Assembly (NCBI RefSeq): GCF_032362555.1
Contig: NC_083506.1
Coordinates: forward strand, 9,471,501-9,535,500
From: Amyelois transitella
Taxonomy: Eukaryota > Arthropoda > Insecta > Lepidoptera > Pyralidae
DNA length: 64,000 bases
Direction of reading: 5' to 3'
The notes under the pieces were generated by a model, which worked only from the letters and a program-made list of their open reading frames with translations, was not told where the DNA came from and did no database searches. Positions 1 through 64,000 of the stretch are shown here, one piece after another (position 1 is the first letter of the stretch; the number at the start of each line of letters is the position of its first letter). Position numbers and translations under genes: made by a program.

Positions 1-3000
1 TTTTCAGATAAATTGTGGTGAAAAAGAAAAAACATTTTTAGAAATTAATTTGAAGTGAATTCTTCTACAAAATGAAATATGAAGCTGTTTTTCTCTCTCT
101 CATCGTTTTAAAATATTTCTGAAACCCTGACGATTAATAATCGATTTTTTTGGTATTCAATAAAGTTTTATTGGTTGATTGGTTTTATGTTTAGTCTCAT
201 TTAAAAATATCCTTAAGAGGACTCTTGAAACATTAAACGCACTCAATGTTTATAAAAATATTTTATTTATAATGACTCATACACTAAGTATACAAAACAA
301 AAAATATCTCTACCTTTACGCAACGCAGTGAAACTATAAAAATTAAGAAAAGATTCAATAGCCCCCAGCAGTTTATAATGTCTGCAGTCTGTATATAATT
401 ATTAAATATGGATGGCTCCATTGCCACAGAATCAATAACAAAAAAGTACCTGTTCCTAGACTGAACAAAGTGTTATTTTTTCAATTCTGGAACCATTGTC
501 AACCAATAATTTTAAGAAATGGGTGGGTAATAACTTTTTTAAACCTATGATTTTCTATTTTTTCACTCCTTTGAGTCTGTTGGGTCTGCCTACTCCGTAA
601 AGTCGTGATAAAATGCAAAAATAATTTTTTTTTCATTAAAATTCGATTTTATCAATCTCAGAATTGAGATGCAATATGAAAAAACACGTCTATATTCCTT
701 GCGGGTAGACAGAGCCAACAGTCTTGAAAAGGCTAATTGACAGTGATTGATATATATAAATTTTAGATAGTTAGTTGTTAATACTTACTTAAATTATAAT
801 TGTGATGATTTTTTGAAATACAAATTAAACAATTTTTTAAATGGACGTGTACTTGCTAAGGAAGATTCTCGTTAAAATAACCGTAGTAAGTAAGTACCTA
901 TACAATACCGAAATGCCTTCTGTGAAATTATCATTGACCATCAATCCACCAACCAAGCATCGCAGGACCATCCTCATCAACATCATAGAATATACATTAC
1001 GTGCAGACTCCCTCTGTAATGGCCGCTCACGTACACCTCACTATCCTTTCCTGCCATTAGAATCCTTAATTGCTCTGGGATTGGTCATGTTAGTCTCTTT
1101 TATGGTAAAGCGGTCAAATTTAATTGTTTTTATGAGTGTCTGTTTTTCAACCCGTGAATTATTAGTTTTGTAACCGGGTGCTGGTGGTCTGTTATTATTA
1201 TATTATTAGTATGTTTCCCTTCGGCATCTAAATTGACTGCTTAATTTTTTCATCGATATCCATTATTATCGTGATCCGTGTCTTAAGGGATGGAAATGAG
1301 CGATCAATCCATTGGCACTTATTATTTTTTAGATACAAAAAATATTATGCATATTCTCAGATTATCTGCCAAGGTTTACAAAAAAAATATTATTTTAATG
1401 TAGGTACTAGGTAACAACTTTTCGACCTGTTATAGAATGGGACAGATACATAAATCTCCATTATGCAAATTCGGTTGCAATTTACTTATATCTATTTCAA
1501 AAGCTCATTCGTGCACAATAAATGTACGGTATTAAGGCAAATCTATTTTTAATAAGTACTCCTATATCCGTGACTAAAAGTCGTGTGAATATTGCTTTTT
1601 AAATAAAAATGTGTAACCTTACGTCGTGTATAAAAAAAATAACAAAGACACGCGGAAAAGTTACACTGAATCGTTCTGATTTCAGGCGGTGACCGTGAAG
1701 TGGTGCTAAATCGCGGTACAATGCTGGTGGAAGTCGCTGGCACTATTCTTTCTCATTCATAGAATTCGGAATAATATAAGACTTTAGAAGTGTCCAACCT
1801 GGGTTTGGTGAATGTGAAGTCGCAACGCAACTGAATGTTATGACATCATAGCCTTTCATATTGCATCTCAATTCTGACATAGATTTGACTACTTTACAAC
1901 GGCGCAGAAAAATGCGTTTAATGCAATAAGACAAAACATCATTCATTTAGCTGCAACTGATATTTCTATTGTCTTATTTTATTCCGATTTCTATGATCAT
2001 AATAACTCCATATCCCACTTGGGTGGTCCGTATGCCGTGCCGTCGCCGCATTGTAATCAATTTGTACGCCCCCCAACCCTTGGCCCACCCCTCGACCCTG
2101 TAACGTTTCGATAGATGCATCTTTCGTCACGCACCCGTCTGCTCATGTATTATTTTTTTAACAGGTGCAAGATTAGAAATACATTAAGCCCTGACATGTA
2201 AAGACTTAATTCACAGATAACTTATTTTATCTCTGTCGGCACCTTTATGGTTTCGCATTTAATATACCTTCCATAAACAATCTTATTGATAGTGTTAGCA
2301 GCATGAGAATTTGGATAGCTGATATAATAAAATCTATCTTTTGTTTGCATCAACGTTTCTTATATTGATTATATTGTTCAAAACGTCAAGAATATTTACA
2401 TGCCAGTATTTATTTAAAACAAGTTCGAAATTCCTTCTAACTATAATAATTTCAACAAATAAATAAATATTCATCAGGTCTAGTCTAAGTCACTCGACAA
2501 CAATATAAGTATGTAAATTATGCTTCACAAAACCAAACCTAGTCGGTGTAAAATTCAAAACGGAGACCACCCAAGTAACAAGTATTCTGCAGGTAATTTA
2601 TGTTTAAGTTTTGCAAACAATACCATTTTTTGTAGGACGACTCAATTAGTAAGACGCGGATAACACGCCGCACAATAGCCTGTAAATGACTCCGACTACA
2701 TTCTCTTCAGATCAGAAGTCAGTTGAGAAGGTTTATTTTTCACTGTCGACTCATCCTGGTTTTAGATAAGTAGGTAAATGTAACCACTTTGCGTTTAAAA
2801 TGTTTCCACTCGATTGCGTTTCCCAAGCTAAAGCAAACTGTGACATCCATCACGGAAATCGAAAGTAAACATTAGGTAATCAATCATTACCGGCTTGCGA
2901 TGGAGATGACTTTAATAAAAACTGAGGGCTGATGAAAGGGCAGGATGTCGCCGGGACCAGCCTTTTTTGATGTCCCCACGCTTCGTCAAGGTGGCATTTG

Positions 3001-5599
3001 GCTTAAGGCTGAACAAACTTGGCTGCAAGCGCGACATCGATAATTCACTCTTCAAGATTTTTCTTGCAATACGTTTCCATTGTTATAAACTACAAGCGAA
3101 ACGTTTGAGTTTAGTATTTTTTATATTTAGCAAATATTGTTCAATATCATGATGATATAAATGAATATATAGAATGGGAACTTTCATTTTGTGAAACTGT
3201 GTGTTACTTTTTAAGAATAAAACACTTGCAGTACTTACTTGCAATCGAAAGTAAATATGATGTTCTCGTGTAGAGTTTTTGTCTTTATATAGAAAACGCT
3301 TTTACCCGCTGCTTCGCCTGCGCGAATTTAGCGTCACCCACAAAGAATACAGGTTTTTCGCAAATCCCATGTGAATTATACCACGTGTCTACGCTATGGT
3401 ATTAACCGACGTGAAAATTGTATGTAATTTTCTCTCTTTTCAAACTCTCGGACTGCACTAGTGAATAAACCACAGATTGACCAAGATATGATAATACATC
3501 TAAGCCAATGGAAACAGTGCCACCAGTGGCTCCCGGTGATAACCGTGCTTCCTGAGCTGGTAGATATTGCCACAGAATAAATACAGATACGGAAAGGTAA
3601 GTACAGTAAAACAAAAAATAAAAACGTAGAAAAATCTTAATAGAAACTATGCTTGCTTATGCAATTTTAATATAAAAACAATATTAAAATTAATAATGAT
3701 TAAAATGATATGATGAATGTCAACGAAATTAGGTACCCAAGAATTACGAAACTATTTTATTAGACATAGAATCATCAAAGTGGGCCTTCTGATACCTGGT
3801 CGATTCTGTACGTAGTCTGACTTAACTATTTGCTTTAATCAGTCGCGCTGACTGGACAGGCTCCTCGTGAGAACTTCACGCTTCCCAAGACTAATTAATT
3901 ATATAAATTGTTACAATTAGACTACTTGTTTACTTTCAAACTTTTAAATTCGATTTAGTAAAAAAAACCGTTCCAAGCGGACAGTATAGATTATGAATGA
4001 ATTATTTTCTGTTTAAAATAAGCCAGATCTCCTACAACATTGCTTTGTATTCTATGATGCTCCCGTCAAATAGTTTGGTATTTAACTTTTTTTCTTATAA
4101 TTTCTCGTATCATATTATGAGATGCCCTTACCGCCTTACTTTGTAAAGTAGGTACTTTACTCGTCATCGACATAATACAATAGCTTACCGTTAATCGCCT
4201 TTATTTTTATAGTATCTGTAGGCACTCGAAAACATCCGCAAAGCTTAAAATTTTTTCAACATCCGCGTATTTCAGTAAGCTGTTGTCGTTTCCAAAAACG
4301 CCTACCGTAAGGCCGACTAGAAAATAACAATCTTTAGAAAAAACTGTGAGCATAGTGTCGGACGGTGTTTGCGCATGAGTTTAGCGGGCCCTTGTTACCT
4401 CGAGTGGCACCGTGTATAAACAACACGGCAGCCACGTTAATTCCCCGTCAGGCGAATTGCCCTGCTTCCAAGACGTTTTGCATTGGTATCTACACGGCAG
4501 TTTATCGTTGGAATATTATGGAATAAATAAAATTTGAAATTTTGAGATAATCGTGGCCTCGGCTGTTGTCTATGTCTACCGCGTACGGAATTGAGACGTG
4601 ATTGTATATAGTATGAGATACATTATGTGAATGTGTTTTTTTTATCAACCGCTAGCAATTTCTCGAGAATCCGCGGGCTATGGGTAGCTGGATGCATATA
4701 CATATATCGATAATCACACACAATTTTGCTTTAAATGGACGCTAGCCCTTTTTGTCAACAATTAAAAATATCTTCCACTAATATTCCATCATAGACGTGA
4801 CTATGTATGTTTGTTAGTTTATTCCACATCGGTTTATTTTTCACATATCATGGTCATCCTAAGGAACTTATTGTATGACTAAGCTGTGTACTCAGGACGC
4901 TCAGCACAGTAGCCGAGCTACCTGCGCCAGCGCACCTCGCGCCTGTCTCAATTGCAGCCCTTATCATTCCATAAAAATAAATAAATCCCTGGTAAACACT
5001 CCAGGGACGGATTTAAATCAAATAAAGCAAAATAAGAATCGTACTCGAGTACTCTGTAATTCTTTTTAATGTTCTCAACAACCTTAACGTTCACTTTGAC
5101 CACAAGTTGATGTCGAAAAAGAGTCCAGCGATAAATCTTATCAGACGACATGTTAAAAGCGCATAAACCGGCTAAGTGCGAATGTTTATGCGTCGATTGA
5201 AGTTCCGTTCATAGTATTCAATTGAATAATTTTTTTTTTCACTAGAAGAACTTAGTAAGCGTAAGTATTATGAGCTGTTGATAAAAGAAAAAACCCGCTT
5301 TTATTTCTTGGACAAGGAATTATTTATTTATTTCCATAACATTTTAGGCATTTATGCCATTATTATTAAGATTACGTACTTTTACACAATCTGACTTGTG
5401 AGAAGTTATTCAAAAGCTTGATGTCCAAAAAGCCTTTAATTAGGTCAACAGGGACATCCTGCTGCACGAAATTAAATTACTCTTTCAGGAATTAAGTTCT
5501 CTGTCAGATCCAATGTTTGACTGGTAGATAATGCTTCCAGCATTAAGTCCGCCAATTGTGCTATACATTTGTATTTTGTGCAATGAAGTTTAAATAAAT
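1..5599. other. Gene-free AT-rich stretch
   Basis: No open frame here has protein-like composition, a recognisable domain or convincing splice signals. The only repeat I can name is a SINE fragment near 683-743. A short Helitron-like trace (compositional resemblance to the chamber CGACTTCGTCCGCG) may lie near 3300-3335. The stretch could be intergenic or lie inside a long intron of a gene outside the window. Confidence 0.5.
683..743 (-). repeat. SINE 3' fragment
   Basis: This matches the 3' part of the (TATG)n-tailed SINE whose full copies lie at 59285-59555 and 40075-40357, in reverse orientation. The diagnostic block GGGTAGACAGAGCCAACAGT is present. It is truncated and diverged. Confidence 0.75.
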
Positions 5600-6220
5600 G
5601 TAGAAAAATCTTTGCATACATCTTTGGCATCTCAAATTATCTTAAATTTCTTTAATGTTGCCCCAAAATATTAAAATTGTGCCCAAAGGAAGTCTCTACC
5701 TACTGGGTTCACCGATTTTCGACCAGGCCATACCTCCCCTTTTGAGTAAATCTATTCCCAAATTTAATGACCATTCGGACCGCTTGTTAAAATTAGTAGT
5801 CATTCCGCTTTCTTTATTTGAAAATGTTATTTACTCGTTCCAAAATTTACTTACCTGCTCCGTTGTAGCTCTATTTGAAAATTTCCCAATTTGGTACACT
5901 CTGTTGACCAGCTTTTGAAAACTAAAATTGGATCCATTTTAAACATTTGCTTTAGTGCGCAGGCATGGTCCGAAGCCTCTTTGCCTATACGGTGGTTTGG
6001 GAATCTGCAAAATTTCAGTAATGCATTGTATGCATTCCTCTGCTCAATCCATAGCACACGCGATCTCGTAGGTAATATATACTTTAAGCCTCAACCTTGG
6101 CTAGCTAGACTGAGTCCAAATTTACCAGCCAAACTACACTTGCAGTTCCTTCTACTTGCAGTTCCCAGATGGATGGTTTCTCAGGCAGAGACCGGGCGAG
6201 GCCCAGTGCCGTGCAGTGGT

Positions 6221-6286
6221 GCAGTGCCCAGATTCTGGCCTGGCCGCAGCTAACAAGCTGCGGCCAGGCCAGAATCTGGGCACTGC
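6221..6286. repeat. Perfect 31-bp hairpin, 4-nt loop
   Basis: Positions 6221-6251 are an exact reverse complement of 6256-6286, separated by the loop AACA. The arms are GC-rich in an AT-rich setting. No transposon ends or target duplications flank it. A replication template switch is a plausible origin; a foldback sequencing artefact is the main alternative. Confidence 0.95.
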
Positions 6287-6389
6287 CTTTATGCTTATTC
6301 CTCTCCTGCCTTAAGTACTTTCCTTAATACACTTATCCTTTGTAGCTGTCGGTCTGCACATCATGGCTGAAGTCTGCGTAAATCAACTG

Positions 6390-6790
6390 CTGTGTTTCTT
6401 CGGCCACCATGGACTCTCTTGCGTCTCGGGTGCCGGCCGTCATTTCCGCCATGCTGCCCTCAACGACATCCTACGCAGGGCGTTTATCTGCACCGATGTC
6501 AGCAGCGACTAGTAGGGAGGCTGGAGCGGCGGCGCATACCCGGGAACGCTATAAGACTAATAAATACCATTGGCACCCAGTATGACTTCATACCCTTTGA
6601 TGTCGAGACTTTTGGTTCGTGGGGCAGGGGGGCACGTGGGCTTCACAAGGCGCTCACCAAACGGCAGAGAGGCAACGGGTAACACTCGCGCGGGCAGCTT
6701 TCTTGCACAGCGTATTGCTATAGCAATACAGCGCGGGAATGTTGCCTGTGAGATGGCAACCCTACCAAGGGGTCCAAACTTAAATAATAT
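6390..6790 (+). pseudogene. Decayed retroelement fragment
   Basis: Across shifting plus-strand frames one reads RHAALNDILRRAFICTDVSS (about 6446-6508), then a piece with FIPFDVETFGSWG (about 6587-6626), then GSFLAQRIAIAIQRGNVAC (about 6698-6754). From memory these blocks resemble the conserved C-terminal part of reverse-transcriptase-containing retroelement proteins that are abundant in invertebrate genomes. I cannot name the clade. Frameshifts and in-frame stops show the piece is dead. No reverse transcriptase core or element ends were found nearby. Confidence 0.55.
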
Positions 6791-7671
6791 TTTATTATCC
6801 GTTTTCCGTTTTGCCATCAACTGGCGCTTATCCCTAAAACGTAACACGTGGTCCGAGTTTTGTGTTAAAGGGACTAATTTCCTTTGGGATTTAAATATCT
6901 TTTTCCTTATTTTGAAAGGAAACAAGAGCGGGCCACCCACGTTGCTGCTCGGAGACAGTGCAGGCTGACAGGTATCGTCGGCAAAAGTATTAAACATTTA
7001 AAGTATATATTACCTTGAAAGTACTTTACATATAATAATAATACTTATACTTAAAATATAATAAAACTACCTTAAAAGACATTACCCTTTGGTAATGCAG
7101 TAGAGTAGGTAGAGGCATAAAAAACTTTCAGAGGGTAATTCCAATTTTGTGTGTTCGAATTACAAAACTCAAAAATGGTATATCAAAATGATTTAGGTAC
7201 ATAAAATATTTACAGATAACCTAATAACATAATATTTTAAATGTTCTTCCAGAATGCAAAGTATTTTTTTTTCAGAATTCATTTAACACTCAAAGTCTTC
7301 TAATTTTGCGTTATTGTAATTGAATAAAATATTTAATGCACGTCGCACGTCGCCGGTATCAAATAAACCATTAAAAGTAAATTTACGACCGACAGTAAAT
7401 TCTAAAATATCAAATTAACTATTGGCAAATCTGACATTTCATTTGGGTCACTTCGTTGAATTGCATTTATGGGAAATGAACACACGTATGACCATTATTT
7501 TATAATACAAACTAATAAGGTCACAAAATAATAGGTAGGTACTTATTCTTCTGTGTAACTATAAAAGAGAAATTCAAAAAGTTGATAAGTACTTTTCTCA
7601 TAAAATAACAAAATATGTCCTACAAACGCTGTATGATTGCTGTAAGATTTTTCAACACTTTTAGTTGTACT

Positions 7672-7768
7672 TACATACATACAATCACCTATATCCCTTG
7701 TGGGGTAGACAGAGCCAACAGTCTTTAAAACACTGATAGGACACGTTCAGCTGTTTGGCATAATACTT
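7672..7768 (-). repeat. SINE 3' fragment
   Basis: Reverse-oriented 3' portion of the (TATG)n-tailed SINE, with the GGGGTAGACAGAGCCAACAG block and a short CATACATA remnant of the tail at its left end. Confidence 0.75.
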
Positions 7769-8359
7769 GTACTTACTTATTTAAATTATTTTGGTTTATG
7801 AAATGGTTTATGAAATATGTAGGCACCTCTTTATGAGGTTCTCAATTCGCCGGAATCTTTGTTTCAACAAAGTTTTCGTAATGGTATGGTCTACTCGTAA
7901 CATCCGCAGATATTGGAGTAGTACAATTTTCATTATAATTTTAATAATTATAATAATAATTTTATTTTGAAAGTCCTATGCTGGTAATAGCAAAAATGGA
8001 TATGTGTTATTATCTGTTCGTTATTTATTTTGGACCCTTCGCCAGACCATGCAGACATTTTGATATATGAGGGTCGATGTCGGTAAGCCCATGACAGAAA
8101 TAAAACCAGTAACTCTTTATGAACAACCAAAATTCATTCGCAAACAAACGACTAAAGTTAAGAATATACCTCATTTTATTATCATCTAAATTAAGTCCTT
8201 TACATGATGGCCGTGAATGAAGTGGTTGGCCGCGATATATGTACGTACATGATGTGGCAAATAATTGGCTGACTAAAGTTTTTCTAACCTAATTAGAAAG
8301 AAACATTGAATTTGAACATGGTCTTGCATCTTTTCAGCAAAATCTTTAAAAAGAAAAGA

Positions 8360-8416
8360 AAGAGGTAGTCTCTGCCTACCCCTCCGGGAAAGAGGCGTGA
8401 TTTTATGTATGTATAA
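8360..8416 (+). repeat. LINE 3' tail fragment
   Basis: This short segment matches the extreme 3' end of the LINE copy at 40488-42225: a block containing CTCTGCCTACCCCTCCGGGA followed by the GCGTGATTTTATGTATG tail. It is a severely 5'-truncated copy. Confidence 0.75.
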
Positions 8417-9069
8417 AATCTTTTAGTCATTGATTTTAGTTTTCGTAGAATGACGTCATCTATTCAGTGGATCATTGCGATAAATATTATATCGCTACTC
8501 ACCAATTAACGGAGTATTTTTTAAATTTATTTTTATTTAGGATCTCTTCTTATTTCTTGAATTAATAAGTTTTTTTTTTTCGTAGGAAAACACAAATAAC
8601 TGATAAATCAGTCATGAAAATCATCTTGATAAATAACGTCAGGCGGATGGCGATTGTGTATTTTTTCTTCTTTGTCGGTCGGCACAGTGTGTTAGTTTTT
8701 TCCAATTACTTCTGTCAATTGCCATCTCACTGGTTACTCCCTTTCTCCTCATACTATCCTTTACGCGATTGTGTATTTATTAATTATAACTGAAAATTTC
8801 CAGAAACACTAAAAAAGTAAAGGACCTTTCTATTTGAGAATAAAAATTGAAAGGTTAGAAAAAGGTTTAGGCGTCTATTTGGTCTACGGTACGACGAGCA
8901 CGTGGTTTAACGAATTGGCCTTGAAATTGATGCCAATTTATTTGATAAGTTACTTACTCTAAGTAATTAGTCGAAATACTTTCGCAAACTATTAGCTACT
9001 TTCGTTACTACTTAATCTTAAGGACAGTCTTAAAGTTTTGATAAATACATTCATTCATTTATTTATATA

Positions 9070-9192
9070 AGCACGTCTATATCCCTTGTGGGGTAGACAG
9101 AGGAAGCGGTTTTGAAAGACGTAATGATAAAAGGCCACGTTTAGCCGTTAGGATTAATGATAGAATTGAGATTCAAATAGTGACAGGTTGAT
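9070..9192 (-). repeat. SINE 3' fragment
   Basis: Reverse-oriented SINE piece running from the 3' tail block through the AATAGTGACAGGTTG block. It is diverged from the full copies. Confidence 0.75.
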
Positions 9193-12100
9193 AAATAAAC
9201 TAATATAACATTTGTCTCTAATTTACGAGTGCAAATATATTTTTACTGCCCCGATACTTATTGTCCCTGATGACGAGCTCATCAAAAATAATGATCACAA
9301 TAATAGTGTTGATAGAGCGGCAATAAAACGTATCTGCAGCTCGAATTTCGTTGTATTTTGTTTGTCTACACTATTAATAATAAACGGATCTATGTTTAAC
9401 TGCGACTTGGGTGGTCTTGGGGCAGACAGCAGACAGAATAAGGTCGAGATTTGAGAGATATCGTTCGCTCGGATGAAATTGAAATAGATAGGGAGAGGTA
9501 GGCACTTATCTTGTGTCAGATCGCATCTAGTGCTCCAGTGCGCCTAGAAACGTCGCTGGTACATTATCCACGCCATGTCACCCAGCGTACTCCATGCAGG
9601 TAGCATGGCCGACCTTATACTTGATGCCGCCAAAGAGTTGGGGAGATTTCGATGTGTCTGATTATATCAATATTAAATTCCCAAATCTACTTCTTTATTA
9701 TATTACTAGCGGCCTGCCATGGCTTCTCCTGTGGTACATACATAGCAGATTATGCATCTTTTTAACAGTAAAAGAATTTTCATGGTCGGTTCAGTATTTC
9801 CGAAGAATAAACAAATTAATAATCATAGTTACAACTTAAGGAAAATTTTTATTTCTAACTAATGATGAAACTGATGAATAGAAGTCCTATTTATGAATAT
9901 TAAGTTAAGAACAAGTTTTCGGACACCTTGAATCCAAGTTCGGTCTCATGATTAAACCGATAGAAAATACCATGAATGTGGCATTTTCTGTCAGCTTTAT
10001 CTGATAAAGTAAGAACTGCAAAATGCTATGAATTTTTAATAAATAAAGAATGCACATAAAATTGTTATCTACGCCTACGTGAATAACCCGCATACAAAAT
10101 TCCATAACCAAATAAGCTTACCTAATTGGAATTCTAATAAACATAAGAGCAGCCTCAGCTTGCACCAAGGCACACACCCGATAGCTTCACATTTTCCTCC
10201 CACACGCAGAATACTTATTCCAAATGACTGCTTAGTATGTACCACTGGTAGTATCTGGGAACCAGTGATTATTTTCCAAATAAAGAAGCACCGTGCTATT
10301 AAAATATAAATTAAATACTTAATGCCTACGACCTACCTACACATTTGATACTTATATAAAACAACAACTGAGGTTTATGTAGCAGTGGTACATGATATAA
10401 ATTAATGCGAGAATCATAAATAGAGTCAGGTAAAAAGCGCATAATAAAAAAATCCATAATGCCCAGGTACAAATCCTACAGCGGCAAACAAAGACACTTT
10501 CCCAAGTTATTACATAAGTTTGATTGGTAACCGATGCTCATTCGGCAGGCAACTGCGAATTTCCATATTAAGGCAACTTATGATTGAGACCATGATCCAA
10601 GCTAGGTTTTTTTTTTTGAAAATTAGTCTAACTCTTTCTGTTCATTAAAAACTTATTAATATTGATATCGTGGTTTAAATTTTAGGCCATAAAGTTCGGA
10701 ATGATTATATCTACTAATGCAACAATTACAGTGGTTTCCAGAACACCCGTTCTTCGAACCGATTTGCGCCAACCAATCATTACGTCTGTTCTAAACCGAA
10801 GATAGCCACTTCCTCATATGCGAAAACTTCAATTCCCTGTAATTATAGGTTTTAGTTTACGATCTTCTAGGCAAGGCTTTACGGCACGGAGCCTATGACT
10901 GACCTTCCGAGAAAATGGAGCTCTCGACAATGTCCACGACCACCCACGAACTGTTTGTTGTATTACCAGGCAAATTTAAGTGGAAACATAACACGGCCTT
11001 ATTCAGAGCTCGAGTCACAATACAATTAGGTTCCTTTTATTGTAAGACTTGCCTTGTTGTATTTGTGGAACGATTAGTATCTTGGACCGATATTCTTTAA
11101 AACGAATGTTTCTACATTTGTTTTACAAGGCCTTTACCCAAGGTTTGTAAAAAATATTATTTTACAACTCTGAATAAACCTAAAGTTTAGCCTTTCTTCC
11201 TTTTTTTCCACACTATACTCCACTTCCACTATACTACAAACTCAGGTAGACTCCAGTGTCACAGTCAATATCAACAGCAAAGTTTTACAGTCAAAACTCT
11301 ACATTACGAAGATTTGATTCATCATCCAAGGATTGGATTTATCTACACACATGGATATACAGTTTTGAAGCCTGGACGATCATGTTAAAGGAGGAAGCAA
11401 GCTCCTCTTGCCGGGAATTAGAACTTGCTTGAAAACCAAAAAGGCAAGCTTGAGCTGATAAAAGACCACATTATGATGAAATTACGATGAATCTACACAT
11501 GCTCCACCTCAATCCACACCTAAACGAATCTAATTCGAAAATAACCATTTGACACCAATTCTAATTACAACACTATCCTGTAGGCAAGGCAGGGCCTTGA
11601 TTACCTATAACAGCCACGCAACAAATTGCAATTTATTTCCCTTTGATTGTATCTTTATGCAACCGGTGCTTCTAGTCAAACCCACGAGCGGTAACGTATG
11701 TGCAGAATTTTAATGGGCTAATGTAGCACCCATAGTCAGTGTCCTAAATTATTCAGACTTATCTAGGATTGGGGATAAAAAGATAATATTTTATGATGTT
11801 AGTATTATTCCCGTAAAGGTATTATTAGCTATTATGCATCAATATATTAATATATTATTATATTGATGCATATGTTGTAAGACTAAGCTACAAAGAAAAC
11901 TGTAGAAATACTGTAAGCCAACAAATCACACAGGCACTTCGCATGCACAAAATCTTGTTACCAAATCACGTCCACACGGGCCGCTGAATATTTTTATTCA
12001 GTCGTCGATAGGTAACTTTCCACACATTGCAATTTGATGAACAATGTTGCAAAGCAAATGAGTTGTCACCAAATCTGTACATGTGCCGTCACAGGCGTAC

Positions 12101-12476
12101 CTGAACGTGATTGGCCTGCAAATGAGACCTTCAGCTGACAAAGGCTCCATATACAACTCGGAATAGCTGACCGTCGTCATAGTAACAATGTAAAGTAAAA
12201 CCCAAGAAACCCTTCATGCAAGCTGGAGTATGCAAAATATTATGACGATTTTGCGCTTATTGGGTTTGAGTAAATTGGTCATTCACGCAGTATGGATAAG
12301 ACACGGAAAGTGCGCTTTGAATTGTATAAAACGTAAGATTGACTTATTTGTGGCAACCAGTAGGTATGTATTTTTTTATCTTTTCTATTTTGCATATTTT
12401 ATATATATGCATGTCTTTAAAGAAAAGGAATGTGAGAACATACATGATTTTGATTGAAAACATAGTTTTTGATATA

Positions 12477-13031
12477 GTGCCGTGTGGTTCCCGGCACCAA
12501 TATAAAAAAGAATAGGACCACTTCATCTCTTTCCAATGGATGTCGTAAGAGGCACCTAAAGGTTAGGCTTATAAATTCGGGATTCTTTTTTTAGGCGAAG
12601 GGATTTCAACCTGTCACTTTATGAATCTTATACATACATATAATCTCGTCTATATCCCTTGCGGGGTAGACAGAGCCAACAGTTTTGAAAAAACTGATAG
12701 CCACGTTCAGCTATTTGGCTTAATGATAGAATTGAGATTCGAATAGTGACAGGTTGCTAGCCCATCGCCTAAAAAACAGAATCTCAAGCTTGTAAGCCTA
12801 TCCCATAGTCCCCTTTTACGGCATCCATGGGAAAGAGATGGAGTGGTCCTATTCTTTTTTGTATTGGTGCCGGTAATATATATATGAATCTCAATTCTAT
12901 AATTTAGCCAAACAAACAGAAAAAAAACAATCTCTCGGCCCGGCTCGGCCTATTAGTTACCAGACTGTAACTAATAGGCTCTATCTACCCCGCAAGGGAT
13001 ATAGATATGTTTATATGTATGTATGTATGTT
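12477..13031 (+). repeat. SINE split by a second SINE
   Basis: The outer plus-strand SINE begins with GTGCCGTGTGGTTCCCGGCA at 12477 and ends in a TATG-rich tail near 13031. It is interrupted at 12629-12882 by a reverse-oriented copy of the same family. The 9-bp sequence TATGAATCT occurs on both sides of the inner copy (12620-12628 and 12883-12891) and marks its insertion. The outer copy also carries a perfect 13-bp hairpin with a 6-nt loop (12948-12979) where other copies have the short CAGTCTT/AAGACTG stem. Confidence 0.85.
12629..12882 (-). mobile_element. Inner SINE copy
   Basis: Near full-length reverse copy of the SINE, from the tail side (TACATACATATAATC) to the GGTGCCGG 5' end. It is flanked by the 9-bp duplication TATGAATCT. 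Because it lies opposite to its host SINE, the locus can fold into a hairpin of over 100 bp per arm. Confidence 0.85.
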
Positions 13032-13039
13032 TCTAATAT

Positions 13040-16000
13040 CTTCTGGATCTCGGCATCTACCTATATAGACCAATGATCAATGTGTTTGTGCTTCGTGTCT
13101 GATTTCAAGCTTAATTAATTAAATGACACATGCAAAATCGCTTTAGATGGCGCGTAAATGCGAACAACGCCTTGCAAGTCAGGGTGATCGATCATCGTGT
13201 ACCGAGTTTATTTTCTATAATAACTGCTTATTAGAGCGAACAATAAACACATATTTTAGCATTTCTTATTGTGTATATAAGCTTGAAATTATTTTAGCGT
13301 TACAACACTTCTGCATTTGTCTTAATTTTTCGTAGGTGTTGTGGCCTATAGATACTCGTACCTTTGATTTTTCATTATTTTCCTTGAATCGTATACGTCA
13401 TTGAATAATAAATTTTAAATGTGTTGGTCATTTTATTCTCATTACGAGTCGACGAGTCGTTCAATCTTTTCATTGGCACAGAATTATAGTTGCCGCGAAC
13501 GTGGTGGCCCTGTGACTCACCGAGTGACTTAAATTCATCTTTTATCCGATGTATAGATATTACAAAACACAACATACACCTTTCCAGAAGAGTTAGGCAT
13601 AAAACTATCTACATTTTTCTACTTGCTTGATCTCGATAATATACTAAACTGAGACTGACACTATTGATTACTTAGAAAGAAGAAAAGTATCTACAGAACA
13701 GTTTCGAGGATCATCATGGACAATTAAATCCCTGCAGAACTTAGTCCTTGCCTTTAGTTTAAATCTTATAAGTTTTCCAAAGACCATGACAATGAATCAA
13801 AAGATTTGTATCTTAGGATAATCATGATTACGAAGCATAAAATTGTGATGAATGATTGTTGCTAACTTTGACAATGTGATGTACAAGCCAGTTATGTGGA
13901 ATTAGGGTTCGTGGGCAAGATCTGAGCCGGTGGCTACCGCACACGGCTCAGGCACGCACGCTTGCGAACAAACCTCATTCATCAGCCGAGATTGATTGCA
14001 ACTGTCAAAACGCTAATGGCGGCGAGAGCCCGCCATCTTGGAACCGATGAATGCACCTAAGCCAATATTAATGCGCGTTATTGATGAGCTCCAAGCTTAA
14101 GTTCACGGTTACTTATTAGATGTGTAATTTATTAAGCATTCTATTGATGTTTAAAACGAGGTAAATGAGCCCGCGATAAACCTCGTTAGCAGGTATGTAT
14201 GACCGCTGGTACAGTCGCTGACGCTATGGTTTTCATAATTTCCAAACTGGAAGACAAAAATAAATTAAAACTGTGTTTACGTAAATACAAAGGTAAGGCA
14301 AGTTAAATTCATGAATTAAAGCTTTAATTTGTGTTCAGAATAGTACCTACAGGTACCAACTGGAGCACAAATCTGCCACTGAGATCATAATTTTATAAAA
14401 CTTAAATAAGCTATCATTCCAATCGCTCATTATATCTTGAGAGTAGTTTCATACGAGTAATTTCAGAAATGATATTGCCCGGAACAATTGCCAAGCTAAG
14501 ATCTGACCGGAAAATCATGAAAACAATCATAAAATCATTCATAATAATGATGAAGTTAAAAAAGCGATGTTTAGTACTAAAATATTGAAAAAGAAAACTA
14601 TATAGCCTAGGCTTGTTACTACTACTACTAGACTTTGTCCGTCAGTCGTACAAGAAACGACAAGTTTGCCGCTTTAGATCCCGACAGTACGTGATAGATG
14701 CGCTCTTTGCTGGAACGCTCACGTGATGGTGGCAATAAATCTTTAATTGAATTCGTATCGCCCATTCAATCTCTGAGTGATCGGTGGGTGAATAATAAGC
14801 TATATACAGGGTGGTATAACATCACTTCTTTACCTACCGCAGAGGCACGGTGTGGCTGTTACTAAACAAACACTTTCAACTAATATACATCACTGTCGTA
14901 TCTCGTATCACGCTTTTTCTAATTCTCTGAGGTGTCCTATGGCAAACAACTCACTGACGACAGTTGAAATATATCAAAATGATTAGGGTGTGGCATAAAT
15001 ATAGGATTAAACACTGTCTTTGGGATGTGGGAAATAACATTGCACTGTTATTTATATGAGCAAAAACTTTTTTTTAATATCAAGAGTAGATACTATTACT
15101 AATTCTGTGGTACTGTTAAAAAACGTTCTGTTAAAAAATGATTCCGAGTATGCGACCTTTTTGTTTCATCGTACCGCAGCTAAACAATTGAAAAAGTAAC
15201 AGTGACTATGTTTAATGCACTTAGTTAAACATGGCCTATGCTGTAAATTATAATACATACTTTATTGAGGTTACAAAGATATAGTGAAAAACAGAAACAC
15301 GGAGTTGACAGCTTTATTGTATAGGTACTAAAATATAAAATCGCTTTTAAACAAATAGAGGAGCGATGACTCGTGTAAAATGCGACTATTCGCATTTAAA
15401 ATAATCCATTGCATTCACATACAAGTTCAAACGAACAAAAAATATATCTTTTATACAATTTCATATACCTATGTTGTAAGAGATATATAAATTCGAATAT
15501 TTTTCTAATTTTATTTACACCTACAAACATCAGTAACCACAACACGTATCTAATTATTAATATTTTTGTCGTTCACATAGTTAAGAATAAGAAACCTTTA
15601 GGAAAAATAAATAGATTTCATAGAAATAGTCACAACAGTAAATGAAAAAAAAGTATAGTCGAACAGTAAGTAGGTAACATTTACAACATTAAATACTATA
15701 TGTATAAGTTCTAATACATTATCACAATAAGATTTAAAATATTATTATGATAATAATATTGTAGAGAAATAAAATGTACAATAAATGTATACATCTTCAA
15801 CATAATCCACGCATGAGTCTCGCCACGGACGACATTTGATCCTGAAATGAAAACGTCACAAATAATAAGAATGCGTTAAAATATTAATAAAAGCTGTATC
15901 AATGAATTATAAAACGGGAATACCAGTATCTCACAAAGCTATTATTATAACAGCAAGCAATTAACTAGTAACAGGACAATATAGCTGTTAAACTCCACTA

Positions 16001-16090
16001 GCGACACGACGCGACCTACTGCGATGTGACTAAATTACTTTGGTAGCCGTTGCTTCTGTTTATATTAAATTAAACGAATATTTGGTTTTC
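13040..16090. other. Gene-free stretch
   Basis: No protein-coding gene is supported. A GC-richer patch at 13890-14060 contains an AAGATGGCG-like motif on the minus strand, of the kind seen at some housekeeping promoters, but nothing downstream confirms a transcript. A possible tiny terminal exon at 15797-15841 is discussed in the findings. Confidence 0.45.
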
Positions 16091-16096
16091 TCTGCA

Positions 16097-16218
16097 GTAA
16101 CTCACTTCTAGCAAAGTACGAACCGCATCCCCTTACTTGTATGACATACAGAAGCTTCTGTGCTAGCAGCTGATTTTCCGAGTAAAACTCTAGCAGTTTC
16201 ATAGACAACTCTATGGTC
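16097..16218 (-). pseudogene. UBE3C last-exon copy 3, decayed
   Basis: This segment is homologous to the last part of the UBE3C terminal exon and its flank. It reads TIELSMKLL then EFYSENQLLAQKLLYVIQ, against [23 protein letters not shown] in the true exon. The Cys codon at the catalytic position is a Ser codon. Nine nucleotides (three codons) are missing, as in copy 2, and three are inserted. The normal ending has decayed to a frame running on through GTAAGG. Homology continues into the shared downstream flank (AGTGAGTTACT). It cannot encode an active HECT C-lobe. Confidence 0.8.
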
Positions 16219-16370
16219 AAAAATAAATCAACATTATGGGAATTCAACGATTTAAAAGTCCAAAATAATAAGAATTCAACATTTTGAAAAACCATGAAAA
16301 CCAAATATTCTTCATTTTCGAATTTCAACTTTATTGAGTTCAACCTCCTGAGCCTAAAGATTGATGATAA

Positions 16371-16486
16371 GTACTCACGTCTAACTGAGTTCGAAGCTGG
16401 CGCCGGCCGTTATGGCGTAGAATAGTTTCTCTGCGAGCTGGCTCTCCGAGTGGGACTTTAGCAGTTTCATAGACAGCTCTATGGTC
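16371..16486 (-). pseudogene. UBE3C last-exon copy 2, decayed
   Basis: This is a second tandem copy of the terminal-exon end, just downstream of the true stop codon. The frame is open and reads SMKLLKSHSESQLAEKLFY, then AITAGASFELS and a stop. It lacks the three codons for LPE, and Ser replaces the catalytic Cys. An AG precedes the homologous block (GACCATAG), so use as an alternative last exon is formally possible. Copies 2 and 3 share the deletion and the Ser, so one derives from the other. Confidence 0.85.
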
Positions 16487-16506
16487 AAACAGGGAAGTAC
16501 TCACTT

Positions 16507-19500
16507 TTAGCTAAGTTCGAAGCCGGCGCCGGCCTGTATGGCATACAATAGTTTCTCTGCCAGCTGGTCCTCCGAGTGGAACTCCGGCAATTTCAGCAGG
16601 TTCATACACGTGGAAGATGACGGGAGACGGTAAGATGCGCCCGCTGATTGTATGCAGAATGGTGGCTGGAGGTCCTGGTTATGAAAAATATTTATATAGT
16701 GACATATAAATCCATCATAAAAGCGTGTTTGGATGGTAACCGATGTTCTTAAGATGAGGGAAAATAGTGAGGATACTTTCATATACAGGCAACTAAATGT
16801 ATAACGGTTATCCAACGTGGCTGACAAGCATTATAAAATGGAGATGACAGTCTCTCTACGTTATGACCTTTGCATTCCTTTCCCCTTGGCATGGCACGCG
16901 CGACGCCGTTTTTACCGTGTGATAACCTATCGCAGTTTCGCTATTTGTTATGACGTGAAACGGGACAGCGATAGTTTATCGCGCGATAAAAACGGCGTCG
17001 CGCGTGTCATGTTACGAGGGCTTAGTCGGATCACAGACGGACTCCGGCGCTTACTCATAATTTCATACCCGTTTTAAGTCTATTCAGCGGTTTTGACGTG
17101 AAAGACAATCACACAAACTTACTTTCATATCGATAAACTTACTAACAATGCTTAACAAAACTATGGATCATGGAATCTGACAAAAAAATATTTTTATTTT
17201 TATAATAACCTTGAATCCTAATAGCGGCGGCCTCGAGCAACTGGTGACGAATTTGAGTAGTTGCCGCCTCTGGTCGTCCGTGAAGTTCTCCACGACCTTC
17301 CAGAAACATTGCACCGTCGGGTGTGTGTCGGAGAAACCACCTGTTCAACAAATAGTAATTTAAGAAATCTGAGTCACATTAACAATTAATATGCCATTTT
17401 AATCCTTTACGGGAATGGGGCACAGAAAAAGATCTGGAGAAGACCACAATCGGATGTCTTAATGATGGAATTGAAAAAAAATGAATAAGTGATTGACTGC
17501 TCAATAAGTTTAATGGGATTTATATTGTGCTGGTTTTTTATAAATTATAGGAGTAAAGGATTTTAAACTTGGGACTCTTTAGGCGATGGGCGAGCAACCT
17601 ATGACACTTTCTCTGAATCTGAATTCCAACATTTAGACATCTAGCTAAACGTGGCCTGTGTCATGTAGCTACGGGTTCTGTTTATTGTAAGGGATAAAGC
17701 TGTGATATATGTCTGTGTAAAAACTGATATCCTGATTCTTTTTCACTGACCTGAGTACTGGGTATGTCTCCTCAGGTCGTCCAGGTCAATGGGAACCTCT
17801 GCTCCAGAGATAAGAAGCTGCAACTCTCTACATGAGAACATTCGCAGCCACTCTGCATTCACTACGGACGTCAGGCCCCGTTTGAACGCGTTGCACTGTA
17901 ACCTTATTTGCCTAAAAAACAAATGTTTTAATAAAAAAATATGGCAAATTTGTCTCTTTTTATCGATCGATACTTTACATGCTTTGGAAAGATTTCTGCT
18001 TTCCGAATGTAAAATCTTTTCACAGGATGTAATATCATTCACATGTACATTTTAGGTAACCAAAGTCTTGAAGGCACAATAACTATGCGAACAATCGATT
18101 AAAATTATAATGATAGAAGAATAGGAACAAATCTTGACATATTAAAATACAGTATTACATATATTAATTTGTTGTTAATACATTAAATTGAAGTCCGCAC
18201 CTGTTTAGTTTGTAGTCAGCTACTAAATGTATATACTCTATTCTATTTTCGGCGGTGACAGGAATGTTGGCACCACCCGGTTTCAGTTCGTCTATCTGTA
18301 ACAAAATATCAGTTCTCCTAAAGTGAACTAAACTCCTGTGTTAAGGATTTTTCTTATATTTTAGAAATTAATTTGACATAACATGTATTTCTTGCTTTCC
18401 CAATAATCACACCTAAAATTAAGAACTGTCGTCTGAACTGAGGTCGAGTTCAGAATATCAAGTCATTTTTATAAATTGTAGTATTGTCATTCTTACATAA
18501 TGACAAGTACTCTAATAGAACTCTTAATTCTTTCACTCTGTCTTGCTTTAAACATTTTCGCAGCACCACGCTTTCTAATTCAGCCGACAGTACAAAAAAG
18601 TCCGCCAGTAGTAACTGTGCTAAAAGGTTTGAAAACATTTTAGAATGTTCTATTAGGTTCCCGGCACCAATAAAAAATAATAATAGGAACACTCCATCTC
18701 GTTCCCATGGATGTCGTAAAAGGCGACTAAGGGATAGGCTTACAAACTTGGGATTCTTTTTTAGGCGATGGGCTAACAACCCGTCACTATTTGAATCTCA
18801 ATTCTATCGTTAAGCCAAACAGCTGAACGTGGCCATTCAGTCTTTTCAAGACCGTTGGCTCTGTCTACCCCGCAAGGGATATAGCCGTGACCGATATGTA
18901 TGTATGTTCTAGAATGTTCCATCAGGAGCGGTGCGCACCCTCTGCTCGCCCAGCTCGACGCTGACGAGCGTGAAGTCGAGCCCCAGGTCGGGCACGTCCT
19001 GGCGGCGGTGCGCGCGCAGCAGCAGCAGCCCGCGGTACAGGCCCGGGTCCAGCGACGCCAGCGCGTGCACGTCGGGCTCGCGCGACGAGCACAGCTTGCT
19101 GAGGAAGAACTCCGCGAGCGGGAGTTCCACGAGGAGATTCTCGTATAACGCCTGGGTAAATACACAACAAGATTCACAAATGAGAGCAAAATTAAACAAA
19201 AAATCGTACCAGTAATTTAATTCAAAAATGGATCTTAAGATCTTGCAATAAAGCATCCTACTACTAAATACTTAAATTTCAAAATCTGCTCATTGAACTT
19301 AATATCTTCGTCAAACTTAAACGATGAATTAGATAAAACTTTATTTTACATTTGAATGTATAAAGAACGGCGAACCTTACCTTCCCTAACATTCTGCCGA
19401 CGAAATAATAATGCATAGTAAAGTCATCATATAGCAAGTTCACCCCTGGATTCGGATACAGCATGTTGTCTTTTGTTAGTCTAAATAAACCCCGGTTAGG

Positions 19501-22500
19501 GTCGAATGCAGATCTGAAAATAATGAGAATAATTATTTTTATTTGGAAACAAATAATGTTATATATAGTTAAATAAGACTATTACATTATCTCCTATAGT
19601 TGTGGTAGAAGGCAACACCAAAGAAAAGTGAAATAGAATCATTGCCGGACTAAAGAACAAAAGAAGGTTGTTGTAAGACTGTAACAGACTAGTTTATGAT
19701 GAGAGGAGTAAGATAAAGGTAGCTATATAAAGGAAGGCTCAGGGTAACTTACTTGAGGAGTTCAGAGAGGAACTCCCGGAACAATCCTCCGCCGTCGACC
19801 CCGGCCTCCTCCGCGCCCGCCTGATTGATCAGTTGCACGCGTAGCTTTAGCTTCATGTCCGGTTCTGATAAAACACAACGGAATTTTATATATTTTTAAG
19901 CAGTTAAATAAGTTGATGGCAGGGGCCATGGAGTGACTGTATGAAAAGAGATTTTCGAAAGTTCATTTGGTAGTCATTAATTTTATTATTATTTTTTTTT
20001 AATGTAGCCGATTCACACATTTTTCCAATGTTTTCTACCTTATCACTATCACACATTTGTACTCATTATGTGTTCACATTGAATTTTGAGTTTGTTTCAG
20101 CTCATAATCACAATCTTAATGCAGTTAAATTGTTTTCCCCTTAATCTAAATACACCTGGATATTTAAGTGCCTTTGACCTCATTCTGCCTGATGGCAATG
20201 TGGCTTATATAAGATGGAAGAGAAGCTTAAATATTTCTAATATAATATGGGTTACTATGCATATAAACATCAGTACTCACCATTACTAGGGCTAAGTTTG
20301 TCGAATGCATCTTCGTATAAGTGCGTACGCCGAACACTGATATTTATTGAGGGGCCTTCGTTGAAATTACTCATTTCATACCAGTGATCGTGTTTTTCCC
20401 TGCAACAGACAAACAAAATTATAACAAATCCCTAAGACTTCTTTTAGTACGACCTCATTAGACTTTGATACATACCTAATAAGTAATCCTTGGAATATTA
20501 AAACTCTCGTAGAAAACGGTACCACGAACGGTATTTCCCGTAGAATTGTGACCGTTCTCAGCTCTTTTATAGTGAGTGGTGGGCCTTCTTCTGTAACACA
20601 AAATATTGTATTGCATTCATTAAAATAAGGTAGGTAACCGAGAAAACACAAGAAAAATACCAATTCTTAACCGAGGGAGACCTTTCGAAATCCAAATGTT
20701 AAAATATATATTTTTTAATTTGTAACAGTATCAATGGACAGTATTATGAACAACTGACCGGCGTCCCTGGGCGGCGCGGCGGGCCCGCGAGCGCGGCGCG
20801 CGCCGGCCGCCAGCAGCGCGCCGGCGCCGGCCTCGGGCACGGCGTCGGGCGCCGGCCACGACTCCGCGCCGCAGAACTGCAGGCGCGCGTCGCGGTCGTA
20901 CAGCAAGCGGAGGAGGTGCGTGCACACCTACACAAATTATTACATGTTTTTATAACATATGTATACACTGTACTAACTGTATTTAGCTACTGAAACACTA
21001 AGGAATAAAATTGCGAAGAGTGTACAATATAGAAAAATCAAGATAGTACGGTAAAATATCAGGGTTAGTTTTTTCCTCTCAAGCCATGTAGAACAAAGCT
21101 TAATTACTTTTGCATCGAGACAGAAATTCATAAAAGCCACTAAACTTTAAAATTATGCATCCAAAAACAGTTTTTTTCATAACAAAGATATTTTTTATTA
21201 TGGCTTAAACACTCTAGAAATCAAAGTGACAAAATTTCTGTACGTTCATATCAGTATAAATGTCCGTACCTTGAAGAGATGCGACCAGGCCGCCGTGTGC
21301 TCGGCGCCCTGCGCGGCGCTGCTGACGGCGTGGCGGTAGGGCGCGGCGACGGCGGGCCGCGCGCCCGGCACGGCCAGCTCCAGCAGCCCCAGGCACGCGT
21401 GGCGCAGCGTGCGGCACAGCGCGCCCAGCTCCGCGAACGAGAACGCGTGCACGCGGCCCGCGCCCGCGCCCGCGCTCGGCTCCGGCGCTGTACCTACTGA
21501 TGTCGCACATAGTAAACCAACCTTATGGGAATTGTCACTGTTTGGCATACCAAACAGCTGGGCTATTTTCCACATCAGCTGGGATCATAATCCCAGCTGA
21601 TGTGGAAAATGCGAATGTAAGTTTATTTGGTTGTTTGTTGCCTTTTCAGGCGTTATCTACTGAACCAATCTACTTGAAATTTTGCGTGCATATAATTATG
21701 AATCTGGAGAAGGACATTTTCATTCCGGTAAAAACTTTACTTAGGATTTGAAAACCCAGTATTCTTTTGTAGATGGCGCTACATTCGTCGCTTTTTGTAA
21801 GTGGTGCCAAATTCGCTGGCTTCACGGCCGAGCTATATGTCACAGTGCTTATAATGACATAATGATAGAAAAATTTTTAAGAAGGATAATTTAAGACAAA
21901 AATATATCATCAAAACTAAACTTACAGCTCAGGCTCTCATCGTCTTCCGGGTCCCTACAGAACTCCGTGTCGTGCAACGTGCCAATGAGCAGCGAGAACA
22001 GAGCACAGAACACCGCTAACGGCGCCAGCAGCCGGTCGAGGCCCAGCACAGCGGAGTCAGCGCCGAGGCCTCGCGACAACGCCGCTAGCAGCGGCGTGGC
22101 CGAACCGCCGAATGAGGACTCGTGGCTCATGCTGCTCAACCAGCGCCACAGACCGCGCAGGAATATAGGTTTGAACGCTAGTGTGTACAACAGTCTGGAA
22201 AGAAAGTATAAAAATAATAAGCTGTGTCCGAACGACTACTAATGGCACGGAAAAGATATAGATCATAAATCTTAACCGTTAACGAATGCACATTGTCGAC
22301 ATGAAAAGATTTGGTGAATAAGTAAAATTCAGCATTTCCAAATTATGTCAAAAATTCACATGCGTTTAAAGGGCCAATAAAGCTAATATTTTGTATAGGT
22401 ACTGCGATAATTAATACGAAACTAAATTATTCTCACCTGTATTTGTGCAAGGCCATTCTATGGCTGAGCAGTAAATTATGGCAAATTTCAGATACGCAGT

Positions 22501-25500
22501 CTAAGAACTCGTCGGTAAGGTCCATCGCCGTGATTTGAGTGCAAATGACCATCACAAAACGGTCCGGTTCATTCAGCAATTCTATACAACGCGTGAGTAA
22601 GGTCTGCTCCCTCACAGACGTAGGGTTCACCTCAGTTTCACTATCACTGTCGTCATCCTTATCAGCTGCAGTTTCTTGACTGTACAGTGAATCTTCATAC
22701 TCATACGAAATTTGCTTATTACAAACATTAACAGTTAATTTGGCTATTAGTTTAAGGTAATCTAACACGATGGGGTTTTTCGGACTGTCCCATTTTCTTA
22801 GTTGGCTAACTGTAATAAAATTAAAATTTAAGGTGAATATTTTTGGATTGTTTTTAGTATGAATTAATAATAATTAAAGTATTACTTGTGTAAGTGCTCT
22901 TTATATCTCTTAATAAAAATTTAATGTGTCCAATAATTTTAACTTTATATCATTGCAATAAGTTTCATTTCTCAAGCTCAAAATCAATTCAACATTTAAA
23001 GCTTGTTTAAAAGGTTGAATTGAAATACTATCTGAAATGATACATATATTATGATTAAGTGATGGTAAAATTTAACCTCCTACAAAGCAAGAACTTAAAA
23101 ACAAAATTGCGCACTTACCACAGTCCGGTGGCTCTAAAGACAATACAGAATGCAACAGCCAGGAGTCGTTCACTAAACTTTTACTATTAAACTTGTCGTC
23201 ATCCCGTAGACACCGCACGAGGGAGCAGAACGGGAATTTGTGGTTGTTCCGGTCCGAAAGGGATGGCAGTATGAACATTTCTACAGGCTCCGGATAAGGG
23301 TTACAGAGGAATGCCGATGCGAATTCAGACATGATGGTATCGCTGTAAACAAACATTGGCAAATCGTTTAAAATTTCGTATATCAAATTATTTATTAAAA
23401 TAAAAATATATTAAACCTAAATTGAAAAAAAAAATGAACTAGATTAATATAACGACTAATTTATCAATGACACTGTATTAAAAAAAACAACCACAAACGT
23501 ACTCATATCCTGGTATGTCAAGAACGGTCAAATGCAGTGGTCTCTCGATGAGGTCGAGTAGTGCTCCACAGAGTGGAGTTGGTGGGTTTGGAGATGGTCC
23601 ATAGAGTGGGGGGGTCTTTTGGCACAATAAAGCGCACAGGTCCTTGAAATAGCCTGCAATTTTTATTATTTGAAATTATTACATAATGGATGAATGTCGT
23701 AAACATTGAAAATACATAGCATCATTTAATAAATATAAATAGTATTAGTACTTGTACATATAAATACTAGTGATTATTTGAGATCAGCGCTGGTTGGTTA
23801 CCTTACTTTTAATTTAAATGTTTAGATTAAATGTCAAAAAAGACTTATTTTTATTTGATAACATTATATCCATGAAGTTGTGACCAATAAAATATATATA
23901 TTACAAAACTACTACAATATTTTTGTACAATTTAATCTTCATTCATGCCAAGGTCGAAAAAGTAGATACACAAAATGTTTATTTTTAAGGGAAAGTTTTA
24001 CCTCTTTTGACAAGATAAAGATATGTATTGCCAATGGTATTTACAACTTCATCATAAGGCATCACTGCTTCGGCCGAAGACAGAGAAGTGAACACTTCAA
24101 ACATTCTCAGAGGCACTGCCAGGGGAATCTGAAATGAATATAAAAAACAAATTCAACTTCTTCTTTCTCCAAATTCTCCATTAAAGTCATGTATAAACTT
24201 ATAGCTGCTAATCACAAATGTGACTAGCATCAATAGTGAAATCCATATCTGTACCACATACATAAATGACACCTCTTTCCCGGAGGGGTCGGCAGAGACC
24301 ACATCTTTCCACTTGCCACAATCCCTGCACACTTCTTTCGCTTATCTACATTCATCACTCTCTTCATGCAAGCTCATTGGTTTCGGGTACTCTTAACCAG
24401 ACCATTTTTTTACAATGTCTCCGATTTGTTCAAGGTTCGTTTATTCGGTCTTCCCACTCCAACAGTCCCATTCCGTACTCCCGATACTTATCCAAAATAA
24501 TATTACTTATAAATGGTAAAGCCTATTTGCTTGTCTACTATCTATTTGACCAGTCTATAGAATTTGGCACACACATACTTAGGAGTACCTTGAAGGACAT
24601 AGGGAGAAGAACATACCTCGCATCCCACAAAAAGTACTATTCTCACCATAATTTACTCACCTCAGACTCTTTTCTCAATAATTTTAAATGCAATGCAAGG
24701 AGCCTCCTCATCTGGATACAAGATTCTACACTTTTGAACACTTGCTTCCATTGTTTTAATAATAACTGTGAGATTGCAACCTGAAAGTAGAATGATGCAT
24801 ACATTATATAATAAACCCTACTTTTTCATAATTTAAGCACTATACCACAAACCCACTCATGTGTATGGCTGTGTATGGCAGAACAAAATAAGTCCCATAC
24901 TGTTAAACAACAGGTAAGATGAATCTAAGACTGAATATTAAGTATCATAGTATATTACATTTCACGAATCAAGCAGCTATTTATTTGTTATGTTCACTGC
25001 TTTTTTAATAATACAACTAATTATTGCTAAAATATGAAAAGCAACAAATAAGATACATTACCAATCTAGAAAAATCTATTCCATCATTGTAGAAAAAGAG
25101 CAATTTTGCAACTAGAGCAGATATCACAAAGTGGTCTTCAGCCCTTGCCCCGACAAACATGCTGTCAAACTGCTCCCGCTCATATTGTTTCAAATGCTTT
25201 TTTGTGAGGTAACTTCGGACATACGCTTGGATTTTAATAGTACTGTTGAGGCGCCTTCTGAACTCCTATATCAAATAAAGATTTAAAGCAAGTCACACAA
25301 TTCATTCACACAAAAATCTGCTTTACTTAGTCAACAATTATAAATAACGTCTCTAAAGCTTATTTCCTAGGTTTGTTATTTCAAATTTGTTGCTAAGAGA
25401 GAGAATTAAAATAAAGTTCAAAAAAAATTTATGTCAAATAGATGATTTAACCCCAAGTAATTTTATACAAAAACTTTTATAAAAACTCAAATTACTGTTG

Positions 25501-25835
25501 CTGAATAATTTGCATTGCATCAATAATCTATCCAACCGAACCTGGCCTTTCAGTCTTTTCAAAACTACTGGCTCTCTCTCTCCTTTATAAGGATATTTAA
25601 AATTAAGTGTGCCTACTTATATATACATCAATTATAACTAGGAACACTTAACTGTGTAGTGAATAAAAATGAATTAATTTTAATTAATTTTAAACGAGAA
25701 TAGACAAACCTCTCGTTTTTGTCTTTGTTGCTGTGACTGCAATATCAAGGCTTCCCTGTCAGTCTTTCGCTGGGCGCTGGCACCAGATAAATTCTGTTGG
25801 GGCTTTCGCCTGAAGTCGCCTTCGAAGGAATACAT
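16507..25835 (-). CDS. UBE3C: Ubiquitin-protein ligase E3C (HECT E3)
   Basis: HECT-type E3 ligase of the UBE3C/Hul5 family, which associates with the proteasome and extends ubiquitin chains on poorly degraded substrates (family knowledge). Nineteen coding exons join in phase: 25710-25835, 25062-25265, 24661-24780, 24002-24128, 23503-23653, 23119-23342, 22437-22809, 21926-22194, 21270-21487, 20759-20927, 20476-20590, 20281-20399, 19753-19864, 19381-19513, 18939-19151, 18201-18295, 17751-17911, 17210-17340, 16507-16674. The product is 1075 aa, against about 1083 in human. It starts MYSFEGDF, as family members do. An IQ-like segment lies near residues 51-70. The HECT domain occupies about 740-1075, with [19 protein letters not shown] and [16 protein letters not shown]. 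The catalytic Cys is C1043 in [14 protein letters not shown], and the protein ends AGFELS. Exons 9, 10 and 15 are extremely GC-rich. Exon 10 encodes Ala/Arg/Pro-rich sequence where vertebrate proteins are conserved. All key residues are present and the gene looks functional. Confidence 0.96.
16890..17011. mobile_element. Small foldback MITE in UBE3C intron 18
   Basis: The ends of this roughly 122-bp unit are 24-bp inverted repeats with one mismatch, built on CACGCGCGACGCCGTTTTT. The similarity continues imperfectly inward, so the whole unit folds on itself. It encodes no protein and sits inside intron 18 (16675-17209). Target duplications are not obvious. Confidence 0.65.
17527..17720 (+). 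repeat. Diverged SINE copy in UBE3C intron 17
   Basis: The blocks TTGGGACTCTTTAGGCGATGGGC, shortened here to its core GGCGATGGGC, then an AACGTGGCCTG block and an AAGGGATAAAG tail block occur in SINE order on the plus strand. The copy is old and partly scrambled. Confidence 0.55.
18658..18909 (+). mobile_element. SINE in UBE3C intron 15, beside the splice donor
   Basis: Near full-length SINE, from TTCCCGGCACCAAT at the left to a GTATGTATGT tail at the right. Flanking 17-bp direct repeats (18641-18657 and 18910-18926) differ at two sites and mark the target duplication. UBE3C is on the opposite strand. Its exon 15 ends at 18939 and the intron begins at 18938, so the SINE tail starts about 30 nt into the intron, leaving the U1 site itself intact. 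Confidence 0.9.
21565..21610. repeat. Perfect 21-bp hairpin, 4-nt loop
   Basis: Positions 21565-21585 are the exact reverse complement of 21590-21610, with loop CATA. It lies in UBE3C intron 8. No element ends flank it. It has the same geometry as the hairpins at 6221 and 47307. Confidence 0.95.
21611..21790 (+). repeat. Dispersed repeat copy in UBE3C intron 8
   Basis: This segment resembles 27725-27960: both begin GCGAA.GT.AGTTTATTTGG and continue with a TTATCTACT block and a TATAATTATG block. It is an untyped interspersed repeat. Confidence 0.5.
24262..24480 (-). repeat. LINE 3' fragment in UBE3C intron 3
   Basis: In reverse orientation this contains the CTCTGCCGACCCCTCCGGGA end block of the LINE found at 40488-42225, preceded by the matching C-terminal coding remnant. 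It is 5'-truncated and decayed. Confidence 0.65.
25543..25592 (+). repeat. SINE fragment in UBE3C intron 1
   Basis: A short SINE remnant with CCTTTCAGTCTTTTCAAAAC followed by a GGCTCT block, inside intron 1. Confidence 0.45.
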
Positions 25836-25836
25836 G

Positions 25837-25937
25837 ACTGAAATAATGTACTGGATTATCAAAGAGTAAAACATCCTATCATTTATCTTATACAAACAAC
25901 AATCAGCTGAAAAGTTCAATTATTATTATAACTCACC
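25837..25937 (-). promoter_or_regulatory. Likely 5'UTR intron of UBE3C
   Basis: On the minus strand a donor AAG/GTGAGT is placed so that the upstream non-coding exon ends at 25937. A TTTCAG acceptor sits just two bases before the ATG, so the coding exon begins at 25837. The predicted intron is about 98 bp. The transcription start, presumably near 25950-26100, is not identified. Confidence 0.5.
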
Positions 25938-27421
25938 TTAAATTAACATAACTATTTATTATTTGATATAATAATCCAAAACTTTTTACTCGAATGTTAT
26001 AAACATGCCCTAAAATCGAAAGAAATCAAGCCAAAATAAAATTATCCTCCTTTTATTTTATTTGTTCATTTCCAGAATGACAAGACAAATGTTAAGATTT
26101 TTTTGTACAATCAAATGTCAGAGTTAGATAATAAACAAGCAGTATTGCCATATTCAAGAGGACTAAAAAGGCTATCAAGCCACCATGGAACTAATAGAGA
26201 AGTGGTGACTCTATCTATTTATTAAAGCATTAAAGACGCCTGTACACACGGAGCCAACGCATTAGAAAATCGAGCCGCGCTTAAAGAAAAACGTCGACTT
26301 CTTGGACAAGTACTCCTATACAACAACTTTATACCTTGCGGGGTAGACAAAATTTATACCGATTTTCACTTATGAGATTTAAAATTATTAATGATTATTA
26401 TTTTGGTACATATAAAATGTGCCCGGGCCCATAGGGACCTGGTCATTTGGGGGCCGTTCATGGGACCGAAGCCAACTTGAAGAGGCTCATTGAAACCTTT
26501 TGTTCTAAAATGAGAGGGCTGCTATGGACTTTTGATGAACCATTAAGATACACCAACGGACAACCCTCTGTAGCTGCCAAATTATTGCCAAGAAGGAATT
26601 TACTTAGTCTGGATTATGCTAACGGTATGTTAGTGGACCGGATTGCTGGGCTATGGAGTGAGATACGAACATCTGCCTCGAAAATCTCTCACGTAATGTT
26701 GTTTAGGCAGATGGTGAATCGCTGATCGATGGCTATACAACAGCATGTGGGCACCCTAAATATGCCACCATATTATTATTATTAAGACTTAATGTTTAAA
26801 TTATATTACTGCAAAGTTTAATGCAAAATCCGTTCAGAAGTTTGTGAAAGAGTAACAAACACACACATATCCACATAAACTGTAATGAAAAAGTTCGGTT
26901 TATCTGGTCAGAAAGCAAAATAAGTATGCGTCGTGGAAACTCTCTCTCTCTGCCTACCTTCTCTTTGTAAAAAGGCGCATCATTTCTTATTTTTTATTCA
27001 TTATTCCGTACTTACCGAGTTCTACATTGGCTATTTCAAGATAAGACTCGTGAATCTTAAATATGACACGCATGTAAGGATCCTGTTACATTTCTACTTA
27101 CTTATAATTTCTTGGTCAATTATTCCCGATTAAATTAACGTAAATCAACGTCACTTCGTGTCAATATCAGAAAATTGAAATGGGTTTGATAAATAATTGT
27201 TATTTGTTTTGTTTTTACTAAAATAATGACTAACAATTTTAATTATTGTAACTGAATTATGGTAGAAATGTAATTGAACACGACATGTCTGATTTGCTTG
27301 ATTCGGAAAACATAGACAACGGCCGTGTTAGTACTAAATTTTAATAATCGATTGCAATTTGAATGTTTTTTGTTATGTTCTTACTGTATGGTTTTATTAA
27401 ATAGCAATCCTGGTTATTTAG
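25938..27421. other. Interval between UBE3C and the zeste-like gene
   Basis: The two genes diverge, so this 1.5-kb interval should hold both promoters, though no TATA or other element is convincing. A SINE scrap lies near 26328-26350. An open frame at 26447-26725 (plus, 92 aa, starting MGAVHGTEANLKRL) has protein-like composition but matches no family I know; it is preceded by PGPIGTW in another frame and may be an old retroelement fragment. A diverged LINE tail lies near 26930-26995. Confidence 0.5.
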
Positions 27422-30400
27422 ATGACTCGGCCAAGCCTAGCGCAACTAAAAGCGGTAGTTGAATTTATGGAAAAATATCCAGACCTCGCATACAGAAAGT
27501 TGCGGTATGGAGTAAGCCAACAAAAATTCAAGAAACGTTGGATAGAGCTGTCCAATATTGCAAACTCAATTGATGGAGCTATCAAATCCACCAAAGGCTG
27601 GATAAAGGTGCCCAGGCTTTAGTTACTTTTGAAAATCGTGCATTGATTGTCTTACTTTTTTTTTGTATATTGTTTGTGTTTGTAGAAGCATTAAAGAGTC
27701 AGGTTCTTGTTATCCCAACTAATATTATAAATGCGAAAGTGAGTTTATTTGGTTGTTGCCTCTCTCACACATTATCTACTCAACATATCTTCTTGAGTGT
27801 CTGTGTATAATTATGTATATATTTAAGAGTCTGGATGGAGAAGTACATAGGATACTTTCAAACTTTAGTACAAAAAAAACTTGTAGGTGCTCTTGTTAGT
27901 TGGACTAAATTTGCCTGGACGAAGCTGCAGATAAAAGAAAAAAAATATTAAATCAAGTGTACTTATTAACTTGGGATTCTTCTTTTAGGCTATAAGCTAG
28001 CAACCTGACTATTGGAATTTTAATTCCATCACAAAGTCATGGTAACAAACATGGTATTTCAGTCTTTTCAAGACTTGGTTTTGTCTACCTTGTCTTGTTT
28101 TGTTTTGGTAAAATTTTAAGGGAAAACATTGTGAACCTTTCATATTAAGGCATCTGAATGTGTACCCATGATCTATGTGTGTCAGAATGGCGGGTGTACC
28201 TCACGGATTTTAATATCTGTTTTGGATTAAAAACGTACTTGATGTGTACCTCAGTGTACCTCTCCTATAAATCTGTGTACCTCCTTCTATGTAAAGATTT
28301 TAAATAAAATAGGTACACCCGCCATCCTGACGTCAGGACCGCGGGTGTACTTCTAGTTAGCATATGTAGGTAAGTAAACTGTATATGTAGATTTGGTACC
28401 TCTTGTGTACCTGCAGAAGCAAATATTAATTAAATAAAAAATATTAAAGGTGCTGATGAAATGAAAAAAAAAATGTTTTTTCTATGACGTCATTTTTAGG
28501 GTTACGTACCCAAAGGGTAAAACGGGACCCTATTACTAAGCCTTCACTGTCTGTCTGTCTGTCCATCTGTCTCCAGGCTGTAGATAAACCGTGATAGCTA
28601 GAGAGCTGAAATTTTCACAAGTGATGTATTTCTGTTGCCGCTATGACAACAAATACTAAAAATGATAGTACGGAACCCTTCGTGCGCGAGTCCGACTCAC
28701 ACTTGGCCGGTTTTTATTACATAAAAATAACTACAGTATTAATTTCTTAAAATAAATTATATTAATGACACCTGTTACAATTAATTTATTTTTAGTTACT
28801 TATACTGTAGTTATTTTTATAAAATAAAAACGACGTCAAAGAAAAAAAACTTTTTTTTTTCATTTTCTCAGCACCCTTAATATTTTTTATTTAATTAATA
28901 TTTGTTTCTGCAGGTACACAAGAGGTACCAAATCTACATATACAGTTTACTTACCTACATATGCTAACTAGAAGTACACCCGCGGTCCTGACGTCAGGAT
29001 CGCGGGTGTACCTATTTTATTTAAAATCTTTACATAGAAGGAGGTACACAGATTTTTAGGAGAGGTACACTGAGGTACACATCAGGTACGTTTTTAACCC
29101 AAAACAGATATTAAAATCCGTGAGGTACACCCGCCATTCTGACACACATCATGATCTGAGCTGGATAAGGATTTTATACAGTGATGTAGAAGATAGACAG
29201 TAGTCATGTTAAAAAGCTGAGGACAGTGGTCATGTGCCACTCAGCTTCTTTCCAAAGAAATTATACAAGCTGTAATCATTATATTCATTTAAAACTTATG
29301 AGAAAATTCACTTGGATAAACCTATTATTCTTGACATTATGGAAATTTTTTTTTTTTAGTTTTGGTCAGATAAAAGGAGAAGTATTATGTTAAAACAAAA
29401 GCAGATAGAAAAAGGAAAATTGGGAGGATCCCTTTCAGCATTGGAGCAGAAAATTATAGACTTAAGTGAAGGAAAACCAGCCACAGGAAGTAAGAATATG
29501 TTCCCTTTCTTTATCTCATTTCATTCTCATAATTACATTGTTAAATTTATATTAAAAATTTAAGTTTAAAGTAAGGTACTTAAAAATGTTTGCTTGCCTA
29601 TCTGTACTGATATTTAAAGATTTGTTACTGTGTCTCATTATATAGTCTGTCGAAATGGTATATAAATAAAGCATCAAAGACTAAAGGTAAAACTATTTTC
29701 AGGAAAAAAGAGAGGTGTCAAAGAAGAGCCATGCAATGGAGATGATGACCATGATTCTCTGGATGACATTTTTGACAAAAATAATGATGAATTAGACCAT
29801 ATGTTTTCCAGTGAGTCTGATGAAAGGCAACTAGGTATAATGGAAAAATTGGTAAGTGATATTTTATTAGGTATATCATTTACTAAATCTTAAACTAGTT
29901 GCAAGAAACTTTGAACTATGTTATGTTACAAAGCAATACACATAAGCAATAACAATGATGGCATTTAATTTGATTCAGGATATTTTCAGGGTTGCCAACA
30001 TGTCGAGGTTGGTGAAATGCTGTTGTATTTTATGTTTGTTATACATAATATAATACATGTTATGCTAATGGTCTGTGTGGCGACAATTATACGCTACAAG
30101 TCTCAAAAATAAAATCACGCGTCGCTATCAGTCAAAAACAGCGAAAAGTCTAAATCGCGCCAGCAAAGATTTCACGGATTTGAGTATATATACAATCTGC
30201 GACACAACCACGTCGGAGCCGCGGTTCCCCAGGCATAACACCTAGCCTGGCGGAAGATCTTCCCTTTGGTGGCGGTCGAGCCGAATCATCGCTCCCGCTA
30301 CAGTCTGCTTCTGCTGCCATTGACTTTAGTGAGCTTTATTTACAGGTTGATGTTATGGGTCAGCAGGCAACCGCCATGTCGCAAGTGGCACAAGCCTCGC

Positions 30401-31063
30401 TTGACAATTCTAAGTCCCTTGAACGACTTGCGGACGCGGCACATGTTCAAGTAAGTATGTTCGTGTACAGTGTAATCTAATGAGTGTCACTATGGTTCAT
30501 TTAACGAGGTTTACGTTAATAACTGGACGAAACGTAACAAGGCAAGGTGCAATCATTAGCTTAGTTTTTAAGCTGTCACCAATAATGGAATATTTAGAAA
30601 TAATTTTAAACTACATTCTCTTATCTCATCGTGAAGGCGTATGAGATAGAGATAGATCAAATAGTGACAGGTTGTTATCCCATCGCCTACAAGGAGAATC
30701 AAAGCACTTGACAGATTTACCTATTTAAGCTAGCAAAAAGCTTGTGGTCTAAAACGACTAACAACCCCATCAATTTAGGTGTAGGTTGATTATAAAACAT
30801 TTTAGTGTTGTTTTTACAGAATGATTGATCCGCAACTACACCTGTGGATAGATATAATTTTTTATTGCTTCATTCGAAGTGTTTTAGGATCGCAATAAAT
30901 TAAAACTATGTTTTTACGTTTTAATTTACAGGCACTAGCCGTAAATCGGCTTGCGAGCACCTTCGAAACAATCAGCTCTTCGGTACATGATGTGAGAAAT
31001 GCTCTCATGGGCATCGACTACACTATGAAAAGGTGTTACGGTCCAACAGCTGCAGAACTTTAG
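27422..31063 (+). CDS. Zeste/Myb-SANT-like DNA-binding protein
   Basis: Five exons join in phase: 27422-27607, 29360-29489, 29703-29851, 30346-30450, 30932-31063, giving 233 aa. Residues 1-80 look like a Myb/SANT-like domain of the zeste type found in many insect regulators. It starts MTRPSLAQLKAVVEFMEKYP and has spaced tryptophans at W41, W61 and W64, the last encoded across the first splice. A basic stretch (KKRGVKEE) is followed by an acidic middle (GDDDDHDSLDDIFDKNNDELD). The last two exons encode a helical segment rich in Ala, Gln and Ser that may oligomerise. I infer a nuclear DNA-binding role. The target and the orthologue are unknown, and domestication from a transposon-associated protein is possible. 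Intron 1 carries a foldback transposon. Confidence 0.85.
27719..27960 (+). repeat. Dispersed repeat in zeste-like intron 1
   Basis: This starts AATATTATAAATGCGAAAGT, a very common beginning of interspersed repeats in Lepidoptera, and shares its body with 21611-21790. It lies just upstream of a diverged SINE piece (27967-28090). Confidence 0.5.
27967..28090 (+). repeat. Diverged SINE piece
   Basis: Blocks AACTTGGGATTCTTCTTTTAG and TCAGTCTTTTCAAGACT, given here as CTTGGGATTCTT and CAGTCTTTTCAAGACT, occur in SINE order, followed by TTTTGTCTACC. The copy is old. Confidence 0.55.
28175..29149. mobile_element. Foldback (long inverted repeat) DNA element
   Basis: A 975-bp element is bounded by the 8-bp duplication CATGATCT (28167-28174 and 29150-29157). 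Its two halves are near-perfect inverted copies: the left arm runs 28175-28498 and continues at 28711-28765, and the right arm runs about 28780-29149. Ends are ATGTGTGTCAGAATGGCGGG and its complement. The arms contain repeated GTGTACCTC motifs. It encodes no protein. The 8-bp duplication fits hAT, P or Mutator-type transposition, and I cannot choose among them. It lies in intron 1 of the zeste-like gene, so the pre-mRNA would fold into a hairpin of over 300 bp. Confidence 0.9.
28499..28710. mobile_element. 212-bp insert in the foldback's left arm
   Basis: This unit interrupts the left arm and has no counterpart in the right arm. It is flanked by TTTTTA on both sides (28493-28498 and 28711-28716). 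It begins GGGTTACGTACCCAAAGGGT and ends with GAGTCCGACTCACACTTGGC, a motif I recognise as widespread in insect interspersed repeats. A (CTGT)n run lies inside. Its class is unknown. Confidence 0.75.
30650..30705 (-). repeat. SINE fragment in zeste-like intron 4
   Basis: Carries the blocks AAATAGTGACAGGTTG and CCCATCGCCTA of the SINE in reverse orientation. Confidence 0.6.
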
Positions 31064-31914
31064 TTTTGTACATTTCAGTCGTGCAAAACCTATTTGAAAA
31101 CCTACTCGTGAACTGGAGGGTTTTAGATACTTAAAAAAAGTTATAAGAAACTAAGTAAGCAAAATACCATCACAAAATGCGAATTGTATTAAACCAGAAA
31201 ATATTGGTCTCAAGAAATTAATCTCAATGATTTTTTAAAATAATGTTTATTAAAGTGGTAGGTATGTAGGTACTTATCCCACCTGTACGTATGTTTAGAA
31301 TCAGACGTAATTTTATCATTGTATTATTTTAACTTTAGGAAGGTATTAATTATTTTTATTGTCTGTATGTATATAGTGTAAGTTAAATATTATATGACAA
31401 TTTTATATTTCACTCTTGTGTTATTTCTACTGCTAAAATAATAATTAACAGTTTGTACTTTAAACTTCGATCCCTTCGGAAAACCTGTTGTCTACGTCGT
31501 TACACTAAGTGATTTTGCACGATGACATCCTCAAGACGTTTAATATGGGAAGAACTCGTTTAAAGACATTATCCAAATACTAGGTTACCCAGTCAGCGAT
31601 ACGATCACGATATACGTATTACATCGAAAGATAAGTAGTTTTATTTCAGCACGAAACAAGTGATCTAATCTACCATTATAGTGAAGCAGAAAAGTAGTTA
31701 TGCACTTGATTCAATTATGAGCTTTATTGCGGTAAAATAAGAGCCAAGAACGTAAACCCACTTTTGTTGATAATTGTACAGAGTGATAGCGCGCGTAATC
31801 AATCCAAGCATTATCATTCATTGCTCCATTTTATAGAATACTGTGAGTCAGTAAAGTTTGTAGGACAATGCAAATGCAAGTGTCGCGTTACTTTATTGTG
31901 CGAAATTATAAGAA
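31064..31914. other. Interval between the zeste-like and LRR genes
   Basis: This holds the 3'UTR of the zeste-like gene and the promoter or 5'UTR of the LRR gene, both in the same direction. It is AT-rich. No specific signal is convincing. Confidence 0.5.
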
Positions 31915-34280
31915 ATGGCGGTGAGATATTGTGTATTGTTGTTTGTTTTGGGGTGTGTTGATGCGGAACTGTGTCCGAAACAGTGCGACTGCGATTCGGA
32001 CAATGGATTGAATCGTGCGACATGTGTGGATCAAAATATTATCAGTATAGAAATGGGGGTGCCCAAAGGAGTGCAAGTGTACGTTTTGAGCCATAATGCT
32101 ATAACAGAACTGGATAACTTTTGCTTCAAAGTAAGTGTTTTTGTAAATTTTCTAAAGATTTATTGTGACGATGGCTTTGTGCTACCTTGAAAATATAGCT
32201 ATGATAACACAATACCAAGTAAAGATGACGCGACTGACCATGAATTAGGTACATTACGAGGCGGATTGATCTTAGGCATGTGGCCGACTTCGCCAAACTT
32301 TGTCATATCTTCTATTGACTCTACTAGTACTGTTTCCGTAGAATTGCAATAAAACGACATTGTACGCAAACGGAACCGCGGGCTAAAGCTATTTAATAAG
32401 TAATACACCCACTTCTGTTTAGATGTTTTTCCTTGAAGCTGATAATACAATCAGAACTACGCTGTGATCAAGGAGAATAATGTAAACATGAACAAATAGG
32501 TTTCTTTCAATTTAAGTATATACGTACGGAAATATCTGTTATCATATTTCATGTTTTACATTATCTTTATGAAAATAGATCACTGTAGATTGTTATCTAC
32601 CTACTGGAAGTATCGCCGATTGAAAATGCGATGTCAACTCTGCTGTTATTGAGTTAATGTTGATTTTTGCTTATTAAATTTGAAAATACATCGTCTTCAG
32701 TTCGTCAGAACTTAAGGGTTTTGATATATCTCGTCACTACTAGGCAAATGTTTCTCGATTGTTTTGATTGTACGTAAAGTTCGCTGAAGGATCTTTCATC
32801 AGCTGCCTGCCTGAAAACTTAACAGGATTTTTAAATACATTAATTATTGCTTTTGTTCATTAGTATATTCCTACGACCCTCGAACGTCTCCTATTTACAT
32901 AGGTACAACATAGATTAAGTTTTAATTTTTTACACTATAAATATTACGAGTATATTTAATTGTTTCAGGCAATAGGCTACACGTCATTGCAAGCACTCGA
33001 CCTTTCCTACAACTTAATATTTTGGATCGGCTTGCACGCTTTCTCTGGCTTAGATAACTTAGTCCACTTAGACCTTAGCAATAATAGGCTACGATATATA
33101 CCATCGGACCTCTTCTGGGACACTCCGCTGTTGGACAGCCTGGACTTGTCTGGAAACATATTCGAGGACATCAAGAACGAACCTCTTATTATGCACCAAA
33201 AACTGCAAGTGAGTTAGAATGTATTACTTATTCCCTTTCTTCTCATGTTCAAAAACGGCGCCTCGATGACCGCTAAGAACATTTGCCATATTTATAAATA
33301 ATGATTTATAGTACTTATACTCATTTGTAGTTAAAGTAAAACTATGTAAGAGGTGTCTCGTTTCTCTCGCTTAAAACACTGCATTGGCACCTTCGAATTG
33401 GCGCGTAATTAGGTTTCTTTTTACGTAAAGTACGTAGTTATTAACAATATTTTTAATGAGATCTTATTATTATCTGTTTCTTTTACAGATACTGAATTTG
33501 AATGGTTGTCGTATAAAGAGTCTTCCCGACAGACTTTTTAACAGGCTGCCAAACTTGAAAAAGTTGGACTTGAGTGAAAATTACGTGATGTCCCTATCCC
33601 TGGACGTGTTGCGACCGCTGCGAAAGTTGAATAGATTGGAGTTCAGGAACGACAACATAAAGTGTACACCAGATTTTGTCGCCGTTGAAACTTGGATCGT
33701 TTCCCGCGAAATCACTTATACTAAACAATGCAAGAAAAAAATGGCGAAAATGTCCGAGAAAATGGTTTCCGTGGTGGTTGAAAAGGAGGCTGTGGACGTC
33801 AACGACGTATGGAACATAACAGAAGCGAAGACCACATTACCACCCGAGCTTCCAGAAAAGCCTCTAACTTCTTTCGAGAAGTTCGACGAAGACTTTTCAG
33901 CGTTTCAGGCGTTTATCATCGGTCTCGAGCTGGGGTTGGCGATAGGCGTGGTGGGGACGTACATTTGGTTGCGGAAGTTCTGCAAGTGCGGGCAGTTGGT
34001 CTGCACGCGGCCGGAGAGGCGGCGGCAGGGACGGAGGACGCGGCGGACGGAGGGGTCGGATATGAGGGCTAACTTGTTGTGGAGCACCGTGATCAACCCC
34101 GAGCTGGAGACGCCGCCGCCGCTGCGGAGGGAGCTGTCGCTGCCGGAGCGGGTGGCGGTGTTCCCGCCGTACGGGCTGCCGGCCGCGCGCGAGGCGGCGC
34201 TGCGGCCGGACGCCGTGCGGCTGCCGGACCGGGCGGAGACGCCGCCGCCGCCCTATCACGAGTGCCGGATAAATATTTAA
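31915..34280 (+). CDS. Leucine-rich-repeat single-pass membrane protein
   Basis: Three phase-0 exons (31915-32130, 32969-33208, 33489-34280) encode 415 aa. A signal peptide (about residues 1-17, MAVRYCVLLFVLGCVDA) is followed by a Cys-rich N-cap (CPKQCDCDS...CVD). Leucine-rich repeats follow, such as LQALDLSYNLIFWIG, LVHLDLSNNRLRYIP and LKKLDLSENYV. A C-cap ends near TKQC (about residue 232). A membrane helix lies at about 291-314 (FIIGLELGLAIGVVGTYIWL), with the basic and cysteine-rich segment RKFCKCGQLVCTRPERRRQG after it. The cytoplasmic tail is Pro/Arg-rich and ends PPPPYHECRINI, a PPxY motif able to bind WW domains. This is the layout of adhesion or receptor LRR proteins. The orthologue is not identified. 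The end of exon 3 is far more GC-rich than its surroundings. Confidence 0.9.
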
Positions 34281-36396
34281 GTGTTATCTGACCGGAACAC
34301 TCTTTCATTGTGATATTTTGAATTTAATTAAGGTATAATATTTTAGGGATCGTGGCAAGTGGAAAGATGAAGTCTCTGGCTACACTCTCCGTAAAAAGGG
34401 CGCGATTTTATGTATATGTAAAACATTATTCTCTAGAATTTTATACAAAAAAATAGCGTTTTTAAGTTAATTTCAGAAGATAGATGTACAAATTAAAAAT
34501 AAGTCTTCAACATAAATTGTTTATTTATTTTATAAATACCATTTATCACATTTTCTTAAATAACGATAAGATCTGTCACGATATAAAAGTATTAAGCTAA
34601 ATCAGACTCATATAGAATTTAATATAAATTCTCTAAATAATAAACATATACATTAGGTAACTATATAGCTTTTTGTACATTATATAACACAACCTCATGG
34701 CAATAATTACGATTACATATGATTTTTTACTTTTTATGGCATGTTAATGGCATCTCGATAATTGAAATAAATTTATTGCATAACGATCTTCCTGTCAATA
34801 ATATAATATAAACACATCTTAAAATAAATATTTACATTGGTGCTTATGTAAATACAATGTATAATAAAACGCACCATAAAAAAAAACAAATTGAATGTGG
34901 GGTCAACGTGAACTCACTATGTAAAATGGAATGTTTGATTAAACTTATTTCAGATGGCCGTTTTTGGCAAAGGTAAGGAACATTATTAAAGTAATCTTAT
35001 GAGATACAATGTATTTGGCATGGCATGTTTATTGCCTTAGATTAGTTAGATTGCTATGGATTCAGTTAAAATAGATACAAATATTCTCTGAAATATTATC
35101 TAATAAACCAAGCCAAATTAAAGTAATAAGCATAAAGCTTAAATATATTTGATGTCTTTATAATAAAAATATATCTCTGCCATTTATTCATGAATAAATA
35201 TCAATAAACCACAAATGCAATTAAAAAATAACAATGTCAGATCCACTATGTAATATTAGTAAAGGATTATTTACACAATTATTACCTAAATACTCCCCGT
35301 TTAGAGTAGGCACATAACGGCAAAATAGTTTCGGTGTTATGTTTTAGCGACCTCCTCGTAGTTTCTAGTTTTTGAACTTACTAAAAAGTATAAGAGGTAG
35401 AGGCTAAGCGAAATGTATAAGTATATAAAACGAGAATGGAGACCACATGGTAAATATATTGTGCCGTAAGACCCAAAAGGGCCAATAGTGGTTTCCCTTG
35501 GTATCAGTTGGAAGTCAACAAAGTCAACAGTCTGGATAGCAAAAAACAGAGTACAGTGATAGAAATGATAGTATTCTTAAATGCATACTTATTTTGGAGT
35601 TAAATCTAAATTTAATCAATTTCACATTATATATCCCCATATGCAAAGAGTTGGTTATGAAAAATCGAGTATATGTATGCCTTATTAGGTAAAAAATTAA
35701 AAATGTAACAATTCCTTTTTGTACATATTATCTAAATCATAAAATGCAATTTTTGTAAAGCAATTCCTTAAAATGTGTTCTACTTATTTAAAAATGGCGA
35801 CTTAAATTGAATACCTAGGGTGCATTACCCTTGAAACGGAACTGTACGGAGCGTCATGAAAGACATGACATTGTAGCGGAGTTGTGAGGAGCCGAGTTGT
35901 GTAGATGGCTGATAAATGAATTGGACTTCTGTCACTGCGTTGCAAATTTATTACACAAAAACACCACTGTGCTTTGCACAGCATCGCTTTATGCAGCTTT
36001 CGCATTCCATAAATTATCATTAATTTTTTTCTAAACTCCTTATGCTTTTTATGCTGAAATGGAGTTAAGATATTTATTTTGAGCATTGTGACCGATCATT
36101 CTTTCATGTCTAACTCAGCTCCACAGAGCCACGCTTCAATGGCAACGCACCCTATACTATCCCCACTTCAGATATCGATATCAAACTAGCACAAACACAA
36201 ATCTTGACTATAAGTGATTACGTCATTATTCAATAAAATCTTTTAACCATAAAAATGCATTTTACATTGATTATTAGGTCATAATATTTTTAAATTGTTC
36301 TTACGACTCGACTATTTCATGTGTACTAACCTGCCAATACTAGGTTAAAGGCCTAGCTGTCACGCTTAAATTTACATTAGCAAAAATAAAAATTAT
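34281..36396. other. Interval between convergent LRR and Shark genes
   Basis: The genes converge, so both 3'UTRs lie here. A diverged LINE 3' tail is at 34349-34425 (GATCGTGGCAAGTGGAAAGA followed by GCGCGATTTTATGTAT). The rest is AT-rich with nothing recognisable. Confidence 0.55.
34349..34425 (+). repeat. LINE 3' tail fragment
   Basis: Matches 42150-42222 of the LINE in the Shark intron, including GATCGTGGCAAGTGGAAAGA and the GATTTTATGTAT tail. Confidence 0.75.
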
Positions 36397-39300
36397 TTAC
36401 ACAATAATGTCTTCGTTGTCTTCTAGAGCCAGTTCACTGATGTTTACATACTCGGGATTGTTCGAGAACACGTCCACAAGTTGACTAAAGGTGGGCCTTT
36501 GGTCAGGGTTATAGGCCCAGCAGTCCAGCATCACTTGGTAGATCTCGTCGGGACAGTCCTCTGGCCTGTCGAGACGTTTGCCGCTTTCAACTAATTGTAT
36601 TGCCTGGAGGAAATATTTAAAATTAATAAACCTAAAGTTTCGAAAAAATCAAATATTACAAAGCACGTATAATAGTTTATTATTTAACGAACACCGAGCT
36701 TTGAAAAAAATATATTCGACATGTTCTTTGTGAAACTTTAAATCAAATGAAGACGCCAAATTATCTTTAACAGTCCTCGAATATTGACGTTAATGGATAA
36801 GATTGCAACCACGACTTAAATATTTAAACAAGATGTAAAATTACAATTACTTACCTCTATCCCCCTCATATCTCCGTAGGGCTGCTTCCCATAGGAGAAC
36901 ATTTCCCACAACGTGACTCCGTAGCTCCACACATCGGAGGCGTGGCTGAAAGTGCCGTAGTTGTAGGACTCCGGCGCGTACCACTTGATGGGCCACTTGC
37001 CGCCGCGGCGCGCCTTGTAGTACGAACTGTCGGCGGATAAAGCGCGGGAGAGGCCGAAGTCGCTGATTTTGACTTGATGTCTGTAGGAAATAATGGTAAA
37101 TGTGACAATTTTTCATGAATTAATGGTGCTGATTTTGAAATTCAAAGGTGAAAAGACGCGAGATTTAAAAGTTTGATTTAGAAGAGTTCGGTCCGCTTTC
37201 CATGAGAGAGTAGTTACGCAAACAGCTGCTTACTTCTATAGTTCAATTGAGAAAACTGCTTACGTTATAAGCATATGCTTATATAGTCTTTTCAGTACAA
37301 CTATATTTTGGGACTATTACTTGGCACTAGAATGTTAGTCGGTAAAATACTCGAGTTATCATTTTCCTGGTAAAATTTCAAAATTTACGATAATCACGAA
37401 TTATTTGAACTTTTCTTACTTATCTGATAACAAACATGAGATTGAGTTTACTTTCTTTACGGAAATCTGTTATAAATATGTTCGATAATCATCGATAAAA
37501 TGTGTTGCACCTGTCGGCCAGCAGGATGTTCCTGGCGGCGAGGTCGCGGTGCACGAAGCGCGCGCGCTCCAGGTAGCGCATGCCGGCCGCCACCTGGCGC
37601 GCCCAGCGCCGCAGCGAGCGTCGGCCCGCGCGCGCCGGCCCGCCGCCCAGCGCGCGCAGCAGCGAGCCCAGCGGCACCAGCTCTTGCACCATGGCCAGCG
37701 GCGGACCCTGCCCGCACACATATCAAGTAGTGATGTGCCGGATCGTTAAAAATGTATATCCGCGGATACGGATCCGAATATATATTTAGTGTCAAAATCC
37801 GGGTATACGAATACGGATCTATTTTTTAGTGTCGGCGCACGGAATTGTTTACGATCCTCATCGTAATAGACTTATGGGGGACAAAGCTGCCAAGTTACTC
37901 TTTTTTTGAAATACAATTTACCATTACTTAATTTTAATTATGATTGTTTAAAGTTGTATAGCGCACTGGCCGCTAAGAAAGTATGTAAATAAATATTAGA
38001 TGTGTGTTATTATAGTATCTACTTGTACGTTATTTATTTTATTTTAGTCACGATACATTATTGTTTCCAATAACAGAATTAGTTCTATTTAAAAAAGATT
38101 ATAGTTACAGAAGTTGTTTATTGTGCAATGAGTATAAAATATTGTCAAAATAATGTTCCACAGCTTATAGATCGAATTAATTTGAAGATTCTGTAGATAA
38201 ATTATAAATTTCTACTTTATTTTATTTTCATTTTAATGCATATGTCTTTATACATTTCGGTTAGCTATCTTAAAACTTGTATTGTTTAGTGTTAACATGG
38301 TGTTTGCGTTTTTAAGATGATATTGTTTAAACGAAGAAATCAAAGTATTATTTCTTAACTGATGTAATTATTAATACAGTCCACTAGTTTTAAATGGTCA
38401 GGATACCTACACTACAAACAATGTAGGTACATACAATTTCATAAGTTTTTGTTACAAAAGGATGTTTCACTGTCGTCTTATGATGAATAATAATATTTTT
38501 AAGTTTAGTTTGAGATTCTGTATGTAAGTTCATGTAATTTGAATATGAAGATTAAGACCTGTAATGTTTCTTATTGTAATAGTTTATATTAAGTCAGTCT
38601 ATTTGAGTTCATGAATTGAAACTTTTAAGTTACGTGCCTGATTGTATTTATAAAATGAAATATGACGAGCTTCTTTTGTTAATTTTCACAACAATGACTT
38701 AAGACGAACTATAGTTAGGATTGTTTTTATGTTTTAAGATTTTTTAATATAGTTTTCTTTATTTTTACCAACACACAGTTTTTTATTTTACATCCCGGCT
38801 AATTATCTAAATATTTGGTCCTTACGCGCCGAATTGTAGTAACCAGTGGTAGAATATTTAAGCAAAGTTTTTCGTGTAAGTGCCGGGGTAAAGGAAGCAG
38901 TAGGTCTTCGACGGTGATACCAGGCGCTGCAATAGCGGGGCTTTGGAGGTATAGCATCAGCATCATTGAGCGAAGTCTACTCCCGCAGTAGTGCGGCGGA
39001 AGAGATCGTGTGTTGGTAAAAGAACAGAGCCGAGCCGTGCGTGAGTAATACAAACATAACAATTTAAGTGATTTTATATAACAATGGAGCTTATAAACGT
39101 GCAAAATAATATTATGATACAATTAAAAAAGTCCAAAGTTAACTTTCAAAAGAGTCCTAAGGATAGATTGTCAAAATCATACATTGAAACGAGGCTGCAA
39201 GTTATAGAAGCAAAATGGACTGAATTTACAGCAAACCACTATAAACTTTTACAAATAAAGGAATTATCAGACTGTAGTTATTTCAAGGACTCACTGTATG

Positions 39301-40076
39301 ACGACATGGAGGAATTTTATATCGAGTTCAAATCAGAGTTAAAAGATTTAGTAGCAAAATTGTGCAATCCAAATCAAGACTTAGTTACATCCGAGTCGTC
39401 GTCGTTCAACACTGCATTTAGTAACAGAGGTAACGTGAAGCTGCCGAAAATATCCATACCAGTTTTCTCAGGAAGATATACAGAGTGGATGACGTTTCGG
39501 GATCTCTTTATTTCATTAGTTCATAACAATAGTGCCATTGACGACGTGCAGAAACTACATTATTTAAAGGGAAGTATCACCGGGGAGGCAGAGCAACTGC
39601 TACGTCATATTCCAATTACAAATGAAAATTACTCGCAATGTTGGTCGATGTTAGAGAGCAGGTATGACAATAAACAATATTTAGTGAACTGCATATTAAA
39701 TGGGTTTTTTAGTAAAAAGAAGATAGAAACAGAGTCTGCCACCGCCATTAAAGATTTATTAGATAGCACATTAGATATGTTAAACGGAATAAAGAACTTG
39801 GGTATTGATGTACAGTCTTGGGATATTTTAGTTATATATTTTGTTAGTTTAAGGTTAGATCAAGAGTCTCGTAAGCAATCTTTTGTAAGCGAAATATCTT
39901 CTCAGTCGAACCAATTGCCTAATTTTATACAGTTTAAGGAGTTCTTAGAAAAAAGATATCATTCATTAGAATTTTTTAGTGTCCGACCGAAGGTCTATTT
40001 TTGGCCGAAGCCGAAGCCGAAGGTTTATATTCTCTCAGCACTCAGTAATTAATTTTGTTCAATATTGTCTACAACA

Positions 40077-40107
<31 letters not shown>

Positions 40108-43100
40108 GGTCACGTCTATATCCCTTGCGGGGTAGACAGAGCCAATAGTCTTGAAAAGACTGAATGGCCACGTTCAGCTATTTGGCTTAATGATAGAATT
40201 GAGATTCAAATAGTGACAGGTTGCTAGCCCATCGCCTTAAAAGAATCCCAAGTTTGTAAGCCTATCCCTTAGTCGCCTTTTACGACATCCATGGGAAAGA
40301 GATGGAGTAGTCCTATTCTTTTTTGTATTGGTGCTGGGAACCACACGGCACTATACTATATTGTCTACAAGCTACAATTAATATTAAAATTATTTCAAAA
40401 CCTCAATATTGAAGGTTTATATATTGACTGTCTCATATAGAAGTTGATATATCATAGAGATGGTTGGTTTAGAGATAAATAAAAGTTAACCAGAGAGCTG
40501 ACTAGGATCAGATGCCAGGATGGTAGTGTTGTGAAAGGAGAAGAATGTGTGCTAAAGATATGGAAGGACTATTTTGAAAGTTTATTTGAAAAAAAGGAAG
40601 AAAATAAGAAAGAGTTCTGCTATAGCGAAGAAAAAGAGAATGAGATGGAAGGCGAAATTGAAATGTTTGAAATTGTGGAAGCACTTAAGAGTATGAAAGC
40701 GGGTAAGGCTGCTGGGTATGATAGAGTGTCGGTCGAGATGCTAAAAGCAGGAAAAGGCGTCGTAGCTAGACAGTTGTACTGCCTTTTCAATTTGTGTTGG
40801 AGAAGCGGCCGAGTACCAAAAGATTGGTGTAAGGCGGTTATCGTGCCACTTTATAAAGGAAAAGGGTCACAAATGGACTGCAAAAATTATCGTGGTATAA
40901 GCCTGCTTAGCGTTGTCGGCAAATTGTATGCTAAGGTATTGATTAATAGAGTCAGGAATGAAACTGATGACAAAATATGGGATGCTCAAGCGGGATTTCG
41001 AAAGGGAATGGGATGTACTGATCAGGTCTTTTCTTTGCGGTGCATAGCCGAAAAGTTTTTGGCCAAGAGTCAAAAAGTCTACTGCACATTCGTGGATTTG
41101 GAAAAGGCCTATGACAGAGTTGAGAGGATTGAATTGTGGTCAGCACTTTCTATGCATGGGGTGAGCAGTCTCTTAATACGAGCACTGAAATCCTTATATG
41201 AGGATTCGAGTGCTTGTGTCAGGATAAACGGAGCGCACACTGAGTGGTTTAAGATTGAGAAAGGCGTTAGGCAAGGATGTGTTGCGTCACCGTGACTGTT
41301 CAACCTATTTATGGATATTTGTTTGACAGATTTGAAAGAGTCTGAAAGTAGATTAAGGATGAATGAGTTACTCGTCAAATGTCTGCTCTATACCGACGAT
41401 CAGGTTATACTGGCGTCATCAGCGGAGGAGTTACAGGAGATGGTAAACTGTATGCATGAAGCTTTAAAAGAGAAAGGAATGAAAGTGAACGTAAGTAAAA
41501 CTAAAACACTGGTTTTTGAAATGGAGAAAGTAATGACAGCATGTAATATTTTGATTGGAGGAGAAAAAGTTGAGCAAGTGAAAGAGTTTGTATATCTAGG
41601 ATCAAAGTTTACATCATATGGCAAGTGTGATAGTGATATTGAAAGGAGAGTGAACGCGGGGAACATGGTGAATGGAGCTTTGCATGCTTTTATGAGCATC
41701 AGAATCTATCCAAAAAGGCTCGACTGGCTGTGCACAGGGGCGTGTTGGTCCTGTATGGGAGTGAAAGTTGGGTATGGCAAAAGAAGCATGAAAACAGAAT
41801 AAATGCAGTGGAAATGAGAGCGTTAAGGAGTATGATGGGTGTGAAATTCAGTGACAGGATAAGGAACAGCGTGATAAGGGAATGTTGTGATGTGAAAGAA
41901 GATGTAGTTACAGGAATAGAAAAGGGTATGTTAAGATGGTTCGGTCATGTGGAAAGGATGAATGAAAGCAGGTTGACTAAGCCGATATACAAGGAGAGTG
42001 TGGAGGGAAAGGTCGGAGTGGGAAGACCTAGACGAACGTATCTTAATCAAATTAAGGACGTCCTGGTTAAGGGTCAGGTCAAAAGTACCCGAAACCGCCG
42101 AGCTTGTATCAAGAGAGTTATGAATGTGGATGAAGCGAAGGAAGTATGCAGAGATCGTGGCAAGTGGAAAGAGGTAGTCTCTGCCTACCCCTCCGGGAAA
42201 GAGGCGTGATTTTATGTATGTATGTATAAAAGTTTGATTTTGTGATTTACCTACTGGTAAAAAATAATGATTTGATTTCTTTATTATGTAATTGAATTAC
42301 AGTAATTCACAAATTACAATTAGACCAATCAGTCTTTGTTTTACTCGACTAGACCAAAACTAGACTAATAAATAAAATAAACAAACACTAACTTCTTACT
42401 AAATAATTAATTGTTGGAGTGTTTTGTTTTGAATGTGATAAACACAAATTCAATACAAAACACTCGTTTAAATACACGTACGGACTTGTTTGGATGCATG
42501 CAATCAGCAATGTGATATTTTGACAGTGACTCCCCGCCGCCTCATGACTTTCGTAACAGTTCGTTCAATCTCGACGGTCGCTCGGACCTTCGGCGAAACC
42601 TTCGGCTTCGGTCGGGTTTTGGGCCGAAGCCGAATGCTTCGCCGAAGGTGGATTTTTTGGCCGAAGGTGGCCGAAGCCGAAGCCGAAGCCGAAGCTTCGG
42701 TCGGACACTAGAATTTTTAGACCCCAAAGTAAATGATTTTAACAAAACTAAAGATAAAAATAGTAACATGATTAATAATTCCTCAAAAATTGTAACTATG
42801 TTCGAAAAAGAAATAGTTTGTATATATTGTAAAGGTAGTCATAGCCTTTGTAACTGTAACGATTTTTCTAATTTAGAGTACAGCGCAAGGCGTCAGTTCG
42901 CTGAAGTTAATCGAATATGTTATAACTGTCTTGTGCCAAATCATTCAGCGAAATATTGCCGCAGTACAACTTACTGTGGCACGTGTAAAGGGAGACATCA
43001 TTCTCTCTTACATCAATATTCAGTAAATAGATTAAAAGAACATAGAACTGAAAGTGAGAATGATGATCAGTGCCAAGTTAACCTTGACTCACCTACATTG

Positions 43101-46100
43101 TTAGAAGAGAATGTTAAACACATTAGCAGTCACCTCTCACGAGGAAATACAAATCATGTCTTGCTTCCCACAGCTTTAGTCACAACCGAAACTAATAAAA
43201 ATCAAAGACGCACTCTTCGAGCTCTAGTCGATCAATGTTCGGAAACTTCATTCGTTACAGAAGGCATGGCAAAACAGCTGGGGTTGAGGAAGTTTTATTC
43301 AAACTGTAGGGTTTCGGGTTTAGGTTGTGGCAAAAGTATTAATTCAAGAGCTATGGTTATTTTACCAATACGTTCTCTTATTAGACCTGATTATATAAGA
43401 AATGTTAAAGCCTATGTAATTGATAGTATAACCACTATTGTTCCATCCAAGACAATTGGGATTTCTTGGGCAGCACTTAATACCCTAAAGTTAGCTGATC
43501 CTAAATATCATACACCTAACACAATCGATGTTCTGTTAGGTGCTGAGGTTTACAGCAACATTATTAGAGAAGGTCTCCTCAAATCACCCTTTGGAACTGC
43601 GATCGCCCAAAACACAACATTAGGGTGGATAATAAGTGGCAAAGTAAAACATCTCATAGACAAAGTTGTTATAATAAATGTGTAAATATTAATTAATGTT
43701 TTGTATAACAGATTACAATAATTAGGATAAGATACATATATGTTTTGGAATTTAAAACAGTAAAGGAATTAGATTATTCAAAGAACTTGAATTTATACTT
43801 CAGTAGGTATTTTTAATCTGGAACTGTTGATTGACTGTTAATTTCGGATAATGTTTTAAATAAGTGTTAAAAAATGTGGTGTAAATATGGATATATATAT
43901 TTGATGTAACATGCTTATTAATTACCTAAGTTCCATGATATTTGGAACTTACACTAGTTAGTAGACTACTGATTCTCTAAAATATTCCGCTTATAGTATA
44001 TACCGTTAGTGTACATGATTCATTACTTAAATTCTCCAGTAAATAGTCTAGCTAGAGTTATTATCATTGACGAAGGAAATTATTAACCTACTCATTACTT
44101 TTGTTCTTTTTTAATCATTCTTTATTATACAGTCCACTTGTTAAGAAAATTAATGTTTCATTGAACAAAGTTACAATTATTTTTATATGTATAATAATAA
44201 GACTTTTACTTAGTGTTTGATTTGTTTATATAGAAAAATGACAATTTAATTGGATAAATGAACTGTGCAACTGAACTGAACCCTAAGGGAAATTAGACAT
44301 TTTGTACTTTGAATTTTTTGATATACTAAGTATAGTTAGCTATGGCAGGCAGTTAGATTGAAAGACTGTCGTCTTTGGCGGGCAGAATGTTTAAAGTTGT
44401 ATAGCGCACTGGCCGCTAAGAAAAAAAGTAAATTTTTGTAAAATGAAATATGACGAGCTTCTTTTGTTAATTTTCACAACAATGACTTAAGACGAATTAA
44501 AGTTAGGATTGTTTTTATGTTTTAAGATTTTTTAATATAGTTTTCTTTATTTTTACCAACACACAGTTTTTTATTTTACATCCCGGCTAATTATCTAAAT
44601 AATGATTGATAATTTATTCAAGTTCCTGTAATTTTCTTGTGTTCACTTGTGTCATCTAATATTTACACTTAATATAGCAAGCAGTATTAATTTACTTTAT
44701 TAGAACAGTCATTCAATTAGAATTTATTTTTAGTTTTCTCATCATCTCATAGTTATTAAAGTGATGCTATAAATTATAATTTTAATGTTTTATGGAATTT
44801 AATAGTGTTTTCATTCTCCCTAATACAATTACAAAATAAAATTAATGTAAAAGATCCGTAAAAAACCTTGCGAAAAATAACGGATACGGATCTTAATTGT
44901 CCCTCGGATATCCACGGATACGGATATACGGAACATCACTAATATCAAGTTATTTGTGAGTCACAGGCGTGGAATATTCAGACTATGGTCAAACGCATTC
45001 TTACATACATACATAATAGACATGTCTATATCCCGTAAGGGATGCCTATATGCCTATATCCCTGTGTAAACAGGGATAAGACTGAAAGCCCACGTTCAGC
45101 TGCTTGGCTTCATGATGGATGTAAGATTCAAATAGTGACAGGTTGCTAGCCTTATTCTTATAATTTATTACGCTGAGGAAAACATCTTGAGAAACCTATA
45201 AGAAATGCTATACTTTCACTCACCAATGAAACTCCAATGAGCCGCACTATACAAGGATGTCTCAAGGCCATCATCAGCTTGGCCTCGGCTAGGAACTCTT
45301 CTTTATTGGTATCAGTATGCTGCACATGTAACGTCTTGACCGCCACTTGTATTGGCGGCTGATCGGGCGCATTGTACGTGGCGTGGAGAACGGAACCGAA
45401 TTCACCCTCGCCGAGTACAGGGCCGAGCGTCAACTCGCTCATAGGGATGAATTCTGAAACGTCGATAAATTTATTTACGATAATTTTGAATAATCTGTTA
45501 AAAATTATATACAGAGTGCTGAGCAAGTGATGTCTCAAATTTTAGTTTTTTTTTATGTAATTTGTTCCGAGATGCAATGATCCATGCAATGATTAGATTT
45601 GATGGAATATGCCAGGCAGTAAGGAAATGTTAGCATTACTTTAAAATTAGTTGGGAATCGCAACGGCTTCAGTAGTTTTAAAGATAGTAACGAAAATGTA
45701 TGACTGTAGTACAGAAAGAGTACTGTAGATGGCGCTAGAAAAAAAATCCAATGGCGAGGTTGACGTTAGCAATGGACGACTAGTAATGTAGTTTCTTTTT
45801 ATCTTACCTTGTAACGTAGATAACTGTCCATCAGAATTAATCGAAATCTCATTGTAATTCTCCGCTAGAGTGACAACGGCTGTATTATTTGCTGGCACTT
45901 TATACGTGTCATCGTCTTGACATTCGTTATTGTTCAGACTGTCGTTTGCGAAGTCTGACGAGAAGGAAAGGTTTCTAGTCAATAGTTCAAACGCGTTGTT
46001 GTTAGGTGAGGTGGCTGGCGACATCTTGTTGTTGTCTCCAAGGATGTCGTGTTTGACTAGGGATAGCGTCTGGTTCATGGCCGCTCGGCTCGGTGATGGT

Positions 46101-49100
46101 TTCTTTGTACGCGGCATTGTTGAGAACTGTAATGGCGAAATTTGTTTACAATAAATATAGAAAGGAAACATGTTTGATTACCAAATTTTTATATAATGTT
46201 TGCAGTATATCAATAGTCAATCAAATTAATAATTCATGAGTGTTTCAGAGATATTACAAATATATAATTATATAATACAATATAAAAAAAATCTGCCTTA
46301 TGGAAACTAGAGCAGATACCGCAGATTTACTTTTTAATGGTGAAAGAATTTTTATGATAGATCCAGTATTTCCGAAAAATGACCCTCACAAACAAACAAA
46401 TTTACAAAGTTTACTTCACTGGATGTCATACTGACCTCGGGCAGCGGCGGTTTGGGTTCAGGCGGCACGGGCGCTCGCAGCCGCGCGGGCAGGCCGTCCG
46501 GCACCAGCGAGTAGTGTTCGATCAGACGCTCCAGGGACTCCAGGTAAGGCCCGTCGTCTATGAAGAGGCTGTTGTTCTGAAATACGCATTAAAAATATAA
46601 AATTCGATGTTTTGCTTGTTTCTTTGACAATCAATTTGTATTAAAACTATCATCAATCATCTCAGCTGCAATAAATTGATTTCGGGTACTTGATAAGCTT
46701 CTCCAAAGATCTCATTCCTCATATGACCGGTTGGAAGCAGCCTGAATCCATCGGCTTATCAAAACCTTAAAAATATCGAGTGTGAGGTCATCATCGAAAT
46801 CATCTTGCAGGCTATCACTAGTGTATATATTGTGACTGTATTGGACTGGAATGTACGTCGCTGAGGACAGGTAATTTATCTTTGCACTAATGCAAATATA
46901 ATCCAAGGACTTACGTCTTTCCTAATGATGTAGTTGTACGATGTATTTTCGCACAGCATCGTGAGGACGTAGGCACCGGTGTGCCGCTCGCTGTAGCGAA
47001 CTAGGAACACCCCGTCGGACGTCTTGTCTTTGAGGTTATTTTTCTTACAATAATCCTCTAATAGTTTGACGGCTTCGTCTCGGTTCAACGTGCCGTGGTA
47101 CCATTGAGTTTTCGACGTTTTAGGCGGATCCGGTTGGTAATTTTCTGAAATATTTATATAATGAATTGTTATAACTTCCCACATCGGCATTAACTACCGA
47201 ATTCGTTCTCCCTAGGGAGGGCACAACCGGGATAAACGCTAATATGACAAATGTTATCTAATGCAAACCTGATAGAGATTAAAAACCAAAAGTAAGATTT
47301 ATAATCCAAGGTTAAGATGCATAGGCGTTCCTATGCATCTTAACCTTGTCTTCAAGTAATCTTAAATTCTTATAAATTAATAAAAAAGTTCCTGCACAAA
47401 TGAAACATTTAAATTGTTACAGTACTTATAACTTTTAGGTTTAAAGATAAATACGCATACATACTTAGGAATTCATAGCACTCTGTGTGTCCATTGTGCT
47501 TGGCCAACTGTGCTGGTGTGTCTTGCGCTATAGTCCTCGGATGCGCCGGCGCTTTCAGTTTCAATAGAACCTGCAAACAAAACAATATTCAATCTTATGC
47601 AATTGGCTACTTTACTACTGCAAAATCTTATTGTGATTTTGGCGAAACGTGTCATTCTTTCTGAAATTAATGTAGAATGATGATTAAATCTGGTCACGTT
47701 CCTCTCTCATCAACAGTCTGTTCTTGATTATTTGACGATTACATTGAACACGGCAGCTTTATCAAACAAAATTGTAGGGCAATGTTGTCTGAATGAAGCA
47801 AAGCCTGAATTTCAGAATTGCGCCATTGGCCTAAACAAGATGCCACAGAGTACGAAATAAATAGAAGTACCTTTATGCAATCTAAATGTCCCTTTTGCGC
47901 GGCGTCGTGCATCGGAACCTTGCCGGTGACGGCGTGCCGCATCTGATAGTTGGCGTGGCCCTTCGTAATCAGCAGCTCTGCCGTGCTGGGTAAGTTGTTT
48001 TGGCAGGTGTACTGAAAAATTGATTTTATATATCAGTAAATCTGACTGATAGATTTGTTTCTGTTAAAAAGATAAATAATGAAAAAGATGGCTACCGTAG
48101 TTTTTAAACAGGTCTTAACTCACATGTAGCGGCGTGTATCCGAATGAGTCTCTGACATTGACGGTGGCGCCACTCTCGATGAGTTTTGCCAGGATCTTGT
48201 CCCGGCCGGCTCTAGCCGCTATATGAACGGCTGTCTGTCCATCTTTATTCTTAGCGTCGCGGCTGTGGTACCCGCACGCTAATAGCTGTGACACTACGGT
48301 GTAATCGCCCGCTTCCGTCGCCCTGGTAGACGAAATTAAAATTGTATAAAGCGGGTTATTAAACTAAGATATTCTAAAAGATTCAGTAACTAATTCAGAA
48401 AAAATTGAATAGCATTTAAGTAGTAACTAAAGTCTATTCCGCTTTTCGAAATAAGTTCTAAGGTTCAACCTAATGTCTTAGGGAATGACTTTAAATCACG
48501 CGATGAATAATGAACATTTCAGAAACTCAAGTAAAGGGTTAAAATTCCAAACTATTCGTTTTGACTTTATATTTACAAACATGTCATACACATGAATTGC
48601 AAATGATTGCATTTTGTTCTTAAACATTTCTGGGTCCATTGAATAAATTGAATAACGATCACAGTCGGCAGATGTTTTATAAAACCGTATAAATCCCTGT
48701 ATGAACCAATTTACATGTTATAATACAAACATCTTTACTGGGACTTCTTCTTTAACCTCACTGTTATTATTTGCTTCTTAATTATTTCAGTAATTAGACT
48801 GGGAAATTAGGTTGTCATAATTTCAGCTGATTAAAAAATAAACAAGTATCTAAGTACCAGGCATGGCATTAGCATAGATATCATAATTACGGTGAGTCAC
48901 TAGTATAAGCAGTGATTCAACGACGCCAAACACAGATGTTATACATATCATTTCATGGCTAGTCTTCGCGAGCAATAGATGCGAGGACCGAATGAGTAAT
49001 GTCCAAATATTTATATCATTTGAACACACATAGTAGCCGCGAAGACGTAGGTAGGTAATCTCAAGGTTAAATATTTTTACAATTATAGTCATCATCATGA

Positions 49101-52100
49101 GATTTCATCGTGATAGCTAATGTTTTCAAGTCTAGGTTTTATAAGCGTGATTTTTGGCTGAGAAGATTAGCATTTTTTTATCTTTACTTTTAATTTCTTT
49201 GAATATCGCAAAAGTTGCAGAAACCTTCTACTAGGGTAAAATGCCTCTAAAAATTATATCAATGCTAAATGATGTCGAGCTTTAGACATATAGGCAGAAT
49301 CTATTGCTAATCGATGCATATTCAGGCAAATAGATGTGTAGAGTGTAATAATGATTCAAAATTGATCATTTTCTCTTGCAAAGGCTGGTGATATAGGCGG
49401 AGGTAACGGGAGTTGCTTTGTGTAAAAACCTAACATACCCATTTCAGAATCACTCAGGTTACAGAGGCACCTGGGGCTGCTCTCCAGACAAGTTAGGACG
49501 CAACTGGAACTTACGCCCTAAACATATGTTTTATCGTTATTCCCGGTTATCATATGATAAAGGAAATAAAATCCAAGTATTAAAAAATCTAAACAAAGAC
49601 ATATAATAACATTAGTCATCTCTCTAAAGGTATTATTAATGAAACAAGTGGCAAACTAATTAGCGTATTTGAAACCACATTTGGTATTGTAATTAGTAAT
49701 AGTTGCGACGTAGCATATGAAGAATGCTATGTATGTGTAAAGCTATTTTATATAATTTCAAAATAAAGAATGACTAGAAACAATGCAATGGCGCGGGAGT
49801 GATTGCACAAAATTATACCTAAGACCAACATTTGGCCTTGCAGGAAACGAAATCTATCGACTATTATTAAAACTTTCTTAAATATGATTGGGAAATCACG
49901 TTCATTTCTTTTATTGAAATATACCAGCGAAAACGCGAGCCAGTAGCCTAATACATAATAACAACATATACACAAAAACAAATTCTAGTAGCAATGGTAA
50001 CACCTGTATCTCTACTCCTCCTAACTAATAACCTACACATTGTGTATATTTCTATACTTTCCTTAATTGATGAAAACACGCTTGTAGACATAAACGGCGT
50101 GTCCTTCTCTCGATATTATTGAATAAATGTATTGAACAATGCTCAACAGGAAATCAGCGATAAACTTGTTAGTATCATATTGCATGTACTTAGTGCACTG
50201 TTTATAAAAATGCAGTTCAATAACCCCAGTGAGAAAGTACTAGAGATTGCCCCAGCAGTTTCCTAGATAAGATATTGTGTTCACACATCTTGCATCATAA
50301 TATTATGGTGTGATAGGGCAAGAATGCTTCATACCATAATAAAAAGGAACGTTAGCCAACTGTCCTCATTAAACAATAAACACAAAGGAAAAATTAGGGG
50401 CAATTTATATGGCACTCAAGTTAATAGAACTTCCTTCTCCAACCAGTGATTATTATGGAAGTACTGGATTATTCCCAAAGACAACATAAATATCAATATG
50501 TTACACTATTTATTTAGCAGTAGTTAATAACATGCGGAAGTTTCGATTGATCCTCTCTTAATACATGGTGTATTGGGCAACATTAGGATAAGGACAAGCT
50601 GTCATGCTCAGCATAGAATGTTTGAATGAAAAAGTCCCTTAAAATTCGACATCATGTAACATTTAACCAACTAAATTATTAAAAGAAGCAGTCAGCAATG
50701 AGAAAAATTTTTAGTCCCTGTATTTGTACTCAATATTATGTATGGATTAGAAATGACTGGAAAAAAAAATTGTGCCGTGTGGTGCCGGCAGAGTGGAATC
50801 ATAAGAAGCGATTGAGCAGGAGGTGGACAGTATGGCCTCCTATGTTGATATGACAATATAATCCAGAATCAATAGATACTGCGGTCACCAACCTGCCTGC
50901 CCAGCATGGTGACTATGGGTAAAATCCCCCTATTTCTGGGAAGGCCTAAGTCCAGCAGTGAAGTTTTATAGGTTAAGGTAAAAAAAATTGTTAGATGAAA
51001 GATGAGAAGTAGAAAATCTCTATAAATAAGTAGGTAGGTACATCAAAGAATAATTTATTTAGTTTTCATCAGAGAATAAATAGGGAAGGCCTGACTCAAA
51101 TTTAAATATTCAGTTAAGTACCTTCTTTGTCATGGAATCGTAAGTCCATTCCAGAAACAAAGAAAATATTGTACAAAACCATATAAATCAGAATAATAAG
51201 TATAAGACTTATTATTCCAATTCAAATGTACCCAACAATAATACTGTCAGGATTACTAGGAATTCTGGTACTGTTATGTGCTCAGTGATACATTGATAAA
51301 AGTATGAAATTATACAAATTGTACAATGTTTTAGTAGGAAGGGTTTATGATGAATGTCACATTTCTATATCTACCTTTAAGTCAATTTTAGACATAAATA
51401 TACGTAACTTACCTGTGTAAAAGGTTGGTATTTCCCTGTGTACGAGACTCATGAGGTGGTGGCTGTCCTTTGCAAACAACAGATAGCCGAGTGACCAGGC
51501 CATTGGAGTCTCCTCGGTAATGCTGAATTAGTGTATCAAGTCCGTGCACTGTTGTGTGCTCTTCTATAGAGAAGAATGCATCTTCACCATGTCTCCGAAT
51601 TTGGTAATGAACTACTTCTCCCTGCAAGTATAGTATATGTATTTATTTTTGATTTTGGTTGTCTTAACAATATTGTAACATAAAGAATTTATACAAGGAA
51701 AAAACAGAAGTATATTGATAAGTTTAATGTTGAAGTTATATCAGAATAGCTTCACAAGAAAAACATATTTTAACTAAAATCATAATGCGCACATTCTTAA
51801 ATTAAGACTCAGGATATTAAATGAAAAGCACTTAATGTCAACTATTGATGGCTTTAACATAAGTAATAAATTGATGAAGAATTGTCACATAAAACATTAT
51901 TTTCTAGATATATAGTGACAGGGAAAGCAAGCAAGGTATCATTTATTAGTTGGTTATAGGTTATAATAGTTTCGAATTACACAAACCTGGTGAAGAACCG
52001 AGAGCACGTAGTCTCCTGGAGAAGTGTTGCTTTCACGTACCAAGAAAACACCATCCTCACCCTCTGCAAAGCCATATCAATAGGTACATAGCAGTTTTCC

Positions 52101-52230
52101 TTCATACAACAACAAACAAAGCACTGTCAATCTTACATGATTATTTGTACGTACCTTCTTTTAGCAATTTCTCTGCAGTTTCCCGTGATATTTTCCCATG
52201 GAACCAGTTTACGTTATCCTCTCTATTCAT
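36397..52230 (-). CDS. Shark: Shark tyrosine kinase (SH2-ankyrin-SH2-kinase)
   Basis: Non-receptor tyrosine kinase. In Drosophila it acts downstream of the engulfment receptor Draper and in epithelial closure (family knowledge). Thirteen exons join in phase: 52155-52230, 51987-52063, 51413-51621, 48124-48322, 47871-48011, 47465-47570, 46915-47144, 46436-46576, 45808-46126, 45224-45453, 37511-37707, 36855-37080, 36397-36603, giving 785 aa. The N-terminal SH2 (about 9-105) has [15 protein letters not shown] and GVFLVRES. Ankyrin repeats span about 120-270. The second SH2 (about 280-380) has [15 protein letters not shown] and [10 protein letters not shown] Ser/Asn-rich linker follows. The kinase domain (about 505-770) has GEGEFG (514-519), K539, HRDLAARN (D631), DFG (D649) and a twin Tyr (662-663) before WPIKWYAPE, as in Syk kinases. 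All catalytic residues are intact. Intron 10 (37708-45223) is swollen by nested transposons. Confidence 0.96.
37945..38813 (+). repeat. Left LTR of the BEL/Pao element
   Basis: The 869-bp LTR begins TGTTTAAAG and ends TCTAAATA. It is about 655 bp longer than the right LTR. The shared parts are the first 36 or so bases and the last 170 or so, with few differences. Confidence 0.88.
39084..39976 (+). pseudogene. BEL/Pao gag 5' part, interrupted
   Basis: An open frame begins at 39084 and runs until hAT element 2 breaks it at 39977. It contains the DUF1759-type capsid region: a coiled N-terminus, then [29 protein letters not shown] and [16 protein letters not shown], the usual landmarks of BEL/Pao gag. 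After the break, frame and phase resume at 42711. The insertion is therefore the main lesion in this part. Confidence 0.9.
40075..40357 (-). mobile_element. Full-length SINE inside hAT element 2
   Basis: In reverse orientation it runs from a CATA microsatellite tail (40075-40105) to GGTTCCCAGCACC and GTGCCGTGTGG at its 5' end. It is flanked by the 13-bp duplication ATATTGTCTACAA (40062-40074 and 40358-40370). This is one of the two best-preserved copies in the window. Confidence 0.95.
40488..42225 (+). mobile_element. 5'-truncated LINE inside hAT element 2
   Basis: Flanked by the 9-bp duplication ATAAAAGTT (40479-40487 and 42226-42234). It starts inside the reverse transcriptase gene and ends GCGTGATTTTATGTATGTATG. 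The endonuclease and any first ORF are absent. Its last 45 or so bases resemble the 3' end of the SINE, marking a LINE-SINE partnership. Confidence 0.92.
40531..42209 (+). pseudogene. Non-LTR reverse transcriptase, truncated and broken
   Basis: The frame shows classic reverse transcriptase blocks: [75 protein letters not shown] and [13 protein letters not shown] stop at 41293-41295 interrupts the protein before LFNLFMD. The catalytic box reads YTDDQVILA rather than the usual YADD. A frameshift near 41700-41740 moves the rest to another frame, which ends with [15 protein letters not shown] and SAYPSGKEA. It resembles reverse transcriptases of abundant lepidopteran LINEs; the clade is not assigned. 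It is dead. Confidence 0.88.
42711..43685 (+). pseudogene. BEL/Pao zinc-knuckle and protease part
   Basis: The continuation of the retrotransposon frame after hAT element 2. It carries two Cys-rich knuckles ([13 protein letters not shown] and [14 protein letters not shown], the second a true CCHC) and then a DUF1758-type retropepsin region. The protease active-site motif reads [10 protein letters not shown], where a Gly is expected at the Cys position. The frame ends [14 protein letters not shown] and stops at 43685 without entering reverse transcriptase. Confidence 0.85.
44388..44601 (+). repeat. Right LTR, internally deleted
   Basis: This 214-bp copy matches the two ends of the left LTR but lacks the middle 655 bp or so. 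The join lies near 44425-44440. Either this copy lost the middle or the left copy gained an insertion. Confidence 0.85.
45013..45160 (-). repeat. SINE fragment in Shark intron 10
   Basis: Reverse-oriented SINE copy with a CATACATACAT tail remnant, a partial duplication of the CTATATCCC block, and the AATAGTGACAGGTTGCTAGC block. It is outside the hAT nest, between the nest and exon 10. Confidence 0.7.
47307..47348. repeat. Perfect 19-bp hairpin, 4-nt loop
   Basis: Positions 47307-47325 and 47330-47348 are exact reverse complements around the loop CGTT. It lies in the Shark intron between the exons ending at 47465 and starting at 47144 in minus-strand order. Confidence 0.95.
48323..51412 (-). 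other. Shark intron 3, long
   Basis: This 3.1-kb intron separates the first SH2 exons from the ankyrin exons. At 50770-50995 it holds a diverged repeat with TGCCGTGTGGTGCCGGCAGA and CCTAAGTCCAGCAGTG, the latter being a familiar lepidopteran LINE 3'-end block. The rest is AT-rich with no recognisable gene. Confidence 0.7.
50770..50995 (+). repeat. LINE-like 3' fragment in Shark intron 3
   Basis: Contains CACCAACCTGCCTGCCCAGC, then GGTGACTATGGGTAAAA and a CCTAAGTCCAGCAGTG end, a block order I recognise from common lepidopteran LINE 3' ends. It is unrelated to the (TATG)n LINE. Confidence 0.55.
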
Positions 52231-52250
52231 CCTCAACAAAAAAGAGTTTG

Positions 52251-52820
52251 TCTGAAAAGTTAATTGGAAACTTGTTCAACAAGTGTATCAGATGACTAAA
52301 AACTTTTCCATCAACATTTCATACAACTAGTGGAAATGAGAGTTTACACTTCCTTTCCTTTAAGGCCACAAATTTTTAGCAAGTACACATATTCAAATCC
52401 CAATTTACTAATTAATATTCAAATTGAAAAAAAAACTAGATTTAACTTTACGCACGTAATCAAACATCAAACTTTACAAACTATTCGCCATTTTTGTTTC
52501 TATTTCATTCTAACACACGCAACAACTCAAGTCATTAACCGCACAAATGATGTACATAACCAATGAACATTGGTGTCGCAGTGAATGAGTATAAATTAGT
52601 GAAGTGCTAAAAAGAGACAGAAAATATTATCGTACTCCAGAATTCGTCAACACAAAAATTGTAAACGTCACGAATACTACTGTAGTCAAATAAAAAACTG
52701 ATAAGAAATTATGAGATGATTCATTCTAGGAAATACTTTTATTTTGGATCCTAAATTATGTTCCTATAAATTTAAATAGTATGCTACTACTCACCTTCAA
52801 TAATATGAATGACGTCATGG
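52251..52820 (-). promoter_or_regulatory. Likely 5'UTR intron and promoter of Shark
   Basis: A TTTTCAG acceptor places the start of the first coding exon at 52251, 21 bp upstream of the ATG (52230). A strong donor AAG/GTGAGT allows an upstream non-coding exon to end at 52795. Just beyond it, 52810-52817 is the palindrome TGACGTCA, a CRE/ATF-type site. Placement of a core promoter here is inference. Confidence 0.4.
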
Positions 52821-54051
52821 TTGTTATCATGTTATCCAACTTTTGTCCACAAAATAAATAAAGTTCGTACTTCAAAATGATTTATCTAATGATAATTCTT
52901 CTCTTTTTATGATTTCACATTTTGAGATATATTTTTCGTAGTTTATTGTTAGCACTAGAACGTAAAGTTATCGCGGTGAGCGGATTGCGTCTATAGGTAC
53001 CGAGCAGCCGGCAGACAGGCGCGGTATCCCCGACTCTGCCTTCCAGCGAATGACTCATAGCAAGGTCAATTCCGAGAAATGAATCACCAATGTACTCAGT
53101 TCCATAATGTTGTAAGTTGGTCGCATTTACAGTACAGCACTGCCTCTTATTGTTATGCACCACTCAGTAGTATTCTATAGGTATCAACAGCAAATTCCTA
53201 TCTTTTTTAATATCAGTCTTACTCATACGCCATACACATATACATATTTAAGTATTACATGTTTTGCTTCTTTAACTATTGTTTATTAGACACATGCCTA
53301 TGTAGGCACTAGGCAAGCAGATTTGGTTACACCTATTTAGGTATCTAGTTTATTTCGATGTAAAATTTTAAAAATAACACGAGTTTTTGTAGCTTTTTAA
53401 AACAACTTCAATTATTTTTAGTTGGTTTTAAATTCAAGTATTTAAGTATAAATAAATTAACAACACTTGAATTATTACTGCAAAAACTGTTTCCTTAAAC
53501 TTTATTAGTTAATTTTAAGATTAAAAGAGAAACTTACCTGTTGAACAAAAATAAGCAAAAGACGCATCATAAATAACGTTATTTTTAGTTTATTTTGATT
53601 TTATTGATTGAACATTTTAGTTATTCTTTCTTTCCAAGATATATGTATAAGATGGCTGTATCATCAATATATTTTATTATTTTATACAATGAATATGCTG
53701 AAAAATAAATTAAAATAAAATAGAGAAATTCTCAAAATTCAGAGAAGTAAAAAAAGTTTCGTAATTAAAATAATAAGTATCTGATTTGACCTTCATTGTT
53801 TTGAATTTCATTCAAATAAATCTTCAAAAATGAATGAAGTCATTCTATTGAGTAGATACTCTATCTCTTTTTAGGAAAGTACAATGAAAAAAGTTATTTT
53901 TAATTAGTGCCTAGAGATTATGAATGAAAAATATATGTTTGAAACTTGAATGACAGCTTATGAATGAATGTTTTAGTTTACAAACCTCGTAATTTTTACT
54001 TTGATGTTTGTAATGTAACTTAATGCAGTAAGATAAGAATTCTCATTATAG

Positions 54052-54390
54052 AAATCTCATCACTCAATCTCTTTCATGGAGATGTAGTAAAAGGCGATTA
54101 AGGGAATATTAGGCACATTCATATATAGTGCAAGCTTTTGGTCTGGTAGCAAAGAGAAAACATAGTGTGTGCCAGCTGTTTCTCCTCTCGTGCAGATTGT
54201 AAAAGTATACCAAGGGAAAGGAAATAAACTTGGGGTTCTCCTTTCAGGCAATGGGCTAGCAACCTGCCACTATTTGATTTTTTTGAATCTCAATTCTATC
54301 TTCAAGACATACAGCTCAAAGTGATCTGTCTTTACAAGGCTATTGGCTCTGTCTTCCTCGTAAGGGCAAAATTCGTGATATGTATATACG
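54052..54390 (+). repeat. Interrupted SINE copy
   Basis: SINE blocks occur in order on the plus strand (ATGGAGATGTAGTAAAAGGCG, shown here as GTAGTAAAAGGCG, then GGCTAGCAACCTGCCACTAT, then a GTATGTATGTATG tail), with about 110 bp of foreign sequence between the first two. Confidence 0.65.
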
Positions 54391-55334
54391 TATGTATGTA
54401 TGCATGGTAGAATTTACATTAGATCGAAGTATGAGGCCAGCCTAATAGGTACAAAAAATCACGGAGCCAAAAAAGTTTTCCATACTTCGAAGGCACAAAG
54501 TAAGCCCTTAGTTTGCAACTTTTTCAAAAAAGTTCTTATGACCAAAAAGCCCCCATATTTATTTAATACGGCTCTAATTTTTTAAAGTTTCTTTCGTAAG
54601 ACATATAATTAGAGTCGCAGGGGAGACCATGGCGGCCCGAAGTCACACTATGTAAAAAAGATTATTACAATTTTACGACTTATTAGGTACGATTGTGGAC
54701 TTCTCCCCATGGGAATTTCGGGAAATCCTCTCTTAGTGCATCCCGAGACCACAAAAGACACATACCAAATTTCAAATCTTGAACCCAGTGGTTAAAATTG
54801 TGCGTTGATAGTGAGTCAAGTAATTAGTCAGTCAGTGTTCTTTTGTTACTCCTATTATTTTATTCTACTCCGTGATTACTCCGACGATGTAAGTACTGAG
54901 GGTACTTAACTGTTCATTTGTCCGGTAAACAGACCTTGGTTTGGGTCTTTTACTTTTCGGTCCAAAGAGCCAGCTAACTTTTAAATAGCGATGTCTCAAT
55001 CTTTTCCAATGATTTACTTATATATTGCAACAACTTGGTTTACTTTTATTTATACTGCGTAATTTCGTTCAGAGGAGGTATTAATCGATTACTGATAAAG
55101 ATTTCCTAAATTAAATTTTGAACGCCGCGACTACCTAAGCAGGATTTTAATAAAAATAGAAAATATACTAGATACCTATGCATAGAATAACTACTAGCTG
55201 TTAACCGCAGCTCCGTCCACGTTCACTTCAATACCCGTTTTTTTATATTATGATACTCTTGAAGATCTATTCTCTATCTCTCTTCCAAATTTCTTTATAA
55301 TTGGACTTTGTTTTGTTTATTTATTTGATATTTA

Positions 55335-55435
55335 TATTTGGGATTACTCTTGTAGGCGATGGGCCACTAACCTGTCACTATTTGGATCTTAATTCTAAAG
55401 CCAAACAGCTGAACGTGTATAGACGTGATTATATG
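55335..55435 (+). repeat. SINE fragment
   Basis: Central and 3' SINE portion: GGCGATGGGCCACTAACCTG, an AATTCTAAAGCCAAACAGCT block and TAGACGTGATTATATGTA. Confidence 0.65.
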
Positions 55436-55911
55436 TACGTTAATCTATTTGTTGATATATTATTAAGTTATCTTGCTATATGAGATACCTCTCGGATACA
55501 CCTGAAGTTCTTTAGAAAGTATCTATTTAACTCCCATAGTTCTAAGAAGCCGCCAAACCAGTCAAAGTTTGTTTACCTCACGAATGCAATGTTTATTTAC
55601 TTTCATTTGCTAGGGCCCGTGGCTGCAACCTGTCTGCGTTTTATTATACTTAGAGGTACCTACAAACCAAATGCCCTCTAGGTACTGGAAACTTTGCCCA
55701 GTTGTACACGTAAAATTATGGTTTTTTTTTTTTGCATTTATATAAGTATTATGTACAATATATATACAAGTACTACCCACCCGGTTACTTTTTATTATTG
55801 TAACCAATTAATTACTTTTGTTAAACAGCCGCATACATCTTCCTATAGTTTTACATGGTTCTACCTAAAAATCTACTGTTAAGTAAAAGAATTTTTTTTT
55901 TCAATTTGAAC

Positions 55912-56010
55912 ATACATATAATCACGTCTATGTCCCTTGCGGGGTAGACAGAGCCAACAGTCTTGAAAAGACTGATAGGCCACGTTCAGCTATTTGGCTT
56001 TAAGATAGAA
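55912..56010 (-). repeat. SINE 3' fragment
   Basis: Reverse-oriented and well preserved: CATACATATAATCACGTCTA, then the GGGGTAGACAGAGCCAACAG block and GGCCACGTTCAGCTATTTGG. Confidence 0.8.
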
Positions 56011-57396
56011 TTTAGATTTAATTTGTATCGTGCGCATATTTGTCCGCTTTTCACCCTTTATTGTTAATCTTCATAAAATTTAACACACACATTAGAACTG
56101 AGACGGGTAACTTGCATCCCGGTAAAAAGTACTCTTTACGTGGAATTGGCAAATTATAGTTGAATGTTTTGTTAGCTATATCTGTATCATTGTACCAGGG
56201 TCACACTGCTGCAATGGAAGGTGGAAGTCGTCCACTCGTCAAGGCAGCTTGGAGCTGGCCGCGTTGCGCCTGCGCACTCGTGACTCACTCCACTTTCTAC
56301 CGCCATCGCCAGCGCAGTAGGTGGGTCGATGACACCCAAGCCAGTTTGCTCCCTATGTCCGCACTTCACCCATTGTGGTAAAATAACACGTTGTGATTAC
56401 TTTCTGAAGTAATCCTTATATTGGAAGAAGCGACATTAATATTCCTTTTTACCCCTTGTTTAAAATTTGTGAAAATTAATTTGATCCATTATCTCTTAAA
56501 TTATAATAATTCCATGTTTTTGATAATTTTCTCTCTTATGATTTTGAGAGTAGAAATAACTACTAGTCTTTATATTAATATATGACATCCCTCGCAACAG
56601 TCAACTAGCTGTTGCTCCGCCAGCGTGTAGGCCTCGTTTCGCATATAGTACTGTGGAAACTACAAGTATCCACATCTATTGTTAATTCTATAGTATCCTA
56701 TCCCCGTTACAATTTTATATAGCCATTAACACACATACTATCACATCTTTGTCTTGGTCACTATTTCTAAAATAGAATAGAAACAACCTGACCATAACTT
56801 ATTTTTCCCTTAACCGATTTTGACGAAACATAGTATTGACCCGCTCCAATGCGAAACTGCGAGCTCAAATCCTTTGAGTCGTTTCGAAGTTATAACTTCC
56901 CAGACAGACAGACAAAAATTAAAAAATATTTTTTTTGCTTCTTTTACTCTTCGTTAATCGCCCCTTTTTAGTTGTTGAAAACTATTTATTGTATCTTAGA
57001 TGATTGCATTTGTGGTAAACTATTAAAGACTAATGGCTCTACGCTACACGACTACCATGTTTTGCGCAAAAACTGAACGGTAGCTAAGATGAGGTAATCT
57101 TATGAATGAGAAAAAAGCATCAGGTAACTAACTGTATTCAAAAATATTTGACATGCAACAATAAACTTTATTTCGCCCATCATCGAACTTATTTTAAATG
57201 GACGACTGTAAATTTCGTGCGCAATTTAAAATGCTAGGTGTACCTAAATATGTGTGAGTCACCACCGTTCCTAATCTCGATCACAGAGCGTGAACGCAAT
57301 AAGAAACCTAACAAAGTGTCACTTAAAGAAGGAAAATAGTATAACAAATGTAAGACGTTTCTATAAAATCGCAATATATTTTTTTACAGCTTTGCC

Positions 57397-57470
57397 TGGA
57401 GGTGCAAGTGGAAAGAGTCTCTGCCTACTCCTACGGGAAAGATTATGATTTTATGTATTTATGTAAAAAA
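57397..57470 (+). repeat. LINE 3' tail fragment
   Basis: GCAAGTGGAAAGAGTCTCTG followed by CCTACTCCTACGGGAAAGA and a GATTTTATGTATTTATG tail match the end of the LINE at 40488-42225. Confidence 0.7.
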
Positions 57471-58875
57471 AAGACTCATTAACATGACGTATTTTTATTC
57501 AAATAACACGACAATTGAGTAAAAAAGACTTAGCATATATTTGAGTATATTTTGTTTACAGCATATTTTTAGTCATGATAATAAAATGATTATGTTTTTT
57601 AAAAAATTAATAATATTATTATGCATTACTTTGGACATCGATCAAAACATAAAAGTTATGTATTATCGCTTTAATTGCGAAATGATTACTTTAATGATTT
57701 TAACAAAGTGCGTATATTTAAGTTGCAGCTACATAATAAGGTGAATTAATTAAAATTGAACTCTTGACATTTTCCGTATATACGAGTTTAAATAAAACTG
57801 TATGGTTCGTAAACAAGATGTTTGTATAAGGATGCATTTGATATTTTATTACATAAGTGGTAACGAGATACACGAAAAAATTATTAAATAAAGTCACTTT
57901 ACAAAGATGTTTGGTTACATAAGTGGAAAACTATCAAAACTTTACTTACTTATATAGTAATGTAGTATGCCTACCTACTTACTTATTAATAAAATGTTTA
58001 AATATAAATAAAACTTACTGGTATATCCTTATCTTACGTATCTATTTAATTAATCCCTTTCATTATATTTACAAATGCGTATTTCAAAAACTATACTTAT
58101 CATAATGAGTACATGATTTGCATGTGAGCGAAATAATTTGAGTATACATACATATAGTCACGTTTATATCCCTTGCAGGGTTGACAGAACCAACAGTTAC
58201 ATATACCTATTACAAACACAATTTAAATTATATGTAAGTAGGTACTTGCTTCTTTTCAAAGAAGTCTAGTGGCAAATAAAAATCGAATAAATATATAAAT
58301 CAGTTATTAATTGTCCAAAACATTTTACCTAAGAATACTTAAATACTCTATTTATAAAAAAGATATAGTGAAAAATACTTACTATAATAGGTATAAAGGT
58401 ATATATAGGCATAGGTAGTAAGTACGGACGGATATAAAATCATGCGTTGCTTTATCACAGGGTAAACATTAATTACATTAAATTAAAATATTCCTAATAA
58501 TACATATTATATTTTCATAATAACATTCTACAAGTACTAAGACTACAAGTACTATATCTACCGGAAATTCGTTCAAATAAAATGAGTTTAATAACTGACA
58601 AATTATAATCGTTGTCAGCTTAATGGCGACAGTAACTCTAGCTTTTTCCGCGGAGGTTCCAATAAAACAAAAAATATATTTTACACGCAATAAATCCTAA
58701 AATCGATTTAAACATTCAGCCTCGATAATCCAAAAAAATAAAATAATAAACAGGTAAGTAAGTTTCATTTTTATTTCTTATTAAGCCCAAAATGTCTGTT
58801 ATTTTGTGTCCTACCTCAAACTCATTCATTTCACTCATAAGATCAGATAACACTCGGTTCATGCACATTGTATAA

Positions 58876-59127
58876 TCATGTGTAGCAATTGTCCTCATCG
58901 GCATGATCCGAGCAGTCAATGGTGCCATCACAGAGTTGTTCCAGGGTGATGCACCTTCCATCCACGCATCGCAGTTCCCCGCTGGGACAAGGGGAAGCGC
59001 GGTGGATGGAGCCCATGAACTCTGGCGCGTCTGGTAGAGTCGGGAGCTCGTCAGGTTTGTCCGTTATGGTGCTGTTCATTTCCAGAGACGCGGGAACTAC
59101 CTCAGTTTCTTCATCTTTAGCCACTTT
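58876..59127 (-). CDS. Terminal exon ending in an LDL-receptor class A domain
   Basis: This is the last coding exon of a larger gene. It opens after a TTTCAG acceptor (exon start 59127) and runs 83 codons to TGA at 58876-58878. The first 45 or so residues are acidic and Pro/Thr-rich (KVAKDEETEVVPASLEM). The last 37 form a complete class A repeat with six cysteines: CPSGELRC, GRC, EQLCDG, IDCSDHADEDNC. The acidic SDHADED cluster is the calcium-binding signature. Such domains are extracellular ligand-binding modules. Earlier exons lie beyond the right edge or were not recognised in the repeat-rich 59.1-64 kb. Phase 0 at the acceptor is assumed. Which gene this belongs to is unknown. Confidence 0.75.
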   Translation of the reverse strand, partial: KVAKDEETEVVPASLEMNSTITDKPDELPTLPDAPEFMGSIHRASPCPSGELRCVDGRCITLEQLCDGTIDCSDHADEDNCYT

Positions 59128-59148
59128 CTGAAATAATATTAAAAATGC

Positions 59149-59255
59149 ATAAACCTGTCACTATTTTAATTTCATTTCCATCATTAAGCTGAACGAGACC
59201 TTTCAGACTTTTTAAGACTGTTGGCTCTGTCTACCCCGCAAGAGTTATACTAAGC
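59149..59255 (+). repeat. SINE 3' fragment
   Basis: AAACCTGTCACTATTTTAAT, an AAGCTGAACGAGACC block and GGCTCTGTCTACCCCGCAAG place this as the 3' half of an older SINE, just upstream of the full copy at 59285. Confidence 0.7.
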
Positions 59256-59284
59256 CGGGTTAGTATATATGTGTACATACACTT

Positions 59285-59555
59285 GTGCACACAGTGCCGT
59301 GTGGTTCCCGGAACCAATAGTAAAAAGATTAGGACCACTCCATCTCTTTCCCATGGATGTCGTAAAAGACGACTAAGGGGTAGCCTTATAAATTGGAATT
59401 CTTCTTTTAGGCGACGGGCTAGCAACCTGTTACTATTTGAATCTCAATTCTATCTTAAAGCCAAATAGCTGAACGTGGCCTATCAGTCTTTTCAAGCCTG
59501 TTGGCTCTGTCTAACCCGCAAGGGATAAAGACGTGATTGTATGTATGTATGTATA
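59285..59555 (+). mobile_element. Full-length SINE (reference copy)
   Basis: This 271-bp copy is bounded by the perfect 13-bp duplication TGTACATACACTT (59272-59284 and 59556-59568). It begins near GTGCCGTGTGGTTCCCGGAA and ends GGATAAAGACGTGATTGTATG in a TATG repeat. Variable-length target duplications across copies (9, 13 and 17 bp) and the simple-repeat tail show retroposition. The 5' GTGGTTCCCGG loosely resembles a polymerase III B box, which would fit a SINE promoter. Confidence 0.93.
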
Positions 59556-59856
59556 TGTACATACACTTTAACTGAGACACCAAGCTGGGTTGGATTGCGT
59601 AAATTATAATTGGAGTAAGTAATTGATTGTGTTCTTTCCTATGTATTTACAATAAATATGTTACACACAAACAAATAGTTCTGTCTACTTAAACTCTGTC
59701 ATCTCCCTTATCTCTGCATGTTCCCAGATGCATCTTTCTGAGAGTGCTTCAGTCTAATAAAAAAAGGTATTTTATATGTTGCGGCAGCAGTAAAAATTAC
59801 AATAGGCTATTTGACAAAGTTCTAAAAACTATCTAAGGGTATTTATTTGTTTACTA

Positions 59857-60775
59857 GCTGTGCCTGCGACTTCGTCCGCGTGGAATAGTTATTTTGGGCA
59901 TCATTGAAGCCCTCAAGGATGCTCCTTCCCCGATTTTTTTCACATTTTCCATTATTTCTTCGCTCCTAATAGTTGCAGCTAGACGTTATCCAAACATATA
60001 ATAAAACTGTAACTGAATTTTGTCTGTACATTGAAGATATTTAAGAAAAAAAATATATAAGGGGTCTTTTTATGGTCAATAGAAGCCAAAACAATTTTTT
60101 TTAGAATTTTTGTGTCTGTTCGTTTGTCTGTCTGCATGTTTGTACGCGCATCACGCAAAATCTTCCGAACGGATCTGAACGAAATTCGGCACAGATATAG
60201 TTAGTAACCTGGATTAGAATATAGGCTACTTTTTATCCTGAAATTCTATTCCAAGGGGATGAAATAGGGGATGCAAGTTTGTATGGAACTTCGTCATTTT
60301 TAAATCGATATAAAAAGCTATTAATAATTACAATACATAGACTGATAGACAAAACTGTAGTCAAAATCTATACTCAATATATTATAAAGCTGAAGAGTTT
60401 GTTTGTTTGAACGCGCTAATCTCAGGAAGTGCTGGTTCTGGAATTGAAATAATCTTTTTGTGTTGAATAGACCAATTATCGAGGAAGGCTTTAGGCTATA
60501 TAACGTATCACGCTGCAACTGTAAGGAGCGAAGAAATAATGGAAAATGTGAAAAAAAACACGGCGAAAATTATTCACCCTTGAGGGCTGCAATGATGCCC
60601 GAAATAACTATTCCACGCGAACGGAGTCGCGGGCACAGCTAGTATAGCCTAAAGCCTTCCTCGATAAATGGTCTATTCAACCCAAAAATAATCTTTCAAA
60701 TCGAACCAGTAGTTCTTGATATTAGCACATTCAAACAAACAAACTCTTCTGTTTTATAATATTAGTATAGATAAA
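59857..60775. repeat. Helitron-like repeats in opposed orientation
   Basis: At 59857 CTAGCTGTGCCTGCGACTTC with CGTCCGCGTGG is the typical start of a family of Helitron-like repeats common in Lepidoptera. A reverse copy occupies about 60360-60650, and a plus-strand continuation (AGCCTAAAGCCTTCCTCGAT onward) lies at 60650-60775. The reverse copy therefore appears to sit inside a broken plus-strand copy. Segments 60373-60500 and 60650-60775 are inverted repeats of each other. Confidence 0.6.
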
Positions 60776-60949
60776 TTTAAGTGTCTATTTAAACTAAAAA
60801 AAATATTGTAATTGATTTATAACCAGAAATATGTACCTACAACTTACAAAAGAAAAAGAAATGAAAATAAAGTTGAAACGCCTGTGCAATACTATCTTGC
60901 CGTCGTCGGGTCTTCCCATACTCCCTTAGGGGAGTCGGAGTAGATTGGT

Positions 60950-61600
60950 GAGGGCTTTTGGCCCTCTTCAATGGCATCATCGCTGCCTACGACTGCAGGC
61001 AGGTCGATGGGGCGGCCGTGACGGCCTGGGTCTTCACGACTTCATACACTGGGAGTTCCCATCCCATCGGCGGCGGCGTTGTCACTGGTCGACGACGTCT
61101 GCCGCAAGGCAGCGAGGGGAGAGTTTCACCCGACGGCCCGGAGGGCGGGCGTGGAGCGGCGAGATGCCGCGCAGGTGGCTGTGTGATGACGCGTCCACCC
61201 TCTCGAATATCTAGGTTCTCCCACTTCAGGTCCCTGCGGATCGTCGAGTTCCTCACGCAGCGCGGGGCTCCGACGACTGCTCTGAGACTTTGGTTCTCTT
61301 GGGCTCTAAGTCTTCTCCTGTTGGGCAGAATGCGTACCACGCCGGGGCCGCGTACGTGAGGCGGGATCTGACGTACGTTTGGTAGATCCCGAGTTTCATC
61401 CTCAGGGGGAGGCTGGAGGAGAGAACTGCGTGAAGTCTCCCCCTGGCTGCCTTGGTCATGAAGCTTGCGCTCGCCTCGCGCCCCTTTTCTACCCTGCCGC
61501 CGTTAGCCGCGTCGAGCGCGGTAACCGTTACGCAAAAATAATCCTTATAGCATGATTCAGTATTTACGCGCGATGGCTTGCTAGCGTATTTCATTTCATG
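60950..61600 (-). pseudogene. Jockey-like LINE reverse transcriptase C-terminal remnant
   Basis: On the minus strand, 61253-61594 encodes AARGRLHAVLSSSLPLRMKL, then GIYQTYVRSRLTYAAPAWYA, a signature of the region after the reverse transcriptase core in jockey-type LINEs. A frameshift follows, and 60987-61340 continues in another frame with VRNSTIRRDLKWENLD, as these elements do near their C-terminus. It is GC-rich, unlike its surroundings. Frameshifts and missing 5' parts make it non-functional. Confidence 0.75.
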
Positions 61601-61605
61601 TATAA

Positions 61606-64000
61606 CCCTAGATTACTAACCTTATTTTTCGACGCTTATTACGAATCTTCGTCGTTTCGACTACGATATTTTTCAAAGGGCATAAAAGGTTTTTTTTAAA
61701 TAAAACATGTACATTTATATTTTTATTTTTAATGAATTATATTTATTCTTATTATTTATTGTGTTTACATAAACTAAAACAGCATATTTATTAATCAAAC
61801 AGCCTTATGAATGAGATCATAGGTTTCATGCAAAGTCAGCAACATTAACATTTTTAATGTGCTTGTTTAAGTAGTATAAACAGTAAATGTGTAAATTTTT
61901 TGAAAAAATATTAATAATAACAAATGAAATAAACTAATGAAATGAAAACAGTGGTAAAAATCTAAAGACTAAAACATTTGTGACACACGTCGAGTTTGTG
62001 CTCCCCACACAACGATTTATTGCACTTGGTGCAACTAGTTTTAGTCATCCTTCGCTTTGCAGAGGGACACAAGGCACATATTTTCCTTTTTTTTTGTATA
62101 GGAGGTACATTAGGCGCATTATTCTCTTCAGTCTCTAGTATAGCATTCGAAGTACTACTTCCTGGTATGATTAAAATTTGTCTAATTGAATCGCGCAGAC
62201 CAGTTTGAAGAGTTGGTATTGTAAGCCTTTTTTGTATGTGCGATTCAATTAACTTGTGATGTAGAGCTTTTAGGTAATCACGCCTCGATAATGGTTTTTT
62301 GTTAGCCTCTACATTGTTAGTTACATAAATAACGTAACTATTTATAAATGCAATATTGAGCATTCCGTAAAACATGCACAACGGCCAGCGCCGTGTTTTT
62401 CTGCTGCAAGAAGCAAGGGAACACATCTGGTCGAAAGTGTCTACCCCTCCTTTGGTTTGGTTGTAAAATTCAACAATTGTAGGCTTTTTAGTATTGTCAT
62501 TTATTGCGCCTTCTTCGTCACATGACGATAGTAAAAAAATTACTTTTTGGGGTTTTGGTTTGTAGGATAACAGAGTTAGTTCCTTGTCATAACAAAACAT
62601 AGCAGTTCCTGTTTTTCTCGTGCGTTCGTTTTGCAACTCCACAGGTATCTCTCTCTTATTTGCTCTTAGAGTTCCAACCAAAGTCAGTTTATATGGTTCT
62701 TTTACTAAACTTTTGGCTAGAGGTACCGAAGTGAACCAATTGTCCATAGTAATATTTCTATTTGTGCCGTGAACAGTGCGTGTTAATTTTTTTACAAAAT
62801 ATTCACCTAGTGGTACTCCATCTGTTTTAGTAAAAGAACCCAGATATGGCTCTGCATCTATCATATACTTTGTAGAATTGTCTACTGTCATAACAATTTT
62901 TATACCATATTTGTTTGGTTTGTTTGGTATATAAATGCGAAAGGGACATCTTCCTCTAAAACCTAGTAATTGTTCATCGATAGTAAGATAACTACCAGGT
63001 TTGTAATTCTCACGACATTTAGTGATGAACAGATTCCATAAATCTCGAAATGGGGCGAAAACATCAGCCAGCTTTCGTACTAGACGCGTAGATTTGTCGT
63101 CAAATCTAAGGCAGTTTATTAGGAACTCAAATCTATCACAAGACATTGTACTACGATACCGATTCCCACAAAATGTAACGTCAAATAATTCCCGAGATGG
63201 TAAATTATTGTCTTTCATAGCTGCAGATAATGTAAGTACGCCAATAAGGGCTCTAATTTCATCAGCATCCGTCGGTCTCTGAGTAGCTTTTATATTTTTG
63301 TATTTTTGGGACTTCATTTCTATTTCTGCATTGGTATGAGTCACAATGATGTCAATCATGTCATTAGTCATAAAAAATGAAAAGCATTGCAGAGGGTCTA
63401 ATTCATTTTTGCAGGAACGTATTGGTCCAGGTCTAACATGAACTATATTCCTTGAAGCTATTCTGCTTTTTGACCTGGACTTTTGTGATGACCATTTGTG
63501 TTTGTCTTTTCCACGAAGAATGGTACGTGGCGGTTGTAATATCAAGTCACTGGATAGTACTGAAGAACTAGGTATCGAGCCTTCAACAGATTGTAAGGGA
63601 GAAGAATTACCACTTATCTGAACATCTTGACCTGGAATTTGCTGCTGGTTCATATTAGAAACTTCATCTTCTTCATCAGTTTCATAAGCAGGATCAGCCT
63701 CAAGATGGTCTTCTCTCTCACTACCTGACGAGTATTCATTATCGCTGTCTTCTTGCGATAATATCTGGCGAATTAATTCTAAAACAATACAATAATAAAT
63801 AGAATTAAATAAAAACAAAACATAAATAAAACCAATAAAAAAATAAGTCAATAAAACAAAAACATAATTCAAATATACACCAACTCAATAGTACAAAATG
63901 TTACGTTATTACTAACCTTCGTCGATGCGACGAGCCATGGTTGCTAAAATGGCGCTCACGGGCACGCTGCTCCCGAAACACTACCGTCCGTCGCGGGGGC
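61606..64000 (-). mobile_element. piggyBac-type DNA transposon, right side cut by the window
   Basis: The element contains the transposase at 61962-63938. A candidate outer end lies at 61606 (CCCTAGATTACTAAC), which resembles piggyBac ends that begin CCCTAG. The adjoining ATAA is one base off the expected TTAA target, so this end is tentative. The other end is outside the window. Confidence 0.55.
61962..63938 (-). CDS. piggyBac transposase, two exons, apparently intact
   Basis: DDE/D-type transposase that cuts and pastes DNA at TTAA sites (family knowledge). Exon 1 is 63917-63938 (MARRIDE plus one base). An intron with GT-AG ends spans 63779-63916 (138 bp). Exon 2 is 61962-63778. The joined product is 612 aa, close to the family's usual 590-600. 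An acidic N-terminus (EDSDNEYSSGSERED) precedes the core. The catalytic aspartates are D275 in TIDEQLLGFRGRC, D353 in NITMDNWFTSVPLAKSL and D454 in NQTKGGVDTFDQM, with the same spacing as in the cabbage looper enzyme. The C-terminus is a Cys-rich zinc-binding domain (CALCPSAKRRM to CHKCF). No frameshift or stop interrupts it. Reading straight through the intron gives a longer 636-residue frame with an unlikely hydrophobic start, so the spliced start is preferred. Confidence 0.92.

Follow-up and report, generated by a model that had tools for sequence, protein, structure and literature searches.

A nest of five mobile elements in a Shark-type kinase intron of a moth includes a hAT element with a passenger LINE

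Retroelements can become passengers of DNA transposons. As described in the relevant passages of PMC6887750, the non-autonomous DNA transposon (MITE) MER6 took up a V-SINE, which was then multiplied as a part of its host; these passages present MER6 as an inactive Tc1/Mariner derivative with hundreds of copies. Among the literature matches listed, this is the nearest case of a passenger retroelement in a DNA transposon. Nested elements have also been used to establish relative ages, and in the passages on TinT and TRANScendence that bear on this point (PMC3014933, PMC5657132), an inserted element is taken to be younger than its host. The same logic, to judge from those passages, underlies the nesting order proposed in an earlier note on the locus presented here, which dated five insertions relative to each other by their target-site duplications (TSDs).

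The window, meaning the whole stretch of 64,000 nucleotides that was analysed, corresponds to C2:9471501-9535500 in a genome of 327 Mb in 33 contigs. Its SINE and LINE types fit a moth. A profile search of the window revealed a minus-strand gene with exons for ankyrin, SH2 and tyrosine-kinase domains, a make-up that we take to be that of Shark. We confirm that five mobile elements are stacked in one intron of this gene, and at the element edges each of the five TSDs is found in exact duplicate, where the earlier note had placed them (Table 1). The intron comprises 7516 bp and the nest 7222 bp, leaving 294 bp, in agreement with the length of about 294 bp proposed for the intron without the nest. 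All five elements counted in the earlier note are indeed present, with a further SINE remnant in the restored intron having gone uncounted. The end of hAT1 lies 20 nt from the downstream exon. In the restored empty site, a motif resembling a branch point, CTCAC, stands at a distance of 27 nt from the AG, while the present candidates are TTGAT and TTAAC, which lie 15 and 38 nt away from the acceptor AG, respectively. The first of these falls within the hAT1 TSD and was already there before insertion, and the second falls within the hAT1 terminus. From the position of these motifs we infer that hAT1 may act as a branch-point supplier for the intron.

Table 1 Features of the nest and its host intron, in window coordinates.
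Feature	Position	Strand	Evidence
Next kinase exon	37511..37707	-	PF07714 E=2.4e-16 over 37513-37707; exon edges inferred from splice consensus
Shark-type kinase intron with nest	37708..45223	-	Read from 45223 to 37708; donor GTGAGT, acceptor GGGCAG contexts; flanking kinase exons
hAT1 TSD ATATCAAG	37720..37727 left, 44942-44949 right		Exact copies
hAT1, non-autonomous	37728..44941		TIRs TAGTGATGT; relatives contiguous where BEL entered
TSD of BEL-like element, ATGAT	37940..37944 left, 44602-44606 right		Exact copies; hAT1 relatives aligned
BEL-like LTR element (gag and protease-like region, no pol)	37945..44601	+	PF03564 E=8.2e-32; relatives' ORF 628-631 aa
Left LTR, 869 bp	37945..38813	+	Carries block of ~655 bp, about 37983-38646
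Gag before hAT2	39087..39968	+	Profile search
hAT2 TSD GAATTTTT	39969..39976 left, 42711-42718 right		Exact copies; gag relatives
hAT2, non-autonomous, carrying LINE and SINE	39977..42710		TIR TAGTGTCCGACCGAAG, TSD
SINE	40075..40357	-	TSD ATATTGTCTACAA at 40062-40074 and 40358-40370
LINE, RTE-like, 5'-truncated	40488..42225	+	TSD ATAAAAGTT at 40479-40487 and 42226-42234
Gag end and protease-like region after hAT2	42719..43685	+	PF13650 E=5.3e-4, below gathering score
Right LTR, 214 bp	44388..44601	+	About the LTR length of relatives
SINE remnant in restored 294-bp intron	44996..45151	-	Orientation as for the SINE at 40075..40357

Without its inserts, the outermost element, hAT1, measures 552 bp (37728-37944 plus 44607-44941), and its placement in the intron is supported by the 8-bp TSD of the window copy and by short TIRs at both ends. 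For the BEL-like element within it, four hAT1 copies match both sides of the insertion site. In three of the four (C2:12920253-12920257, C11:8475591-8475595 and C13:5952458-5952462), the matches from the two sides join with a 5-bp overlap, the length of which is bounded by the start of the right-hand query (44603). The shared string, ATGATT, would be ATGAT with a single extra base by chance, provided that the LTR begins with TG as it does in relatives. Two of these three copies were usable for alignment across the site, L003 being uninformative there. In the fourth copy (C6), the left match ends 13 bases before the site. Short TIRs at both ends also mark hAT2, together with an 8-bp TSD in all seven copies discussed below that hold the LINE. 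At the site in gag where hAT2 inserted, all three aligned relatives are uninterrupted and hold a single 8-mer, GAATTTTT in L045 and L041 and GAATTTCT in L042. The SINE site in hAT2 is unbroken at 152 genome places (allowing up to 2 mismatches; the reversed control gave 0). In two LINE-free hAT2 copies (C20, C32) the target of the LINE occurs once, and a third (C18) is hAT2-like on the right side only. Uninterrupted relatives in the same genome thus support four of the predicted junctions, namely BEL in hAT1, hAT2 in gag, SINE in hAT2 and LINE in hAT2. Since repeats are abundant, collapsed or misjoined elements could in principle have produced such a structure as an assembly artefact; with five TSD-flanked junctions and uninterrupted relatives at each inner one, we consider this very unlikely. 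The four-level nest and the element junctions proposed earlier are borne out by the TSDs and by these relatives; the proposed element classes are right too, with one qualification for BEL/Pao.

The BEL-like element had been described as BEL/Pao, and we find LTRs, the short TSD ATGAT and a Pao-type gag (DUF1759, PF03564). The assignment stands for these features and fails for pol: pol, with RT, RNase H and integrase, is absent from the window element and from all three relatives examined (L041, L042 and L045), and we class the element as BEL-like and non-autonomous rather than as a complete BEL/Pao element. Each of these three relatives has one long ORF of 628-631 aa, with no second same-strand ORF of at least 100 aa wholly inside. 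An antisense ORF of 104 aa was seen in L045. Elements with both LTRs mapped measure about 3.26-3.29 kb, with LTRs of ~215 bp. LTR pairs are 99-100% identical in six of nine loci, and no pairs were found in the other three (L040, L043, L048). A 982-bp gag-protease query matched six copies, including that of the window, at 98-100% identity (subfamily A) and three at 73-74% (subfamily B), while five other matches are fragments or more distant. Four of the nine copies were compared over 321 codons: dN/dS from one subfamily to the other is 0.26-0.29, against 0.79 for the pair of A copies and 0.46 for the pair of B copies. The constraint seen between subfamilies could have been inherited from autonomous ancestors, and the value of 0.79 within A speaks against strong present constraint.

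The two LTRs of the window element are not of equal length, the left one being longer by virtue of its inserted block. Three other copies of this block were found at 96-97% identity, and its homologue in subfamily B is the 3' internal region. In L041 and L042, where the LTRs are mapped, the block follows the long ORF and precedes the 3' LTR, and in L010 (the same locus as L040) the protease-like end precedes it, as judged by eye on the reverse complement. The block was considered as a sixth nested transposon; this was dropped given its homology to subfamily B and the lack of a definable TSD. The block may have come from template switching among RNAs packaged together or from cDNA-based repair. 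A tentative reading, to which we give rather low probability, is that the BEL-like lineage is long-lived, with its own capsid and protease and with borrowed RT and integrase, and that subfamilies A and B, pol-less in the copies examined, maintain their open frame under constraint (the dN/dS of 0.26-0.29) and exchange sequence, the last point being suggested by the chimeric left LTR. Among the literature matches listed on pol-less BEL elements, no animal case was recognised. LTR elements with gag and no pol occur in plants as TR-GAG elements. The window element likewise has gag without pol, but differs from these in its BEL-type gag, its protease-like region and its moth host.

The LINE matches a reverse transcriptase profile (PF00078, E=4.7e-20), and chains of L1 ORF2 and R2 also match. 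Its tail consists of TATG repeats, in line with the description of the RTE clade in the passage concerned (PMC2887409), where the 3' UTR is short and closes with simple repeats. We call the LINE RTE-like, a provisional label. The 3' ends of the SINE and the LINE are alike, both finishing in TATG repeats, and those of HaSE1 and its partner LINE HaRTE1 of Helicoverpa armigera are alike too in the available part of PMC3272025; the parallel implies no family identity.

This LINE was found in the same position in other hAT2 copies. The 3' junction between LINE and hAT2 occurs at seven genome places (allowing up to 2 mismatches), with none for the reversed control. In the LINE search, the best 40 of 1710 candidates were scored; one copy, C10, is 99% identical over the whole query and has hAT2 flanks on both sides. 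Five further copies that hold the LINE at this junction came from the hAT2 search. The TSDs of the seven hAT2+LINE composites all differ: GAATTTTT in the window, GTAATCAT in C10, GGGATTTG in C9, AAAATTAC in C4, ATAAACAC in C12, ATAAAAAC in C22 and ATTATTAA in C21. These seven different TSDs speak against the idea that the copies arose by segmental duplication. The 5' truncation point of the LINE is identical in all seven, with the adjoining base changed or missing in C4 and C12. Fifteen LINE substitutions are common to the window and C10 and absent from eight other LINE copies (drawn from the 1710 candidates), and eight of the 15 are present in all seven composites; in C21, three of these eight were read from a separate alignment, as the main row there is SINE. 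Recurrence itself is all that would suggest that LINEs struck a hot spot in hAT2 several times over, and this reading is refuted by the common 5' truncation, LINE TSD and eight derived substitutions, leaving it next to no probability. Because one LINE insertion is present in seven hAT2 copies and no two of these copies share an 8-bp TSD, the LINE moved with hAT2. The comparison points to a single entry of the LINE into hAT2 and shows at least six later transpositions of the composite as a unit. As for MER6, one retroelement insertion is seen in several independently inserted hosts, here with seven of seven junctions and seven TSDs.

Indels subdivide the composites. A 1-bp deletion joins the window copy and C10, and a 32-bp deletion joins the other five, a clade that rests on this deletion and has a bootstrap value of 51 on substitutions. 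A 9-bp deletion in the LINE is present in six of the seven. C4 is without it and also without two substitutions common to the other composites, perhaps because another LINE copy converted it. At the place of the 9-bp deletion, L032 and L034, from among the eight other LINE copies, have small deletions that differ from it, and this place may be prone to deletion. The SINE site is empty in all six other composites; C21 has a separate SINE inside its LINE.

We now consider the order of arrival. Elements of the hAT class move by cut and paste. As hAT2 is thus itself able to move, the LINE's TSD is silent on whether insertion took place before or after hAT2 landed in gag. A rival account keeps the order of the earlier note: an empty hAT2 would have landed in gag, and the LINE would have entered it there. 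To explain the other six composites, this copy would then have founded them before the SINE arrived, by transposition from the gag copy and repair of the donor site off the sister chromatid. The TSD nesting at the locus is in favour of this order, as is the overlap between LTR and composite divergences. The LTRs of the BEL-like element differ at 2/198 positions (1.0%, 0.1-3.7), a count that omits four mismatches beside the inserted block (6/212, or 2.8%, with them included). Composite pairs are 0.1-1.9% divergent, with 11/1438 (0.76%, 0.38-1.37) between the window copy and C10, and 16/1406 (1.14%, 0.65-1.85) between the window copy and C9. Dating by divergence, as suggested in the earlier note, gives overlapping values here that are indecisive on the order of the LINE. 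However, the earlier order needs one copy of the seven to be the source of all others. Moreover, the window copy and C10 share derived changes that are missing in the other five, so that the five-copy line must have left before those changes arose. We regard this order as improbable.

The LINE was most likely already aboard when hAT2 reached gag. With good confidence, we propose that hAT2 took up the LINE elsewhere, that the composite spread and landed in gag, and that the SINE followed. In the proposed mechanism, the LINE would insert into hAT2 at another place, an event that is not ordered against the arrivals of hAT1 and BEL. At the locus, hAT1 would enter the intron, and the BEL-like element would then enter hAT1. 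The composite would spread via hAT transposase supplied in trans, one copy would land in the BEL gag, and the SINE would then enter this gag-resident composite. Since its site is empty in the six other composites, the SINE postdates the split between the window copy and C10, and most likely inserted in place. It is likely the last event, although its TSD alone does not show arrival after the landing in gag. Of the chronology originally read from the TSDs, the sequence hAT1, BEL, hAT2, SINE remains the most likely one, while the LINE step fails and is most likely reversed.

In short, TSD nesting gives structure, and not order, where the host element is itself mobile. Nesting-based age rankings of transposable elements could be biased where cut-and-paste hosts carry passengers, and such passengers are exposed by copy-by-copy junction searches within the same genome. 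For TinT and TRANScendence, the passages concerned (PMC3014933, PMC5657132) do not treat the case of a mobile host, and it is this case that makes the step from nesting to age unsafe at the window locus. The seven composites form a small natural set for tracking the spread of a truncated LINE by a DNA transposon. A retroelement riding a DNA transposon is already known from MER6, and the hAT2+LINE composite is a newly found instance. As far as the passages on MER6 extend (PMC6887750), the two are alike in that a passenger retroelement was amplified with its DNA-transposon host; they differ in that the host here is a hAT element, the passenger is a 1.7-kb LINE and seven copies were found.

The family of BEL-like elements to which the window copy belongs retains gag and a protease-like region, both present in the window element and in its relatives L041, L042 and L045 elsewhere in the genome. 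No pol was found in the BEL-like copies examined, which were drawn from two subfamilies. Because their LTRs reach 100% identity, these elements have been active recently. One LTR of a further relative, L046, contains a SINE, at about 1434-1915, similar in general type to the other SINEs described here.

The left LTR of the window element carries an inserted block of ~655 bp that corresponds to subfamily B's 3' internal region. By eye, the motif TAAGAAA can be seen at one junction and is common to both sources. Three further copies of the block were found (96-97%), and in both of the two with mapped LTRs it is internal, outside the LTRs.

Positions of the features described, in window coordinates
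Feature	Start	End
hAT1 to kinase-exon acceptor	37708	37780
Inserted block in BEL-like left LTR	37983	38646
BEL-like gag and protease-like region	39087	43685
hAT2 stretch present in composites	42282	42456
SINE remnant in intron	44996	45151
Transposase-like ORF	61962	63884

In the host gene, hAT1 lies 20 nt from the kinase-exon acceptor and has displaced a branch-point-like CTCAC by 7.2 kb. The 294-bp restored intron includes a SINE remnant of 156 bp, and therefore itself contains repeat sequence.

Among the hAT2 copies that share the LINE insertion, the composite on contig C4 lacks the 9-bp LINE deletion and some changes common to the others, as if patched through gene conversion by another LINE copy. 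The C21 composite has a separate SINE within its LINE. A 175-bp hAT2 stretch present in the composites is missing from the many short hAT2 copies listed, probably reflecting a deletion in the short form. Contig C32, perhaps a sex chromosome, holds 14 of the 40 LINE copies scored from 1710 candidates.

Elsewhere in the window, an ORF of 640 aa runs uninterrupted from stop to stop and matches PF13843 (DDE_Tnp_1_7, piggyBac-type; E=5e-68).
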